Of a stretch of 64,000 bases of DNA, positions 1 through 64,000 are shown in pieces. Where the stretch lies: contig JAKRSD010000029.1 of assembly GCA_022402535.1 (NCBI GenBank), positions 1 to 64,000 of the forward strand, in the 5' to 3' direction. A model generated the notes under the pieces. The model worked only from the letters and a program-made list of their open reading frames with translations, did not search any database and was not told the origin of the DNA. The translations under genes were made by a program, and so were the position numbers. Position 1 is the stretch's first letter. Each line of letters starts with the position of its first letter. This stretch comes from Flavobacteriales bacterium. Its GTDB lineage: Bacteria; Bacteroidota; Bacteroidia; CAIKAF01.

Positions 1-2484
1 ACTCGTAGACAAACTGCTCTGGTTCAACTCGTCTTAAATCTTCCGAACACTTGTGCTGTAGACCCCGATTTGGTGTACATGGCTACCGCCTTGTCTGGAT
101 TCTCTACTTTTTTCCTGCCTTTCAACAAAGGCGTAAACAACGGTGCAGGCAATCCGGTAAATCCCAACGGGCTGAAAAGTGATTATTTATGGAAAGAGAT
201 ACTCACCAAACACAGCCTCAGCAACATCATTGAAAACTATGCCCAAATTGTAGAGGAAACGGATGAAGATACCGGCAAGGTAAAACGCAAACTGGTATTC
301 CCTCGTTACCATCAACTCAAAGTGGTGCAAAAGCTGTTGGCCGATTCAAAAGCAAACGGTGTGGGGCAGCGATACTTAATTCAGCATTCCGCAGGTTCAG
401 GTAAATCCAACTCCATAACCTGGTTAGCCCATCAGTTGGTCAGCCTGCACGATGCAGCCAATACTCAGTCTGTTTTTGATAGTGTGATTGTGGTAACCGA
501 CCGTAAAGTGCTGGACAAGCAAATACGAGACAACATCAAGCAATTTGCACAAGTGGCCAAAGTGGTAGAAGCCATTGATAAAGGCAGCAAGCAATTGAAA
601 CAGGCATTGGAAGATGGCAAAAAAATCATCATTACCACAGTACAGAAATTTCCCTTTGTGATGGATGAAATTGGCGAATTGGCAGGTAAGCGTTTCGCCA
701 TCATTATAGATGAAGCCCACAGCAGTCAAAGCGGAGAAACCGCATCAAAAATGAACTGGGTACTCAGCGACCGCAGCGAACCTTACGGTGATGAAGATAA
801 AATTCCTGACGAAGAACCGGAAGATACCGAAGACCAGATAAACCAAATGATTCAGCAACGCAAGATGCTGAAGAATGCCAGCTACTTTGCTTTTACGGCT
901 ACACCCAAGAACAAAACACTTGAAACCTTTGGCCGCAAAGGCATATTGCCGGATGATACAGCAGGAGAACCCGGCAAGTTTTACCCTTTCCACCTATACA
1001 GCATGAAACAGGCCATCGAGGAAGAATTTATTCTCGATGTGCTGAAAAACTATACCACCTATCAAAGCTATTACAAGCTCAATAAGGCGGTGGAAGAAAA
1101 CCCTGAATTTGAAACCCATCAGGCACAAAAGAAGCTAAGGGCTTATGTGGAGAATCATGCCTTTTCAATCAGGGAAAAGTCGAAAGTAATGGTGGATCAT
1201 TTCCACAGCGAAGTAAAAAAGCAGATTAAGGGTAAGGCAAAAGCGATGGTGGTAACCAAATCCATCAACAATGCCATTCAGTACTACAGGGCATTCAATA
1301 CGTATCTCAAAGAAATTCATTCGCCATACAAAGCCATCGTTGCTTTCTCCGGTAAACGAACCATTGATGGAGTAGAATACGATGAAGCCAAACTCAACGG
1401 TTTCCCAAGTGGCGATATTCCAAAGATGTTCAAGAAAAATGAATATCGTTTCCTTATTGTGGCCAATAAATTCCAAACCGGTTTCGACCAGCCTTTACTG
1501 CATACCATGTATGTAGATAAGAAGCTAACCGATGTGCAGGCCGTTCAAACGCTTTCACGATTAAACAGGGCGTACAAACCCGATAAGGAAGACACCTTTG
1601 TGCTTGATTTCTTCAACTCTGTAGATGACATCAAAGAATCGTTTGAGCCTTTCTACACCACAACAGTATTGAGTGAAGAAACCGATGCCAACAAGCTGAA
1701 CGATTTGCAGGATGCGTTGGATAACGCACAGGTGTACAGCAAAGATGATGTGATCAACTTTACCGACCTGTATTTCAAAAATGCAGACCGTACTGAATTA
1801 GACCCCATTATTGACGGCTGTGTGCATCAGTTTAAAACAGAACTCAATCCCGATGCTCAGGTAGACTTTTATGTAAAGGCAAAATCCTTTAACCGAACCT
1901 ACGCTTTCCTTTCAAAGATTTTATCCTTCAATAATCCATATTGGGAAAGGCTGTATTGGTTTTTGAAATTCCTAATGCCCAAAATTAAGCAGCAGGAAAA
2001 TGAAGATTTGGCAAAAGGCATACTGGAAGCCATAGACCTTGACAGTTACAGGCTCAGCAAAACAACCACCGACAACATCAAATTGCAGGGTGGTGAAGAA
2101 TTAGACCCAACCCCGGCAATAATGAAGGGCAAGAAAGGCGATAATGAGTTTGATGAACTGGAGGCCATCATTAATGATTTCAATACCCGTTTTGGCATTG
2201 ACAACTGGACGGATGATGATAAGGTAAAGCGATTCTTATTTGAACAGTTGCCTGCCGACTTAGCCAGAGACCAGGCTACGGTTAATGCAGTAATAAACTC
2301 AGATAAACAGAATGCAAAAATCACCTCCGATAAAAAAGTGGAAGACCTGATGCAGGATGTCATTTTCACCTATACCGATTTATACAAGAAGTTTACAGAT
2401 GATGCCGATTTCAAGAGGCAATACCTCGATTTTGTGTTTGATCGAATCTGGAAACAAAACCACAATATTCAACCCAATAAATAG
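1..2484 (+). CDS. hsdR: Type I restriction enzyme R subunit (HsdR), 5'-truncated by window edge
   Basis: This is the ATP-dependent translocase/nuclease subunit of a type I restriction system, missing its N-terminal nuclease region because the gene begins outside the window. The frame is open from base 1. Counting residue 1 at base 70, the Walker A motif SAGSGKS is at 107-113 and the helicase DEAH box at 214-217, followed by FTATPK and a long helical C-terminal region typical of HsdR. The block VYMATALSG..FFLPFNKG, then GAGNP.NPNG, is characteristic of HsdR. HsdM and HsdS are not visible and would lie upstream. The stop is 15 nt before mcrB, so the two are probably co-transcribed. The first ~57 bases do not read convincingly as HsdR in this frame (see findings). 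Identification is confident; intactness is not. Confidence 0.93.
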   Translation, partial: TRRQTALVQLVLNLPNTCAVDPDLVYMATALSGFSTFFLPFNKGVNNGAGNPVNPNGLKSDYLWKEILTKHSLSNIIENYAQIVEETDEDTGKVKRKLVFPRYHQLKVVQKLLADSKANGVGQRYLIQHSAGSGKSNSITWLAHQLVSLHDAANTQSVFDSVIVVTDRKVLDKQIRDNIKQFAQVAKVVEAIDKGSKQLKQALEDGKKIIITTVQKFPFVMDEIGELAGKRFAIIIDEAHSSQSGETASKMNWVLSDRSEPYGDEDKIPDEEPEDTEDQINQMIQQRKMLKNASYFAFTATPKNKTLETFGRKGILPDDTAGEPGKFYPFHLYSMKQAIEEEFILDVLKNYTTYQSYYKLNKAVEENPEFETHQAQKKLRAYVENHAFSIREKSKVMVDHFHSEVKKQIKGKAKAMVVTKSINNAIQYYRAFNTYLKEIHSPYKAIVAFSGKRTIDGVEYDEAKLNGFPSGDIPKMFKKNEYRFLIVANKFQTGFDQPLLHTMYVDKKLTDVQAVQTLSRLNRAYKPDKEDTFVLDFFNSVDDIKESFEPFYTTTVLSEETDANKLNDLQDALDNAQVYSKDDVINFTDLYFKNADRTELDPIIDGCVHQFKTELNPDAQVDFYVKAKSFNRTYAFLSKILSFNNPYWERLYWFLKFLMPKIKQQENEDLAKGILEAIDLDSYRLSKTTTDNIKLQGGEELDPTPAIMKGKKGDNEFDELEAIINDFNTRFGIDNWTDDDKVKRFLFEQLPADLARDQATVNAVINSDKQNAKITSDKKVEDLMQDVIFTYTDLYKKFTDDADFKRQYLDFVFDRIWKQNHNIQPNK

Positions 2485-2499
2485 CCACAGTAGTTTTTC

Positions 2500-5343
2500 A
2501 TGAGCATTGATAAAATCACAAAGCAACATGTTTTAGATGCGGTTGATAAAATCGAACGGGAAGGTATTGTATTAGAACCTTCAACCCGTTTTGATGTAGT
2601 CATCAATGGCAAAGCGTATCCGCCTAAAGAGGTGATGCGGTATGCCAATTTAATTGCCAATGGCACTAAGGATTGGCCATACAGTGGTGGTGAACCCACA
2701 AACAAGTATCTAAGGAAGTTTGAGTTTGAAATTGTTCCCAAAGGCGAAGAACCTGAAATGCCTGCTACCAAAGAAGGGTTCATTCAAATCCTCCAGCGAA
2801 TGGGGCAGGCAAATGCAACAAAGTTTTTTGGTGGTGCAGCCGATTTAATGGATAAGCTGAAGGTGCAATTAGATGATGCAAGACTTACCTATGGAACAAG
2901 AGCCAACAAGCGATTAACAATTACTATCGGGCAACGCTACTGTTATGCCTACATACCGGCAGAAGAAAATGCATGGCAGTTTATACACGATACAAAGATT
3001 CCAACAAGTGATGACATTGAAGTATCAAAGTACGATGGAGAGCCTTTGGCCTATTATTATCGCTGTTCCGGTGTAGATGCCATCTCAGCTAAGTTTGATG
3101 GACTTGTAAGAGCAGCCGAAAGGGAGTTGAGTAGAACTTCTGTTTCTGGCTTTAGGCGACACAACAATGCCATCTTTGAAAAGGCCGTTTTAGATGCTGC
3201 ATACAGAAAGCAATTGTTTGATGAAGCCTTTGGTACTGTTGTAAATCTAACTGGCAATGTTTGGAAGCTGGGCTGTAATTGGGGGAAAGGTGCTCCGAGT
3301 TTTTATGAGTTTATCAAAAAGCACTCAATGGTTATCGGAGTAAATGATAGAATGTACTCCATTGGCGATTTGGTTATGATCACAGAGGGGCAAACGGTTT
3401 TATCAATCGGAAAAATTCTTGAAGCACCATCACCATCTGTTAATTTTCCGGAGTATGAAGCCGATTTCGACATCCACAAAATTGACTATGATAGCAATGT
3501 AAATATCTCCAAAGTTGAATGGTATGAATTGTCAGAAGACGAAGTATTTACCTATCCATTACAACAAGGCATTTGCAGGGTTCATGCACCTTACAAGAAT
3601 ATTGCTTTAGGCATTTGGCATGATCGCTTTATCAATTATTGGGTATTCCAATGCAACCCGGCAGAATTTGATTATGCAAAGGCAGTAAAAAGCAATTTGC
3701 TGCACGATTGGACGGTAGCGGCTCATAAAGATAAAATCAAGACAAACGACAAAGTCATTCTTTGGCTTACCGGCAAAAGAGCAGGTTGTTACGCATTGGC
3801 ACGTATTACCAGCGACCCGGCTGAGGCAGGCATATCAACCGACAACCATCTCTGGAAATCAGAGCCGAAAATATCATTAAAAGTAGGTATTGAATTAACA
3901 CACAACCTGGTCGATAATCCGTTGCTGTGGCAAAACATTAAATCCACGAAAGGTTTAGAGGAATTGAAAGTTGGCAATCAGGGAACCAACTTTTCAGCAA
4001 CCAGAAAGCAGTATCACACCCTGTTGAAATTAATCGAAGTAAACACTCAGAATATGGGCAAGAAATTAGACTTGTACATCAATACAATACTGTATGGTCC
4101 TCCCGGCACGGGCAAAACCTACAAGCTCAACCAATACAAAGAAACCCACTTCACCGATAGAGGTGTTACCAAAAGTGCAGAGGATGTACTGAAGGAGAAA
4201 GTGAATGCTTATCCCTTTTGGAAAGTGTTGGGTGCTGTATTGGGTACATCATCCAAGTCACTGACTGTTGGAGAAATTATTGAACATCCAATTGTAAAGG
4301 CAAGAATTAACCCTGCAAACAAAACAAAGCCGAACAACCTTGCATGGGCAGATTTGCAATCGTATGCTGATGATGAATCAACACAATTAGAAGGCAAATA
4401 CCGCAGGTCAATAAAACTGTTTCATAAAGACGAGGACAGCAGGTGGAAAATAGCGGATGACAAAAAAGAAGATTTAGCTGACATTATAGATCAGGAATTA
4501 TTAGACATAGCCGCCAATCCGGTACAGCAACCAGTACAAAGTGCCACTTTCAAAACCCGGTATAATTTCATTACGTTCCACCAGAAATACAGCTACGAAG
4601 ATTTTATCGAAGGAATTAAGCCGTTGCTTAGCAGTGAAGATGCAGAGGAACAGTCAGGTGAATTGCAGTTTGAATTAAAGAAAGGCATCTTTTACAACAG
4701 TTGTCTGGAGGCATTGCGTTTAGTGGGTTATGATTCATTTGAAGCCTGCTATCAGGATTCAGCAGAAAACAGGATTGCAAAGTTTGAAACGGCAAAATCC
4801 AATCCATCCATGCAGTTTGCTTTGTTCATTGATGAAATAAACAGGGCTAATATTTCAGCAGTATTTGGTGAACTCATTACCCTTCTTGAAGATGACAAAC
4901 GTATAGGGGCAGACAATGAGATGTGGTTAGAATTACCATACTCTAATGAGAAATTCAGTGTGCCAGGGAATTTGTATGTTATTGGCACAATGAACACAGC
5001 CGACCGTTCAATTGCTTTATTGGATATTGCTTTGAGAAGAAGGTTTGAGTTTAAGTCACTCTACCCTGAATACATAGAATCCGAATGGTGGCCATCACTG
5101 CTGGAAGCCTTGAATCAGGCCATTTATAATTGGAAGAAGAACCCTGATTTTTTTATTGGCCACGCCTTTTTTATAAACAAACCCGAGGCAGACCGTGCCA
5201 AGATATTGAACACAAAGATTATCCCCCTGCTTTATGAATATTGCCAAAGTAATTCGGCTACAGTGAAAAACATTTTAAGTGAGGCAGGTGTAGCTTTAAA
5301 ATCAACGGGCATCAAAGAAAATTTTCAAATTATTGCTGAGTGA
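2500..5343 (+). CDS. mcrB: McrB-type AAA+ restriction GTPase with N-terminal ScoMcrA-like head and EVE domain
   Basis: This is the motor and target-recognition subunit of a modification-dependent restriction system, 947 residues. Residues 1-80 resemble the N-terminal head of ScoMcrA-like proteins (KITKQHVLDAVDKIEREG, then YPPKEV). Residues ~80-240 are unrecognised, and ~245-375 look like a PUA-type fold (WKLGCNWGKG...GDLVMI). Residues ~379-515 form a clear EVE domain (YWVFQCNP, VILWLTGKRAGCYALA), a family that reads modified bases. The AAA+ module has Walker A GPPGTGKT at 533-540, Walker B with D778/E779 (FIDEINRAN) and the McrB-type MNTAD at 831-835. It overlaps mcrC by 4 nt (GTGA) and lies 15 nt after hsdR. 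The base modification recognised cannot be told from sequence alone. Confidence 0.93.
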   Translation: MSIDKITKQHVLDAVDKIEREGIVLEPSTRFDVVINGKAYPPKEVMRYANLIANGTKDWPYSGGEPTNKYLRKFEFEIVPKGEEPEMPATKEGFIQILQRMGQANATKFFGGAADLMDKLKVQLDDARLTYGTRANKRLTITIGQRYCYAYIPAEENAWQFIHDTKIPTSDDIEVSKYDGEPLAYYYRCSGVDAISAKFDGLVRAAERELSRTSVSGFRRHNNAIFEKAVLDAAYRKQLFDEAFGTVVNLTGNVWKLGCNWGKGAPSFYEFIKKHSMVIGVNDRMYSIGDLVMITEGQTVLSIGKILEAPSPSVNFPEYEADFDIHKIDYDSNVNISKVEWYELSEDEVFTYPLQQGICRVHAPYKNIALGIWHDRFINYWVFQCNPAEFDYAKAVKSNLLHDWTVAAHKDKIKTNDKVILWLTGKRAGCYALARITSDPAEAGISTDNHLWKSEPKISLKVGIELTHNLVDNPLLWQNIKSTKGLEELKVGNQGTNFSATRKQYHTLLKLIEVNTQNMGKKLDLYINTILYGPPGTGKTYKLNQYKETHFTDRGVTKSAEDVLKEKVNAYPFWKVLGAVLGTSSKSLTVGEIIEHPIVKARINPANKTKPNNLAWADLQSYADDESTQLEGKYRRSIKLFHKDEDSRWKIADDKKEDLADIIDQELLDIAANPVQQPVQSATFKTRYNFITFHQKYSYEDFIEGIKPLLSSEDAEEQSGELQFELKKGIFYNSCLEALRLVGYDSFEACYQDSAENRIAKFETAKSNPSMQFALFIDEINRANISAVFGELITLLEDDKRIGADNEMWLELPYSNEKFSVPGNLYVIGTMNTADRSIALLDIALRRRFEFKSLYPEYIESEWWPSLLEALNQAIYNWKKNPDFFIGHAFFINKPEADRAKILNTKIIPLLYEYCQSNSATVKNILSEAGVALKSTGIKENFQIIAE

Positions 5344-6656
5344 GGTTATTCGAGTGGCATAGCGATTCTTTTGCCGGTCATCAATCAAAGCTGCCGGGAT
5401 TTGTCAATTACCTTTCTGGTGTTTGGCAAAACAGGAATCGGTATGTCGAATCAACCGAAGAACTAACAGAAGAAGAACAGCAGGAGGAGAAAATACAAAG
5501 GCAGCGTTTTTTTGATTTTACGATAGATGGTAAAATCTCTGCAAGAAACTATGTGGGCGTAGTACAATATGATGGAATCCGTGTTGAAGTGTACCCCAAA
5601 ATATTTGCAGATGATGAAGCAGAAAATACAAAGCTATGGCAACTCAACATGTTGTATTGGCTTTCTTATTGCCGGAAGGTGAAGTTTCCTTTTTCATTTG
5701 CCGATGTTTCTAAGTTGCAATTCGATGACTTTCTGGAACTGCTTATTTACATTTTTGCCAATTTTACCGAAGACGTTATTTCCAATCAGCCTTTTCAGGC
5801 ATACCAAACGGTAGGTGAAGAAACCCCGTTTTTAAAAGGGCGTATTTCATTTGAGGAGTACACCAAAAACAACCTTACAACTGGCAAATGGCAGAATTTC
5901 TATTGTAACCATGAACCGTTTGTTTACGATAATCTTTTCAATCGAATAGTAAAGTACGTTACAAAGCGTTTGCTTGCAGTCAGTGAAAACTTTCTGAATC
6001 AGGAACGGTTAAACGAGATTCTTTTTATCCTGAATGACGTTTCGGACATTCCTTGCTCTGCAAATGATTGTGATAAAGTCAAACTGAATCCTTTGTTTGC
6101 CGAACATAAACACATATTGGATCTGTGCAGGTTGTACCTGTCGAATCAGGTTATTGATTTGGAAGATGAGGACAGCAACAATTTCTGCTTTTTGCTGCCA
6201 ATGGAGTACATTTTTGAGGATTTCATTTTTGGCTTTGTTTCAGATAAGTGGCCAGCATTAAACATCAGAAGTCAGAGTACCGATTATCTTGCTCTCAGTA
6301 AAGGTTCTTCTGTTTTTCAAATTCGTAATGACATCTACATTCCCGATAAGCTGATAATTGACACCAAGTACAAAATCCGTTCAAATAATGATGGTCTGAA
6401 GGCTGGTGTAGCTCAGTCTGACCTTTATCAGATGATTAGTTATGCTTTAAGACGCAATTGCCGTAATGTCCTTTTACTTTATCCGGCAACGGTAAGTTCA
6501 TCCGCTATTGATGCAACATTTGCTATTCCTTCGGCTATGTTATCTGAGAATATAGAAATTGATGTGAGGAATATAAACATCGTTTTCAATAATTTGCAAA
6601 ATGCAGATATGACGATGAAATCAAGAATAACAACTTTAAACCCATTATTTCATTAA
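5340..6656 (+). CDS. mcrC: McrC-type nuclease subunit of 5-methylcytosine-type restriction system
   Basis: McrC partners McrB and supplies the DNA-cutting site. The 438-residue protein starts at a GTG overlapping the mcrB stop. The N-terminal half (FFDFTIDGKISARNYVGV, then VEVYPKIF) matches the McrC family, where it contacts the McrB ring. The C-terminal PD-(D/E)xK nuclease shows D331, D336, D341 and K343 within NDIYIPDKLIIDTKYK, and a downstream QMISYA segment typical of this fold. All expected catalytic residues are visible, so the nuclease should be active. The next gene, a pAgo, starts 12 nt after the stop, so McrC may be shared between a McrBC complex and the Argonaute; that last point is inference. 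Confidence 0.93.
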   Translation: MRLFEWHSDSFAGHQSKLPGFVNYLSGVWQNRNRYVESTEELTEEEQQEEKIQRQRFFDFTIDGKISARNYVGVVQYDGIRVEVYPKIFADDEAENTKLWQLNMLYWLSYCRKVKFPFSFADVSKLQFDDFLELLIYIFANFTEDVISNQPFQAYQTVGEETPFLKGRISFEEYTKNNLTTGKWQNFYCNHEPFVYDNLFNRIVKYVTKRLLAVSENFLNQERLNEILFILNDVSDIPCSANDCDKVKLNPLFAEHKHILDLCRLYLSNQVIDLEDEDSNNFCFLLPMEYIFEDFIFGFVSDKWPALNIRSQSTDYLALSKGSSVFQIRNDIYIPDKLIIDTKYKIRSNNDGLKAGVAQSDLYQMISYALRRNCRNVLLLYPATVSSSAIDATFAIPSAMLSENIEIDVRNINIVFNNLQNADMTMKSRITTLNPLFH

Positions 6657-6668
6657 GCAAAATACACT

Positions 6669-8729
6669 GTGCAGAATCTGTTGTTCAACATATTGAGTTT
6701 TGACTGGTACAAAGACAAGAAAACCGTTTATTTCGGCTTGTCTGAAGCACCACGTACAAAAAGAATATTTAAAACAGCCTTCCCGGAGCAGTTGAAAGAA
6801 GTATTTCCTGTGATTAAAGCAGGAACAGTTGATTTTGTTTATACAAGTTTTGGTTATGCCCAAGAAGGGTTTACACCTGTAGAGATTGATTTAAGGACAA
6901 GCAATATTGATTTTGCAAAGTATTATTATCGGGATACCCTGAGGTATTATTTCAGAACAAAGAAGAAGCAAATAGTACGGCTTGGTTTTATTGATGAAGT
7001 GGAAGTATGGGTTTCTTCAAAGAAATTTTCTACCAAAGAAATTAAGGTATATCAAAAATTTGCTCTGAGGATTCAGATTCAACCTGGAAGCAAATCACCT
7101 TCATTGCTTTTATCCTATGAAGGCAAATCAAAAGTCCTGCAAATACCCGTACCTGAAATTCTGAAGAAAGTACCGCCAAGAGCCATTTCAAAAGTTTACT
7201 ATGATGGTAACATTCATAAGTACGATGATTTACTTGAAATGGCAGATGTAGAGTTTGATAAAGCATTTCCTGTTCTAAGCATCGAACTGATTAAAGCATT
7301 GGATTATTCTTTTGATATACCACCAAAGGATAACAAGTACAAAAGATACTTTGATAACATCACTACTTTCTACAATCATTTTTTAAATAAGCCGGAATTT
7401 AAGAAGCTAATACCGTTGAGTGGGAATGGCTTTATAAAAGTTCCGGCTGCATACATTGGTCAGATAAAGCCTGAGAGCAGTAATCTTTCTTTTGAAAACA
7501 ACAAGCCGGGGAAAAATCCGAAGAAGGACTTCTATCGTTTAAAGCCTGCTGAGCCATCACCGTATAAGAACATCCATGTAATATTTGTTTACCACAAAGA
7601 TGATGAAGCCAAGAAAGATGAATTGAAACATTATCTGCAAAATGGCTTACGTCATTTTAAAGGCTTGTATGGGTATGCTGGTATTTTAAATTATATTGAA
7701 GATGATGCTTCAATGGTGTTCACAGACAAGTATAATCCTCTCCCTGAATTAGAAGCCAAGTTCACTTCCTACAAATATGACACAGCAAATGTCAAGTACC
7801 TTGCCATCTATCTTACTCCATTCACCAAAGAAGAAACCGCAAGGCAGGAAGAACGAATTTATGTGCAGGTAAAAGAGTATCTTCTTAACAGGGAAATTGT
7901 ATGCCAATCAATAGAGCCTAAAAATGTAGGTGGCGAAGAAACCGATTTTGTTTTCAGCCTTACCAATATGGCTGTTGCCATACTGGCAAAGTTGGGTGGT
8001 GTTCCCTGGAGATTGCACACCATTGAAAAGAAGGAACTCATTGTTGGTGTAGGTGCATTTAGGAATCCAAAAGACGGTGTACGTTATTTGAGTAGTGCTT
8101 TCAGCTTTGACAATACAGGCCGCTTCAACTCATTTGATTATTTCATGAAAGATGAAATTACAGAGTTGGCAGGAAGCATATCAGCAAAGGTTAGAGAGTT
8201 TGCAATGATTAATGGTGTTCCCAATCGCCTCATCATTCACTTTTACAAAAAGCTCAGTGAAGAAGAATTGCAGCCCATAGAAAAGGCTTTACAGGAAATG
8301 CAATTCCCTCGGCCAATTCCTGTTTTTATTGTATCCATAAACAAAACAGAATCCACAGACATTGTTGCCTTTGATATGGACTTCCCTGAGTTAATGCCTG
8401 TAAGCGGAACATACATTAGCATCGGCAACAAGAAATATATCCTCTTTAACAATGCAAGAACCGTAGAAGGTTTTAATAAGTATGACGGCTATCATTTTCC
8501 TGTGAAGCTGGCAATTGATTGCAACAAAAAGGAGTTGTTGAATGATGTGAATACAATACACGATTTAATTAACCAGGTCTATCAATTTAGCCGTATGTAT
8601 TGGAAAAGCCTATCCCAGCAGAATTTGCCGGTCACCATTAAGTATCCTGAAATGATTGCAGAGATTGCCCCATATTTTTCTGGTCCAGGAATACCTCAAT
8701 ATGGCAAGGATAAACTTTGGTTCCTATAA
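6669..8729 (+). CDS. Prokaryotic Argonaute (pAgo), MID-PIWI with degenerate catalytic site
   Basis: This 686-residue protein is a guide-dependent nucleic-acid-binding protein of the pAgo family, started by GTG 12 nt after mcrC. The diagnostic MID/PIWI junction is AKLGGVPWRL. The MID pocket residues Y398, K402, Q413 and K441 have the spacing 4/11/28, the same as I recall for the Y-K-Q-K pocket of Rhodobacter sphaeroides Ago, so a 5'-phosphorylated guide is likely bound. In PIWI the first catalytic Asp is replaced (IVGVGA, G462) and the region of the third reads IIHFYKK (Y526), so target cleavage is not expected. The C-terminus NLPVTIKYPEMIAEIAPYF is typical. The first ~290 residues would hold N/PAZ-like regions that I cannot assign. 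It could be a long-B-like or short-like lineage; only a phylogeny would tell. Confidence 0.88.
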   Translation: MQNLLFNILSFDWYKDKKTVYFGLSEAPRTKRIFKTAFPEQLKEVFPVIKAGTVDFVYTSFGYAQEGFTPVEIDLRTSNIDFAKYYYRDTLRYYFRTKKKQIVRLGFIDEVEVWVSSKKFSTKEIKVYQKFALRIQIQPGSKSPSLLLSYEGKSKVLQIPVPEILKKVPPRAISKVYYDGNIHKYDDLLEMADVEFDKAFPVLSIELIKALDYSFDIPPKDNKYKRYFDNITTFYNHFLNKPEFKKLIPLSGNGFIKVPAAYIGQIKPESSNLSFENNKPGKNPKKDFYRLKPAEPSPYKNIHVIFVYHKDDEAKKDELKHYLQNGLRHFKGLYGYAGILNYIEDDASMVFTDKYNPLPELEAKFTSYKYDTANVKYLAIYLTPFTKEETARQEERIYVQVKEYLLNREIVCQSIEPKNVGGEETDFVFSLTNMAVAILAKLGGVPWRLHTIEKKELIVGVGAFRNPKDGVRYLSSAFSFDNTGRFNSFDYFMKDEITELAGSISAKVREFAMINGVPNRLIIHFYKKLSEEELQPIEKALQEMQFPRPIPVFIVSINKTESTDIVAFDMDFPELMPVSGTYISIGNKKYILFNNARTVEGFNKYDGYHFPVKLAIDCNKKELLNDVNTIHDLINQVYQFSRMYWKSLSQQNLPVTIKYPEMIAEIAPYFSGPGIPQYGKDKLWFL

Positions 8730-8780
8730 TGATGATTTTCGGTACAGAAGAATAATCCTTCTCTGAAAATACAAGGAACC
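8719..8780. repeat. Nested inverted repeat at the 3' end of the Argonaute gene
   Basis: Three nested arms can pair: GGTTCCT (8719-8725) with AGGAACC (8774-8780), ATTTTC (8735-8740) with GAAAAT (8765-8770), and AGAAG (8746-8750) with CTTCT (8758-8762). The structure includes the last codons and stop of the pAgo gene. There is no T-run, so it is not a standard terminator; it could stabilise the mRNA end or mark a cassette border. Confidence 0.5.
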
Positions 8781-8785
8781 CACCC

Positions 8786-8799
8786 GGCCAACGCACAAG
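8786..8799 (+). repeat. 14-nt direct repeat GGCCAACGCACAAG, copy 1
   Basis: This is identical to bases 10066-10079. The two copies bracket the noncoding interval and the small unknown gene at 9683-9898. The core CCAACGCA also occurs at 9104 and 9192. Confidence 0.6.
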
Positions 8800-9040
8800 C
8801 ACGGCTAATGCAGTGGCTAACCCACAATGCCAACCCTTCCACTGCATCTATGGTGTTGCCGCCATTTTTAACTGTCATACTTTTTGTGGCTATGCTCCCC
8901 AAGCTTTTGGCACATTGCCTGTTCCGCTTCGCTACACAGCCAAAGAGCCAAGCCAACCCAAGCATAGCAACAAAAAGACGCTTCACTCCAACCACCACCA
9001 CCGTTCCGCTTATGCCAGTATAAAAATTGGCGGAAGCATA

Positions 9041-9143
9041 CTTAAACATAATGCGGTCTTATGTGTTCGCTTCGCACAGCCACCCCACGCTTATGCAAGC
9101 ATCCCAACGCAGTGGCTGTCACATAAGTCGCCATTATGTTAAG
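9041..9143. repeat. Imperfect ~24-nt inverted repeat enclosing ~54 nt
   Basis: The left arm (9041-9065) and the reverse complement of the right arm (9120-9143) share CTTAA, then CATAATG, then CTTATGTG, differing in one extra A and a 4-base central bulge (CGGT versus GCGA). The arms could form a long bulged hairpin or cruciform. The bulged-arm layout recalls folded recombination sites, but no perfect integron box pair is present. Confidence 0.55.
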
Positions 9144-9682
9144 TAGCCAACACCATAGCACTTTTTATCAAAAGTGTAGCCGTGCTTTTTGCCAACGCAC
9201 CCCACCCGAAGAACCCCTACACCCCGCCACCCTTTCAGCGGTGCAGAAAAAAATAAAGCATGATTTGTTTTGAGGCCATGTGCTTGCGGTCAGTTCATTC
9301 TCTTCGCCTCCATTTCGTTCAGGCGTTCCGTTCATTCCGCTTCTCTTCATTCACTACACTATCCTTCACTTCATTTCGTCTACGTTCATTTCACTCACCT
9401 CAGCACCGCACGGCAAAAGCAATTCCTTCTCTGCGTTTCGCAAAGCAACCGCACTGGCTTTCCGTGTCATGGCATTTGCTTAACCCACGCTGCAATGGCT
9501 TTTGTGTTTGGATAATTTACAAAAGCCCCCAATGCTTTTAAGCAAATTGCTCATGCCACTCCAAGCCGCCAACCCGGTTTGCTTCACTCCGTTTCGTCAT
9601 TGCATTTGCCTTTGACCCACCGCACAGTTGCAAGCGGTATGCTTTATTTTTTCTGCGACTTGTTTACCCCATTGCCGACCCA

Positions 9683-9898
9683 CTAAAATCCGTATCCTTC
9701 AAACCAAGTATCTACCTCCTGAATGGATCTGAGTAATACTTCATCCTCAATTGGAAATCCTTCAATCTGATTGGTGATTTTGATTTGATGACCTTCATTG
9801 ATTTGGTCTTGCATAGTCCTTTTTAATTCCTCAAAAATGTGAGGTTGTCCGTTCTCCAATGGAGTTAGGATTGATTGTTTGTTGTAATTGTAAACCAT
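9683..9898 (-). CDS. Small hypothetical acidic protein
   Basis: The frame encodes 71 residues beginning MVYNYNKQSILTPLENG and ending DTWFEGYGF. I do not recognise it. Its balanced amino-acid composition, an acidic C-terminal half with no membrane segment, and an AT-rich upstream region argue that it is real, unlike the other open frames in this stretch. No consensus TAnnTTTG box is visible upstream. It stands alone within the repeat-rich interval, facing the Argonaute gene tail-to-tail across ~950 nt. It could be a small toxin, antitoxin or phage-type protein, but nothing in the sequence decides this. Confidence 0.45.
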   Translation of the reverse strand: MVYNYNKQSILTPLENGQPHIFEELKRTMQDQINEGHQIKITNQIEGFPIEDEVLLRSIQEVDTWFEGYGF

Positions 9899-10229
9899 AG
9901 GTATAATGTTGTTTATTATAAATATGTCGGAATTGAGGAAAAATCACTTTTTATCAAAAAATATTTTGGAAGCCCACTTTTAAAAAATAAAAAAGTCAGC
10001 AAAGTTAGGGCGGCACGCACAAGCCCACGCTGATAAAAATCCAAAAGACTACGGCATAAACACAAGGCCAACGCACAAGGCTATCATTTATTCCGTTTCC
10101 TTTTGGTTTTTTGCCCTTGCCGCCCTGTCAAGAGGCTTTCTTTTTTCTTTTTTTTTTCGGTTTTTTTTCTGTTTTCTTTTAAAAATGTGTGCGAAGCGTA
10201 GCGGAGCAAAATTTTAAATCCCTACGTGT
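9899..10229. other. 331-nt AT-rich and T-tract intergenic stretch
   Basis: No gene is seen. The stretch includes a 9-nt inverted repeat, AGGGCGGCA (10007-10015) against TGCCGCCCT (10118-10126), and a long T/C tract near 10138-10180. The second copy of the 14-nt direct repeat is also here. It probably holds the promoter of the DUF6943 gene, although no clear TAnnTTTG box was found. Confidence 0.45.
10066..10079 (+). repeat. 14-nt direct repeat GGCCAACGCACAAG, copy 2
   Basis: This is an exact copy of 8786-8799, in the same orientation, 1280 nt downstream. Confidence 0.6.
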
Positions 10230-10655
10230 ATGCAGTCAGCAAAAATTCAAACGTACAGCCCCAAAAATGAAGTTTCGCAGCACTCATTTTTCATTCTCTG
10301 CAAAGGTTTAAATAGTGGTAAGCCTCTGGAGCAACCAACCGCCAACTGTTTTGTAATGTCATGCGAAAGCGGAGAAGAAATGAAGCGTTACTATTGGCTT
10401 TGTTTTGGTTTATGGCAGTCTAAAGCCTTTCACCCTCACTTGTGCGGCTCAGTCATTCCATTTTTACGCATCAATGATTTTAGAAAGATTTTTGCAGAGG
10501 CAGCAGCCCAAACAATCGGCAATGAACCAAAGGAGCAAAAAATGGTTTCCGACCTTCAAAAGTTGCAGCAGCTTGAAAAGCTATACAAGCAAAACTTGCT
10601 TCTTATAACTGATGCAAAAAGGGCAGTGTTTTACAAGTTCATGCGGAGGCGTTAA
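10230..10655 (+). CDS. DUF6943-family protein
   Basis: The 141-residue protein contains GLNSGKPLEQPTANCFV and YYWLCFGLWQSKAFHPHLCG followed by SVIPFLRINDF, the conserved core of the family I know as DUF6943 from Bacteroidota. Its function is unknown. The C-terminal third is a charged helix (EKLYKQNLLLITDAKRAVF). No signal peptide or membrane segment is seen. The start is ATG at 10230; later in-frame Met codons would remove conserved family residues. It stands alone between noncoding accessory DNA and an unrecognised gene on the other strand, which suggests it belongs to the accessory region rather than to the core chromosome. Confidence 0.75.
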   Translation: MQSAKIQTYSPKNEVSQHSFFILCKGLNSGKPLEQPTANCFVMSCESGEEMKRYYWLCFGLWQSKAFHPHLCGSVIPFLRINDFRKIFAEAAAQTIGNEPKEQKMVSDLQKLQQLEKLYKQNLLLITDAKRAVFYKFMRRR

Positions 10656-10756
10656 TCGCTTCCGCCTGTTTCGCCTTTATCCCGACCATGAAGCAAGGAT
10701 GAAGGCAAGATGATTCGCCTCTAAGCGTAAAATATTGGCAGGTATGCCAACAAAAA

Positions 10757-10793
10757 AGCCCCGGATGAACCGAGGCTTTTTCAATGGAGCAGA
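10757..10793 (-). terminator. Rho-independent terminator of the 10805-11611 gene
   Basis: On the minus strand an AAAAAGCC-type arm pairs with GGCTTTTTT around a short GC-rich loop (cggttcatcc), just past the stop codon at 10805, and ends in a T-run. On the + strand it may also serve the DUF6943 gene. Confidence 0.75.
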
Positions 10794-10804
10794 TAATTCA
10801 ATCC

Positions 10805-11611
10805 TTAGAAAATCTCCTGAATCTTCAACGCATTACCTGAGTTGAACAGGTAATAGTTGGAACCAACTTGCTGATAGAACTCGATTCCGATACACTGCAA
10901 CACACTTGCATCAGCCGTAAGGGTTGGAGAACCCGGCAGGGTAGCAGTTACAACAGTTGACGTTGCAACAGGTGAGAACAAATCAATGTAGCCGGAATAC
11001 TGAACGTCTGAAAGTTCATTATTGGCTGCGTCAATCGGTTCATAAACTCCGGTAGTGTCATTGTACGCAAAATCCGATACACAAGCCAGAGCATGGATTA
11101 AGCGAAAATGAGTAGCACCAGCAGGAGCATTCACCAAGTTTGCAGGGTTGAAAGCTGGAACGGTTAAAGTACCGCTGTCACGACCTGGAGTGTGGGACAG
11201 AGTGAACGGAGCAACAAACACACCTTCCAAGCTCACGTTTTTGTCAAACGCAAATCCGTTCAGGTACTGGCTTTGCTGCGAAATCAGAATTGCACGGTAA
11301 CCCCTTGCTTCAGTCTGATCTTCCAGATTGATTTTTTTCATTATCGCAGTGAGGCGACCTGTCATTTGAGGGTCACTCATTTGCTTAATGATTTGAGAGA
11401 GAGCAACCCGAACAGATTTACCGGCTGTTGCACAGCCTCCGAACTCGTTCATGTTTTCACGAGTACGTTCAAATTCGGGAGCAGTTAAGATTTGGTCACC
11501 ATTGGGACCGCCTACAAGTCCTGCAAAGTCGCCTTGCAGTCCTTTGATTTTGAAATGTCGTACACCGCCCATTGTGCCGGAGTAACGAACGAGACCAGTT
11601 TGTCTTGCCAT
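10805..11611 (-). CDS. Conserved Bacteroidota protein of unknown function (MARQTG family)
   Basis: The 268-residue protein starts MARQTGLVRYSGTMGGVRHF and has the segment FERTRENMNEFGGCATAGKSVRVAL. This N-terminal pattern (MARQTG, a beta turn, then RTREN.xEFG and a helical stretch) is one I have seen repeatedly in Bacteroidota hypothetical proteins. No function is established that I know of. There is no signal peptide or membrane helix. The C-terminal half is rich in small residues and beta-type segments (TSTVVTATLPGSPTLTAD), which would fit a self-assembling or structural protein, but that is speculation. It has its own promoter box and a strong terminator, so it is a single-gene unit. Confidence 0.8.
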   Translation of the reverse strand: MARQTGLVRYSGTMGGVRHFKIKGLQGDFAGLVGGPNGDQILTAPEFERTRENMNEFGGCATAGKSVRVALSQIIKQMSDPQMTGRLTAIMKKINLEDQTEARGYRAILISQQSQYLNGFAFDKNVSLEGVFVAPFTLSHTPGRDSGTLTVPAFNPANLVNAPAGATHFRLIHALACVSDFAYNDTTGVYEPIDAANNELSDVQYSGYIDLFSPVATSTVVTATLPGSPTLTADASVLQCIGIEFYQQVGSNYYLFNSGNALKIQEIF

Positions 11612-11653
11612 TTTGCTATTTTTTTAAAAGTTTGAAAATTCAAATATCTTTAG

Positions 11654-11661
11654 CAAATTTA
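11654..11661 (-). promoter_or_regulatory. -7 box TAAATTTG for the 10805-11611 gene
   Basis: The minus strand reads TAAATTTG, an exact TAnnTTTG match, 42 nt upstream of the ATG. A near-palindrome (TTTGAA-TT-TTCAAA) lies between it and the start. Confidence 0.5.
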
Positions 11662-11702
11662 CATTCTATTACATTGATTTACAGCAGTTTACGCAGTGCA
11701 AA

Positions 11703-12197
11703 ATGGTGCAATTCAAAGCATACGGACAAGCAATTATCAAAACACACCTCAAAATCACTAAAGTGGTTGATGGGGATGGCTTGTTTGTAGTGAACCCTTT
11801 CAACAAACAGGAAGAAGAAATTCGTTTCCTGGGCATTGATGCACCTGAAATAAGAAGGTCTAAAAAGCTGCAACAGGATGAAAGAGAAACACACTTACCC
11901 GGCCAGCTTCTCTTATTGTTGGGTAAACAATCAAAGGATTTTCTGAACTCCATTGCACCAGTTGGAACGTCTGTTACTATCCAACTGGAAAAGCCTCATA
12001 GCATTGATTCTTTTGGTCGTACACTGGCTTATGTGTTTCTTCCTGATGGAACTTGCCTAAATGAATTGATGATTAAGGAGGGCTTTGCAAAGCCTTACAG
12101 CAGGTATTATTGTGAAGCGTTAGCAGATTTTCAGCAAATCAATATATTTGCAAAGTCGAATCGAAAAGGACTGTACCAAACAGTCAACGATTTTTAA
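11703..12197 (+). CDS. Thermonuclease-like (SNase) protein
   Basis: The 164-residue protein is a Ca-dependent staphylococcal-nuclease-fold phosphodiesterase. The metal-site segment VVDGDG is at 21-26, the catalytic arginine in IRFLGIDAPE is R41, the general base of that motif is E49, and the second arginine in DSFGRT is R106. All expected active-site residues are present. Compared with secreted nucleases it lacks a signal peptide, so it would act in the cytoplasm. Its divergent neighbour starts 91 nt away. Its position at the end of the defence/accessory region suggests a role against foreign DNA or RNA, though this family also occurs in housekeeping contexts. The start is ATG at 11703. Confidence 0.85.
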   Translation: MVQFKAYGQAIIKTHLKITKVVDGDGLFVVNPFNKQEEEIRFLGIDAPEIRRSKKLQQDERETHLPGQLLLLLGKQSKDFLNSIAPVGTSVTIQLEKPHSIDSFGRTLAYVFLPDGTCLNELMIKEGFAKPYSRYYCEALADFQQINIFAKSNRKGLYQTVNDF

Positions 12198-12242
12198 TCA
12201 GAAGCACTATTTTGTTACCAGTTTTCCCTTGTTTCACTCAAC

Positions 12243-12262
12243 TTTGTTGCCTATTTGTTGCC
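12243..12262 (+). repeat. Two copies of TTTGTTGCC, 11-nt period
   Basis: TTTGTTGCC occurs at 12243-12251 and 12254-12262 with a 2-nt spacer, one helical turn apart. It lies in the 191-nt gap between the accessory region and the first chromosomal gene. It could be a binding site for a recombinase or a regulator; no gene overlaps it. Confidence 0.4.
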
Positions 12263-12388
12263 CAATCGGCTGAAAGCCTTGATACACAAGGGTACTATAC
12301 TTTTTGTATCGGAAAGTAATTTTTTATCCTATTCACTTGCTAATCAGAAAACAATCCCATAACATTGGGGTAACATATCGTTTACCTC

Positions 12389-13591
12389 ATGCGCATGTAC
12401 TTTTTTTCGGCTGTTGTTCTCAGCCTGTTTTTATTTTCCTGTAAAAAGGATCCTAAAAACACCCAACTTTCCAAACCTGTTTTTCCCGTTCAAAACGATT
12501 CGGTTGATATGCTCAAACTGAATCAGATTCAGGTAATCGGTAGTCATAATAGTTACCGAACGCGCACCTATCAACCCATTTTTGATATGGTAATGAATTT
12601 ATACAATAGCGGGGTGCTCTCAGAAGACCTGAATCCACAGGGCTGGGATTATACCCACGAAACGCTTCCCAAACAATTCGGGGCATTTGGCATGAGAGCC
12701 ATTGAACTGGATATTTATGAAGATGCCCAAGGCGGCAGGTTTTATAACCGCGGTGGATTGGTCCTCGTAGATGAACCCATGGCTTCGGGTTTATCTGAAC
12801 TTAATGAACCCGGATACAAAGTGCTGCATATTCCTGATTTTGATTATAATACTCACTATCTTACTTTTAAAGAGGCGCTGAGTGTGGTGAAAACTTGGAG
12901 TGAATCTAATCCGAACCACCTGCCCATATTCATCCAGGTGGAATCGAAAACCCAAACCGTGGGCGATCAGCTTAGTTTTCCTTTTTTGCAACCTTCATTA
13001 CCTTTTACTCCGGGAGCATCTGATGCATTGGATGAAGAAATTAAAAGTGTTTTCGGACAGGATTTAGACAAGGTGATTACTCCCGACAAAGTACGTGGTA
13101 CTTATAATACGCTCAGGGAGGCGGTTTTGGCGGGTAACTGGCCCACATTGGGACAAAGCCGTGGGCATGTAATTTTTGTAATGGAGGGCGGTTTGGTTTC
13201 TCAATATGAAACGGGACACCCATCCTTGCAGGGAAGAGCTATGTTTACGTTTACTACTTCAACGACAGATCATGCGGCCTTTATTCTACGCAATAACTCC
13301 ATTGGCTCTTTCAGTAACATACAACAGGAAGTTGCTGCAGGTTTTATAATACGAACGCGTGCTGACGGTGACACCGAAGAGGCACGCACCGGAGATTACA
13401 CTAAAATGCTGGCTGCCTTTGAAAGTGGAGCCCAAATAATATCTACGGATTATTATAAACCCGATCCACGGTATAAAACAGAGCCTCAAAACTGGACAGA
13501 TTTCAAAGTGGCTTTTCCTGATAATAAAACATGGCGGATAAACCCTGTAAGTGCTTCTCAGTGGGTTTCACTGGGAATAATTACAGAATAG
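12389..13591 (+). CDS. Ca-dependent phosphoinositide phospholipase C-like lipoprotein
   Basis: This 400-residue lipoprotein of the Ca-dependent PI-PLC family (PI-PLC-C1 type) would hydrolyse phosphoinositide-like or other glycerophospho substrates outside the inner membrane. The signal peptide ends in the lipobox FLFSC with C18 as the lipidated residue, followed by KKD. The first catalytic His is H53 in GSHNSYR, the Ca-binding acidic pair is in AIELDIYED, and a second His is in LHIPDFDYN. The segment FIQVESK adds another conserved Glu. A second ATG two codons downstream would leave the signal peptide intact. It abuts the convergent RDD gene with no space. The natural substrate is unknown, since bacteria seldom make phosphatidylinositol. 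Confidence 0.82.
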   Translation: MRMYFFSAVVLSLFLFSCKKDPKNTQLSKPVFPVQNDSVDMLKLNQIQVIGSHNSYRTRTYQPIFDMVMNLYNSGVLSEDLNPQGWDYTHETLPKQFGAFGMRAIELDIYEDAQGGRFYNRGGLVLVDEPMASGLSELNEPGYKVLHIPDFDYNTHYLTFKEALSVVKTWSESNPNHLPIFIQVESKTQTVGDQLSFPFLQPSLPFTPGASDALDEEIKSVFGQDLDKVITPDKVRGTYNTLREAVLAGNWPTLGQSRGHVIFVMEGGLVSQYETGHPSLQGRAMFTFTTSTTDHAAFILRNNSIGSFSNIQQEVAAGFIIRTRADGDTEEARTGDYTKMLAAFESGAQIISTDYYKPDPRYKTEPQNWTDFKVAFPDNKTWRINPVSASQWVSLGIITE

Positions 13592-14329
13592 TTATTCTTC
13601 GCTTTTGTAGTATGTAAAGTCGTTCACAACCGTTCGAAGAAACTGCTCATTAGGCACGGCTGTGGAGTTAGGATCCATTCCGAATAGAGCTTTCACTTTC
13701 ATACCACAGGCATTAATCACTTGATAATTACTGTATTTTTCGTGATATAGAATGGCTTCTTTTATTACTTCGATATCTTTTGAAGATAAATTTTTAACCT
13801 GCGGATATTGAGGTTCATATCCTTTTTGTTCAAATGCCAGAATGGTATCTTGCAGTGAAACCCGCTTTTTTACTTTGGCCACCGTGGTTCCTGCTGCAAT
13901 ATCGCCCAACCGTTGCCCTTTCCCGTTTATGAGAATTACAATCAGGCTCAGACCGAATACTCCCTGCATTTCTAAAATGCGTGTCAACCAGCGAATGATA
14001 TAATTGCCCAATGTAGGCTCAGTACCATCTAACCGGATGACTTTAATTTTCATTATTTTTTTACCGATGCTTTGCCCGTTATTGAATATTTCGAGCAGGG
14101 GATGATAAAAAAGTAAAGGGGAAATGATGGTAAGAATACCTGTAATAGTTTTCATTTCTGTACCAAAACCGACGAGATTGTCATAGGCAATCCAGATTAT
14201 AAAACACATGCCTGCCATAACGATATAATCAATCAGGTAGGCCAAAAGCCGGTCTCCGACAGCCGACACTTCATAAAGCAATTTTACGTTTTGTGTGGTT
14301 TGAACTTCTATATGGTCAAATGCGCTCAT
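13592..14329 (-). CDS. RDD family membrane protein
   Basis: The 245-residue integral membrane protein begins with a short cytoplasmic segment, then the RDD motif region (SAVGDRLLAYLIDYIVMAG), a second helix, and IFNNGQSIGKKIMKIKVIRLDG, the family's signature loop. The C-terminal 80 residues are soluble and charged. The function of RDD proteins is mostly unknown; transport of small ions has been suggested for some. In many Bacteroidota this gene lies next to the SpoIIM/DUF4129/DUF4350/MoxR cluster; here that cluster is 11.5 kb away, beyond two giant secreted-protein genes. Confidence 0.85.
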   Translation of the reverse strand: MSAFDHIEVQTTQNVKLLYEVSAVGDRLLAYLIDYIVMAGMCFIIWIAYDNLVGFGTEMKTITGILTIISPLLFYHPLLEIFNNGQSIGKKIMKIKVIRLDGTEPTLGNYIIRWLTRILEMQGVFGLSLIVILINGKGQRLGDIAAGTTVAKVKKRVSLQDTILAFEQKGYEPQYPQVKNLSSKDIEVIKEAILYHEKYSNYQVINACGMKVKALFGMDPNSTAVPNEQFLRTVVNDFTYYKSEE

Positions 14330-14362
14330 ATTCTTTGGCTAAATGTATTAATTTTTAAAAAT

Positions 14363-14394
14363 AAGAAAGGCTTTCCGATCGGAAAGCCTTTCTT
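14363..14394. terminator. Perfect 32-nt palindromic terminator
   Basis: The sequence reads identically on both strands, with 13 paired bases either side of a CGATCG centre. It lies 20 nt past the stop of the giant gene at 14415 and upstream of the RDD start. It should end minus-strand transcripts of the giant gene. Confidence 0.85.
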
Positions 14395-14414
14395 GGTACC
14401 CGTATGTGTACGGA

Positions 14415-17400
14415 TTATTTTTTAATGAATCGTCTTACTGCAATTATACCCTCGTTTGATTCTAATGTAACATTGTACATTCCCGGGGCAAGTGAAATTA
14501 CATCGAATGATTTAGAATATTCGGTAAATACTTTGCCGAGGAATTCATTCATTACAATTTTACCCTGAATGTCGTATACTTTCATGGTAACTTCTTTTTC
14601 ACCTGCAGGAACATATGTCAGTGTTATCCAAGTTTCAGCAGGATTAGGGAATAGGTTCACCACCTCATTCAACCCATTTTCACCGATTCCGGTGTTCGGA
14701 ATAATTACGGTAAAGTATGCTTTATCTTCACCGCAATCATTGCTTACGGTTAATGTTACAATAAACGAACCTGCCTGATTGTATGTATGGGTAGGTGAGA
14801 AGGCATTTGAAGCCGGACTTCCGTCACCAAAATCCCAGGTATAAGTGTTACCACCGGTTGAGGTGTTATTAAAAGTAAATGTAGGGCTGCTACCGGATAC
14901 TGTGAACGAAGCATTGGGTGCTGTATCAATAGTAACAACAACGGCAGGATTAGAGGAGTTTCCGCTACATCCGGCGGCATTGGTTACAAATACAGAGTAG
15001 TTTCCGGCTGTAGTTACTACGATGCTTTGAGATGTTTCTCCATTTGACCAAACGTTTCCAGTCTGAGAACTAGATGTCAGTGTGACGCTACCTCCTTGAC
15101 AAAAATTCGTAGGACCGCTTACGGTAACGATAGGAGTAGGAGGCGTTTGACTTGCGTCTACAACCACAGGTTCTGAAACCAGGGAAACACAACCTGACGC
15201 AGTAGTTACAACCACCGTGTAAGTTCCCGATGATGTTACTGTAATAGATTGTGTGGTCGCTCCGTTTGACCATAAGTTACCATTAGCAAAATTTGATGTC
15301 AAGGTAACGCTGCCGGGAGCACAGAAAGTAGTCGGCCCGGATGTGGTTATCACAGGCTGAGATGGGAATGGACTGGTTGCCACAACTACAGCTGCAGAAG
15401 ATGGTGATGTACACCCGTTGGCATCCGTGTGGATTACCGTATAAGTTCCTGCAACACTCACCGTAATAGACTGTGTGGTTGCACCTGTTGACCATAGGTT
15501 GCCTGTGGCATAGTTAGACGTAAGTGTTACGCTGTCGCCTATACAGAATGCCGTAGGTCCTGATGTGGTAATGAGGGGTGCTGTTGGTATTGGGTTAGAG
15601 GTAACCTCTACAATAACTGAACTCAATGAGGTACATCCCAGAGCATCAGTATAAGTAACCGTGTATGAACCGGAAGTCGAAGCAATTATACTTTGTGTAG
15701 TAGCCCCCGTTGACCAAAGATTGCCTGATGCATAGCTTGATGTCAAGGTAACGCTGCCTCCCGCACAGAATGTGGTTGGTCCTGATGTGGTAACCGTTGG
15801 TGCTGATGGAAGCGGATTTACGTTGATTGCTATTGAGGAGGTTGAAGAGGTACATCCATTGATATTTGTGTGAGAAACGGTGTATGTACCTCCTGCGGTT
15901 ACTGTAATGGATTGCGTTGTCGCTCCGGTAGACCAAAGATTTCCTGTGGTATAATTTGAGGTTAAGGTAACACTGCCACCGTCACAGAAGGAAATTGGTC
16001 CTAATGCCGAAATGATTGGCGGCACAGGCGTTGGATTAACTATTACTAATACGTTGGCCGATTGAACAGAAGTACATCCGTTGGCGTTGGTATGAGCAAC
16101 CGTGTAAGAACCTCCAGTAGTTACTGTAATGGATTGTGTGGTTTCACCTGTTGACCAAAGATTACCCGTTGCATAGCTTGATGTCAGCGTAACACTTCCT
16201 CCCGCACAGAATGTAGTAGGACCTGAAGCCGTAACCACAGGAGCAGTCGGATTTGGGTTAACCGTTACAACTGTAGAAGCAGATGCGGGAGAGGTACATG
16301 TATTGGCATCTGTATGGATAACCGTAAACGTTCCGTTTGTGGAAACGGTGATTGACTGTGTTGTCGCTCCGTTAGACCAAAGGTTACCAGTGGCATAGCT
16401 CGAAGTCAACGTTACACTTCCTCCTAAACAGAATGTGGTCGGCCCAGAAGCCGAAATGGTAGGTGCAGACGGCAATGGGTTAACAGTAACGGTCGTTGCA
16501 GTTGATGGAATCGATGTACATCCGTTACCGTCGGTATGGGTAACCGTAACAGATTGGCTGGTTGAAACCGTTATGGATTGTGTGGTTTCTCCTGTTGACC
16601 AAAGATTACCCGTAGCATAATTTGAGGTAAGTGTTACACTTCCTCCTGCACAGAATGTGGTAGGGCCAGACGCTGTGATTACAGGAGCTACAGGAAGCGG
16701 GTTTACTGTAATTACTGTTGCTGCTGATGTAGGTGAAGTACAACTGTTAACATCTGTGTGCGTTACTGTTACGGTTTGATTGGTAGTAACCGTAATGCTT
16801 TGTGTGGTTTCTCCGGTAGACCAAAGGTTTCCTGTAGCATAACTCGAAGTTAACGTCACGCTTCCTCCCTGACAGATTGTGGTAGGACCGGATACCGTTA
16901 CTGTTGGTGCTGCAGGTATAGGATTTACGGTCACTACAGTTGCAGCAGAAGCAGCAGAAGTACATCCGTTACCATCAGTATGGGTTACTGTTATGGTTTG
17001 GTTGGTTGAAACCGTAATGCTTTGTGTAGTTTCTCCGGTTGACCAAAGATTACCTGTAGCATAATTTGAAGTCAATGTTACACTTCCGCCTGCGCAGAAC
17101 GTGGTAGGACCTGAAGCTGTGATGACAGGTGCTGAAGGAGTTGGATTCACGGTTACGTTGAAAGCAGTAGAAGCGGGAGATGTACAGTTATTTCCATCAG
17201 TATGGGTCACCGTGAATGTACCCGAAGCAGAAACAGTGATGGATTGAGTGGTTTCTCCGTTTGACCATACATTACCGCTTGCATAGCTTGACGTTAACGT
17301 CACATTCGTACCCGAGCATACAGTTACAGAATTTGAATTAGTTGAAAGGCATCCAGTACATGAAGGTGAAGCAGCAGCCGATGCCGCACAGATTCCGTCC

Positions 17401-20400
17401 CATAAAGTTGAGCAGCAGAAAGGGTCAGAAGGGCAGATTGCATTTTGACAGGCTAGATCTGATGGAAAACCGGGTGCTCCGGAAGGTTGATCGCAGAACG
17501 GGCCGGTATTGGCTGGATTAGAAGAAATGGTCGGAGCAATCGGGTTTGGATTTACAGTTACAACCGTAGCTGAAGAAGCGGCAGAAGTACATCCGTTTCC
17601 GTCGGTATGAATAACCGTAATAGTTTCATTGGTTGATACGGTAATGCTTTGTGTAGTTTCCCCTGTTGACCAAAGATTTCCTGTGGCATAACTTGAAGTT
17701 AGCGTTACGTTTCCACCTGAACAGAATGTGGTTGGGCCGGATGCGGAAATTACAGGGGCAGTAGGATTAGCATTAACCGTAAATACGGCAGGGGTTCTAC
17801 AGAATCCACCCGGGAATTGCGCATAGAATGTGGTTGAACCCGGTGTATTGGTGTCGATTATGCCGCTACCTGTAACTCCTACCGGATTAAACGGTGAACC
17901 GTTGGCAATAGGAGCTCCGCCAGTTGGAGTTGTATACCATTCCACATCAGCAGGACCTCCACCGGCAGGATTGGTTGTTACTACGGTGTATGGTCCAAAA
18001 GAAGTATTTGAAAATCCTGTTACCACCAGCGTGTAGGATACGCCGGCAGTAAGGGTAACATTTAAAGTTGACTGAAGACTGCATGCATCATCATTTGATG
18101 CTACGAAAGTGTTACCCGCGCAGGCACCGGCTGGATTAAACGGATTTTGATACATGGCCAAAAAGGTGTCAAAGGACGCATTGCCACACGTAGAGAACGA
18201 GTATGCACCGGTGGAAGGAGCTACAAAACTGTGAGTAGCAAAGGGAACGGCTGTTCCTACTGCAGAGTTAGCACAAGCACCTCCCTGCGCAATGGACAGA
18301 GGCCTGTTATAAGTTGGTGCTCCGCTGGTATTACCACTAAAGTTTGGAAGGGGACTTCCTGAACCTCCTCCTAAAGTAGATGTAAGACCACCGGTTACCG
18401 TTCCGCCTTGACAAAGTTCATAATCTGTAGTGATAGGGGCATCTTCCTCAGTGATATCAATTACTGTTGAGGAGGGAGAAGTACAACCACTTCCTGCAGT
18501 AAAGAATACAGAATATGAACCGGCAGTCGAAACCGTAATACTTTGTGTGGTTTCACCGGTTGACCACTGGTTTCCGGAAGCATAACTTGATGTTAACGTT
18601 ACCACATCACCAGGACAAAGAATCGTGTTTCCGGTAATTGTAATAACTGGAGCAGTAGGTAATGCTATAACAGAAACAGATATCGGTGCAGAGGCCGCAG
18701 AAGTACATCCGCTTGCACTAGTATGAGTAACGGTTACCGATTGGTTTGAAGAAACGGTAATGGACTGTGTGGTTTCACCTGTTGACCAAAGGTTACCAGT
18801 GGCATAATTTGAGGTAAGCGTAACACTGCCGCCCGCACAGAATGTAGTTGGCCCGGAAGCGGTAATTACGGGTGCCGCAGGAGTCGGGTTCACGGTTACG
18901 TTGAAAGCAGTAGAAGCGGGAGAAGTACAGTTATTACCATCCGTATGTGTCACGGTAAATGTACCTGAAGTAGAAACAGTGATGGATTGAGTGGTTTCTC
19001 CGTTTGACCATAAATTACCGCTGGCAAAGCTGGAAGTTAAAGTCACATTCGTACCCGAGCATACAGTTACAGAATTTGAATTAGTTGAAAGGCATCCAGT
19101 ACATGAAGGTGAAGCAGCAGCCGATGCCGCACAGATTCCGTCCCATAAAGTTGAGCAGCAGAATGGGTCTGAGGGGCAGATTGCATTTTGACAGGTTAAA
19201 TCTGATGGAAAACCGGGTGTTCCTGTAGGTTGGTCACAGAAAGGTCCTGATCCGCTATTTGCAGGTGGATTTGAAGTGATGGTCGGAGCAGAAGGGATTG
19301 GATTAACCGTTACCACCGTTGCAGCAGAAGCGGCAGATGTACATCCGTTTCCGTCAGTATGGGTAACTGTAATGGTTTCATTGGTTGAAACGGTGATGCT
19401 TTGCGTAGTTTCTCCTGTTGACCAAAGATTACCCGTAGCGTAATTTGAAGTTAGTGTTACGCTTCCACCGGCACAGAATGTGGTCGGACCGGAAGCGGAA
19501 ATAACAGGAGCAGCGGGTAATGCATTCACTGTAACTGCCGTTGCGGCAGAAGCAGCCGAAGTACATCCGTTTCCATCAGTATGGGTTACAGTGAATGAAC
19601 CGGTTGTAGAGACTGTGATACTTTGAGTAGTTGCTCCGTTAGACCAAAGGTTTCCTGTAGCATAATTTGAAGTAAGCGTAACACTACCTCCCGCACAGAA
19701 TGTAGTTGGACCCGAGGCTGAAATTACTGGTGCAGCCGGTAATGGATTAACCGTTACCACAGTTGCAGCAGATGCCGCAGAAGTACATCCGTTTCCGTCG
19801 GTATGGGTAACCGTTACAGATTGGTTAGATGAAACCGTTATAGATTGTGTGGTTTCCCCTGTTGACCAAAGATTTCCGGAAGCATAATTTGAACTCAATG
19901 TTACACTACCTCCCGCACAGAATGTGGTTGGACCGGAGGCTGAAATTGTGGGAATTACCGGAAGAGGGTTTACTGTAACTACGGTAGCTAAAGAAACAGC
20001 CGAAGTACAACCACCTGCATCAACATATGAAACTGAAAATGAACCAGAACCATTCACCAATATACTTTGAGAAGTAGCTCCTGTATTCCATACATTACCT
20101 GAAGCACTGCTTGAAGTAAGAGTTACACTGCCACCATTGCAAAAGGTTGTCGGTCCGCTTGCTGAAATAGTTGGGGGTGGGCATATACAACTCACATCTA
20201 ATGTAAATGTTCCTGTTGCTCCCCCAAAACCTTGTACCAATACCCAATAGGTGGTGCCGCTTGTTGTATTGAAGGTTACGGAGGATTGTAAACCGCAAAA
20301 ATCATCATTGCCTCCTATACACGTCAGACTTCCCGATGAACCGGTATAAATATTCAGTTTAGTGTCATATGAAGCACCCAAACAAGTAGAAACCGTAATT

Positions 20401-21341
20401 GGTGATCCGTTACCTATAACAGAATACCAAACCCCGGGGGCAGAAACGGAAGTACCACAAAGAAGATTCTCATCTACACCTTGCGTAGCTCCTGATGTAG
20501 TGCCGCTCACTGAAGCTCCACAGGCAACGGGAATAGCACCTGCAATCTCATCATTTGGAATACTAGCAACGCAACTTCCTGTGTAGGTAATGGCAAAATC
20601 AAAACCGGGTGCAACAATACTTCCGTCTGAAGTAAATTGAACCGTAATTATTTGTCCGGGAGCACTGGTAAAGTTATAAGTACCTGTTCCCGTAAGAGTT
20701 TGAATTAATGTTCCGCCAGTTCCGGCACCGCTGAATACATTTATAAAATCCCAATTGGTTTCTACATTATAATTACCTGAGATTGTGATAACCGCTGCTC
20801 CACTATTTTGAAGAACGGTAAACCCGTTAGCTCCATTAGCATAATTAGCTAAACCTGCATGGTCCTGAAGCTGGGTGTTGGTTCCACAAGGCACGGAATT
20901 ATTTCCTGCTAAAGGCACCAACGTGGCACCACCAACTAATGGAGTCAAGCAGCTTACACATGAAGGATTTGTAGCAGCAGCAGAAGCACATAATGCATCC
21001 CAGCTTGTATTGCAACAAAATGGGTCAGCTGCGCAGATAGCTGTCTGGCAGGCAGGAACACCAGGGAAGCCGGGTCCTGCTTGTGCCTGATCGCAATATG
21101 GAGGACCTACATATCCTCCACCTGTGGATAAGCAACCTACACAAGATGGACTTACGGCAGCAGCAGATGCACATAAATTATCCCAACTAGTGCTGCAACA
21201 AAATGGATCTGCTGCACAAATGGCAGCCTCGCAGGTAGGGTTGGATGGAAAACCGGGGCCGGGTTGAGCCTGGTCACAAAACTGTGCATTAGCAACAATT
21301 GACACTGCTGCCAGCAGAATGGCGAATAGAAAACGCTTCAT
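14415..21341 (-). CDS. Giant T9SS-secreted protein with 19 Ig-like repeats, Cys-rich modules and PKD domain
   Basis: This predicted cell-surface or secreted protein has 2308 residues. I start it at the ATG giving MKRFLFAILLAAVSIVANAQ, a clear signal peptide, rather than 27 codons upstream. Two Cys-rich modules (CDQAQPGPGFP..., DPFCC..WD..C) come first, then CUB-like and anchor-type beta segments. By eye there follow 19 Ig-like repeats of ~75 residues, each built around GPTTFC.GGSVTLTS, W(S/N)(T/N)G.TTQSI and GCTS; two carry a further Cys-rich module. A PKD domain (YTWDFGDGSP) precedes a type A T9SS sorting domain (LFPNP...VRRFIKK). These repeats match the Ig-like CHU_C-associated type. It is likely an adhesin. 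Near-identical DNA blocks show recent internal duplication. Confidence 0.88.
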   Translation of the reverse strand: MKRFLFAILLAAVSIVANAQFCDQAQPGPGFPSNPTCEAAICAADPFCCSTSWDNLCASAAAVSPSCVGCLSTGGGYVGPPYCDQAQAGPGFPGVPACQTAICAADPFCCNTSWDALCASAAATNPSCVSCLTPLVGGATLVPLAGNNSVPCGTNTQLQDHAGLANYANGANGFTVLQNSGAAVITISGNYNVETNWDFINVFSGAGTGGTLIQTLTGTGTYNFTSAPGQIITVQFTSDGSIVAPGFDFAITYTGSCVASIPNDEIAGAIPVACGASVSGTTSGATQGVDENLLCGTSVSAPGVWYSVIGNGSPITVSTCLGASYDTKLNIYTGSSGSLTCIGGNDDFCGLQSSVTFNTTSGTTYWVLVQGFGGATGTFTLDVSCICPPPTISASGPTTFCNGGSVTLTSSSASGNVWNTGATSQSILVNGSGSFSVSYVDAGGCTSAVSLATVVTVNPLPVIPTISASGPTTFCAGGSVTLSSNYASGNLWSTGETTQSITVSSNQSVTVTHTDGNGCTSAASAATVVTVNPLPAAPVISASGPTTFCAGGSVTLTSNYATGNLWSNGATTQSITVSTTGSFTVTHTDGNGCTSAASAATAVTVNALPAAPVISASGPTTFCAGGSVTLTSNYATGNLWSTGETTQSITVSTNETITVTHTDGNGCTSAASAATVVTVNPIPSAPTITSNPPANSGSGPFCDQPTGTPGFPSDLTCQNAICPSDPFCCSTLWDGICAASAAASPSCTGCLSTNSNSVTVCSGTNVTLTSSFASGNLWSNGETTQSITVSTSGTFTVTHTDGNNCTSPASTAFNVTVNPTPAAPVITASGPTTFCAGGSVTLTSNYATGNLWSTGETTQSITVSSNQSVTVTHTSASGCTSAASAPISVSVIALPTAPVITITGNTILCPGDVVTLTSSYASGNQWSTGETTQSITVSTAGSYSVFFTAGSGCTSPSSTVIDITEEDAPITTDYELCQGGTVTGGLTSTLGGGSGSPLPNFSGNTSGAPTYNRPLSIAQGGACANSAVGTAVPFATHSFVAPSTGAYSFSTCGNASFDTFLAMYQNPFNPAGACAGNTFVASNDDACSLQSTLNVTLTAGVSYTLVVTGFSNTSFGPYTVVTTNPAGGGPADVEWYTTPTGGAPIANGSPFNPVGVTGSGIIDTNTPGSTTFYAQFPGGFCRTPAVFTVNANPTAPVISASGPTTFCSGGNVTLTSSYATGNLWSTGETTQSITVSTNETITVIHTDGNGCTSAASSATVVTVNPNPIAPTISSNPANTGPFCDQPSGAPGFPSDLACQNAICPSDPFCCSTLWDGICAASAAASPSCTGCLSTNSNSVTVCSGTNVTLTSSYASGNVWSNGETTQSITVSASGTFTVTHTDGNNCTSPASTAFNVTVNPTPSAPVITASGPTTFCAGGSVTLTSNYATGNLWSTGETTQSITVSTNQTITVTHTDGNGCTSAASAATVVTVNPIPAAPTVTVSGPTTICQGGSVTLTSSYATGNLWSTGETTQSITVTTNQTVTVTHTDVNSCTSPTSAATVITVNPLPVAPVITASGPTTFCAGGSVTLTSNYATGNLWSTGETTQSITVSTSQSVTVTHTDGNGCTSIPSTATTVTVNPLPSAPTISASGPTTFCLGGSVTLTSSYATGNLWSNGATTQSITVSTNGTFTVIHTDANTCTSPASASTVVTVNPNPTAPVVTASGPTTFCAGGSVTLTSSYATGNLWSTGETTQSITVTTGGSYTVAHTNANGCTSVQSANVLVIVNPTPVPPIISALGPISFCDGGSVTLTSNYTTGNLWSTGATTQSITVTAGGTYTVSHTNINGCTSSTSSIAINVNPLPSAPTVTTSGPTTFCAGGSVTLTSSYASGNLWSTGATTQSIIASTSGSYTVTYTDALGCTSLSSVIVEVTSNPIPTAPLITTSGPTAFCIGDSVTLTSNYATGNLWSTGATTQSITVSVAGTYTVIHTDANGCTSPSSAAVVVATSPFPSQPVITTSGPTTFCAPGSVTLTSNFANGNLWSNGATTQSITVTSSGTYTVVVTTASGCVSLVSEPVVVDASQTPPTPIVTVSGPTNFCQGGSVTLTSSSQTGNVWSNGETSQSIVVTTAGNYSVFVTNAAGCSGNSSNPAVVVTIDTAPNASFTVSGSSPTFTFNNTSTGGNTYTWDFGDGSPASNAFSPTHTYNQAGSFIVTLTVSNDCGEDKAYFTVIIPNTGIGENGLNEVVNLFPNPAETWITLTYVPAGEKEVTMKVYDIQGKIVMNEFLGKVFTEYSKSFDVISLAPGMYNVTLESNEGIIAVRRFIKK
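17160..19205 (-). repeat. Near-identical internal duplication within the giant gene
   Basis: Bases ~17160-17455 and ~18895-19195 are nearly the same, including an exact run of over 100 nt covering the start of the Cys-rich module (CACATTCGTACCCGAGCATA and onward). Both encode an Ig-like repeat carrying a Cys-rich insertion. The rest of the gene contains more diverged ~220-nt repeats. Confidence 0.8.
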
Positions 21342-21459
21342 AATAGGGCAAAAATTGAGTAAGACTTTTAGATTAAGGTATCTATATGACCACAAATAAA
21401 AGGTATTTTTTTCAATTTGCAAACAAGTGTTAAAGGAGTTAGAGAAATCTACAAAAAGA

Positions 21460-21490
21460 AAAAGCCATTCCCGGACAAGGAATGGCTTTT
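21460..21490 (-). terminator. Rho-independent terminator of the 21511-25314 gene
   Basis: AAAAGCCATTCC (21460-21471) pairs with GGAATGGCTTTT (21479-21490) around a 7-nt loop, 20 nt beyond the stop codon on the minus strand, and is followed by a T-rich stretch. Confidence 0.85.
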
Positions 21491-21510
21491 AAAGAAATGA
21501 CTTATAAAAA

Positions 21511-24500
21511 TTACATTTTCACAAAACGACGGGTGGTTTTAGAGCCATCCTGAGTGTTTAGTGAGATAATGTAAGTACCCGGAGCTAAGTCCGAAACATT
21601 CAGTGTAGTCATAAATTCACCCTGAATCTTACCCATGTTTTTATTCAAGAGCTCTTTCCCTTGTAAATCATACATTTTAATGTAAAATGCTTTTTCTGAT
21701 TCAGAGTTAAAGCTGATGTTAATAAACTCACTTGTAGGATTTGGGAATAATTCAAAAACACCAATCTCTAAAGATTCTGAGATTCCTATGCCAAATACGG
21801 TAACAGTTTCCGTAGCGGTACTTGTTCCACAGGCATTAGTTACTGTTAATGTTACAGTAAATGTACCATTTGCAGTATAGGTGTGGCTAGGATTTGTTGC
21901 ATTGGATGTGGGAGAACCATCTCCAAAGTTCCAGGTTACCGAAGTGGCATTTTGTGATGTACTGGTAAAGCTGAATGTTGGAGAAGAGCCTGAAACCGTA
22001 AACGAAGCCGAAGGGTCAGGAAGTATAGTTACATCCACTGCGTTAGAAGCATCCGAAATACAGCCGTTCTCCGTAACGGTAACCGTGTAAGAGCCTGCAT
22101 CAGATACGGTAATGGATTGGGTGGTAGCTCCTGTTGACCATTCATTGCCGCTAGTCGCACTTGATGTCAGGGTAACACTTCCATCATCACAAATGGAAGT
22201 AGAACCACTAGCTGTAATTGTTGGAGTGGCTGGAATACTATTTACGGTTACTGTGATAGAATTAGACACAGCGGATTCACATCCATTCTCTGTAACGGTT
22301 ACATTAAATGTACCGGGAACAGAAACAATCAACGCTTGAGTGATAGCGCCCGTATTCCATTCGTTTCCGTTGGATGCATTTGAAGTTAATTCCACAAATT
22401 CACCATCACAGAATGTAGTGGGTCCGGATGCTGAGATAACCGGTGTTGCGGGAATAGCATTTACGGTTACGGCTACAGGTGCTGATGCAACGCTGGTACA
22501 GCCAGAAGCCGTTTGGGTAACTGTATAGTTGCCGCCTGTCGTTACGGTAATAGATTGTGTAATGGCTCCATTTGACCATGTATTGCCAGAAGCAACACTT
22601 GACGTCAAAATAACGCTTTCACCATCACAGAATGTGGTTGAACCCCCTGCCGTAATGGTTGGAGCTGCGGGTAATGGATTAACGGTAACTAACGTAGCTG
22701 CTGAAGCCGGAGATGTACAGCCATTCACCGTTTGAGTAACAGTGAACGAGCCTGCTGTGCCTACAGTTATTGACTGGGTAGTAGCTCCGTTTGACCATGT
22801 ATTGCCTGATGCTGCACTAGATGTTAACGTTACTGAACCTCCGTCGCAGAATGTGGTAGGTCCTGTAGCCGATATTGTCGGTGCACTTGGAATGGTATTA
22901 ACGGTAACTGTAGTAGCCGCAGAAGGTGCAGATGTACATCCATTCACAGTTTGTGTTACCGTGAAACTACCTGCCGTAGAAACGGTGATAGACTGTGTTG
23001 TTGCTCCATTTGACCATAAGTTGCCTGTAGCGGCGCTCGAAGTAAGAGTTACACTTCCGCCGGTACAGAAAGTGGTAGGTCCGCTTGCGGTAATAGTTGG
23101 TGCTGCTGGAAGTGGACGTATATCCACATATTGGGAAGCAGAAGCCGGAGAAGTACATCCATTCGCAGTAGTCGTTGCTGAATAAGAACCTGAAGTGGTA
23201 ACCGCTATGGTTTGAGTGGTTGCTCCATTAGACCACGTGTTTCCGGAAGCTACACTTGACGTAAGCGTGACATTGGTGCCTTCGCAAACACTGATGGTTG
23301 TACTTAAACAGCCAATACAGGAAGGGGTAGAAGCCGCAGCTCCTGCACAAATTCCATCCCATGTATTATTACAACAAAATGGATCAGCTGCACAAATATC
23401 AACTTGGCAAGCCAAATTCCCCGCAAAGCCGGGACCTCCTTGTGCCTGATCACAGAAAGGACCGGCAGGGGCAACGTTCGATGTTAACGTTGGAGCAGCA
23501 GGAATTGGATTAACCACTACGTTGATATTCGTAGATGCATTAGAAGTACATGCCTGAGCCGTTGCAGAAACATTAAACGTACCATTACTGTTTACATTGA
23601 TTGTCTGGGTAGTTTCTCCGTTTGACCATATATTGCCTGATGTAGCACTGGAAGTTAAATTTACGTCCTGACCAGTACAAATATTTATGGTGTTTGTTCT
23701 ACAGCTTACACAGCTTGCATTAGAAGCGGCAGCCGAGGCACATATTCCATCCCAGGTATTGTTACAGCAGAATGGATCGGCCGCACAAATAGCTGCTTCG
23801 CAAGCCGTATTCCCAGGAAATCCGGGTCCTCCCTGAGCTTCATTACAATAAGGCCCTGGAGAAACCGGGACACTGGATGTAATAGTTGGTATGGCCGGAG
23901 TGGGATTGGTAACATTCCATGCCGCTGAAGGATCAGAACTGCAGGTACCTATTGATGAAGTAACCGTGTAGGCTCCGGTAGTGGAAACGGTAATCGATTG
24001 TGTTGTTGCTCCGTTAGACCATAAGTTGCCCGTAGGCGAACTGGATGTAAGGGTTACCGTTTGTGGATTACAGATGTTGTTATTGGTGGTCAGACAGCTT
24101 GTACAACTGGGAGTGGATGCCGCAGCACTAGCGCAAATATTATCCCAGCTTGTTGCGCAGCAGAATGGGTCAGCTGCACAGATATCGGTTTGGCATGCCG
24201 TGTTAGAAGGAAATCCGGGTACTCCTTGCGCCTGATTACAAAATGGACCTACGGGTGCCACACTTGAGGTGATCGTTGGACCGGCGAAGGGGCCTGAAGA
24301 AACCTGCATTCCAAAGTTACCCGTAGCACTACCAAATCCATTTACTACAATATAATAGGTGGTGCCCAAGGTACTCGGAAAAGTAACTAAGGAGGTTAAA
24401 CCGCTTGGTCCGGTTCCTCCGTCATCATCACTGGCTATACAGGTAAGTGCGCCGCACGTTCCTGTATACACATGTAATTTGGAATCATAATCGGTTCCAT

Positions 24501-25314
24501 TACTCATATCTAAGGTAATTGTACCGCCTGTACCCTGCATGGTGTACCAAATTCCGTTATTAGGTTGGCCGCCTACGCCTGCGCCACATATTCCTAATCC
24601 AGCGTCTGAAGTAGCATCTACAGTAGAGCCTGTTATAACATCTCCGCATAGAATAGGAAATGCGCCCGGACATAAATCATTCGGAGGACCAGAAAAATAA
24701 GTAATGCGTAATGTCCAATTGGAAAATGTGGTTGGATCACCCGATCCGCCATCTCCTATATATAGAGTCCATGTTCCATTCATAGTCCCTCCAAATAAAT
24801 TGGCAAATGAAGAAGGAGGGGTAGCAATGCTACCCGGATTGGCGAAATAGGAACATAATCCATTTACTGAACAAACAGCACCGGCTGCCTGCCCCATCAG
24901 TTCGGCATCTGTGGTGCCTAAATCAGAAAAGGTTACCGTGGCACCGAGCCAATCGTTGCTTGAACCGCAACATAATGTGCCGTCATCGACAGTTTCTGCC
25001 AAACCGGGGCGGCTCATGAGGCCCAGTATTTGACCATTGGGTGCCTGTAACTTTATGACCATATCGCCCACCCAGGTACAGCTGGCCGATACGTCAACTT
25101 CAATATTAGTAATGGTTGCACCGGCAGGTATACCGGAAACCGTAACCGGCGCAGCACCCATACTGCCCAATGTGCCATTATAGCCGTCATCAACAACGGC
25201 TCCGGGGCTATTGTTTGTTACCGTGAAAATGGTCTGACTGAATCCTGTGCCCGACAGTATAGCCAAGCAACAGACAGTCAAAAGACGTCTTAGGTTAGAT
25301 GTTAAGGATTTCAT
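21511..25314 (-). CDS. T9SS-secreted protein with P-domain-like N-terminus, 8 Ig-like repeats and PKD domain
   Basis: The 1267-residue protein is a paralogue of the giant gene just downstream. A signal peptide (MKSLTSNLRRLLTVCCLAIL...GFSQ) leads into a proprotein-convertase P-domain-like region at ~30-215 (VDVSASCTWVGDMVIKLQAP, NGTWTLYIGDGG). A beta-sandwich with YDSKLHVYTG follows, then eight Ig-like repeats, the first three each carrying a Cys-rich module (GPFCDQAQGGPGF, ADPFCC...WDGIC). A PKD domain (VTWNFGDGSP) and a type A T9SS sorting domain (ELFPNPTSEF...TTRRFVKM) end it. No protease domain is seen, so the P-like domain is probably structural. Each of the two genes has its own terminator. 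Confidence 0.87.
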   Translation of the reverse strand: MKSLTSNLRRLLTVCCLAILSGTGFSQTIFTVTNNSPGAVVDDGYNGTLGSMGAAPVTVSGIPAGATITNIEVDVSASCTWVGDMVIKLQAPNGQILGLMSRPGLAETVDDGTLCCGSSNDWLGATVTFSDLGTTDAELMGQAAGAVCSVNGLCSYFANPGSIATPPSSFANLFGGTMNGTWTLYIGDGGSGDPTTFSNWTLRITYFSGPPNDLCPGAFPILCGDVITGSTVDATSDAGLGICGAGVGGQPNNGIWYTMQGTGGTITLDMSNGTDYDSKLHVYTGTCGALTCIASDDDGGTGPSGLTSLVTFPSTLGTTYYIVVNGFGSATGNFGMQVSSGPFAGPTITSSVAPVGPFCNQAQGVPGFPSNTACQTDICAADPFCCATSWDNICASAAASTPSCTSCLTTNNNICNPQTVTLTSSSPTGNLWSNGATTQSITVSTTGAYTVTSSIGTCSSDPSAAWNVTNPTPAIPTITSSVPVSPGPYCNEAQGGPGFPGNTACEAAICAADPFCCNNTWDGICASAAASNASCVSCRTNTINICTGQDVNLTSSATSGNIWSNGETTQTINVNSNGTFNVSATAQACTSNASTNINVVVNPIPAAPTLTSNVAPAGPFCDQAQGGPGFAGNLACQVDICAADPFCCNNTWDGICAGAAASTPSCIGCLSTTISVCEGTNVTLTSSVASGNTWSNGATTQTIAVTTSGSYSATTTANGCTSPASASQYVDIRPLPAAPTITASGPTTFCTGGSVTLTSSAATGNLWSNGATTQSITVSTAGSFTVTQTVNGCTSAPSAATTVTVNTIPSAPTISATGPTTFCDGGSVTLTSSAASGNTWSNGATTQSITVGTAGSFTVTQTVNGCTSPASAATLVTVNPLPAAPTITAGGSTTFCDGESVILTSSVASGNTWSNGAITQSITVTTGGNYTVTQTASGCTSVASAPVAVTVNAIPATPVISASGPTTFCDGEFVELTSNASNGNEWNTGAITQALIVSVPGTFNVTVTENGCESAVSNSITVTVNSIPATPTITASGSTSICDDGSVTLTSSATSGNEWSTGATTQSITVSDAGSYTVTVTENGCISDASNAVDVTILPDPSASFTVSGSSPTFSFTSTSQNATSVTWNFGDGSPTSNATNPSHTYTANGTFTVTLTVTNACGTSTATETVTVFGIGISESLEIGVFELFPNPTSEFINISFNSESEKAFYIKMYDLQGKELLNKNMGKIQGEFMTTLNVSDLAPGTYIISLNTQDGSKTTRRFVKM

Positions 25315-25319
25315 ATGAC

Positions 25320-25676
25320 TTATTTTTTGTTAGTGTTCGTTTTACTGTCATCGTAATTGGCAGGTAACCTCCTTTGGGAATTATCAGGCACCTGTTGAGG
25401 AGAAGCTGAAGTTCCATTTGCCTTTTTCTGTTGTTCCATATACTTATCGTAATGGCCGTCGGCATACCAGGCTTCTTTGGCTTTTGCAGGGTCAGAAATA
25501 CCTTTGTAGTTTTCGTAGGGTAAAGCTGTACGGGTGGATGGGGTAGTCGCTTTTACCTCAGTAGCCGGCTTTGCCTCCGGAACCTGACGTGAAGTAGCCG
25601 GCACTTCGCGGGTTTGCGCTTGAGCCGCAAAGCCTGCGCAAGTGAATAAGGCCGCAGTAATAAATAAGTTCTTCAT
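25320..25676 (-). CDS. Small exported protein of unknown function
   Basis: The 118-residue protein has a signal peptide (MKNLFITAALFTCAGFAAQA) followed by a Thr/Pro/Ala/Glu-rich low-complexity segment. A short conserved-looking core then follows (ISDPAKAKEAWYADGHYDKY) before a polar tail ending TNTNKK. I do not recognise a family. It ends 5 nt before the start of the secreted P-domain/Ig-repeat gene on the same strand, so it is probably transcribed with it. It shares a 139-nt divergent region with the SpoIIM operon. A periplasmic or surface accessory role is the simplest guess. Confidence 0.7.
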   Translation of the reverse strand: MKNLFITAALFTCAGFAAQAQTREVPATSRQVPEAKPATEVKATTPSTRTALPYENYKGISDPAKAKEAWYADGHYDKYMEQQKKANGTSASPQQVPDNSQRRLPANYDDSKTNTNKK

Positions 25677-25729
25677 AAATGTGAAAATTAAGTGGTTAGA
25701 TAAAAATAAGACGCAATGTAAATGTTTAA

Positions 25730-25780
25730 TTTGTATTTACAAAATGTCGTAATACAGATTTGTAAATTCTTACTTTACAA
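25730..25780. promoter_or_regulatory. Two perfect dyads in a divergent promoter region
   Basis: TTTGTATTTACAAA (25730-25743) is a 6-bp dyad with 2-nt centre; TTGTAAA (25760-25766) and TTTACAA (25774-25780) form a 7-bp dyad with 7-nt spacer. Both share TTGTA/TACAA half-sites and lie between divergent operons, so they may bind one regulator. Confidence 0.4.
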
Positions 25781-25815
25781 GAGGATTTCCCCTATTTGTT
25801 TTTTAGATTAGTGCC

Positions 25816-26790
25816 GTGAAAGAAATTTCCTTTTTAAATAAATACCGTCAAAAATGGGAAACTTTGGAAGACTCCCTTGATAAGGGAACTTCTGTTTCTC
25901 CCGATGAATTATGCGAATTGTTTATTCAACTTACCGATGATTTATCTTATGCCCGAACGTTTTATCCGGAAAGCAAAACCACACAATACCTGAATCAACT
26001 CAGTATCCGGATTCACAGAGAAATATATAAGAATAAAAAAGAAAAAAAATCACGTTTTGTTACCTTTTGGAAAACCGAACTCCCTTTGGTCATGGCTTCA
26101 CATCAAAAGCCTTTACTGATTTCATTTCTTACTTTCTTTTTGGCACTTGCAGCCGGTTGGTTGTCTTCTTCCATCGATAGTCAATATGTTTATCTCATGT
26201 TTGGAAACACCTATGTAAACACTACCTTAGAAAATATAGAATCAGGTAAACCGATGGATATTTATGGCAGTATGAGCGAAACGCCCATGTTTATTTACAT
26301 TGCGGCCAATAACATTTTTGTTTCGTTTAAGTATTTCATCTTTGGCTTCTTTTTTTCGGTGGGTTCGCTTTTTTTCCTTTTTTCGGAAGGGCTCAGGATT
26401 GGCGCTTTTTTCCAGCTGTTTTATTCCAAAAATGTGTTAGCCCATGCCATGACGGCCGTATGGATTCACGGAACGATTGAAATTTCGGTGATTATTGTGG
26501 CATGTGCCGCAGGCGTTGTTGTCGGAAATTCTATCGTTTTTCCCGGAACCTATGCCCGCTCGGTTTCCTTAATCCGGGGCATGAAAGACGGTATCAAAAT
26601 CATTATCGGATTGGTTCCTTGTTTTGTTCTGGCCGCATTATTAGAAGGTTTTGTTACCCGGCATTATCATGTGAGCACCGCGGTTAGTATATTGATTATA
26701 TTATCTTCGCTCACTTTCATTATCTGGTACTTTGTTTTGTATCCTATTTCCATAAGAAATAAAAAAACCACACTTCTTAAACCGTCATGA
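25816..26790 (+). CDS. SpoIIM-family (DUF95) membrane protein
   Basis: The 324-residue protein starts at GTG. Residues 1-95 are cytoplasmic and helical; about six membrane helices follow, beginning PLLISFLTFFLALAAGWL. The conserved family segment is SEGLRIGAFFQLFYSKNVL, then HGTIEISVIIVA. Although named after Bacillus stage II sporulation protein M, members in non-sporulating bacteria occur with MoxR/DUF4129 genes, as here, and probably act in an envelope-associated process. It is the first gene of a five-gene operon and overlaps the next by 4 nt (ATGA). Confidence 0.85.
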   Translation: MKEISFLNKYRQKWETLEDSLDKGTSVSPDELCELFIQLTDDLSYARTFYPESKTTQYLNQLSIRIHREIYKNKKEKKSRFVTFWKTELPLVMASHQKPLLISFLTFFLALAAGWLSSSIDSQYVYLMFGNTYVNTTLENIESGKPMDIYGSMSETPMFIYIAANNIFVSFKYFIFGFFFSVGSLFFLFSEGLRIGAFFQLFYSKNVLAHAMTAVWIHGTIEISVIIVACAAGVVVGNSIVFPGTYARSVSLIRGMKDGIKIIIGLVPCFVLAALLEGFVTRHYHVSTAVSILIILSSLTFIIWYFVLYPISIRNKKTTLLKPS

Positions 26791-27806
26791 AATCATTTAC
26801 TAAAATACCATTCAGGGTTTCCAGAGATCTGGGACAGATTTATAACACGGCGTTTAAATTTATACGACAGAACCGCTCAGTGTTATTCAAATCCATTACA
26901 TTTTATATAATGCCCTTTATATTATTGGCAGCTATGTTGCTTTTTACGGCTGCCGGAAATGTAATTACCACGGTGTACAGAGGTGTTTCGGGCAATTGGC
27001 TTCATGTGGGTCTCTCTGTGGTACAGGCCTTGTTTGGTTTGTTGATCGGCTATCTGGCCTATGCTACTTATATAACCTTGGTATACGAGTATATGAAGTT
27101 ATACCACGAATCAGAAAATCCACAGGATATAACCCATCAGGATGTATGGAAAGCCACCAAAAAAAGATTTTTTCTAGGGTTTGCCAATGTGTTAATCTGG
27201 GGTATTTTGGTATCCACACTTACGGGTGTGGTGTTATTTCTTTTTTACTTGTTTCTTATAGTTGGCTTTTTAATATCTGCCGCACTTAATGCCCCCTGGC
27301 TGATTATAGTGTTTTATGGTTTATTATATCTGATTGAATATTCACTGGTATTGTACATACAGGTTTTTTCGTTTCCCATGATTTTTTTAAGTGCGTTTGA
27401 ACGGATAGATGTGTTTACTGCATTCGGTAAAAGTTTTTCCATGGTGAATCGTAAAACCAATTTTTGGAACGCCATTGGCGTTACCGTGGTGGGTGGTTTA
27501 ATTATGTTTATTCTAAGGTATATAACACTTTTTCCGGCTACCATTATAGGCGGCATATTTGCTTATAACAGCATAAACCCGAATGATATGCTGCCGGGGG
27601 GGATGTACTTTAAAATTCTTGTAAATGGTGTATTGCCCACGCTGACATTGTTATACTTTTACACATTTGTGGTGTATCTGGTGGCAGAAGGCTTTGAATC
27701 GCTGAGTTTAGATGAACGTGTAAGCGCTAAAGGTCTGCTCAATAAAATTGAAAAAATCGGAACGTATAGAGACAAAGGACCTGAATATTACGAAGTAAGT
27801 TATTGA
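26787..27806 (+). CDS. Polytopic membrane protein of the SpoIIM/MoxR operon
   Basis: The 339-residue protein has about six membrane helices (for example FYIMPFILLAAMLLFTAAG and LIGYLAYATYITLVYEYM) and a charged C-terminal tail. Its layout resembles the membrane domain found with glycerophosphodiester phosphodiesterases and DUF4013-like proteins, but I cannot assign it firmly. It overlaps the SpoIIM gene by 4 nt, and the next gene begins within 2 nt of its stop. It has no enzymatic motif and is probably a structural or transport part of the same membrane complex. Confidence 0.75.
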   Translation: MKSFTKIPFRVSRDLGQIYNTAFKFIRQNRSVLFKSITFYIMPFILLAAMLLFTAAGNVITTVYRGVSGNWLHVGLSVVQALFGLLIGYLAYATYITLVYEYMKLYHESENPQDITHQDVWKATKKRFFLGFANVLIWGILVSTLTGVVLFLFYLFLIVGFLISAALNAPWLIIVFYGLLYLIEYSLVLYIQVFSFPMIFLSAFERIDVFTAFGKSFSMVNRKTNFWNAIGVTVVGGLIMFILRYITLFPATIIGGIFAYNSINPNDMLPGGMYFKILVNGVLPTLTLLYFYTFVVYLVAEGFESLSLDERVSAKGLLNKIEKIGTYRDKGPEYYEVSY

Positions 27807-27808
27807 GC

Positions 27809-28543
27809 ATGTTCCTACGCAGATTAAGTCATATATTGGTATGTGCAGTCTTTTGTGTTATGGGCTCTATTTCTGCGTGGGCCAATACGGTTAATGAGCG
27901 GAATTTTGATCAACAGAAAATTGAACAGCTTCGAAACAGTAAAGATTACCGTTACGAAGAACGTATCACCTTTTCCATCTTTGACTGGCTCGAACGAATC
28001 GGTAACATCATTAATGAATGGCTTCGTGGAATTTTTGATTTTGATATGATTCCGCTTCCTGAAGATGTGAACTTTGTAAAAATTATAATTTGGACTGCCG
28101 CCATTCTTGCCGTGGCAGCTGTTATATACATCATTTTTAAAGGCAAATGGTCTTGGTTATTCAGCGGCAAAAAATTCAAGAAAAAAGATGAAAAGGATTA
28201 TCTGGTTTTTTCTGAAGACATTCATGCCATCCCTTTTGAAAGTGAAATTGACAAAGCCATTCAAAACAAAAATTACAGGCTGGCCACACGCCTGTTTTAT
28301 TTAAAATCGCTTAAAGAATTGTCAGATAACGGATATATTGAATGGAGAATTAATAAAACCAATTCGGAGTATAAACGTGAAATTTCTGCGTCCGATATCC
28401 GCGAAGAATTTGCCTATCTTTCCGTAGCGTTTGAATACATCTGGTATGGAGAACTACAACCCGGCGAAACGCTTTTTTTAGAAACATTTTCACGGTTCAG
28501 GAATTTTAGTCGACGATTTCAAAAACAACCCTCCGAATCATGA
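27809..28543 (+). CDS. DUF4129-domain membrane protein
   Basis: I choose the ATG at 27809 (MFLRRLSHILVCAVF), although a TTG at 27803 overlapping the previous stop is possible. A signal peptide or first helix is followed by a periplasmic segment and a helix near residues 93-112 (IIIWTAAILAVAAVIYIIF). The C-terminal cytoplasmic DUF4129 domain has KNYRLATRLFYLKSLKELSD and EFAYLSVAFEYIWYGE. DUF4129 domains occur next to MoxR and DUF4350 genes across Bacteroidota and Actinobacteria; the function is unknown. It overlaps the following gene by 4 nt. Confidence 0.82.
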   Translation: MFLRRLSHILVCAVFCVMGSISAWANTVNERNFDQQKIEQLRNSKDYRYEERITFSIFDWLERIGNIINEWLRGIFDFDMIPLPEDVNFVKIIIWTAAILAVAAVIYIIFKGKWSWLFSGKKFKKKDEKDYLVFSEDIHAIPFESEIDKAIQNKNYRLATRLFYLKSLKELSDNGYIEWRINKTNSEYKREISASDIREEFAYLSVAFEYIWYGELQPGETLFLETFSRFRNFSRRFQKQPSES

Positions 28544-29760
28544 AGCAGGACCGGAAATATATACTTTTTGTTATGGTGCTGTTTGCGCTTTTTTTAGCGC
28601 TGATGTTTCTGCGCACCGAAAGTATTTCCTGGGTTCCTACTTTTTCAGTTAATGAAAAATCGCCTTTTGCTTCCAGGGCTTTATACGAACGTTTACCCGA
28701 TCTGTTTGAACAAAATTCACCCCGCGTTTTATACATTCCCGCCACAGAATTTAAGCAAGAACAGGATACTTCAACAGTCCCTTTTAATTATCTGCTTATT
28801 GGGCAATCCTTAAAAATGGATAAGTTCGATACAAGGGCACTTATCTCATTGGTTTCGAACGGAAATTCTGTTTTTATTGCGGCAGAATCTTTGTCCTCAT
28901 CACTTGAAGATACGCTTGGTTTTTATCCGGTGATGAATGCATGGAAGGGGACTTCTCCGTTCGACGAAGTGGATACCCTCAAACTTGGATTTGAAAAGCC
29001 ATATTTTACGTCTCAAAAGCAGTTTTCTATGCGGCCTGAGGACAATAAATATGCTATTTCTGTTTCAGATTCTGCTTCAGAAGTTGAAATTTTAAGCCGA
29101 AATTCAGAAGGTAATCCTGTGTATGTTAGGCGAAAAATGGGTAAAGGATATGTGTATTTGCACTCGGTTCCTTTAGCTTTTACTAACTTTTATCTGCTTC
29201 CTGCACGTAATGATGAATATATCAGCCGCTGTTTTTCTTTTCTTCCTGTGGCTCCTGTATTTTGGGATGAATATTACAAGGTCGGAAGAAATGAATCTAC
29301 TTCACCCATTCGGGTTATTCTCGCTAATAAATCGCTAAGATTGGCCTGGGTAATGTTGCTTATTTTTACCTTGTTATATATGCTATTTCAGAGCAAACGC
29401 AGGCAACGGATTATACCCGTTATCAAACCATTTGAAAATTCCACACTTCAGTTCGTGGAAACGTTAGGAAGATTATACCTTTCTCAAAAAGACCACAAGG
29501 CGTTAGCCCACAAAAAAATTCTTTATTTCTCAGAAAAAGTCAGACACCGGTTTTTGCTTATTCCTGAATTTTCTAAGCTTGAATCGGCAAAACAGGTAAG
29601 TCATAAAACCGGAATTCCTTTGGATGAAGTATCCGAATTGTTCAAATGGATTCATCACATTCAAAATTCTTCCGATATTTCACCCGAAACGCTAGTAAAA
29701 CTTAACAAAATGATGGAATCATTTTGGAATAAAACACTTTCACATTCTAATAAATCATGA
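28540..29760 (+). CDS. DUF4350-domain membrane protein
   Basis: The 406-residue protein has one N-terminal helix (YILFVMVLFALFLALMFL) and a periplasmic domain with the GATase-like fold expected for DUF4350 (NYLLIGQSLKMD...VSNGNSVFIAAESL). A second helix near residue 275 and a cytoplasmic C-terminal helical domain follow (LETLGRLYLSQKDHKALAH pattern). It sits between the DUF4129 and MoxR genes with 4-nt overlaps on both sides, so it is translationally coupled. It is probably part of a MoxR-serviced membrane complex. Confidence 0.82.
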   Translation: MKQDRKYILFVMVLFALFLALMFLRTESISWVPTFSVNEKSPFASRALYERLPDLFEQNSPRVLYIPATEFKQEQDTSTVPFNYLLIGQSLKMDKFDTRALISLVSNGNSVFIAAESLSSSLEDTLGFYPVMNAWKGTSPFDEVDTLKLGFEKPYFTSQKQFSMRPEDNKYAISVSDSASEVEILSRNSEGNPVYVRRKMGKGYVYLHSVPLAFTNFYLLPARNDEYISRCFSFLPVAPVFWDEYYKVGRNESTSPIRVILANKSLRLAWVMLLIFTLLYMLFQSKRRQRIIPVIKPFENSTLQFVETLGRLYLSQKDHKALAHKKILYFSEKVRHRFLLIPEFSKLESAKQVSHKTGIPLDEVSELFKWIHHIQNSSDISPETLVKLNKMMESFWNKTLSHSNKS

Positions 29761-30740
29761 GTAACAGCGAAAATCCGTTTGAAAACCGACTGAATCTTTC
29801 CGGACTGAAAGAGTCTGTGGATCGTATACGCGAAGAGATTGCTAAAATTATTGTGGGCCAGCACGAAGTGGTGGATATGCTCATTCTTGCCATCCTCAGC
29901 GACGGCCATGTATTGCTCGAGGGAGTGCCGGGTGTGGCCAAAACCTTGGTGGCAAAACTTACCGCCCGAACTCTTTCGGTCGATTTTTCAAGGGTGCAGT
30001 TTACTCCGGATTTAATGCCTTCCGATATTATCGGAACGTCCATTTTTAATGTAAAAACCCAGGAATTTGAATTTAAAAAGGGGCCTGTCTTTGCGCACAT
30101 TGTGCTGTGTGATGAAATAAACCGTGCCCCCGCCAAAACACAGGCAGCTCTGTTTGAATGTATGCAGGAAAAACAAATCACCATGGATGGGGTAACTTAT
30201 CCGTTGGCACCTCCTTTTTTGGTATTGGCTACCCAAAATCCCATTGAACAGGAAGGGACTTACCGCCTGCCCGAAGCTCAGCTCGACCGCTTTTTGTTCA
30301 AGGTTTCGGTAGACTATCCTTCCTTGGAAGAAGAAGTGAAAATCATCCGTGAATTTCATCGACTTAAAGGGAATTTCAGTCCGGTTCAAATTCAACCGGT
30401 ATTGAGTGTGGAACAGATTGAACATTATCGCAGTCTGGTGGCCGACGTACATGTGGAAGATCATCTGATGGAATACATCGCGCACATCATTCAGCAAACC
30501 CGCAATAACCGCAATCTTATGTTGGGCGCTTCGCCCAGGGCTTCGTTGGCCATTCTTTCCGGTGCTAAGGCTAAAGCGGCCATCAGCGGTCGTGATTTTA
30601 TCACACCCGATGATATTAAATATGTGGCCAAACCGGTTTTACGTCATCGAATTCAACTTACTCCCGAAAGCGAAATGGAGGGCATGACTGCCGATAGAGT
30701 AGTTTCGGATATTTTGGAATTAATTGAAGTACCCAGATAA
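29757..30740 (+). CDS. MoxR-family AAA+ ATPase
   Basis: This 327-residue AAA+ chaperone-type ATPase has Walker A GVPGVAKT, Walker [11 protein letters not shown], sensor motif [20 protein letters not shown] and the C-terminal lid with [10 protein letters not shown], all typical of MoxR. Such proteins help assemble or activate partner complexes, often with a VWA or DUF58 protein. The usual DUF58 gene does not follow: a convergent AI-2E transporter gene begins its stop codon 3 nt later. It is the last gene of the SpoIIM operon. Confidence 0.92.
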
Positions 30741-30742
30741 CA

Positions 30743-31873
30743 TCAGATTCCCCGGGTAAGGTTCCGTACCAGTTTGAAATTGCTGAAAAACTGTTTGAGA
30801 ATAATTCGGATAAAAGTATAACCCGGAATGGCCAGAATCATGCCGACCAGTCCCGCTACGTTGCCTGCAATAAGCAGTACAATAAATAATTCCAACGGAT
30901 GGGCTTTTACACTGGTTGAGAATATCACAGGCTGAAATACGGTATTGTCTAATATCTGTGTAACAGAAAATACGGCCAACATTTTAAAAATCAGCGGCAT
31001 GGTCTGGTTGTAAAAATCCATATCCAGGTTGTTGGTGATGGCCAGCATAATGCCAAATGTGCCGCCTGCCAGCGGGCCCACATAAGGAACGATATTAAAC
31101 ATGCCTGCCGCAAATCCAATGGTAAGCGCTAACTGAAAATTAAGTCCTGCAATGAGAGATCCTATCGTAACACAAAGCGTAATCAGGGCCACCTGAATGC
31201 CTATACCCACAAAATAGCGGGTGAGCAATACACGGCTGTCATTGATGATATTTTTTACCTGTTCTTCGTATTTGGTAGGACTGGCCGACATTATGGCCTT
31301 GTAAAACAACGTCTGATCGCGCAGAAAGAAAAACGTGATAAATGAAATGGAAAAAATGGCCACACTTAATTCACCCAAAAAACCGAAAAGTGTTCCAAAA
31401 ATGTTGCTAAAGGCTTCAAAATTAAAGGCAACCAACACCTGTTCGTTTACATATTCTTCTAATGATTGATTGCCCGAAAAACGGATATTATGCTCTTCTA
31501 ACCAAAGCACAAGCCGGTCAATCGGCTCCTGAAGTGCATTTAGGATAGCTCCACTGTCAATTTGGGAAAACTTTTCTACCTGTGATGCCACACTGGGGAT
31601 GATAAGCGCAATTACCCCGCCTATCAGCATCCATAAAAATACTAAGGTGAGCAGTGCCGCCAAGGATATCGGCATTTTAAACTTACCGATTTTGATTTTT
31701 TCCAGCAGGTTCACCACCGGTTTCCCGATAAGTGAAAGTACCACAGAAGCCAGTATATAACCCACAATAGCTGAAAAATACCACAGAAGATAAGCCACCA
31801 GCACAACAGTAGCACCTACGATTGCGTATCGGATAATACGCGATAAAGTATAGGGAGAGGTAGAATTTTCCAT
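30743..31873 (-). CDS. AI-2E family transporter (PerM/YdiK type)
   Basis: The 376-residue integral membrane protein has the UPF0118/AI-2E exporter layout. Two N-terminal helices are followed by a long amphipathic periplasmic segment (PSVASQVEKFSQIDSGAIL), then about five helices with the conserved run NIVPYVGPLAGG and the loop ILDNTVFQPVIFS followed by HPLELFIVLL. Members export small molecules or ions; the cargo here cannot be inferred. It abuts moxR tail-to-tail and its start is ATG at 31873. Confidence 0.88.
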   Translation of the reverse strand: MENSTSPYTLSRIIRYAIVGATVVLVAYLLWYFSAIVGYILASVVLSLIGKPVVNLLEKIKIGKFKMPISLAALLTLVFLWMLIGGVIALIIPSVASQVEKFSQIDSGAILNALQEPIDRLVLWLEEHNIRFSGNQSLEEYVNEQVLVAFNFEAFSNIFGTLFGFLGELSVAIFSISFITFFFLRDQTLFYKAIMSASPTKYEEQVKNIINDSRVLLTRYFVGIGIQVALITLCVTIGSLIAGLNFQLALTIGFAAGMFNIVPYVGPLAGGTFGIMLAITNNLDMDFYNQTMPLIFKMLAVFSVTQILDNTVFQPVIFSTSVKAHPLELFIVLLIAGNVAGLVGMILAIPGYTFIRIILKQFFSNFKLVRNLTRGI

Positions 31874-31908
31874 CAGTCAAAAGTAAAGAAAATTATAGGG
31901 GATTGTTT

Positions 31909-32556
31909 TTAGTCGGCATGAATCTTTTGCAGGGTTTCTGAATCCATCACATGAGCCCCGTCAAACGTGAACAGCGCTATACTCTGTTCAAACTCGGCAG
32001 GAATTTCCTGTATAAGCTGCGCCCGGCTTTCGTTCAGAAACGGATCTCGGGTTCCATACACGGCATAGGTTTTTCCTCTTTTAAATAGGGTCAGCAGTTC
32101 ATTTTTACTCATATCGTGCGGAAATGCGCCTGCCCAAAGGATGAGTTTATGCACCGGAATATTTTGCGTCTGCAGCCAACGGCACAATACCGGCACACCC
32201 TGCGAAAAACCCAGAAAATGAAATGTACAGTTCTCGGCGGGTTTTACGGTTTCAATTACATGTTGCCAAACCGCATTCAGATATTGGTGAATGTCCTCAA
32301 TATCCTCTTCACGGTTGAGTTTGGTCATCCAGGAAGCGCCCACCCGTTCATAACCCGCATCTACATAAAACCGGGATGGGGCTTCAGGGGCTACAATCAG
32401 CGTTTCATTGTCTTTTACCGCTTCAAAATGACGGATAAAGTATTCGCCCAGTTGTCCGTATCCGTGCAGCACAAACCAGATGCTTTTGGGATTTTCCGTA
32501 TTGCCCGAAATTGAACAGAAAGCTGTTTTTTGGGTTTTGAATGACCATTTACTCAT
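31909..32556 (-). CDS. Alpha/beta-hydrolase, phospholipase/carboxylesterase family
   Basis: The 215-residue cytoplasmic serine hydrolase has the oxyanion-loop segment WFVLHGYGQ and the nucleophile elbow GFSQG. The acid sits in VYGTRDPFL and the catalytic His in FDGAHVMD, completing Ser-Asp-His. Size and motifs match the small carboxylesterase/lysophospholipase group, though the sequence is diverged; substrates are short acyl or thioesters. The ATG lies only 4 nt after a TATCTTTG -7 box, so the mRNA has almost no leader. Confidence 0.82.
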   Translation of the reverse strand: MSKWSFKTQKTAFCSISGNTENPKSIWFVLHGYGQLGEYFIRHFEAVKDNETLIVAPEAPSRFYVDAGYERVGASWMTKLNREEDIEDIHQYLNAVWQHVIETVKPAENCTFHFLGFSQGVPVLCRWLQTQNIPVHKLILWAGAFPHDMSKNELLTLFKRGKTYAVYGTRDPFLNESRAQLIQEIPAEFEQSIALFTFDGAHVMDSETLQKIHAD

Positions 32557-32560
32557 GCCG

Positions 32561-32568
32561 CAAAGATA
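32561..32568 (-). promoter_or_regulatory. -7 box TATCTTTG for the esterase gene
   Basis: This exact TAnnTTTG match is on the minus strand, 4 nt upstream of the ATG at 32556. Transcription would begin at or next to the start codon. Confidence 0.65.
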
Positions 32569-32640
32569 GAAAGCAAAGGGTTTGGCGTTTGCAGTCCTTC
32601 CTTTTTTATTAATGAGTTTATATTTTCACGTTTAACCGGT

Positions 32641-32648
32641 TACCTTTG
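32641..32648 (+). promoter_or_regulatory. -7 box TACCTTTG for the aminopeptidase-pdxA operon
   Basis: This exact TAnnTTTG match lies 22 nt upstream of the ATG at 32671, in the divergent region shared with the esterase. Confidence 0.65.
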
Positions 32649-32670
32649 CCCCCTTACACATTTTAACAAC

Positions 32671-34125
32671 ATGAAACTATCTGCAATAAAAACCATAAAC
32701 GCGAAAGAATCGGTTATCTATCTGGCTTCTGCCCGAAATTTTTCGGGAAAAGTGTTAGGGTTGAGTGATGCGGCATCCACTTATGTTGAGTCCGCTATGA
32801 AAAACGGCGAAGAACCCATTTTGGTGAATGAATTTAACCGCTTTGTGGTGATTGTCCCTGTGCCTGTCTCGGAAAACCGCACCTTGTTTTTGGAGGGATT
32901 ACGCAAAGCAGGTCAAAAAGTGCAGGCGCTTTGCAAAACAAATAAAATAAATGGCATCCAGGCTGAAGATAAAGCCGCCGGAACCGCCGGTTTTACTGCT
33001 TTTTGCGAAGGGTTTGTATTGGCTTCGTATAGTTTCTCAAAATATTTCTCAGATAAAAAAGGAAGAGAAAACTATCCTGCAGAACTTAAAATTAAAGGGG
33101 ATGTCCGTATTTCTGAACTCAAAGCGGTAACCGAGTCCGTGTTTTTCACCCGCGATTTGGTAAACGAACCCTACATTGCTATGGGCGTGGGTGAGTTGGC
33201 TGCCGAAGCAAAACGGATTGGCGCCGAAAGCGGAATCAAAGTGGAAGTGTTCAGCAAAAAGAAAATTGAAACCCTGAAAATGGGCGGACTGCTGGCGGTA
33301 AATCGTGCCAGTAAAGAAGATCCGGCTTTCATTGTGATGGAATATAAGCCCAAGGGTGCAAAAAATATAAAACCGTTGGTATTGGTAGGCAAAGGTGTGG
33401 TGTTTGATACGGGCGGCTCCAGCCTGAAAACTTCTGCCGGCATGACCACCATGAAATGTGACATGGCCGGAGCTGCAGCTGTGTTGGGTGCCATGAAAGC
33501 CATTGCAGATAATAAATTACCTGTATATACCGTGGCCCTGCTTCCGGCAACCGATAATTTTTTAGATGCCCATGCCATTGTTCCCGGTGATGTCATCACT
33601 ATGTATTCCGGCAAAACGGTAGAAGTATTGAATACCGATGCCGAAGGCCGTTTGATTTTAGCCGATGCGTTGCATTATGCCAAAAAATATGATCCTTCAC
33701 TGGTGATTGATTTAGCCACACTCACCGGTGCGGCTGCCCGCGCCATTGGAGAATACGGAATTGCCGCCCACGAAGTGAATGCGGGCAATTTTAAATTTTC
33801 GTTGGAAGATGCCGGAAGCGAAGTATATGAAAGACTGGTTTGGTTCCCCATGTGGGACGAATACGGCGAAATGATCAAAAGCGATATTGCCGACATTAAA
33901 AACATCGGAGGCATAGACGCGGGAATGATAACCGCCGCTAAATTTCTTCAGCATTTTACCGATTACCCATGGATTCACCTCGATATTGCAGGTCCGGCAT
34001 TTTTAGAACGGAATATCAGTTATTGGGGTAAAGGAGCAACCGGAGTGGGTGTACGTTTGTTGTATAACTTTGCGGCAAATTATTTTAACCTCGAAAAACC
34101 GGCTGCCAAAACCAAGAAAAAATGA
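32671..34125 (+). CDS. Leucyl aminopeptidase, M17 family
   Basis: The 484-residue cytosolic di-zinc exopeptidase removes N-terminal residues from peptides. The catalytic C-terminal domain (from ~residue 150) carries VGKGVVFDTGGSSLK and MKCDMAGAAAV with metal ligands, and the family signature NTDAEGRLILADAL. The variable N-terminal domain is present, so the length is normal for PepA-type enzymes. The stop overlaps the pdxA start as ATGA, giving translational coupling. Confidence 0.93.
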   Translation: MKLSAIKTINAKESVIYLASARNFSGKVLGLSDAASTYVESAMKNGEEPILVNEFNRFVVIVPVPVSENRTLFLEGLRKAGQKVQALCKTNKINGIQAEDKAAGTAGFTAFCEGFVLASYSFSKYFSDKKGRENYPAELKIKGDVRISELKAVTESVFFTRDLVNEPYIAMGVGELAAEAKRIGAESGIKVEVFSKKKIETLKMGGLLAVNRASKEDPAFIVMEYKPKGAKNIKPLVLVGKGVVFDTGGSSLKTSAGMTTMKCDMAGAAAVLGAMKAIADNKLPVYTVALLPATDNFLDAHAIVPGDVITMYSGKTVEVLNTDAEGRLILADALHYAKKYDPSLVIDLATLTGAAARAIGEYGIAAHEVNAGNFKFSLEDAGSEVYERLVWFPMWDEYGEMIKSDIADIKNIGGIDAGMITAAKFLQHFTDYPWIHLDIAGPAFLERNISYWGKGATGVGVRLLYNFAANYFNLEKPAAKTKKK

Positions 34126-35201
34126 GTAAAGAAATTGCCAAATCATCAGGAAAAGTAAGAGTAGGAATTACCGTGGGCGACATAAACGGCTGCGGTCCCG
34201 AATTGGTCATAAAATCACTTTCTGATTTACGCATAACGGAGTTGTTTACGCCTGTCATTTTTTGTTCATCCAAAGTCATTTCTTTCTATAAAAAAGGAAT
34301 GGAAGGACATCAGGAATTTAATTACACCAAAACGTCGGTAGATAAAATCATTCCCGGCAAAATCAATCTGGTTCAGGTTTGGGAAGAAGAAGTAAAAATT
34401 GAACCCGGAGAGCGCACGGCCGATGGGGGAAAATATGCCCTGATGGGATTGGAAGCCGCCACCAAAGCCCTTTCTGACGGACAGATTGATGTGTTGGTGA
34501 CAGGTCCGGTAGATAAAGCCTTGGTGGAAGCGGCAGGATTAAAATTTTCGGGACATACGGAATACCTGGGAGAAAAATTTTCGGGAGAGCCCATGATGAT
34601 TTTGGCCGGTGAAAAACTGCGTGTGGCGTTGGTAACGGGCCACAAGGCCCTCAAAGAAGTTTCTGCTGATCTTACCGTTCAGGGGGTAGCCGAAAAAATC
34701 AGGGTGCTGGAAAAATCCATGAAAAAAGATTTTGGAATCCAACGCCCCAAAATTGCAGTGCTGGGGTTGAATCCCCACGCCGGAGACGACGGACTGTTTG
34801 GCAGCGAAGAGAAAGAAATCATTTTGCCCGCCATCAAAAAGGCGAATGAATTCGGCATTCTGGCGTATGGTCCTTACGCCGCCGACGGATTTTTTGGTGC
34901 AGGAACCTTTGCGGGTTTCGATGCCGTGTTGGCTATGTATCACGACCAGGGACTTATTCCATTTAAAACCCTGGCAGGATGGGAGGGTGTGAATTTCACG
35001 GCGAACCTTTCCGTAGTGCGCACCTCGCCCGATCATGGTCCGGCGTTTGCCAATGCCGGCAAAAACGCATCCGACGAAACCTCATTTCGCAATGCCATGT
35101 ATATGGCTGCCGATGTATATCGCCGCCGCATGAATCTGGAATCGTATGCTCAAAATCCGCTGCCCATTATGTCGGCAGAAGAACTCAGCGATTTGAAATA
35201 G
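34122..35201 (+). CDS. pdxA: 4-hydroxythreonine-4-phosphate dehydrogenase
   Basis: PdxA catalyses the NAD-dependent oxidation of 4-phosphohydroxy-L-threonine in the DXP-dependent pyridoxal phosphate pathway. At 359 residues it is slightly longer than usual. Visible motifs are VGITVGDINGCGPELVIKSL, the metal/substrate region SGHTEYLGEKF, GLNPHAGDDG, MYHDQGLIPFKTL and RTSPDHGPAFANAG near the C-terminus. In most PdxA proteins the last reads PAFDIAG; the D-to-A change here is mild. No pdxJ is nearby. It overlaps the aminopeptidase gene by 4 nt. Confidence 0.94.
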   Translation: MSKEIAKSSGKVRVGITVGDINGCGPELVIKSLSDLRITELFTPVIFCSSKVISFYKKGMEGHQEFNYTKTSVDKIIPGKINLVQVWEEEVKIEPGERTADGGKYALMGLEAATKALSDGQIDVLVTGPVDKALVEAAGLKFSGHTEYLGEKFSGEPMMILAGEKLRVALVTGHKALKEVSADLTVQGVAEKIRVLEKSMKKDFGIQRPKIAVLGLNPHAGDDGLFGSEEKEIILPAIKKANEFGILAYGPYAADGFFGAGTFAGFDAVLAMYHDQGLIPFKTLAGWEGVNFTANLSVVRTSPDHGPAFANAGKNASDETSFRNAMYMAADVYRRRMNLESYAQNPLPIMSAEELSDLK

Positions 35202-35203
35202 TC

Positions 35204-35842
35204 CTATTTTTTTCGGGTTTTAATAACGTAATTAAAACCAAATTGAGAATATGGGATACCTGAAGTATTAAGTTCTTTTGGTTTAGTTATAAATTGCCAC
35301 CAACCCAAATCCACATTGAATGTAAAAGCTTCTTTTAGCCTGATATTTACTCCTACTCCAGCACGCATTTTATGGTATATATCTATTCTTCTGTAATTTT
35401 GGTCAAAGTTTACATAACCATCAAAGTTACCAAACATATAATTTACAAACGGGTAGAGAGTAATACTGCGGTGATTCAGGAAATAATACTTGCTCTGAAA
35501 TCCTAAATCCCAATAATAGCGAGGTGGATTTTTGGTTGACCATGAAATATACTGCATTGAGTTTAACCCTATTGACCAGCGTTTCAAAAGGAAATAATTT
35601 ATACTCGGCCCAAATTGAAGTCCCAATCTGTTATCAATAGGTCCGTTGGTTATAAAATCAAGCATGATACCCGCAGTAGAGCCAAACATTAGGCTTCCTT
35701 TGTCAAAAAGTCGTCCTTTCCCATAGAGGGAGTCATTGAGTAATGCTTTGCCGTTTAACGCTTTTTTAGAATTTGGAACTACTTGCCCATGCATTGTGAT
35801 AGAAAGTAGAATACACGTAAGAGCAAATAAATAGGTTTTCAT
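35204..35842 (-). CDS. Putative outer-membrane beta-barrel protein
   Basis: The 212-residue protein has a signal peptide (MKTYLFALTCILLSITMHGQ). Its alternating aromatic/polar strands (LGLQFGPSINYFLLKRWSIG, YWDLGFQSKYYFLNHRSITL) end in an aromatic-rich terminal strand FGFNYVIKTRKK, as expected for a small outer-membrane barrel. I cannot assign a named family. It is convergent with pdxA, 2 nt apart, and monocistronic. Confidence 0.7.
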   Translation of the reverse strand: MKTYLFALTCILLSITMHGQVVPNSKKALNGKALLNDSLYGKGRLFDKGSLMFGSTAGIMLDFITNGPIDNRLGLQFGPSINYFLLKRWSIGLNSMQYISWSTKNPPRYYWDLGFQSKYYFLNHRSITLYPFVNYMFGNFDGYVNFDQNYRRIDIYHKMRAGVGVNIRLKEAFTFNVDLGWWQFITKPKELNTSGIPYSQFGFNYVIKTRKK

Positions 35843-36020
35843 ATTTTTAATCTCTTTTTAGATTAATGGATATAAATGTTTTATAGCCAATTTAGTACCT
35901 AATTAGATAAAGCTAAACTTAAGAGGTTAAAGAATTGATTTTTTTATTTAGACGAAAATAGAAATTACAAGCCTCAAATTCAAAGGAGAAACAAAATTTT
36001 TTTGTTTCCCCAAGTAATCA

Positions 36021-36028
36021 TATCTTTG
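36021..36028 (+). promoter_or_regulatory. -7 box TATCTTTG for the DUF177-rpmF-plsX-fabH operon
   Basis: This exact TAnnTTTG match ends 11 nt before the ATG at 36040 and is preceded by an AT-rich region. Confidence 0.65.
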
Positions 36029-36039
36029 CAGCCCTCTTT

Positions 36040-36600
36040 ATGAAAAAGTCGGATGAATTTTTAGTGCAATTCGAAGGATTGAAGCTGGGTTCACACCACT
36101 TTGACTGGGAGATAAATGATTCGTTCTTTGATGAATTTGATGACGTGGAATTTGGCGGAAGCCATTTCGGGGTAGAGATGAATCTGCTGAAAGAAAGCAA
36201 TATGCTTATTTTGGAGTTTGATATCCAAGGAAATGTGCCCTTTGCCTGCGATTTGTGCCTCGAAGATATTTCGGTGCCCGTTTCGCACAAAGACCGCCTG
36301 ATCGTGAAGTTCTCTTCAGAGCCTCAGGAAGCTACGGAAGAAATGGTGGTATTGAGCCACAATGATTATCAGATAGATGTAAAACAATTCATCTATGAAT
36401 ATATCGTTCTTTCCGTTCCCTTTCGCAGAGTTTGCGCTTCGCCCGGTAATACACCCCAATGCAATGTGGAGGTGTTATCCAAGTTGAAAGAGTTTAATCT
36501 TCCGGAAGAAGATTTGCCGGAGCAAAATACAGGCAATGAAGAGGAAAACACCGATTGGTCCGCGCTCAACGCATTAAAAGATAAATTTAGGAATAATTAA
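36040..36600 (+). CDS. DUF177 (YceD) family protein
   Basis: The 186-residue protein has the DUF177 layout: an N-terminal beta region and the Cys pair in VPFACDLCLEDISVPV, then an acidic strand-helix and a second Cys region (RRVCASPGNTPQCN) followed by an acidic tail. YceD proteins are linked to 23S rRNA accumulation and almost always precede rpmF, as here (12 nt). The rpmF-plsX-fabH order downstream is the classic one. The extra Cys near residues ~130-145 may make a metal site. Confidence 0.88.
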   Translation: MKKSDEFLVQFEGLKLGSHHFDWEINDSFFDEFDDVEFGGSHFGVEMNLLKESNMLILEFDIQGNVPFACDLCLEDISVPVSHKDRLIVKFSSEPQEATEEMVVLSHNDYQIDVKQFIYEYIVLSVPFRRVCASPGNTPQCNVEVLSKLKEFNLPEEDLPEQNTGNEEENTDWSALNALKDKFRNN

Positions 36601-36612
36601 AAACAGAATACA

Positions 36613-36804
36613 ATGCCAAATCCAAAACGCAGACATTCCAAAACAAGGAGTAAAAAGCGTAGAACGCATTACAAGGCTTCGCTGCCTACATTGGCTAAAT
36701 GCAATGTAACCGGAGTGGTTCACCGTATGCACCGTGCTTACGAAGTGGACGGAAATCTTTTTTACAACGGAAAATTAGTAGTTGAAGCTAAAGCCGAAGC
36801 CTAA
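36613..36804 (+). CDS. rpmF: 50S ribosomal protein L32
   Basis: The 63-residue ribosomal protein begins MPNPKRRHSKTRSKKRRTHY, the diagnostic basic L32 N-terminus. It has only one Cys (AKCNVTG), so it is the zinc-free form. It lies 12 nt after the DUF177 gene and 5 nt before plsX, linking ribosome and lipid synthesis genes. Confidence 0.96.
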   Translation: MPNPKRRHSKTRSKKRRTHYKASLPTLAKCNVTGVVHRMHRAYEVDGNLFYNGKLVVEAKAEA

Positions 36805-36809
36805 TTTTC

Positions 36810-37784
36810 GTGGAAAATAAGGTAAACATAGGGTTAGACGTAGCAGGAGGCGATTTTGCGCCGGGTTGCAATCTCGAGGGAGCCGCTATGGCTCTTTCCG
36901 GGTTTGGAGACCGTCTGCACCTTACGCTTTTCGGTAATGAAGAAGTTATCCGTGAAGGACTGAAATCACATAACATCCCGGAATCTTCTGTTACCGTGGT
37001 GCATGCCCCCGAAATCATTGAAATGGGCGATTCGCCCCTCAAAGCATTTCTTTCAAAACCCAATTCAAGTATTGCCGTTGGCTTCAAATATCTGAAAGAA
37101 GGTTTGATTGACGGATTTGCCAGTGCCGGTAGTACCGGCGCCATGTTCGGAGGAGCGGTTATTTCATTAGGCGGCGTGGTAGATAATATCCGCCCCTGCA
37201 TGATGACTTATGTGCCCAAACCTTCGGGAAGAGACGGAATCATTCTGGACATAGGAGCCAGTGCCGATTCTAAACCCGAAAACCTATACCAGTTTGCCGT
37301 ACTGGGAAGTACTTTTGCCCAATTGATTTCAAACATTGACAATCCCAGAGTAGGATTACTCAACATAGGCGAAGAACCCGAAAAAGGAAACGAACTTACT
37401 AAAGCTGCGTACAAGCTCATGGACGGTTCCACCGACTTTAATTTTGTCGGAAACGTAGAAGGACATGATTTTTTTCGTGATAAAGCCGATGTGTATGTAT
37501 GTAACGGTTTTACAGGTAATGTAATCGTTAAATACAGCGAATCGTGGTATCAGCTTTGCCGCAAATTCGGCATGAATAACGAATTTTTGGAAAGGTTCAA
37601 CTTCGAAAACCAAGGTGGTTCTCCGGTGTTGGGCGTGAACGGTTCGGTAGTTATCGGACATGGTATCAGCAACGGAAAAGCCATCAAAAACATGATTCGC
37701 CTGACCATGAACGTGGTGGAAAACAAACTTTCACAGCGCATCAAAGAAGCGCTTTCGCGCAACGATTCATCCACCCATGAGTAA
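36810..37784 (+). CDS. plsX: Phosphate acyltransferase PlsX
   Basis: PlsX makes acyl-phosphate from acyl-ACP, the first step of phospholipid synthesis in most bacteria. The 324-residue protein starts at GTG, 5 nt after rpmF. Typical motifs are IGLDVAGGDFAPGCN (the Asp-rich N-terminus), SAGSTGAMFGGAVISLG, DIGASADSKPENLYQFA, NIGEEPEKG and CNGFTGNVIVKYSE. It is a peripheral inner-membrane enzyme. It overlaps fabH by 8 nt in another frame. Confidence 0.95.
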   Translation: MENKVNIGLDVAGGDFAPGCNLEGAAMALSGFGDRLHLTLFGNEEVIREGLKSHNIPESSVTVVHAPEIIEMGDSPLKAFLSKPNSSIAVGFKYLKEGLIDGFASAGSTGAMFGGAVISLGGVVDNIRPCMMTYVPKPSGRDGIILDIGASADSKPENLYQFAVLGSTFAQLISNIDNPRVGLLNIGEEPEKGNELTKAAYKLMDGSTDFNFVGNVEGHDFFRDKADVYVCNGFTGNVIVKYSESWYQLCRKFGMNNEFLERFNFENQGGSPVLGVNGSVVIGHGISNGKAIKNMIRLTMNVVENKLSQRIKEALSRNDSSTHE

Positions 37785-38772
37785 TATCAGAGCCGCCATA
37801 ACGGGAGTTCAGGGATTCATTCCCGAAGACATTCTCACCAACGAAGAGTTGGCAACTATGGTGGACACAAACCCGGAATGGATTACCTCCCGTACCGGAA
37901 TCAGCGAACGCAGAATTTTAAAAGGAAAACTAGGCACCTCCTATATGGCCGTGGAGGCTGTTAAGGGGCTGCTTGCCAAAACGGGCACCCGTCCCGAAGA
38001 CATAGATTTACTTATTGTAGGCACCGTTACTCCCGATTTTACTTTTCCGGCAACCGCAAATCTGGTCGCTTCTGAAACCGGTTGCGTAAATGCATACAGC
38101 TACGATATTAATGCCGCCTGTTCGGGATTTATTTATTCGCTCGTAACGGGAGCACAACATATAGAATCGGGCCGCTATAAAAAAGTAATTGTGGTGGGTG
38201 CCGATAAAATGTCTTCCATTATTGATTATTCCGACCGTACTACCTGCGTGATTTTTGGTGACGGTGCAGGTGCCGTTCTTTTGGAACCTTCTGCCGACGA
38301 AAACGGTCTGGTGGATTTTATCCTCAAAAGCGACGGTGCCGGATGTAAATATCTGCACAAAAAAGCAGGAGGATCCGTGAATCCTTCCAACCCGCGCAAT
38401 GTATATGGTGGAGACCATTATGTTTATCAGGAAGGGCAGGCTGTATTCAAATTTGCGGTGGTGAATATGGCGCAGATATCATACGACATTATGGAACGCA
38501 ACGGACTCACCAACGAGTCGGTGAACTGGCTGGTTCCCCACCAAGCCAACAAACGCATTATCGATGCCACAGCTGAGCGCATGGGACTACCTCCCGAAAA
38601 GGTGATGCTCAATATTCAACGCTACGGAAACACAACCGCGGGTACCATTCCACTTTGTTTATGGGATTATGAATCTCAACTCCGCAAAGGCGATAACCTT
38701 ATCATTTCTGCCTTCGGCGGCGGATTCACCTGGGGCGCCATTTATCTGCGCTGGGCTTACGACGGCAAGTAG
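37777..38772 (+). CDS. fabH: 3-oxoacyl-ACP synthase III
   Basis: FabH condenses acetyl-CoA with malonyl-ACP to start fatty-acid synthesis. The 331-residue enzyme has all catalytic residues: Cys in DINAACSGFIYSL, His in VPHQANKRI, and Asn in RYGNTTAGTIP. It ends GGGFTWGAIYLRW as expected. The start codon lies inside the plsX end (8-nt overlap). A second, more diverged KAS III gene lies at 56145-57281 and probably serves a different pathway. Confidence 0.96.
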   Translation: MSNIRAAITGVQGFIPEDILTNEELATMVDTNPEWITSRTGISERRILKGKLGTSYMAVEAVKGLLAKTGTRPEDIDLLIVGTVTPDFTFPATANLVASETGCVNAYSYDINAACSGFIYSLVTGAQHIESGRYKKVIVVGADKMSSIIDYSDRTTCVIFGDGAGAVLLEPSADENGLVDFILKSDGAGCKYLHKKAGGSVNPSNPRNVYGGDHYVYQEGQAVFKFAVVNMAQISYDIMERNGLTNESVNWLVPHQANKRIIDATAERMGLPPEKVMLNIQRYGNTTAGTIPLCLWDYESQLRKGDNLIISAFGGGFTWGAIYLRWAYDGK

Positions 38773-38952
38773 TTTTTGGAGTAGTAAGTATTAGGTATTT
38801 AGTATTTAGACTTTGGATGCTTTAATTATTCTTCCTTTTTCAATCAGTTAATTGTTATACGTGTTATCGGGCACTAGGCACTTGTCTTGATTCATGTCTC
38901 TTGGTTCTTGAATCGTTTTCATAAGCACATTTTCACATCAGCACATTAAAAC
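38773..38952. repeat. Low-complexity intergenic sequence of repeated short words
   Basis: The gap between fabH and gcvT holds reiterated words: TAGTAAGTATTAGGTATTTAG, and TCTTGATTC / TCTTGGTTCTTG, then ACATTTTCACATCAGCACAT. Similar degenerate stretches recur between genes in many Bacteroidota. No gene is seen. Confidence 0.45.
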
Positions 38953-38960
38953 TACCTTTG
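38953..38960 (+). promoter_or_regulatory. -7 box TACCTTTG for gcvT
   Basis: This exact TAnnTTTG match is only 5 nt before the ATG at 38966, implying a near-leaderless mRNA. Confidence 0.65.
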
Positions 38961-38965
38961 TCCCC

Positions 38966-40045
38966 ATGAAAGAAGTTGTATTAAATCATATTCACGTGGG
39001 CCTCGGGGCCAAAATGGTTCCGTTTGCCGGATTCTCCATGCCTGTTTCATATAAGGGATTAAACATTGAACACCTTGCCGTGCGAGGCAGTGCGGGAATT
39101 TTTGATGTTTCGCATATGGGCGAGTTTTTTGTTACGGGGCCTAATGCCCTGGATCTGATTCAATTTGTAACTTCAAACGACGCTTCCAAACTGGTGGACG
39201 GTCAGGTGCAATATTCCTGTCTGCCCAACGAAAACGGAGGTGCGGTGGATGACTTACTCGTGTATCGCTATCATGCCGAGAAATTCCTCTTAGTAGTAAA
39301 TGCTTCCAACATTGAGAAAGATTGGAATCATATTTCAAAATATAATGAACGTTTTGGGGCTACCCTTTCTAATCAGTCAGACGAATATTGTCTGTTTGCC
39401 GTGCAGGGTCCCAAAGCTGCTGCATTTCTTCAAACCCTTACGGAAGTAAACCTTTCCGACATTCCGTATTACAATTTCAGGGTAGGGGCTATGGCCGGAA
39501 TCGAAGAGGTAATCATCAGCAATACAGGATATACCGGTGCCGGCGGGTTTGAATTGTATGTAAAAAATGCCGATGCCGAAAAATTATGGAATGCCGTATG
39601 CGAAGCCGGAAAATCGGTCAATATGGAATATGCAGGATTGGGCTGCCGCGATACCCTTCGCCTGGAAAAAGCATTCTGTCTTTACGGACATGAATTGAAT
39701 GATACCACTTCGCCCATTGAAGCCGGACTGGGGTGGATTACCAAATTCACCAAAGACTTTGTGGGACGAAGTATTATTGAGGGTCATAAAACCAACGGCG
39801 TATCGCGCAAATTGGTGGGTTTTGAAATGATTGACCGTGGAATTCCCCGTCAGGGATATAAAATAATGGATGCTGCAGGAAACGAAATAGGAGAAGTAAC
39901 TTCGGGCACGCAATCGCCCAGTTTGGGCAAAGCCATTGGTCTTGGATATGTAACGGTTGAAAATTCTTCTTTGGGAACTGAAATTTTTATCGAAATTCGT
40001 GATAAGAAGATTAAAGCTTCGGTTATTAAAACCCCATTCCTCTAA
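38966..40045 (+). CDS. gcvT: Glycine cleavage system aminomethyltransferase (T protein)
   Basis: GcvT transfers the methylene group from aminomethyl-lipoyl H protein to tetrahydrofolate and releases ammonia. The 359-residue length is normal. Motifs include GIFDVSHMGEF, the conserved catalytic Asp region GGAVDDLLVYR, SNTGYTGAGGFELY and AGLGCRDTLRLE. The other glycine-cleavage genes are not in the window, as is common. comB starts 9 nt after the stop. Confidence 0.95.
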   Translation: MKEVVLNHIHVGLGAKMVPFAGFSMPVSYKGLNIEHLAVRGSAGIFDVSHMGEFFVTGPNALDLIQFVTSNDASKLVDGQVQYSCLPNENGGAVDDLLVYRYHAEKFLLVVNASNIEKDWNHISKYNERFGATLSNQSDEYCLFAVQGPKAAAFLQTLTEVNLSDIPYYNFRVGAMAGIEEVIISNTGYTGAGGFELYVKNADAEKLWNAVCEAGKSVNMEYAGLGCRDTLRLEKAFCLYGHELNDTTSPIEAGLGWITKFTKDFVGRSIIEGHKTNGVSRKLVGFEMIDRGIPRQGYKIMDAAGNEIGEVTSGTQSPSLGKAIGLGYVTVENSSLGTEIFIEIRDKKIKASVIKTPFL

Positions 40046-40054
40046 CCATTGCCT

Positions 40055-40825
40055 ATGCCTATAGTAAAAGTCTGTTTTTCGCCCATGCTTTATCCGCTCT
40101 ATGCGGCCAAAGAAACCGTAACTGTGGTGGTGGATGTGCTTAGAGCTACCAGTGCTATCTGTACGGCTTTTGAACATGGCATTGCCCGTGTAATTCCCGT
40201 GCCCGATGTGGAGGATACCTACTTCTATAAAGACCACGATGATGTCATTGTAGCTGCCGAACGCGGAGGCGAAGTGGTGGAAGGATTCAGTTACGGAAAT
40301 TCTCCGTTTTCCTATATGAATGACGAAATCAAAGGAAAAACACTGGTAATAACCACCACCAATGGTACACAGGCGATAGAAGCCGCTAAAGATTCTCAGA
40401 TAATTTTGGTGGGTTCCTTTCTGAATTTTGATGCGCTAACCGAAAATCTACGTAACATAGACCGCGATGTGATGGTATTATGCGCCGGTTGGAAAAATCG
40501 CTTCAATTTGGAAGACACCCTGTTTGCGGGGGCTGTAACCGAAAACCTGTTGGAAGCCGGTTTTTCGTATGCCACCGACAGCGATGCCGCATTGGCTTCT
40601 TTGTCGTTGTACAAATCCGCCAAGTACGATTTATTCGATTTCCTCGAAAATTCATCACACCGCAACCGCCTAGAAAGGCTGAATTTGGAAGAAGATGTAA
40701 AATATTGCCTCAGTTTCAACAAAACCCGTTGTGTGCCTTATTTAAAAGGCGATTCTCTGATTGATGCCTCTAAAAACGGAGGATTGGAATTGCTGAAATC
40801 GGCCCTTCAGGAAAATAAAGTATAA
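40055..40825 (+). CDS. comB: 2-phosphosulfolactate phosphatase (ComB family)
   Basis: ComB hydrolyses 2-phosphosulfolactate to sulfolactate. I choose the ATG at 40055 over a TTG two codons earlier. The family core is VVVDVLRATSAICTAFEHG, then AERGGEVVEGFSYGNSP, TTTNGTQAIEAA and CAGWKNRFNLEDTLFAGA. In methanogens it serves coenzyme M synthesis. In Bacteroidota the substrate is less clear; a sulfonate route toward sulfonolipids is possible but unproven. It lies between gcvT and a thioredoxin-fold gene, probably one transcript. Confidence 0.88.
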   Translation: MPIVKVCFSPMLYPLYAAKETVTVVVDVLRATSAICTAFEHGIARVIPVPDVEDTYFYKDHDDVIVAAERGGEVVEGFSYGNSPFSYMNDEIKGKTLVITTTNGTQAIEAAKDSQIILVGSFLNFDALTENLRNIDRDVMVLCAGWKNRFNLEDTLFAGAVTENLLEAGFSYATDSDAALASLSLYKSAKYDLFDFLENSSHRNRLERLNLEEDVKYCLSFNKTRCVPYLKGDSLIDASKNGGLELLKSALQENKV

Positions 40826-40827
40826 CG

Positions 40828-41247
40828 GTGAGGGCGGCTATTTTTATTGGTGTTTATTTTCTTTTCTTTTCCACCGGTGCTTTAGCCCAAAAGGCGACCG
40901 TACGTTTCAAAAAATATACCTGGTATCAGGGGTTAACCTTAGCCAAACAGCAGAATAAATCACTGTTTCTATATATCAGTCAGCCGGGTTGCGATTATTG
41001 CAAAGAGTTTAATGCCATAACTCTCAAAAACCGGGATTTGGTTATGTTTTTAAATAAACATTTTATTCTGATAAAGCACAGTGTGAAAACAAAATATGGT
41101 GAAGCCATAGCCCGCGATTACCATTTGCAGTCCACTCCGGCATTGCTGTTGCAAAAACCCGGTTCTGCCGATCCACCGCTTATTCTGTACGAAAACCTGA
41201 ATGCAGAAGAATTGCTCAATAAACTGAAGGCATTTCTCGATTCTTAG
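40828..41247 (+). CDS. Periplasmic thioredoxin-fold protein
   Basis: The 139-residue exported protein starts at GTG, 2 nt after comB. A signal peptide (AIFIGVYFLFFSTGALAQ) precedes a thioredoxin-like domain with the redox-type motif SQPGCDYCKEF and the cis-Pro region QSTPALLLQKPG. It resembles DUF255/thioredoxin-7 type proteins that handle disulfides or Cu-protein assembly in the periplasm. The gene overlaps purK by 4 nt tail-to-tail. Confidence 0.82.
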   Translation: MRAAIFIGVYFLFFSTGALAQKATVRFKKYTWYQGLTLAKQQNKSLFLYISQPGCDYCKEFNAITLKNRDLVMFLNKHFILIKHSVKTKYGEAIARDYHLQSTPALLLQKPGSADPPLILYENLNAEELLNKLKAFLDS

Positions 41248-42377
41248 GCCACCACGCGTAGCGTAGCTTTTACTTTTTTTGCTTTTTCCAGGGCTCTGGC
41301 GGCATCGGCATCCAGTATGGTTACATGTCCCATTTTACGATAGGGTTTGGTATGCGTTTTTCCATATAGATGCACATACACCCCGGGAATCTGCATCACT
41401 TCTTCCAAGCCTTCATATACGGCTGGACCGCTATGTGCAGGGTCTCCCAGCAGGTTCACCATCACACTCGGTTGCACAATATCCGTGCAGCCCAGTGGCA
41501 GATTCATAATGCTTCGGAAATGCATTTCATATTGGGAACAGTAATTGCCTTCAATGGTTTGGTGACCGCTGTTGTGGGGGCGTGGCGCCACTTCATTCAC
41601 CCAGATTTCGCCCGTTTTGGTCAGAAACATTTCCACCGCCAGAATGCCCACCATACCCAGTGCTTCTATCACTTGGCGGGCAATTTCCTGGGCTTTCTTT
41701 TCTGTATCGGCAGGTATTTGGGCAGGCGAAGCCAAAAACTCCACCATATTCGCCACCGGATGAAACACCATTTCCACCGCCGGATATACTGCCGTTTCCC
41801 CCTTTTCATTGCGGGCCACAATTACCGAAAGTTCCTTTTCAAAATCCACCAATTCTTCCACCAGACTGGGTTCGTCAAAGGCCGAATCCAAATCTGCCGC
41901 CACCCGCAGGGGTTTCACGCCGTAGCCATCATAGCCGCCTTTGCGCAACTTTTGGAAGACCGGCAATTGCGTGGTTTTTTGCCGCACCTCATCGGCATTT
42001 TCCGCCAAAAAATAAGGTCCCGTAGGAATTCCGTGTTTTGTGTAAAATGCCTTTTGCGCCCCTTTATCTTTTATCAGTTCCAGAATATGCGGCTGGGGAT
42101 ACACTTTTTTGCCTTCCTTTTCCAGTTGGTGAAGGGCTTCCGTGTTTACATGCTCAAATTCTATGGTAACTATATCGCATGCCCGGCCAAAATCAAGTAC
42201 GGTCTGGTAGTCATTAAAACTGCCTTGCACAAACTCAGGTGCAATAGGCGCACAGGGAGCATCCCCCGCGGGATCCAGCACCCGAACCCGGGCATTGTAG
42301 TTATAACTTTCCTGCAAAAACATGCGGCCCAATTGTCCTCCGCCCAGTATGCCGATAGTCCGGTTCAGTGTACTCAT
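41244..42377 (-). CDS. purK: 5-(carboxyamino)imidazole ribonucleotide synthase
   Basis: PurK carboxylates aminoimidazole ribonucleotide using ATP and bicarbonate in purine synthesis. I use the ATG at 42377 (MSTLNRTIGILGGGQLGRMF) because a TACCTTTG promoter box sits 4 nt upstream; the longer frame beginning upstream is unlikely. ATP-grasp motifs include FQKLRKGGYDGYG, VEELVDFEKELSVIVAR and NEVAPRPHNSGHQTIEG, which is diagnostic. The length, 377 residues, is usual. purE is not adjacent. Confidence 0.94.
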   Translation of the reverse strand: MSTLNRTIGILGGGQLGRMFLQESYNYNARVRVLDPAGDAPCAPIAPEFVQGSFNDYQTVLDFGRACDIVTIEFEHVNTEALHQLEKEGKKVYPQPHILELIKDKGAQKAFYTKHGIPTGPYFLAENADEVRQKTTQLPVFQKLRKGGYDGYGVKPLRVAADLDSAFDEPSLVEELVDFEKELSVIVARNEKGETAVYPAVEMVFHPVANMVEFLASPAQIPADTEKKAQEIARQVIEALGMVGILAVEMFLTKTGEIWVNEVAPRPHNSGHQTIEGNYCSQYEMHFRSIMNLPLGCTDIVQPSVMVNLLGDPAHSGPAVYEGLEEVMQIPGVYVHLYGKTHTKPYRKMGHVTILDADAARALEKAKKVKATLRVVA

Positions 42378-42381
42378 GGCA

Positions 42382-42389
42382 CAAAGGTA
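42382..42389 (-). promoter_or_regulatory. -7 box TACCTTTG for purK
   Basis: This exact match on the minus strand, 4 nt before the chosen ATG, supports that start and a near-leaderless mRNA. Confidence 0.65.
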
Positions 42390-42438
42390 ATCAAGCAGGG
42401 TGTTTTTTGTAGCCGATTTTTTTAGGGGCGGCAGACAC

Positions 42439-42499
42439 GCTTTCCGCTGCAAGTCCTCGTGCCGACCGAAGCGTCGGCACTCCGGGCTTTACGCTGCAA
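42439..42499. repeat. REP-like element with hairpin between purK and icd
   Basis: GCTTTCCGCTGCAA (42439-42452) is repeated as GCTTTACGCTGCAA (42486-42499). Between them an 8-bp hairpin, GTGCCGAC/GTCGGCAC (42459-42480), has a 6-nt loop. The word pattern matches a dispersed intergenic repeat I have seen in several Bacteroidota genomes. Confidence 0.55.
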
Positions 42500-42550
42500 T
42501 CGTTGCCGCAGGATAATTTCCTCCGAACTGGCATTTTTCGCTGATTTGGT

Positions 42551-42558
42551 TACTTTTG
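42551..42558 (+). promoter_or_regulatory. -7 box TACTTTTG for icd
   Basis: This exact TAnnTTTG match lies 40 nt upstream of the ATG at 42599. Confidence 0.6.
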
Positions 42559-42598
42559 CACCCGACGAAAAAAATACTTATCAAAATACACCTGAAAC

Positions 42599-43828
42599 AT
42601 GAGCAAAATTAAGGTAGCCAACCCCGTAGTGGAACTCGACGGCGACGAAATGACCCGCATCATCTGGAAATTTATCAAAGACAAATTGATTCTTCCGTAT
42701 CTGGAAGTGGACATCAAATACTACGATCTGGGTATGGAGTACCGCGATGAAACCAACGATCAGGTTACTATTGACGCTGCTAATGCCATCAAACAGTACG
42801 GAGTGGGTATCAAATGTGCCACCATCACCCCCGACGAAGCCCGTGTGGAAGAATTTGGCCTGAAGCAAATGTGGAAATCACCAAACGGAACCATCCGTAA
42901 TATTCTGGACGGAACCGTTTTCCGTGAGCCCATCGTGTGCAGCAATGTGCCCCGTCTGGTGCCCAACTGGACTGCGCCCATCTGCATCGGTCGTCATGCC
43001 TTCGGCGATCAGTACCGTGCTACCGATTTTGTTACCAAAGGAAAAGGAAAATTGACCGTAAAATTTGAGGGCGAAGACGGAACCGTGCAGGAATTTGAAG
43101 TGTACAATTTCAAAGGCGACGGCGTAGCCCTTACCATGTACAATACCGACGAGAGTATCCGCGGTTTTGCGCATTCCTGCTTCAATCAGGCACTGAGCAA
43201 AGGATGGCCGCTATACTTGTCAACCAAAAACACCATCCTTAAAAAATACGACGGCCGTTTCAAAGATATTTTCCAGGAAATTTACGAGCAGGATTACAAA
43301 GCCCGTTTTGAGGCTGCCGGCATCGTGTATGAGCACCGCCTCATTGATGATATGGTAGCTTCTGCACTCAAATGGAACGGAAACTTTGTTTGGGCCTGTA
43401 AAAACTACGACGGCGACGTACAGTCCGACACCGTTGCCCAAGGTTTTGGCTCTCTGGGTCTGATGACCTCCACGCTGGTTACTCCCGACGGAAAAGTAAT
43501 GGAGGCCGAAGCCGCACACGGAACCGTTACCCGTCACTACCGCGACCATCAGAAAGGAAAACCCACATCCACCAATCCCATTGCCTCTATTTTTGCATGG
43601 ACCCGTGGTTTGGAATTCCGCGGTAAATTAGACGGAAACCAGGAACTGATTAACTTCTGTCAAACCCTGGAGCGCGTATGTGTGGAAACGGTGGAAAGTG
43701 GTAAAATGACCAAAGATTTGGCCGTTTGTATCCACGGAAACAAAGTGAACCATGGCGAACATTATCTGTACACCGAAGAATTCTTAGAAGCGCTGGATAC
43801 CAATCTGAAAGCGGCTCTCGCTAAATAA
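42599..43828 (+). CDS. icd: NADP-dependent isocitrate dehydrogenase (homodimeric, eukaryote-like)
   Basis: This 409-residue TCA-cycle enzyme oxidises isocitrate to 2-oxoglutarate with NADP. Sequence features match the eukaryote-like subfamily: [55 protein letters not shown] and [20 protein letters not shown]. Substrate-binding Arg/Ser residues of SPNGT and the metal Asp residues are present. It is monocistronic, with its own promoter and a strong terminator. Confidence 0.95.
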
Positions 43829-43848
43829 TTCACAATTTGAATTGCATA

Positions 43849-43881
43849 ATCCCCGGGTACATTTGCCCGGGGATTTTTTTT
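43849..43881 (+). terminator. Rho-independent terminator of icd
   Basis: CCCCGGG (43851-43857) pairs with CCCGGGG (43866-43872) around an 8-nt loop, followed by a T-run. Confidence 0.85.
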
Positions 43882-43939
43882 GATTGCTAACAAATCATAA
43901 ATCAGCATCTTTTGCGTTTCAGTATCCGTTAGTTTCTGC

Positions 43940-44056
43940 ATGAAAACATTTTTTGCCATTTTACTATTCGCTACCGCTCTTCTTTTGGGAAGCTGCACCA
44001 CCACTCGAAAATGCAATGGAACTCCCGGTACCCGCGTACCGATGGGAGTTATGTAA
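43940..44056 (+). CDS. Very small lipoprotein (38 residues)
   Basis: The frame reads MKTFFAILLFATALLLGSC then TTTRKCNGTPGTRVPMGVM and stops. The signal peptide ends in a lipobox (LLGSC), so Cys19 should be lipidated, leaving a mature peptide of only 20 residues with a second Cys. Tiny lipoproteins of this kind with a C-terminal GxxxPMGVM-like end are common in Bacteroidota, with no known function. It lies between the icd terminator and the promoter of the next gene. Confidence 0.65.
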   Translation: MKTFFAILLFATALLLGSCTTTRKCNGTPGTRVPMGVM

Positions 44057-44114
44057 ATTTCAGAAACCGACACAGCCGCATGTCCTATGGAAAGCGGGTT
44101 TATTTAATTTTATG

Positions 44115-44122
44115 TAGGTTTG
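44115..44122 (+). promoter_or_regulatory. -7 box TAGGTTTG for the 44136 beta-barrel gene
   Basis: This exact TAnnTTTG match is 13 nt upstream of the ATG at 44136. Confidence 0.6.
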
Positions 44123-44135
44123 CACACGTTCAAAA

Positions 44136-44861
44136 ATGAATATGAAAAAAATTACATTTCTTCTCTCTGCCTTTGCCATGATAGGTTTAACGGCTTTAGC
44201 TCAAACGCCTCAACCCGGAGAAACTCCCGTGGCAAAAGCCGTAAAAAAAGTAAAACGCCAGGACCAAATTATGTTGGATATCCATGGAAGCCAGATTCTT
44301 CGTCAGGAAGGACAGGGCGTAAAGAATAAATGGTATTCGTACGGTTTTACTTTTCAGCTGATGTGGGACCAACCGATTAAGAAAACGCCCATTTCGTTGG
44401 GTGCCGGTTTGGGGGTAAGCAACAACAATTATTTTATCGACCGTCAGGTGAACCGTGGTTTGGTGAACGATACCTATTTCACTCCGTTTGCTGATCCCTA
44501 CAAGCGTTATAAACTGTCCACCACCCATATTGAAATTCCGTTGGAATTGCGTTTCCGGTTTAAACCCGATAGACGGAACACCTTCAAAGTGAACCTTGGG
44601 TTTAATGTGGGTTATTTGCTGATGGCCAAAACAAAATACGTGGGCCAGGGCGAAAACTACGGCGTTTCTACCGACAAAGTGAAAATTAAGGAGTACAATA
44701 TTCCCGGCATCAATAACCTCAAATACGGAGTATATACCCGCATCGGCTACAGCCGTTATGCCATTACGGCGCATTATCAGATATCTGAATTTTTCCGTCC
44801 CGACAAAGGACCTAAAGGCTGGAATCCCATCACGGTGGGTTTTACCATCGTTCCTTTCTAA
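44136..44861 (+). CDS. Putative outer-membrane beta-barrel protein
   Basis: The 241-residue exported protein has a signal peptide (MKKITFLLSAFAMIGLTALA) and then a Lys-rich linker. About eight amphipathic strands follow (WYSYGFTFQLMWDQPI, ISLGAGLGVSNNNYF, HIEIPLELRFRFKP, TFKVNLGFNVGYLL) with a final aromatic strand ending GFTIVPF. This matches the small PorT/OMP_b-brl type of barrel common in Bacteroidota. The specific role is unknown. It is convergent with the PAP2-like gene, overlapping by 4 nt. Confidence 0.75.
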   Translation: MNMKKITFLLSAFAMIGLTALAQTPQPGETPVAKAVKKVKRQDQIMLDIHGSQILRQEGQGVKNKWYSYGFTFQLMWDQPIKKTPISLGAGLGVSNNNYFIDRQVNRGLVNDTYFTPFADPYKRYKLSTTHIEIPLELRFRFKPDRRNTFKVNLGFNVGYLLMAKTKYVGQGENYGVSTDKVKIKEYNIPGINNLKYGVYTRIGYSRYAITAHYQISEFFRPDKGPKGWNPITVGFTIVPF

Positions 44862-45499
44862 AATAACACCCGGTTCAGGATAAGAACCGAAGCATATTGA
44901 ACCATAAACCCTGTGAGGTATCCGATATATACCTGAAAGGGTTTATGTGCGTTTAGGGTAATCCGGCCAAATGCAGTACATGCAGCGATAATAACTGAAA
45001 TCAACACCGGCAGAAAATACGAAGACCCCAAAAAATACCCGGCCAAAACCCAAGTTCCCGTTAAGGCGCCGACAGCCATCAAGTGAAGGCTTATTTGAAA
45101 TTTAAATGTGCATAATACAGCTGCCGAAAGCACGGCTGCGGTTCCCAGTGGCAGCAGATAAAACAACGGATTCAGCGAGGGCAGTTTAGTAAGAAAAACA
45201 TAGCCGAACAGGCAATAGCCTATACTCAGTAACAGTGGCATAATCCGGTCTTGTCTTTTGGGTAAATCCATATGTTCGGTTAATCCAAAAAAACGCATCA
45301 GCATAAGGGTTACCAACGGCAGAAATGTGGAGAATACCAGTGTAATCAGTACAATAAAACGCTTCATGAGCGGATGCATGATTTCCGTTTCGGCACTGTT
45401 GTCGAAATATAAAATCCAGCCTATACCCAACAAAGGGATAAAAAGCGGATTAAACAGGTAAGAAAAAAGTTTGCCGAAAAATAGGGTAGTGCTATTCAT
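44858..45499 (-). CDS. PAP2-like integral membrane protein
   Basis: I use the ATG at 45499 (MNSTTLFFGKLFSYL), which overlaps the stop of the dioxygenase gene. The 213-residue protein has six membrane helices. The motifs QISLHLMAVGALTG and GRITLNAHKPFQVYIGYLTG align with motifs 2 and 3 of PAP2 phosphatases (His, then R-x5-H), but the usual SGH reads SLH and the aspartate is Gln. It could be a lipid phosphatase with altered residues or a catalytically dead relative. Confidence 0.7.
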   Translation of the reverse strand: MNSTTLFFGKLFSYLFNPLFIPLLGIGWILYFDNSAETEIMHPLMKRFIVLITLVFSTFLPLVTLMLMRFFGLTEHMDLPKRQDRIMPLLLSIGYCLFGYVFLTKLPSLNPLFYLLPLGTAAVLSAAVLCTFKFQISLHLMAVGALTGTWVLAGYFLGSSYFLPVLISVIIAACTAFGRITLNAHKPFQVYIGYLTGFMVQYASVLILNRVLF

Positions 45500-46023
45500 T
45501 ATACCGGTTTGGCGGGTGGCTCCATCAGATGCCCGCATTGTTTGCAGGTTCGCAGTTCCTCCGAACCGTAAAAGGTGGCAAATACTTTCTGAAAATCATT
45601 TTCAATGCTTTTCAGTTCAAAGTATTCTTCGTACAGTTTATGGTTACACTGCTCGCAAAACCAGAGAAGACCATCCTTTTCGCCGGCTCTTCTGCGGCGT
45701 TCCACCACAAGACCTATCGAATTGGCAGAACGAACCGGATTATGTGGAATATTGGGCGGTAAAAGAAAAATATCCCCTTCACGGATAGGCACTTCCACGG
45801 CTTTGCCTTCTTCCTGAATTTTTACGATAATATCACCTTCCAGTTGATAGAAAAATTCTTCGCTTTCGTTGAAATGATAGTCTTTGCGGGAGTTAGGTCC
45901 GCCCACCACCATCACAATGAATTCGGTGTTTTGCCAAACTACTTTATTGCCGACAGGTGGTTTCAATAAATGACGGTTCTCGTCTATCCACTGTTTAAAA
46001 TTAAAAGGTCTTTGAACGGCCAT
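45499..46023 (-). CDS. nbaC: 3-hydroxyanthranilate 3,4-dioxygenase
   Basis: This 174-residue cupin dioxygenase opens the ring of 3-hydroxyanthranilate in kynurenine catabolism or NAD synthesis. Iron ligands are H50, E56 and H94 (DYHFNESEEFF, NIPHNPVR); substrate-binding R46 and R98 are in place. The C-terminus has the extra rubredoxin-like metal site CEQC/CKQC found in bacterial enzymes. The other kynurenine genes are not adjacent. A semialdehyde dehydrogenase gene able to act two steps later lies at 52500. Confidence 0.94.
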   Translation of the reverse strand: MAVQRPFNFKQWIDENRHLLKPPVGNKVVWQNTEFIVMVVGGPNSRKDYHFNESEEFFYQLEGDIIVKIQEEGKAVEVPIREGDIFLLPPNIPHNPVRSANSIGLVVERRRRAGEKDGLLWFCEQCNHKLYEEYFELKSIENDFQKVFATFYGSEELRTCKQCGHLMEPPAKPV

Positions 46024-46029
46024 GTGTAT

Positions 46030-46037
46030 TACATTTG
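46030..46037 (+). promoter_or_regulatory. -7 box TACATTTG for the SDR gene
   Basis: This exact TAnnTTTG match is 27 nt upstream of the SDR ATG at 46065, in the short divergent gap with the dioxygenase. Confidence 0.6.
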
Positions 46038-46064
46038 CTAAGAAATCAAAAGTACATATTATCT

Positions 46065-46853
46065 ATGATAATTTCACTGAAAGGTAAAACGGCATTGGTT
46101 TGCGGAGGCAGCGACGGAATCGGAAAAGCAAGTGCCATTGGATTAGCATCTGCAGGAGCCCGTGTGATATTGGCCGCCCGTAATGAAGATAAACTGATTC
46201 ATGCGGTTGAGTCACTTCCTGATGTGGAAGGTGTGAGTCATGGATATATGGTGATGGATTTAGATGATGCGGTTTCGGTTGCTTCGGCCATTGAAGCATT
46301 AATTCAAAAAGAAGAAACGATTCATATTCTCATAAATAATGCAGGAGGCCCTCCCGGAGGCCCCATAACCGAAGCAGAGGCCGATGCGTTTCACAAAGCA
46401 TTTCAACGGCTGTTGGTTTCCGCACAGATGATTACAAGTGCAGTGTTTCCGGGTATGAAAAACGCCGGTTTCGGGCGGATTATCAATATTATTTCTACCT
46501 CGGTAAAAGTGCCTTTGCATGGCCTGGGCGTGAGCAATACCATTCGCGGGGCCTCGGGAAACTGGGCGAAAACCTGGGCCAATGAAACAGCACGATACGG
46601 TATTACGGTAAATAATGTATTGCCGGGAGCCACCAGCACCGAGCGCTTGGTTTCCATTATTCAGGCCAAAGCGGCCAAGAGCGGAAAAACGGTGGAAGAA
46701 ATTACGGAAGAAATGAAGAAGGAAGTTCCTGCGGGACGATTTGCCAAACCGGAAGAAGTAGCTTCTGCCGTAGTGTTTTTAGCTTCAGAACAGGCGGGTT
46801 ATATTACGGGAATTAATATTCCTGTGGACGGAGGACGTACGCCTAATTTATGA
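46065..46853 (+). CDS. Atypical short-chain dehydrogenase/reductase
   Basis: The 262-residue Rossmann-fold protein starts at MIISLKGKTALV; a TTG further upstream would add ten poor residues. It has the nucleotide-binding GGSDGIGKA and NNAGGP motifs and the C-terminal PGATSTERL. The catalytic region reads IISTSVKVPLHGLGVSNTIRG: the Ser is kept, but the usual Tyr-x3-Lys is Ser-x3-Arg. This matches the atypical BKR-like SDR subgroup. The reaction is unknown. It is divergent from the 3-hydroxyanthranilate dioxygenase and overlaps the response regulator tail-to-tail by 6 nt. Confidence 0.85.
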   Translation: MIISLKGKTALVCGGSDGIGKASAIGLASAGARVILAARNEDKLIHAVESLPDVEGVSHGYMVMDLDDAVSVASAIEALIQKEETIHILINNAGGPPGGPITEAEADAFHKAFQRLLVSAQMITSAVFPGMKNAGFGRIINIISTSVKVPLHGLGVSNTIRGASGNWAKTWANETARYGITVNNVLPGATSTERLVSIIQAKAAKSGKTVEEITEEMKKEVPAGRFAKPEEVASAVVFLASEQAGYITGINIPVDGGRTPNL

Positions 46854-47570
46854 TTCGGCTGATCCGATTCCAGGAACCAACAGCTTAAAACCTTTACCGT
46901 GAATATTGAGAATTTCAATTTCAGGGTCTTCTTTCAGGTATTTACGCAGTTTGGTAATGTATACATCCATACTTCTGGCATTAAAGTATGAATCGTCGTG
47001 CCAGATGGCTTTCAGCGCATAGTTTCTGTCTAATACGCGATTGGCACTTTCGCAAAGCAGACGAAGCAATTCGGATTCTTTGGAGGTGAGTTTTTTAGCT
47101 TCGCCGCCTTCAATATTCAGCGATTGTTTCAGTGAATCGAATGTGTATTTTCCTAATGTGAATACACCTTCTTCTGCCTGTTCTATTGCATTGAATGAGG
47201 AACGTTTTAATATGGCTCTGATGCGAAGCAGTAACTCTTCCATATTGAAAGGCTTGGTCATATAGTCATCGGCACCGGCCTGAAATCCTTCTATTTTATC
47301 ATCGGGCATGGCTTTAGCCGTTAAAAATATAACGGGCACATTTTTATCTACCATACGAATTTCTTTGGCCAATGTGATACCGTCTTTCACGGGCATCATC
47401 ACGTCTAAGATGCACAAATCAAAACGATCCGATGTAAACGCATCGAATGCCGACTGACCATCTTCGCAGAGTTTTGTATCAAACCCTTTGGCATTCAGAT
47501 AATCTCTGAGCAGGCTTCCGAGATTTATTTCATCTTCGGCTAAAAGAATTTTGGGAGTTTCGCTTTTCAT
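46848..47570 (-). CDS. OmpR-family response regulator
   Basis: The 240-residue regulator has a receiver domain with phosphoacceptor D56 (ILDVMMPVKDG), Thr in VIFLTAKA, Lys in DYMTKPF, and a C-terminal winged-helix DNA-binding domain (LTSKESELLRLL, IHGKGFKLL). It is 41 nt downstream of a histidine kinase gene on the same strand, so they form a two-component system of the RprX/RprY type known from Bacteroides. Targets cannot be read from the sequence. Confidence 0.93.
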   Translation of the reverse strand: MKSETPKILLAEDEINLGSLLRDYLNAKGFDTKLCEDGQSAFDAFTSDRFDLCILDVMMPVKDGITLAKEIRMVDKNVPVIFLTAKAMPDDKIEGFQAGADDYMTKPFNMEELLLRIRAILKRSSFNAIEQAEEGVFTLGKYTFDSLKQSLNIEGGEAKKLTSKESELLRLLCESANRVLDRNYALKAIWHDDSYFNARSMDVYITKLRKYLKEDPEIEILNIHGKGFKLLVPGIGSAES

Positions 47571-47611
47571 AATGCAATCAAAACACTAAAGTAATACAAT
47601 ATTTGAAAAAA

Positions 47612-49144
47612 TCAGGACTGATGCAAAGGAACAGATACCGTAAAACGGGTTCCTTTGCCCAATTCACTTTTTACGGCGATTATTCCTTTATGATGTTCAA
47701 TAATGGATTTTACGTAATTTAGTCCCAGTCCGTAACCCTTCACGTTATGAACGTTTCCTGTACTTACCCGGTATAATTTTTCGAATATTTTTTTCTGGTC
47801 TTCTTTTTTAATTCCGATTCCTTCATCTTCCACCTGCAATACAAACATTTTTTCCTTTATCCCGGTTTGTATTCTGATTTTCGGGTTTGGATCGCCGGGT
47901 TTACTATACTTGATGGCATTATCAATCAGGTTAAATATCATATTGGTGAAATGGGTTTCATCGGCATCTACGAAGGCTGTTGATGCATTCGGCTTAAATT
48001 CCACACTGAAGTTTTGGCTTTTCAGTCTCATCTGAAAACTTTCCAATGCCAGTTGAATGGTATCGTGCACATTCACAGGAACAAATTTGAGTTTCAAATC
48101 TCCTTTTTCCATTACGGCAGATTGGAGTATGTTTTCAACCAAGCTTCCCAAGCGCTTATTCTCTTGGGCAATCACATTAAGGTAATTGTTTCTGATTCCT
48201 TCTATTTTAGCCATGTCTTCGTCGTTCAACGCCTGACAGGCCAATGAAATAATAGAAATGGGTGTTTTTAGTTCGTGGGTAATATTGTTGATCAGGTCAT
48301 TTTTCATTTCGGATAATTGGCGCTGCTTATAAATGATCCGTATGGAATACACGAATAATCCTACAATAACCAGAATAACCAAAGATGTAGAGATAAGCAG
48401 GAAAAAGATATTTAATAATATGTACCGTGTTTTATTCGGAAAATACACAGAAAGCATGATCGCATTTTTTAATCCGATGTAATAAAGCGGAATCTGATAA
48501 TCAGAATAAATAAAGTTGGCACTGTTTGTATTATCCGCATGCCGGAACGAGTTGTTAAAACTGTTATAAATGCCAAATTCAAACTCAGTATTTATGCCCC
48601 GTAACAATAATTCTTCTTTGAGAACGGTATCTATCAATTCTACTTTTAAGTCGCGGTTGCTGTAGGACAGGTATCCGAAAAGAAGGTCTTTGAAGATTGA
48701 TTTCAACTGGTCGGGGTTTTGCTCCAACATCTGAATGTTTCCGTCAAAACGCTCAATTAGCCGTACAGGGTTTTCGCCTGTTAAATCAGGTACCTGGGAA
48801 GTATAGGTTTTCAGGTTGTCGTTAAATCCGTCGAACTCTTTTTTGGAAGATATTTTTTCATCGTTGAAAGGTTGTTGGTTTAAATCAACCTGAATGGAAT
48901 CGAGACTGTTTATGATATCTTGTTGAAGGGCGTTCACATCAAGCCTTTTGTTGAGTTGTTGCTCAATATGGTATCGCTCCATTTTATACCGCACATTTAA
49001 CAGGGCCTCTTTCACACTTTGTTCAAAGCGTTCATTTTCGCCCGTGTAAGCACCGGCAAGCAGATACACCTGAATGGACGTGAGCAGGGTTAGTGCTACG
49101 GCCATCAAAATAATGATGTTGCGCAGTGAAAGTATACGTCCCAT
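47612..49144 (-). CDS. Sensor histidine kinase
   Basis: The 510-residue membrane sensor has helices at ~8-30 and ~248-272, which enclose a ~215-residue periplasmic domain. HisKA follows with phosphoacceptor H290 (NNITHELKTPISI), then HATPase with N-box FNLIDNAIKYS, G1 EDEGIGIKKED and G2 GYGLGLNYVKSII. All key residues are present. The periplasmic domain has no recognised fold. It is the first gene of the two-component pair. Confidence 0.92.
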   Translation of the reverse strand: MGRILSLRNIIILMAVALTLLTSIQVYLLAGAYTGENERFEQSVKEALLNVRYKMERYHIEQQLNKRLDVNALQQDIINSLDSIQVDLNQQPFNDEKISSKKEFDGFNDNLKTYTSQVPDLTGENPVRLIERFDGNIQMLEQNPDQLKSIFKDLLFGYLSYSNRDLKVELIDTVLKEELLLRGINTEFEFGIYNSFNNSFRHADNTNSANFIYSDYQIPLYYIGLKNAIMLSVYFPNKTRYILLNIFFLLISTSLVILVIVGLFVYSIRIIYKQRQLSEMKNDLINNITHELKTPISIISLACQALNDEDMAKIEGIRNNYLNVIAQENKRLGSLVENILQSAVMEKGDLKLKFVPVNVHDTIQLALESFQMRLKSQNFSVEFKPNASTAFVDADETHFTNMIFNLIDNAIKYSKPGDPNPKIRIQTGIKEKMFVLQVEDEGIGIKKEDQKKIFEKLYRVSTGNVHNVKGYGLGLNYVKSIIEHHKGIIAVKSELGKGTRFTVSVPLHQS

Positions 49145-49153
49145 AGGAAATTA

Positions 49154-49185
49154 AAAAGGGAAGGTGTTTAATGACCTTCCCTTTT
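49154..49185 (-). terminator. Rho-independent terminator of the CotH/lamin-tail gene
   Basis: AAAAGGGAAGGT (49154-49165) and ACCTTCCCTTTT (49174-49185) form a 12-bp stem with an 8-nt loop. It lies 21 nt beyond the stop at 49207 on the minus strand and is followed by a T-run. Confidence 0.85.
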
Positions 49186-49206
49186 ACAAATATCCGTTTT
49201 TATTCG

Positions 49207-52200
49207 TTATCTGATTAATAAAATTGCGCCCGATTGCGTGGCTGAACGTCCGGGTAAATATTTGTAACGCAGTATGTATGTATACACGCCCTGCGGTACA
49301 TCCTTTCCATCTATGGTTCCGTCCCAGCCGATATTTAAATCGGCAGAAGAAAAGATCAATGTTCCCCAACGGTCAAATATGGAATATTCTCCACTGATTA
49401 CGTCTTCATTATAGATGATACGGAATACTCCATTAACTGGGTCGTTATTGGGGGTAAATGAGTTCGGAACAAATACCAGCGGATTGGGTCTGATTTCTTC
49501 AGGCATGGTTTCGAAATAAGCCGTCAACGTATCGTGTTCCGCAATCCGGAAGGACACACTCGAACTGGTATTATTGGGATTCAACGCATGATTATTTATG
49601 GTCCAATTCACAAATTGGAATCCGTTTGAAGGCACAGCTCCTGCCGATACGAGGGCATTGGAATCAAGCACCGCTGTATAAGGATATACATTAATTAAAA
49701 AATTGTTCAGGTTTACTTTACCACTTCCCGGGGGCATTACATTAACCACTAAATCAAATTTAGAGGGAACGGGCGGCTCTATGACAGGAATGATTTTGAA
49801 GTGAGCAATTAACGTGGCTGTAGTGTCAAACGTAAAGTTAGCTAAGGCCGTGGTATCATCAGGATTGATGATATGCCCGTTATCAATTTCCCAATAGTCG
49901 AATTCCCAACCTGCAACCGGTGTTGCTGTTATGTTTAAGAATGTATTTTCAAAATAAGTTCCAGTCCATGGATAAGCCGGTGGCGTAAAGCCATCTACGT
50001 TAACATTACCGGAGAGTGGTGGGTCTACAAGTACCGTTAAGTCATACTCAGGTGGTGTTTCTTGTACAAAATGAGCAATGATTGTATCGGGAGCCGTAAC
50101 GCGGGAAATGGCATTTGGATTTAAAATATCCGGGTTAATGGTAGAAGTACCGTTAGCCGTTTCCCAGTAGTCAAAAACCCAGCCGGCGTTGGCAAATGCA
50201 TTGGTAATGATATCAATTCCGCCGTAGTACGTACCGGCAAAAGGGTAATTGGCAGGAAAGAGAGAGTTTACCTGAAGTGTACCGGCTCCAAGCGGTTCCA
50301 CCGTAAATACAGTAGGGTATGGACCTTCCACATCATAACAATCCACCAGCCCGTCTTCCATCTCAACACAACGCTGTAAAATAAAGTTTCTGAGCTGATT
50401 CACATTGTTGGTATAGGTTCCCATGTTTCCACCCCAACGGGCGATTTGTCCCGGCATTTCCGGAGCAATTACGGCCAGCATGCTGTCTAATACGGCCAGC
50501 ATGTAATCGCAGCTGAATGTAGTATTGCCTAAGTCGATATAACGGGAAACATAGTATTGATATACCATTTCATTCTCGTTAATTAATTTGGTTAAAATTT
50601 GAGTATGCCCTTGTCCCCCTGGATTAGGCAGTGCTTCTGCATTACATGGATCGGCATTAGGTCCGGTTTGGGGCACACCCGTGTAGTTGATATAGTGCCC
50701 GAATGTGGCATCCATGTCCCATAGCACATAAGTCCAACGGGCTCTTGGGTTCGAAAGCGGAGTGTTGATACCTCTCCACCAGGCTGTATTCCAGTTTAAC
50801 CAGTCGGTACATACCGTATAGGAATTGATACAGAAATAGTCAACCAAGCTTCTCCAGTTCAGCTGGTCATCCACTTGTTGAAAGTTGGCCGCATCACCCA
50901 TGTCATTGTTTAAAATAAATTGACGCAAGTTGTTCCAGTCTGTCCCGGCTTGTGCACCGCCATATTCCGACCAGGTTCCTCCCCAGGTTTTACGAAACTG
51001 AATGTTTTCCTCGTCTATATCATAGTAATGTTTGACGAAATCTTTGTCATCTGCTTTTTCGCGGATCTCATAAACACCCCAATATTGGCCATTTTTATAA
51101 ATCACTACGGATACGGTAGCTCTTAAGTCTACTTCTAAGTCATCAATTAAAGAGATGTGATGTACAAAGGCATCCCGTATGTAAGCCCCTTCATTTTCGA
51201 ATGGATAATTATCATTTGCACCGGGCTTAAACATGATACGGTCAAATTTGTCGCGGTTTCTTTCCGGGAATATTTGGTAATCAATTTCGTCAGAGTAACC
51301 GAATTTATCCCGCACAATCAGGTCAATGCCTCTTTGGGCATATGCCCATGAGTCGTTTCCGTGCTTATTGGCATCTCCATATATTTTTTCCCAAAGCACG
51401 CCTGTATTACTGAAATACTCCATTCCACAATCGGGTTCATTTTGTGTCCCGTTAAAAAGCTGATTTAAATCGTTATCACCCCATAAGGAAACAATCGGAA
51501 TAGAATGGTTGACATTGATAAGATAGGTATGCGTTTCTACAAATCCGGGCAACACACTGCCGTTTGCGCTAAAGCATCGTGCTCTGAGTACCGTAGTATT
51601 ATTTATGGCAACCGGACCTGTGTAAGCAGTTGAAGCTGCTGTAGGTGTAGATCCGTTTGTGGTATACCGAATAGTAACGGTGGGATCAGGTGAAGTGATG
51701 GTAACATTCTGCGGACCACCATAAAGTCCTCCTGCGATGCTCATACTGGGTGTGGGGGCGTATGTAAAAGCAGGTGTTGTATTGGCTGCATTAGGCGTAG
51801 GGGTGGTAAATACCGACCAGGTTGCAGCTCCGTCCGTGGTTCTTCCGCGGGAATGATTTCTTAGGCATGAACGCACTTTGGTGGAGTCAAGAATCACTCC
51901 GGCAGGATCAGCTAAGATGATGTGGTCATTGCCCTCACTCTGGGTAAGCCCGAAGTTCGTATGATAAGGTCCTGTATTAATGTCTCTGCTGGAACACCAG
52001 ATGATAACCCTTTGTCCGGGATTTAAATTTATGGCCGGAATTTGCCATTTTTGAATGTTGTTCACTTTATCGCTGAGCCAGTAACCGCTAAGGTCAACCG
52101 CGGCAGCCCCGGCGTTATACAACTCAATCCAATCTTGGTTATCACCAAAATTATCTTGATTCACATTCACGTTAGCGGCACAATACTCATTAATGAGCAC

Positions 52201-52269
52201 CTGGCCACGCACGTTTGTAGCAGAGAAAATGAGCAGAGAAAAGGCGAAAAGGATAAAATTTCTTTTCAT
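49207..52269 (-). CDS. T9SS-secreted CotH-kinase/lamin-tail protein
   Basis: The 1020-residue secreted or surface protein has a signal peptide (MKRNFILFAFSLLIFSATNVRG). A lamin-tail domain at ~22-135 (VLINEYCAANVN...WIELYN) is followed by a chitobiase-type beta domain (TIRYTTNGSTPT). A CotH-like spore-coat kinase domain at ~255-560 comes next (DRIMFKPGANDNYPF, WGVYEIREKADDKDF, YVLWDMDATFG). Three divergent InlB-type repeats follow (PPLSGNVNVDGF-like). It ends in a gliding-associated type B T9SS sorting domain (FVPNSFTPNND...PQGVYTYILRYKY). CotH enzymes phosphorylate proteins; here the target would be extracellular. It is monocistronic, with its own terminator. Confidence 0.88.
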   Translation of the reverse strand: MKRNFILFAFSLLIFSATNVRGQVLINEYCAANVNVNQDNFGDNQDWIELYNAGAAAVDLSGYWLSDKVNNIQKWQIPAINLNPGQRVIIWCSSRDINTGPYHTNFGLTQSEGNDHIILADPAGVILDSTKVRSCLRNHSRGRTTDGAATWSVFTTPTPNAANTTPAFTYAPTPSMSIAGGLYGGPQNVTITSPDPTVTIRYTTNGSTPTAASTAYTGPVAINNTTVLRARCFSANGSVLPGFVETHTYLINVNHSIPIVSLWGDNDLNQLFNGTQNEPDCGMEYFSNTGVLWEKIYGDANKHGNDSWAYAQRGIDLIVRDKFGYSDEIDYQIFPERNRDKFDRIMFKPGANDNYPFENEGAYIRDAFVHHISLIDDLEVDLRATVSVVIYKNGQYWGVYEIREKADDKDFVKHYYDIDEENIQFRKTWGGTWSEYGGAQAGTDWNNLRQFILNNDMGDAANFQQVDDQLNWRSLVDYFCINSYTVCTDWLNWNTAWWRGINTPLSNPRARWTYVLWDMDATFGHYINYTGVPQTGPNADPCNAEALPNPGGQGHTQILTKLINENEMVYQYYVSRYIDLGNTTFSCDYMLAVLDSMLAVIAPEMPGQIARWGGNMGTYTNNVNQLRNFILQRCVEMEDGLVDCYDVEGPYPTVFTVEPLGAGTLQVNSLFPANYPFAGTYYGGIDIITNAFANAGWVFDYWETANGTSTINPDILNPNAISRVTAPDTIIAHFVQETPPEYDLTVLVDPPLSGNVNVDGFTPPAYPWTGTYFENTFLNITATPVAGWEFDYWEIDNGHIINPDDTTALANFTFDTTATLIAHFKIIPVIEPPVPSKFDLVVNVMPPGSGKVNLNNFLINVYPYTAVLDSNALVSAGAVPSNGFQFVNWTINNHALNPNNTSSSVSFRIAEHDTLTAYFETMPEEIRPNPLVFVPNSFTPNNDPVNGVFRIIYNEDVISGEYSIFDRWGTLIFSSADLNIGWDGTIDGKDVPQGVYTYILRYKYLPGRSATQSGAILLIR

Positions 52270-52472
52270 TTTAATAGACTGATAAGACTGTATTAATATT
52301 CAAAGGTGCATATAATCAGCACAAAAAACAAAATGAAAACATAAAATGTTCAAAAATTTTAGTTGGTATTTTTTAAATACAGTTTCTTTCACCAATCTGG
52401 CATTAGCCCCCTAAATGTCAGTTGCATAGGAAATCATTCGGGTTACCCATGATTACATTCTTGTCAAAACAG

Positions 52473-52480
52473 TACATTTG
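52473..52480 (+). promoter_or_regulatory. -7 box TACATTTG for the aldehyde dehydrogenase gene
   Basis: This exact TAnnTTTG match lies 19 nt before the ATG at 52500 and inside the longer open frame, supporting the shorter start. Confidence 0.65.
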
Positions 52481-52499
52481 GCTTTATTTTAAGTACAAC

Positions 52500-53945
52500 A
52501 TGGTCGATATTTTAAATTTTATTAACGGAAATTTTGCACCCTCCATCCATGGAAATTCAATACCCGTTTTTGCACCGTCAACCGGTAAAATATATGCCAG
52601 ACTTGCCGATTCAGGAAAAGAAGAAGTTGAATTAGCTTTCAATGCGGCTTCCAATGCTTTTGAAAGCTGGAAAAACACAAAATCGGAAGACCGTTTCAGG
52701 ATTTTAGAAAAAATTGCGTCACTTATCGAATCAAAACATGAAGCGTTGGCCATAGCCGAAAGCCAGGATACCGGAAAACCGCTTTGGCTTACCCGTAAAG
52801 TGGATATTTACAGGGCTGCCGCCAATTTTCGCTTTTTTGCCACGGCTGCTTTGCAGTTTTCATCCGAATCTCATTTTATGGAAGGAGAGGCTATAAACTA
52901 TACCTTGAGAAGACCAATCGGGGTGGTGGGTTGCATTTCTCCCTGGAATCTGCCGTTGTACTTATTTACATGGAAAATTGCACCGGCACTGGCTGCCGGA
53001 AACACGGTAGTTGCCAAACCCAGTGAGGTAACTCCCTATACGGCCTTTTTATTGGCCCAAATTTGTCAGGAAGCCGGCTTGCCTCCGGGCGTGCTGAACA
53101 TTGTACACGGCTTGGGCGCATCTGCCGGAAAAGCCATTATTGAACACCCCGGCATTAAAGCCATTTCGTTTACCGGAGGCACGGCAACAGGGGCCGAAAT
53201 TGCCCGGATAGCCGCTCCGATGTTCAAAAAATTATCGTTGGAACTGGGTGGGAAAAATCCAAATCTGGTTTTTGCGGATTGTAATCTGGACGAAGCCATA
53301 GAAACATCGGTAAGAGCCGCATTCACCAATCAGGGACAGATTTGTCTTTGTGGTTCCCGAATATTTGTTGAAAATTCTGTTTATGAAGAATTTACTTCAA
53401 AATTTGTAGAAAAAGTGAAAGCCCTCAAAACCGGCAACCCTGCCGATGAATCCAACTTTTTGGGGGCCGTAGTTTCCGAATCGCACCTGCAAAAAATTGC
53501 ATCCTATGTGGAATTGGCCCGCAGTGAAGGAGGAACCATTGCATGCGGCGGAAATATTCTTCACCCCGAATGCGAGTTTTCTGGTGGTTGGTATCATGAA
53601 CCCACCGTCATTTTAAACCTGAATCATACCTGCCGTACCGCATCCGAAGAAATTTTTGGTCCCGTAGTTACTATTATTCCTTTTGAGGGTGAACATCAGG
53701 CTTTGGAATTTGCCAATCATGGACGATATGGTTTGGCAGCAATGGTTTGGACCAATAATTTACAGAGAGCGCATCGTATGGCCGAACAGTTGGAGTGCGG
53801 CATAGTATGGGTGAACTGCTGGATGCTGCGTGATCTACGCACCCCTTTTGGCGGAACCAAAGATTCCGGCGTTGGGCGCGAAGGCGGTCAGGAAGTAATG
53901 CGTTTTTTCACCGAACCCAAAAACGTATGTATCAAATACAATTAA
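52500..53945 (+). CDS. Aldehyde dehydrogenase, 2-aminomuconate/2-hydroxymuconate semialdehyde type
   Basis: The 481-residue NAD-dependent enzyme is started at MVDILNFINGNFAPS because a promoter box lies just upstream of it. ALDH motifs: SPWNLPLYLFTWKIAPAL, FTGGTATGAEIA, LELGGKNPNLVF and catalytic Cys in NQGQICLCGSRIF. The ICLCGSR segment is typical of the 2-aminomuconate semialdehyde/ALDH8 group, which fits the 3-hydroxyanthranilate dioxygenase at 45499. The C-terminus overlaps the next gene by 19 nt. Confidence 0.88.
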   Translation: MVDILNFINGNFAPSIHGNSIPVFAPSTGKIYARLADSGKEEVELAFNAASNAFESWKNTKSEDRFRILEKIASLIESKHEALAIAESQDTGKPLWLTRKVDIYRAAANFRFFATAALQFSSESHFMEGEAINYTLRRPIGVVGCISPWNLPLYLFTWKIAPALAAGNTVVAKPSEVTPYTAFLLAQICQEAGLPPGVLNIVHGLGASAGKAIIEHPGIKAISFTGGTATGAEIARIAAPMFKKLSLELGGKNPNLVFADCNLDEAIETSVRAAFTNQGQICLCGSRIFVENSVYEEFTSKFVEKVKALKTGNPADESNFLGAVVSESHLQKIASYVELARSEGGTIACGGNILHPECEFSGGWYHEPTVILNLNHTCRTASEEIFGPVVTIIPFEGEHQALEFANHGRYGLAAMVWTNNLQRAHRMAEQLECGIVWVNCWMLRDLRTPFGGTKDSGVGREGGQEVMRFFTEPKNVCIKYN

Positions 53946-55711
53946 ACCATTTAGTTTTTGGGCGTGTACGGGCCATACGGGGGTACGCTTCGCTTCCGTG
54001 GCTGCAGGGCAGCCACCAAGCCCCTTCTGTCCCTCACGCATTCCTGCTGCTGTTGATAGTTGTATGTATTCCCATATTTTCGATTGCACAGACATCCTCC
54101 CCAAATGTGTTTTCAAAAGCAGCAGTGGTATGTGCCCATCCTGAAGCGGCAAGGGTAGGAGAGGGTGTGCTCCGGAAAGGCGGAAATGCCGCAGATGTTG
54201 CTTTCGCCGTACATTTTGCTTTGGCGGTTGTGTATCCTTCAGCAGGTAATTTGGGTGGAGGCGGTTTTGCTTTGTGGCGAAGCACGGGCGGTGAATATGA
54301 TTTTCTGGATTTTCGAGAAAAGGCTCCCGAATCGGCTACTGCAACTCTGTTTTTGGATGCTGAAGGTAATCCTGTTCCCCTAAAAAGCACGGAAACCCAT
54401 GCTGCATCAGGTGTGCCGGGGAGTGTAGCGGGATTATTTGCCTTTCATAGAAAATACGGCACATTGAATCGGGCAGATTTGTTGAAATATGCCATCCGGC
54501 TGGCAGAACAGGGCTTTTCGATAACCCAAATGCAGGCTGATGATTTTAATCTGTATGCAGAAAAATTTAAATCTTTAAATCCTAGTAATAAATACCTGCA
54601 AAAAGCAACGGACTGGAAGGCCGGAGATCGTTTGGTTCAAAAGGATTTAGCCAAAGTGTTGAAAGCCATTCAGGCTAAAGAAGAAAAAGGGTTTTACGAA
54701 GGACGCACCGCAAAATTGATCGTGAAAGAAATGAAACGGGGCAACGGACTGATTACCTATTCAGATTTAAAAAATTATCAGGCGGTTTGGCGAAAGCCGA
54801 TTTCGGGCACATACAAAGGGTATAAAGTGGTTTCGGCTCCTCCGCCTTCGGCAGGCGGGTTAGCATTATTGCAGATGTTAAAACTATCAGAAAGGGTAGA
54901 TTTTTCTGCCTTTGATCACAAAAGTGTGGATGATATTTTTTATTCCACAGAAGTTCAGCGACTTGTGTATGCCGACAGGGCTAAATTTGCCGGAGATCCC
55001 GATTTTTTCTCTCTCCCGATTGACAGTCTATTGTCTGATGAATACCTGAATAAAAGGGCTGCTAAGATTAACCCTTATACTCCTAATAAATCGTCCGATA
55101 TTTTGCCGGGGCATTTTCCGGTATTGGAAAAAGAAAACACCACCCACTTTTCCATAGTAGATGAACAGGGTAACGCTGTGTCTCTTACTACAACCATCAA
55201 TGATCATTATGGCTCAAAAATATTTGTCACCGGGGCAGGTTTTCTTTTGAATAATGAAATGGATGATTTCAGTATAAAACCTGGAACCGCCAATATGTAC
55301 GGGCTTACCGGCATGGATGCCAACGCCATTGCTCCGGGAAAAAGAATGCTCAGTTCCATGACTCCGACGATGGTGGAAAAAGACGGAAAGTTATTTTTGA
55401 TTCTCGGTACTCCCGGCGGAAGCACCATCATTACCACGGTATATCGATTAATCATACAGGTTGTTGACCAAAAAATGACGATGAATCAGGCCGTGGCCGG
55501 CAAAAGGTTTCATCATCAATGGCTACCCGATGTGATTTTTTATGAAGAAGATGCCCTGACTCCCGAAATGCAGGAAGAATTGATACGGATGGGATACGAG
55601 TTAAGACTCAGGGGATATATAGGTCGAGCGGATTGTATCCGGATTTTGCCAGATGGAGGTATAGAAGCAGCTCCCGATCCGCGGGGTGATGATTCAGCTG
55701 CGGGGTATTGA
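53927..55711 (+). CDS. ggt: Gamma-glutamyltransferase/hydrolase
   Basis: This periplasmic Ntn-hydrolase cleaves gamma-glutamyl bonds in glutathione and related peptides. The precursor self-cleaves before the catalytic Thr, T405 in ENTTHFS, which begins the small subunit. Conserved segments are GNAADVAFAVHFALAVV, NLGGGGFALW, LSSMTPTMV and GTPGGSTI, ending DPRGDDSAAGY. The N-terminal 37 residues are odd. An ATG inside the aldehyde dehydrogenase end reads through a REP-like repeat (53956-54039) before the signal-peptide core AFLLLLIVVCIPIFSIAQ. The true start may be a non-ATG codon after the repeat. Confidence 0.9.
   Translation: MYQIQLNHLVFGRVRAIRGYASLPWLQGSHQAPSVPHAFLLLLIVVCIPIFSIAQTSSPNVFSKAAVVCAHPEAARVGEGVLRKGGNAADVAFAVHFALAVVYPSAGNLGGGGFALWRSTGGEYDFLDFREKAPESATATLFLDAEGNPVPLKSTETHAASGVPGSVAGLFAFHRKYGTLNRADLLKYAIRLAEQGFSITQMQADDFNLYAEKFKSLNPSNKYLQKATDWKAGDRLVQKDLAKVLKAIQAKEEKGFYEGRTAKLIVKEMKRGNGLITYSDLKNYQAVWRKPISGTYKGYKVVSAPPPSAGGLALLQMLKLSERVDFSAFDHKSVDDIFYSTEVQRLVYADRAKFAGDPDFFSLPIDSLLSDEYLNKRAAKINPYTPNKSSDILPGHFPVLEKENTTHFSIVDEQGNAVSLTTTINDHYGSKIFVTGAGFLLNNEMDDFSIKPGTANMYGLTGMDANAIAPGKRMLSSMTPTMVEKDGKLFLILGTPGGSTIITTVYRLIIQVVDQKMTMNQAVAGKRFHHQWLPDVIFYEEDALTPEMQEELIRMGYELRLRGYIGRADCIRILPDGGIEAAPDPRGDDSAAGY
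53956..54039 (+). repeat. REP-like element forming the 5' end of ggt
   Basis: It begins TTTTTGGGCGTG and ends CTTCTGTCCCTCACGC, with GCGTG/CACGC ends as an inverted repeat and an inner GGCTGC/GCAGCC pair. This begin-and-end pattern is one I know as a dispersed intergenic repeat in Bacteroidota. It is in frame with ggt. Confidence 0.6.
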
Positions 55712-56143
55712 TTATTCCTGAAGAAATATCTTCATTTCGCATTCGGCGCTAAGTTCACCATCAACAAATGCTTTTCCGTTAATGACCGAAACATTAGCCA
55801 CCTTGTGAAGATGTTCAATGCGGGTTTGAATAGTTTTCCCCACCGGAGGCAAAAAATGAATGACCAGATTTTTCACCTGACCGATAAAGCCTACAGGGGG
55901 GTGTTCACCCCGGGAAAAAGATAAATAGCCGGAATGAAGAGCACCTGTTTGGGCAATGTTTTCCGTAAGTCCAAATTCCGAAAAGAATCCATTTTCAGCC
56001 AATTCACAATCTTCACTGGGAGTAAAAGTGCTCTCACAAAGGGTATCCGTACAGGTTATCAGTCCATCCACCATCACAAAAGGAGCCCTTTGGGGGATAA
56101 ATTGCAAAACGGCATCACCATGTAAAGGCAGTTCGGTTGACAT
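55712..56143 (-). CDS. ApeP-like hotdog dehydratase
   Basis: The 143-residue protein is started at MSTELPLHGDAV, one nt after the ketosynthase stop; a frame extension upstream would overlap that gene. Hotdog-fold features: FIPQRAPFVMVDGLITC and TENIAQTGALHSGYLS, as in 3-hydroxyacyl-ACP dehydratases of aryl-polyene clusters (ApeP/ApeI type). It probably dehydrates the product of a ketosynthase pathway. It forms a two-gene operon with the KAS III-like gene upstream and ends one base from ggt. Confidence 0.8.
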   Translation of the reverse strand: MSTELPLHGDAVLQFIPQRAPFVMVDGLITCTDTLCESTFTPSEDCELAENGFFSEFGLTENIAQTGALHSGYLSFSRGEHPPVGFIGQVKNLVIHFLPPVGKTIQTRIEHLHKVANVSVINGKAFVDGELSAECEMKIFLQE

Positions 56144-56144
56144 A

Positions 56145-57281
56145 TTATACCACAGTGAGATGAATATATCCGTATGCAAAGCGGGCGCTTTCCGGAATCA
56201 TACAAAGCAGTCTTTGCCCCTTTTTCAATTTTCCGCTGTTGAAGAGTTCTTCCAGAATGAATAGAAACGAAGCGGAACCCAGATTTCCTACGGTAGTCAG
56301 GTTAGTGAAATATTTTTCACGCTCTATGGGAAAACCGATTTTCAACATTTCGTTGTACGTTTTTTCCATAAAGAACATACTGGAAATATGAGGCAGAAAC
56401 CAATCGATTTCTTCCACTTTCAAATTGTATTTATCCACCATCCGTTTAGAGAAAATTCCTCCATAATGAATGATGTTATCTCCAAGAATTTTGGTGTCCT
56501 GATTGATTGAAAACATAGACTTTTCGGGCCATAATCCCGGCTCAAACTGACGGTAACCGGTCAAGTCTCCTTCCGCATTTTTTTCGGCGCCGATGTACAT
56601 GCAGGTTTTCAGCTCGTGTGCATACGATACAGAATCCATCCAGTCCACACGCAGATTTATACCTTCTTTGGGAGAAGATTCCATCCGGGCGGCGCAAGCC
56701 CCGTCGCTCAGCATCCATCTCAAAAAATCACGCTCAAACGCAATGTAGGGCTCTTGTTCAAGTTCCACTAACCGGTTGTATTCTTCCAGAAAATTTTCGG
56801 CACGGAAGGCTTTTGAAAAGAACTCACTGCCTGCAGCAATGGCATTTTTTTTCAAACCGGATTTCACATGTAGGAAAGCCGATTTAAATGCTTGAAATCC
56901 AGCCAGACACGATCCGTTACCCCCGGAGGTTTCCACGTTGTTTCCGCCTATCAGGCCGTGCACCATGCTGGCATGCGAAGGCAACAGCTGATCGGCTGAA
57001 GTGGTGGCACAGGCCAATAGCTCCAAATCCTCTTTAGTAAACGTGGAGTCAAACAATTGTTCCACGGCTTTTGCTGTCATTTCAGCATTGGTAAACTGAG
57101 TATTCCCCTGCTTGTCAATAGCGTAGTAACGCTCTTTGATACCATTGTTTCGAAGAATGATGGCTTTAGACCGGGATGGTTTTCCGGCAACCATGCCCAG
57201 ATATTCTTCCATTTCTTCATTTTGTATGGGTTTACCCGGTAAAAATCGTGCGAGGCGGGTTATGTATACTTCTTTACTCAA
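56145..57281 (-). CDS. Diverged beta-ketoacyl-ACP synthase III
   Basis: The 378-residue thiolase-fold condensing enzyme starts at TTG (MSKEVYITRLARFLPG). The catalytic triad is present: C125 in SGGNGSCLAGFQ, His in WFLPHISSMFF, Asn in TTVGNLGSASF. It is unlike housekeeping FabH at 37777 and closest in pattern to KAS III enzymes of dialkylresorcinol/flexirubin or aryl-polyene pathways, which use unusual starters. Promoter box TACTTTTG lies at 57300-57307. Its operon partner is a hotdog dehydratase. Confidence 0.85.
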   Translation of the reverse strand: MSKEVYITRLARFLPGKPIQNEEMEEYLGMVAGKPSRSKAIILRNNGIKERYYAIDKQGNTQFTNAEMTAKAVEQLFDSTFTKEDLELLACATTSADQLLPSHASMVHGLIGGNNVETSGGNGSCLAGFQAFKSAFLHVKSGLKKNAIAAGSEFFSKAFRAENFLEEYNRLVELEQEPYIAFERDFLRWMLSDGACAARMESSPKEGINLRVDWMDSVSYAHELKTCMYIGAEKNAEGDLTGYRQFEPGLWPEKSMFSINQDTKILGDNIIHYGGIFSKRMVDKYNLKVEEIDWFLPHISSMFFMEKTYNEMLKIGFPIEREKYFTNLTTVGNLGSASFLFILEELFNSGKLKKGQRLLCMIPESARFAYGYIHLTVV

Positions 57282-57299
57282 GGCTTCTTGTTCTGGTTA

Positions 57300-57307
57300 C
57301 AAAAGTA
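57300..57307 (-). promoter_or_regulatory. -7 box TACTTTTG for the KAS III-dehydratase operon
   Basis: This exact TAnnTTTG match on the minus strand lies 18 nt upstream of the TTG start at 57281. Confidence 0.55.
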
Positions 57308-57540
57308 ATATTATGTTTTAACTTTATGTCGGGCTTGTTTTTGCCCTTCAATTTGACATTCTGTTTGTTTAATGAATGTCAGGCAGTAAAAAAAATAACT
57401 TCGTTTTTTGTTTAACTTTTCTTGTTTATTTCTTGTCTTTTCATACTCAAACCTTCCTCAAATGTTTGATGGGGCTACCGATTCATATTTTTCATGCCTG
57501 ATTGATTATTCCACTCGAAAAATTGAACTTACTTCGCAGT

Positions 57541-58308
57541 ATGGTAAAAATCGTTACGTACAATGTAAACGGAATCCGTTCGGCCATCAGCAAAGGCTGG
57601 ATGGAGTGGGTGTTTCAGGTAAATCCGGATATTATCTGTCTTCAGGAAATTAAAGCACTCGAAGGACAGATTGACGAGCTTCCTTTTAAAGAGGCAGGCT
57701 ATGAATTGTATTGGTTCTCTGCGCAAAAAAAGGGCTACAGCGGAACTGCCATTTTTACTAAAATTTCTCCTTCAAACGTTGAATATGGCTGTGGGATGGA
57801 ACTGTATGATGCCGAAGGGCGAATCATTCGTGCCGACTTTGATGGATTCTCGGTGATGAGTGCCTATTTTCCGTCCGGCTCAAGCGGCGATCACCGGCAG
57901 GATGTAAAAATGAAGTTTTTAAACGATTTTCATCAATATGTGAATGGTCTCAAAAAGGTACATCCCAATCTGATTATTCTGGGTGATGTAAACATCTGCC
58001 ATAAACCTATTGATATTCACGATCCCGTGAGTAATAAAAACTCCTCGGGTTTTTTGCCCGAAGAACGCGAATGGATGGAAAATTTCCTGAATTCGGGATT
58101 TATTGATGTGTTTCGTGTATTTAATCAAGAGCCGCACCAATACACATGGTGGAGCTTCAGAGCGGCCTCGCGCGAACGAAACAAAGGTTGGCGTATAGAC
58201 TATGCCTTAGCTGCTGAACCGCTCAGAGATAAACTCCTTCGTTGCGTAATTCTGCCCGAAGCAAAACATTCGGACCATTGCCCCGTTTTAGTCGAGATTG
58301 ATTTTTAA
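57541..58308 (+). CDS. xth: Exodeoxyribonuclease III
   Basis: This 255-residue AP endonuclease/3' exonuclease acts in base-excision repair. I use ATG 57541 (MVKIVTYNVNGIRSAI); a frame extension upstream adds unrelated residues. The EEP-fold active site is visible: N in YNVNGIR, E in CLQEIKAL, Y in MSAYFPSGS, D/N in LGDVNICH, WWSFR and SDHCPV with the catalytic DH pair. It is the first of three codirectional genes; the next has its own promoter. Confidence 0.94.
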   Translation: MVKIVTYNVNGIRSAISKGWMEWVFQVNPDIICLQEIKALEGQIDELPFKEAGYELYWFSAQKKGYSGTAIFTKISPSNVEYGCGMELYDAEGRIIRADFDGFSVMSAYFPSGSSGDHRQDVKMKFLNDFHQYVNGLKKVHPNLIILGDVNICHKPIDIHDPVSNKNSSGFLPEEREWMENFLNSGFIDVFRVFNQEPHQYTWWSFRAASRERNKGWRIDYALAAEPLRDKLLRCVILPEAKHSDHCPVLVEIDF

Positions 58309-58316
58309 TACCTTTG
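58309..58316 (+). promoter_or_regulatory. -7 box TACCTTTG for the 58321 lipoprotein gene
   Basis: This exact TAnnTTTG match is 4 nt before the ATG and begins right at the xth stop, so the mRNA is near-leaderless. Confidence 0.65.
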
Positions 58317-58320
58317 CGCC

Positions 58321-58728
58321 ATGAAGCAAAATCTGTATGCTGCTCTGTTAGCCGTTTTTACGGTTGCTGCTATGCTGTTTTCCTGTACCCCCACTCAGGA
58401 TGATGTTAAAACCAAGCTGGTAAAGCCTTGGAAAATAAACAAATACTATGTGGATAACGAAGACAGTACGGCTGCATTTAAAGCCAAAAATAAAAATTAC
58501 TCCCTTCAATTTTTCGAGGATATGAGTTTTGTACAGACCGCCATCGTAAACGATACTTTTCAGGCTCGTTATGGTTCATGGTATCTGAACGAAGGTTTAG
58601 ATTCACTCTTTTTGGAAAGTTCAGCGGACACCAACCGCTTTTTTATCCGGTTGTTACGTATAAAAAACTTGAACATTCGTGAGGTGAAAGCCAATACCTC
58701 TTATGATTATTTAATGGTAGAGTTTTAA
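58321..58728 (+). CDS. Small lipocalin-like lipoprotein
   Basis: The 135-residue lipoprotein has signal peptide and lipobox AMLFSC with C22, followed by TPTQDDV. The rest is an all-beta pattern (PWKINKYYVDNED, NYSLQFFEDMSFVQTA, YGSWYLNEGLDSLFLES) like the short lipocalin-type lipoproteins of Bacteroidota that carry no enzymatic residues. Ligand unknown. metF starts 9 nt after its stop, so the two are probably on one mRNA. Confidence 0.75.
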   Translation: MKQNLYAALLAVFTVAAMLFSCTPTQDDVKTKLVKPWKINKYYVDNEDSTAAFKAKNKNYSLQFFEDMSFVQTAIVNDTFQARYGSWYLNEGLDSLFLESSADTNRFFIRLLRIKNLNIREVKANTSYDYLMVEF

Positions 58729-58737
58729 TCGGACAGG

Positions 58738-59688
58738 ATGAAGGTTACGGACAAACTCGTTGAAGGGAAAACGCTTTTTTCTTTTGAAATTTTACCTCCT
58801 CAGAAAGGCAGCAGTATACAATCTATTTATGATGCCATAGATCCTTTGTTGGATTTTAGTCCGGCATACATCAATGTAACTTACCACCGTCAGGAATACA
58901 TTTATAAAAAGCGCGAAAAAGGTTATCTGGAAAAAGTAGCCGTGCGAAAAAGACCCGGAACGGTAGGGATTTGTGCTGCTATAAAACACAAATACAATAT
59001 CGATACGGTTCCGCACTTGATTTGCGGCGGATTTACCCGAGACGAAACTGAAAATGCCCTCATTGACTTACAATTTTTGGGTATTGATAATGTATTGGCC
59101 CTGCGTGGCGATCCCATCAAAACCGAACATGTTTTTGTTCCGCAGGAAGGCGGAAATAAAAATGCACTCGAATTGGTGGAGCAGATTATGCGCCTGAAAA
59201 AAGGAATTTATCTGGATGAAGACGTGAAAAATCCACATCCGCTGGATTTATGTGTGGGTGTGGCCGGCTATCCCGAAAAACATTTTGAAGCGCCCAACAT
59301 GGCCACCGATATTCATTTTCTGAAAAAGAAGATTGAGGCAGGAGCACAATATATTGTTACCCAACTTTTTTTTGACAATAAAAAGTATTTTGATTTTGTA
59401 GTGAAATGCCGCGAGGCAGGTATTACGGTACCCATCATACCGGGAATTAAACCCATTTCGCGCCTTTCGCATCTTACGTTTATGCCCAAATTTTTCCATG
59501 TGGATTTGCCCGAGTCGCTTTCGTCAGAACTGTTGAATTGCACCACAGATCAACAGGCCGCCGAAGTGGGCCGCGAATGGGCTACCCTGCAATGTGCCGA
59601 ACTGGTAAAGGCCGGGGTACCCAGCATTCACTTCTACACCATGGGAAAAAGTACCCAGGTGGCCGCTATTGCCAAGGCTATTTATTAA
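58738..59688 (+). CDS. metF: Methylenetetrahydrofolate reductase
   Basis: This 316-residue flavoprotein reduces 5,10-methylene-THF to 5-methyl-THF for methionine synthesis. Motifs: FSFEILPPQKGSSI (with catalytic Glu), INVTYHRQ, HLICGGFTRDE, DNVLALRGDP, GAQYIVTQLFFDNKKYF and VPIIPGIKPIS. The C-terminal CAELVKAGVPSIHFYTM is normal. No regulatory domain is present, as in other bacterial enzymes. Confidence 0.95.
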   Translation: MKVTDKLVEGKTLFSFEILPPQKGSSIQSIYDAIDPLLDFSPAYINVTYHRQEYIYKKREKGYLEKVAVRKRPGTVGICAAIKHKYNIDTVPHLICGGFTRDETENALIDLQFLGIDNVLALRGDPIKTEHVFVPQEGGNKNALELVEQIMRLKKGIYLDEDVKNPHPLDLCVGVAGYPEKHFEAPNMATDIHFLKKKIEAGAQYIVTQLFFDNKKYFDFVVKCREAGITVPIIPGIKPISRLSHLTFMPKFFHVDLPESLSSELLNCTTDQQAAEVGREWATLQCAELVKAGVPSIHFYTMGKSTQVAAIAKAIY

Positions 59689-59735
59689 TAACGGCAGACT
59701 TTTTGTAGCAAACCGACCAAAACAGCAAACACAAT

Positions 59736-60638
59736 ATGAGTACTGAGCAACCGAAAAAAAGCAATTCCAAAACCGGAGTTATTATTTTATCACTTCTTTT
59801 ATTACTCTCCGTAGGAGGAAATATCTGGCAATTTTTTAACACCCGTGAGGTGCAGTCGGAAACAGAAAAAATTGTAGTGGAAAGAGATACCCTGCATGCC
59901 CGCAAAATGGAGCTGGAAACGGAAATCAGTAAAGTATCGGCTGAGTTGGATGTATTCCGCGGACGTTCTGCCGAATTGGATTCCCTTCTGGCTGAAGCCG
60001 ATGCCAAAATTGAAGAGCAGCGCAAACAGATTTCAGGACTCATAGAGCAGAAAAAAGATTATCAGATTCTGCAGGCCCGCTATGCCGATTTACAGAATCT
60101 TAAAAATACCTATCTGCAGGAAATAGACCGCCTCACGGCCGAAAATAAAGAACTTCGTTATCAGAACACCGCCCTTTCGGTGAAGGTGGACAAACTCAGT
60201 GAAGAAAAAGCCGACCTGAGCGAAAAAGTAAATTATGCCTCGGCATTGAAAATCCAGAATGTGCGGTTAACCCCATTCAAAATGTTGTCCAAAGGCAAAC
60301 AGAAAGAAGTGGATAAGGCCAGCAAAGCAGACCGTATCAATATTAAATTTACCGTATTGCCCAATAAACTTTCGGAACTGGGTCCCAAAACGGCGTATAT
60401 CCGAATCATCAATCCGGCAGGATTGGTAATGGCCGATGTGAGCGAAGCCATGAAAAAATTCTCTACCCGCGACGGAAAAGAATTGAATTTCTCCCGTACA
60501 TTAACCTTCGATTACAACGGAGAAGTGTCTACCCGCGAGGTAAACTGGGATCAGGAAGTATTCTCTAAAGGAACCTACAAAATCGAAATCTTTATTGATG
60601 GCGACTACGCCGGCGGCGAAAGCGTTGTACTGGAATAA
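59736..60638 (+). CDS. Membrane-anchored coiled-coil protein of unknown function
   Basis: The 300-residue protein has a short cytoplasmic tail and one helix (GVIILSLLLLLSVGGNIWQF, ~13-33). A long coiled coil at ~40-180 follows (heptads in ELETEISKVSAELDVF and IEEQRKQISGLIEQKK), then a beta-rich C-terminal domain (INIKFTVLPNKLSELGPKTA, TYKIEIFIDGDYAGGES). The layout suggests a tethered periplasmic strut with an end domain. Similar proteins are annotated as chromosome-segregation-like, without evidence. It is followed by its own terminator. Confidence 0.75.
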   Translation: MSTEQPKKSNSKTGVIILSLLLLLSVGGNIWQFFNTREVQSETEKIVVERDTLHARKMELETEISKVSAELDVFRGRSAELDSLLAEADAKIEEQRKQISGLIEQKKDYQILQARYADLQNLKNTYLQEIDRLTAENKELRYQNTALSVKVDKLSEEKADLSEKVNYASALKIQNVRLTPFKMLSKGKQKEVDKASKADRINIKFTVLPNKLSELGPKTAYIRIINPAGLVMADVSEAMKKFSTRDGKELNFSRTLTFDYNGEVSTREVNWDQEVFSKGTYKIEIFIDGDYAGGESVVLE

Positions 60639-60661
60639 ACTCCATAAAGTCTATTTAAACC

Positions 60662-60697
60662 AAAAAGAGATTGTCCAATGGGCAATCTCTTTTTTTA
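60662..60697 (+). terminator. Rho-independent terminator of the coiled-coil gene
   Basis: AAAGAGATTG (60664-60673) pairs with CAATCTCTTT (60683-60692) around a 9-nt loop, followed by a T-run. On the other strand it may also serve the ketosynthase gene. Confidence 0.8.
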
Positions 60698-60716
60698 TGT
60701 AAAATGTAAAGAATAG

Positions 60717-61823
60717 TTACGCTTTTTCAAACACTGTAGCGGCATTGCATCCCCCAAATCCGGAGCCGGTTTTCAGTGCTTTTCTGATTGGTTTTTGCCG
60801 CACTTCGCGTTGAACGGTAATTGCTCCCGTTACTCCGTGTTCGGTATAACCCGCCGAAGGCAATAAAATACCCCGCTTCATGGATTCCAGCAGAATGGCG
60901 GTTTCGATCAGTCCGGCAGCACCCAGCGTATGGCCCAGATATCCTTTCAGGCTGTGCAGCGGAGCGGACGATAATCCACAATCGGTAAAGGCCAGGGATT
61001 CCATTTCATCGTTATAGGAAGTGGCGGTTCCGTGTGCCGAAATAAAATCAATAGTTTCGGCAGAACATTCCGCTTCGTGCAACGCCTCTTTAATGGCAAT
61101 GCTCAATCCTTCGCCGGTGCGGCTGGGACCCGAAATATGGTTGGCATCATTTCCCGAACCGCCTCCCGTAATTCGTATGTTTTCATTTCCAGGTGCTGAA
61201 GAAAGGATAACCGCTCCCGCACCTTCACCGAGGTTTATGCCTATGCGGGCAGCATCGTAAGGTTTGCAGGGCTCGGGACTCATCGCTTTAAAGCAACCAA
61301 AACCCGACATTACAAAGGCGGTGAGTATATCGGCACCAAAAACCACGGCATGGTCATATCGTCCGCAGCGAATCAGGTCAGCACCCAGATTTTGAGCCAT
61401 AATACCCGAAACGCAGGCATTGCTCACCGTTAAAGGACGATTGGGATTTTCAAAATAGGCCGAAATTTTACGGGCTGTTTCCCACAGATTTATGGGCTGC
61501 GATGCATCGGGATTGAGTAAATCAATATTTCCTTTGGTGCTCGAAAAAATTAACACCGTGCGGTCTGAAACAGCTGTTTCCTTTGAGAGAATGGGACTTA
61601 GGCACCGAAGGATGAAATCTTCCAACCGGCTGAATCCGTCGTGCTGAATGGAGTAATCCATAAACCGCGAAGCACAAAAAGGCTCGGGGAATAATTCCGG
61701 GTCAGTCCCCTGCATACAGGAACTTTCGCCCCGTTGCATGTTCTCAAATACTTCCCCGGTATTTTTTCCCAACGGGGTAAACACATTCCAATGGGTTACA
61801 TACACGTTTCTGCTGTCTGCCAC
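60717..61823 (-). CDS. Beta-ketoacyl-ACP synthase (KAS I/II type), aryl-polyene-like
   Basis: This 368-residue condensing enzyme starts at GTG. It has the Cys-His-His triad: Cys in SNACVSG, His in SAHGTATSYND, His in LKGYLGHTLGAAG, plus GFGGCNAA near the C-terminus. It is shorter (~410 is usual) and diverged from housekeeping FabF, as in aryl-polyene or flexirubin clusters. No other gene of such a cluster is adjacent; the related KAS III/dehydratase pair is 3.4 kb away across unrelated genes. The pathway assignment is inference. Confidence 0.82.
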   Translation of the reverse strand: MADSRNVYVTHWNVFTPLGKNTGEVFENMQRGESSCMQGTDPELFPEPFCASRFMDYSIQHDGFSRLEDFILRCLSPILSKETAVSDRTVLIFSSTKGNIDLLNPDASQPINLWETARKISAYFENPNRPLTVSNACVSGIMAQNLGADLIRCGRYDHAVVFGADILTAFVMSGFGCFKAMSPEPCKPYDAARIGINLGEGAGAVILSSAPGNENIRITGGGSGNDANHISGPSRTGEGLSIAIKEALHEAECSAETIDFISAHGTATSYNDEMESLAFTDCGLSSAPLHSLKGYLGHTLGAAGLIETAILLESMKRGILLPSAGYTEHGVTGAITVQREVRQKPIRKALKTGSGFGGCNAATVFEKA

Positions 61824-62016
61824 GCCGTAAAATTGCTATTTTCAAAGGAATTATCCCGCTTTTTAAAAAGATAATCTCCATGATAATGTAATTCACGCCA
61901 AACGCATATTGCTTCGTAATCGCTTTCTTCTTATAAACTCCGGTGAAATTTTAATGAAGACGATTCCATGCTATCATTACAAATGGTATTATCTTTACCC
62001 GCACTAATCAGTCTAC

Positions 62017-63111
62017 TTGAGAAAAGCACTTTTTTGGATCAATATTCCCTTTGCGGCCGGACTTTTGGCTGCTTTCGGTGCTGTGTATGTAAGCCCCGAA
62101 AAAGCTTGGTATCTGGCTCTTTTTGGGCTTACCTATTGGTTTTGGATATCCGTGAATGTGCTGTTTGTGTTTGTATGGCTTATTCTTAAATGGCGATACA
62201 CCCTGCTCAGTTTAACGGTCATTGTGCTCACGTTTCCATTGCATGTTCGGTTGGTGGCTCCGCGAATGCCCGAATTGAGCGAATCGGAAGATCCTGAAAA
62301 TGCCGTGCGTATCATGTCGTATAATGTGCAGCTGTTTGGTCTCTATCAATGGAAAAACAACATCAGCCACCGCAACGAAATGTTTCGCTTTTTGCGCAAG
62401 GCCGATGCGGACATCCTCTGTTTTCAGGAGTATTTTTATGAAGAAACCGATTACTTCGAAACCACCGATACTTTGGTGAATGTGCTCGATGCTAAAAATT
62501 TTCAGTTTGAAACCGCCAGTTCGTTGCACGGAACGCATCATTGGGGAGCGGCCACATTCAGCCGTTTACCCATTGTAAACAAAGGGAAAATCAAGTTCGA
62601 CCGTTCGCGAGGCAACATCTGCCTCTATTCCGACGTGGTGAAAGGAAAAGACACGGTGCGTATTTTCAACGTACATTTTGAAAGCAATCATTTAGAAACC
62701 CAAAAAATAGACCGCCTGGCGCAGGGCGACAGCACCGCCCGCATCATTGCGCTCGATATGTACCGTTCACTCAGAAAAAGCTATAAACGCAGGGCAGGGC
62801 AGGTAGACCTGGTGCGCAAAGCCATTTCGGAAAGTCCATATCCCGTGATTGTTTGCGGCGATTTCAACGATACGCCCATTTCGTACACTTATTCCCAAAT
62901 TTCAGCCGGGCTTAAAGATGCATTTTTAGAAACGGGCTCTGGTTTCGGGTTTACGTATGCGGGTAAAATTCCTTTTTTGCGGATTGATTACATTCTGCAC
63001 GACCCTTCCATCCGTTCTTCGAAATTCAAAATATTAAAAGGGAAAAAACTATCCGATCATTATCCCGTGGAATGTATGGTGGAATTTCCACGCAGTATGC
63101 AGACGGAATAA
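62017..63111 (+). CDS. Membrane-anchored endonuclease/exonuclease/phosphatase (EEP) family protein
   Basis: The 364-residue protein starts at TTG. Three N-terminal helices (residues ~5-90, e.g. FWISVNVLFVFVWLIL) anchor an EEP domain at ~97-360. The domain has SYNVQLFG, E in CFQEYFYE, NVHFESNHLE, GDFNDTPISYTY and DHYPVECM with the terminal DH pair, so the active site is complete. Substrate could be phospholipid, phosphoester or nucleic acid; membrane anchoring with the domain outside is typical in this phylum. No close operon partner is seen upstream. Confidence 0.85.
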   Translation: MRKALFWINIPFAAGLLAAFGAVYVSPEKAWYLALFGLTYWFWISVNVLFVFVWLILKWRYTLLSLTVIVLTFPLHVRLVAPRMPELSESEDPENAVRIMSYNVQLFGLYQWKNNISHRNEMFRFLRKADADILCFQEYFYEETDYFETTDTLVNVLDAKNFQFETASSLHGTHHWGAATFSRLPIVNKGKIKFDRSRGNICLYSDVVKGKDTVRIFNVHFESNHLETQKIDRLAQGDSTARIIALDMYRSLRKSYKRRAGQVDLVRKAISESPYPVIVCGDFNDTPISYTYSQISAGLKDAFLETGSGFGFTYAGKIPFLRIDYILHDPSIRSSKFKILKGKKLSDHYPVECMVEFPRSMQTE

Positions 63112-63171
63112 TTTCAACAAGACAATATTTTCTGATTATCAGCGTATTCTCCAAACCAAATTATACCCCTT

Positions 63172-64000
63172 ATGTGGACGCAGACCTTAGACGAAATCCG
63201 CTCCTATTTTTCGCATGGCGATTATCCGCTGGCCGTAAGAAGAACATTAGATGCGGCTTTTGATACCGATGACAAAACACTCATACGAGAAGCCGTAGAC
63301 TGGGGCCGCGAAACGGAATTGGCTTTTCTTTCGGGAAAACCGTTGGAAAACCGTTTGCAGGAGAAGGGTGTTGCGCTGCTCGAAAAAATGAAATCACGGG
63401 AAGGGAAACGCTCGGAATGGTTTGGCGAAACGTATCTTTACGCAGGCAATGTGCAGAAAAAATATGGCTCAGGATCCTTTGTGCTGCTTCCTTTTGATTT
63501 AACCATCAAAGCCGGAGATGTAATCGGCGTGGTGGGCGAAAACGGAAACGGAAAAACCACGCTGCTTCGCATTTTATCGGGATATCTGCACCCCAATTCC
63601 GGAAATCTGAATTATTATTTTCAAAAAGATTCCCAACCCGATTATTATCGCATCAAACAGGAAGTGGCGTTTATTCCGCAACGTATTCCGCGATGGTACG
63701 GAACCCTGAAAGACAATCTGAATTTTTATGCATCCAGCAATGGGTTTTATGGTGAAGAAAATGAGCTCATGACCGATTTCATGCTCACCCGTTTCGGACT
63801 CACCCGGTTTGCAAATTTCACGTGGAATCAACTGAGCAGCGGTTATCGCACCCGTTTCGAAATTGCCAAAATATTGCTAAAACGACCGAAACTGCTGGTA
63901 TTGGATGAACCTCTGGCCAATCTGGATATCAACGCCCAACAAACTATTTTGAACGATTTGCGGGCACTTTCAAAATCAACCCATAAACCCATGGGCGTGA
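63172..64000 (+). CDS. ABC transporter ATP-binding protein, 3'-truncated by window edge
   Basis: The frame opens at ATG 63172 (MWTQTLDEIRSYFSHGDYPL) and is still open at base 64000 after 276 codons. An N-terminal ~85-residue helical region precedes a nucleotide-binding domain with Walker A GENGNGKTT from residue ~123, Q-loop IPQRI, a diverged signature LSSGYRTR, and Walker B LLVLDEPLANLD. The N-terminal extension before the ATPase domain is unusual for an ABC exporter or importer subunit. The partner permease would lie downstream. Confidence 0.85.
   Translation, partial: MWTQTLDEIRSYFSHGDYPLAVRRTLDAAFDTDDKTLIREAVDWGRETELAFLSGKPLENRLQEKGVALLEKMKSREGKRSEWFGETYLYAGNVQKKYGSGSFVLLPFDLTIKAGDVIGVVGENGNGKTTLLRILSGYLHPNSGNLNYYFQKDSQPDYYRIKQEVAFIPQRIPRWYGTLKDNLNFYASSNGFYGEENELMTDFMLTRFGLTRFANFTWNQLSSGYRTRFEIAKILLKRPKLLVLDEPLANLDINAQQTILNDLRALSKSTHKPMGV

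Follow-up and report, generated by a model that had tools for sequence, protein, structure and literature searches.

The window, a 64,000-nucleotide stretch of DNA that coincides at its start with the first position of contig C22 in a Flavobacteriales genome of 3.41 Mb, opens with a defence cassette whose final gene encodes an Argonaute (Ago). Positions 1-54 are the end of an insertion sequence. Its terminal inverted repeat (ATCTTCCGAACACTTGT) is located at 38-54, and the same 17 bp, inverted, are present at the ends of contigs C7 and C11. A 12-bp target-site duplication, GCTGTAGACCCC, follows at 55-66 within hsdR, the gene for the motor subunit of a type I restriction enzyme, whose 3' part occupies 55-2484 (+; Pfam SWI2_SNF2 and a T1R_D3-like domain, NCBIfam TIGR00348). 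The next gene, at 2500-5343 (+), is McrB-like and combines an EVE domain (residues 379-501) with an AAA+ motor (Pfam EVE and AAA_5; NCBIfam PRK11331 below its cut-off). It is followed by McrC at 5340-6656 (+; Pfam McrBC, PF10117, E=2e-67). AAA_5 with EVE, together with PF10117, identifies the pair as a McrBC type IV restriction system. The HsdR-McrB-McrC-Ago run ends in Ago, at 6669-8729 (+). An EVE-specific or CoCoNuT link to Ago was considered and set aside, as the accessible Argonaute passages of the EVE paper concern eukaryotic piRNA and not the present arrangement.

The 5' part of hsdR is found at the end of contig C7 (locus L197). At both contig ends, C7 and C22, the inverted repeat ACAAGTGTTCGGAAGAT lies next to the same 12 bp, which precede it on C7; the repeat also terminates C11. 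The simplest reading is that an insertion sequence within hsdR broke the assembly and probably the gene, in which case C7 and C22 would be joined at this point. Type I restriction is probably broken in this strain, while no damage is apparent in McrBC and Ago downstream. Inside the type I restriction genes, the cassette also carries PtuA and PtuB of a Septu system and a DpdF-like helicase (L195, 16090-18110; L197, 3-3635, on C7). No RNA families were found in the Ago locus, and promoter-like sites there are no commoner than in shuffled sequence.

The Ago open reading frame starts with GTG and encodes 686 residues with no internal stop, and the genome contains one copy of it. The sole Pfam domain found is Piwi (residues 394-667, E=4e-13); the Pfam scan of the protein gave no PAZ match. 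PADLOC model PDLC02385, 'pAgo', spans the full length of the protein with 808 bits, and the family is already represented in that defence database, although under no named subtype. In one other genome (G003, L048) the reading frame of a related Ago is interrupted by an in-frame TAG and represents either a pseudogene or a split Ago.

The initial annotation described an intact guide pocket, formed by Y398, K402, Q413 and K441 of the MID domain at spacings 4/11/28, and a degenerate catalytic site, with G462 of VGVGA (459-463) at the first aspartate and HFYKK (524-528) in the third region. The translation contains all of these residues, and both statements are well supported by an alignment of 44 sequences, in which the relatives are 37-52% identical to the window Ago, and by a comparison to L152. 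The four pocket residues, G462 and positions 524, 525 and 527 are invariant in the alignment, and position 526 is Y in 41 and F in 3 of the 44 sequences. Because only 75 of the 686 positions are invariant, the chance that all four pocket positions would be so is ~1e-4. L152 is a reference pAgo that keeps the catalytic aspartates (IGID, ILRDG, KLID); aligned to it, three of the four tetrad positions can be placed with confidence, D1 corresponding to G462, D3 to Y526 and D4 to E661. On the strength of these comparisons, the pocket appears to have been kept and the slicing residues lost, and Ago is predicted to bind a target but not to slice it. Slicing through an unconventional residue set could draw on E661 at the fourth tetrad position and on E533, D564 and D569, further acidic residues conserved in the family. 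It is very improbable, given that D1 and D3 are non-acidic in 44/44 sequences (D1 is Gly, D3 is Tyr or Phe) and that long-B pAgos, the class to which this protein belongs, are inactive as a group (PMC6299218).

The window Ago is assigned to the single-chain long-B pAgos, with a PAZ region that looks reduced, on the basis of profiles, a structure model and a tree. In a profile search of the PDB, AfAgo, RsAgo and EcAgo, all classed as long-B (PMC10954474, PMC10620215), rank first and the short pAgo 8in8 is far weaker. The 11 matches with E no greater than 0.01 include no long-A prokaryotic Ago. The AF2 model (pLDDT 88, pTM 0.84) has RsAgo as its top structural match (Z 33.2, rmsd 4.4, 619 residues). 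For the N-lobe modelled alone (pLDDT 92), the Z values are 10.6-10.9 against AfAgo-N and about 11 against PAZ-bearing Agos, which amounts to a tie. The lobe consists of 260 residues, compared to 336 in the PAZ-bearing PliAgo and about 228 in AfAgo-N; since it is shorter than that of PliAgo, the PAZ region looks smaller than full size in the model.

In a MID-PIWI tree made of Bacteroidota sample sequences, without typed references, the family forms one group (88/89), apart from eight of the nine other long-B-like pAgos (98/87) and from the short pAgos (99/97). Short pAgos of this sample have V/IGxS at D1 and HK at D3, whereas the window Ago and the other long-B-like pAgos have VGxG and H-x-[YF]-K. 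Motifs and tree lead us to reject the suggestion of the initial annotation that the PIWI motifs resemble those of short pAgos. Its remark that the protein is longer than short pAgos is correct: a short pAgo system consists of a MID-PIWI protein of about 450-550 residues with an HK/RK motif and an APAZ partner, whereas here there are 686 residues, an N-lobe of its own, a YK motif and a separate clade. The closest typed proteins are long-B, the tetrad is substituted (PIWI*) and the 5'-guide motif is of the YK type. As far as sequence can tell, the degenerate tetrad, the conserved pocket and the long-B affinity are all apparent. Long-B pAgos are catalytically inactive as a group and mostly carry PAZ* (PMC6299218). 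An inactive PIWI with an intact MID is the usual long-B state, and therefore that finding is by itself ordinary. The genomic context, on which the earlier description was silent, is the unexpected and more interesting part.

Downstream of Ago, positions 8775-12301 are the right arm of an island backbone that is 96-98% identical in nucleotide sequence to islands of other genera. The arm contains a DUF6943 gene (10230-10655, +), an unnamed open reading frame (10805-11611, -) and an SNase homologue (11703-12197, +). An ORF-like stretch at 8813-9142 (MANPQCQPFHC...) is nearly unchanged in the right arms of other genera (L034, L056, L061); it is probably part of the conserved arm and may be no gene. 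The arm is followed at 12302-12322 (+) by the right attachment site, a 21-bp sequence identical to the 3' end of mnmE (TTTTGTATCGGAAAGTAATTT), comprising the final 18 bases of mnmE and the 3 bases after it. A degenerate form of the site is located to the right of Ago in 10 further loci and to the left in 15, and is absent from 1.49 Mb of control loci, both strands counted. In the relatives, whose right island ends lie outside the flanks covered, no locus showed att repeats on both sides.

The mnmE gene is on contig C7, which also carries a gene for a tyrosine integrase, one that weakly resembles DUF6617, a pair of small HTH genes and a BT4734-like gene. Also present are a primase-helicase of the DUF3987 type, an HTH_31 regulator, HsdM, PtuA and PtuB of Septu, the DpdF-like helicase, a 213-aa open reading frame, HsdS and, at the contig end, the 5' part of hsdR. 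We infer that a single island spans the distance from mnmE on C7 to position 12322 of the window, with Ago as its last cargo gene. The gene order in relatives across Bacteroidota is integrase, HTH_17, BT4734-like_N, DUF3987, HTH_31, variable cargo and Ago. Of eight islands whose primase shows 50% identity or more, six contain Ago (presumably the one in the window's genome, and those in G057, G281, G461, G575 and G126); of the remaining two, G411 has an Ago fragment on another contig and G472 has no Ago. Carriage by plasmids or phages was rejected, as the only pAgos on plasmids are distant (identity <26%) and phages have none.

A scan of GTDB genomes gave 354 encoding places, the best 80 of which are loci L051-L130. 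The cargo that precedes Ago includes type I and type III restriction-modification systems, McrBC-like pairs, DISARM-like DrmA/DrmB (named by resemblance), an HSDR_N/DUF5655 nuclease, YhcG, RhuM, Abi_2 and PIN with an HTH-peptidase. In the minimal cassette, present in 19 loci, an HTH_31-type regulator is directly upstream of Ago and there is no other cargo. GmrSD is found downstream of Ago in some loci. No gene adjoining Ago, on either side, is constant across the family loci. HsdS and RND genes have been noted near pAgos (Ryazansky 2018, PMC6299218). RND metal-efflux genes were rejected as partners of this Ago: they are outside the cassette, vary by locus and resemble either flanks of the insertion site or cargo of a separate kind.

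The backbone arms of the window island are 93-98% identical in nucleotide sequence to those of the Chitinophaga terrae and Flavihumibacter islands, whereas the Ago proteins are about 46% identical. The left homology ends just before HTH_31 and the right homology starts about 46 bp past the Ago stop. The Agos of L082, L087 and L104 are about 95% identical in nucleotide sequence and stand behind unrelated operons, the identity being confined to the Ago gene. Thus Ago is exchangeable cargo, usually ending its cassette; the ends of the island and the exchange of cargo around Ago can be traced in these sequence comparisons. Algoriphagus and Sphingobacterium share an 8.2-kb cassette at 96% identity. 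In L082, L087 and L104 (Ago at about 9989-12085) the neighbours on both sides are unrelated, and the identity breaks off no more than a few bases from either the start or the stop codon.

As in the BPAN system, recognition of a target by Ago could activate a nuclease of the cassette (McrC, HsdR, Res, DUF5655 and others), which would kill the cell or destroy the invader. Long-B Agos are known to be coupled in this way to bAgaN, Sir2 or membrane effectors (PMC10620215), and many of the genes immediately upstream (-1) of Ago code for nucleases of the PD-(D/E)XK type or for subunits of restriction enzymes. Furthermore, one nuclease-Ago pair (L058/L061) moves as a unit. However, the upstream gene varies while Ago stays, the -1 gene family being common to just 46 of 79 Ago pairs at 90-98% identity, and in some Ago cassettes an effector is absent. 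Nor is there a conserved gene downstream of Ago, as there is in the known effector systems, and in the window's genome hsdR is probably broken. Coupling to a cassette nuclease is consequently a minority possibility, although the foremost among the alternatives.

Restriction genes are found in 24 of 36 Ago clusters (42 of 85 loci), compared to 4 of 21 loci of other Bacteroidota pAgos and 1 of 20 random stretches, counts in which the controls may be too low because the queries were drawn from the family loci. This enrichment, together with the several restriction types that take the same place ahead of Ago, would suit a mobile, gene-precise Ago module that is a general partner of restriction, sits last in whichever restriction cassette the mnmE island has, receives guides from restriction fragments or ends, and binds the invader DNA that survives. 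But 43 of the 85 loci have no restriction gene by the same test, and defence genes cluster in islands anyway, which makes a restriction partnership rather unlikely.

The island module accompanies 25 of 36 Ago clusters (63 of 85 loci), and none of the 21 other pAgo loci or 20 random stretches, with the same reservation about queries taken from the family. This tie, and the presence of Ago in six of the eight close islands, could mean that Ago serves the island and not the host, by silencing or excluding rival islands and plasmids or by aiding maintenance of the island. At least one close island (G472) lacks Ago, however, and Ago has been swapped between backbones, so that it is cargo and not core. 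Exclusion of rivals would in any case require the same guide-directed interference as the explanation preferred below. Service to the island is judged slightly less probable again than a restriction partnership.

The preferred explanation, held with confidence and doubt in about equal measure, is that this cassette-terminal long-B pAgo of an mnmE island provides stand-alone, guide-directed binding of invader DNA without slicing. Guide-directed binding without slicing is supported by the conserved pocket, the RsAgo-like fold and the degenerate site. Support for stand-alone action comes from the lack of any fixed effector and from the cassettes that hold just a regulator and Ago. The closest solved relatives are RNA-guided DNA-binding long-B Agos (PMC10954474, PMC10620215). 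We infer the guide chemistry, the DNA target, the interference and the independence from neighbours as follows. By analogy with RsAgo, EcAgo and fAfAgo, Ago would load small 5'-phosphorylated guides, probably RNA, and pair with complementary invader DNA. It would then block or mark the bound DNA without cutting it, destruction falling to other nucleases. Ago would act as a self-contained module under the Xre-type regulator of the cassette, and the restriction enzymes next to it would be carried along but work independently. The window contains no candidate for a downstream effector of known kind between 8729 and the end of the island. Several points speak against stand-alone action. Characterised long-B Agos mostly work through an effector (PMC10620215), and one encoded away from the Ago locus would have escaped the present analysis. 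The gap between Ago and the upstream gene has a median of only 17 bp, and such tight packing would also fit a coupled function. Restriction genes, moreover, are commoner near this family than near other pAgos.

With RsAgo, EcAgo and AfAgo together with AfAgo-N, the window Ago has in common the YK-type MID pocket, the degenerate site with Gly at the first Asp, the RsAgo-like fold and what looks like a reduced PAZ. It differs from them in that no effector gene is directly downstream and in that it ends restriction cassettes in an mnmE-site island; identity outside the family is about 25% or less. An inactive long-B Ago as sensor would be shared with BPAN, BPAS and BPAM, but the downstream nuclease, Sir2 or membrane effector that defines those systems is absent, and the backbone arm starts 46 bp past the Ago stop. 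Manakova 2024 (PMC10954474) described how long-B pAgos have lost PAZ to differing extents and how a gene downstream of them is conserved; that gene is not seen in the present family.

Song et al. 2023 reported a long-B subclade accompanied by og_54 (VirE-N), usually 2-8 genes upstream, and left open the role of long-B Agos that lack an effector or are accompanied by VirE-N alone (PMC10620215). The present family likewise combines a long-B Ago with a BT4734-like_N (PF08800) gene a few genes upstream, third in the smallest cassettes. PF08800 formerly went under the name VirE_N. The window Ago family fits the og_54-associated subclade, matched by description rather than by sequence. In the window's genome the BT4734-like gene is farther upstream, on C7, but in many relatives it is in the expected place. 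Unlike in the og_54 reading, this gene belongs to the integrase-primase module of the island and is not a partner of Ago. The mnmE island thus probably accounts for the 'VirE-N' neighbour of the 2023 subclade, a gene that looks like island replication machinery. The anatomy of the island offers an answer to the question left in 2023: the neighbouring gene belongs to the machinery of the island, Ago itself is cargo open to exchange, and the smallest cassette consists of no more than a regulator and Ago. The role of an effector-less inactive Ago becomes testable with a two-gene construct. Furthermore, a route is apparent by which Ago spreads alongside restriction systems across Bacteroidota orders.

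Islands at mnmE (trmE), such as SGI1, insert at the 3' end of the gene and duplicate the gene end. The window island does the same, but has another integrase and replication module, Bacteroidota hosts and defence cargo. A literature search, with most subscription journals outside it, returned nothing linking pAgo with mnmE islands. Two islands with a primase about 40% identical (L258, L259) adjoin dnaK, not mnmE, and contain mobilisation-like genes; no Ago was detected in their genomes. Just beyond the window island, at 14415-21422 (-), lies the gene for a 2335-aa protein in which Ig-like repeats are numerous and whose C-terminal tail resembles those of type IX secretion substrates.
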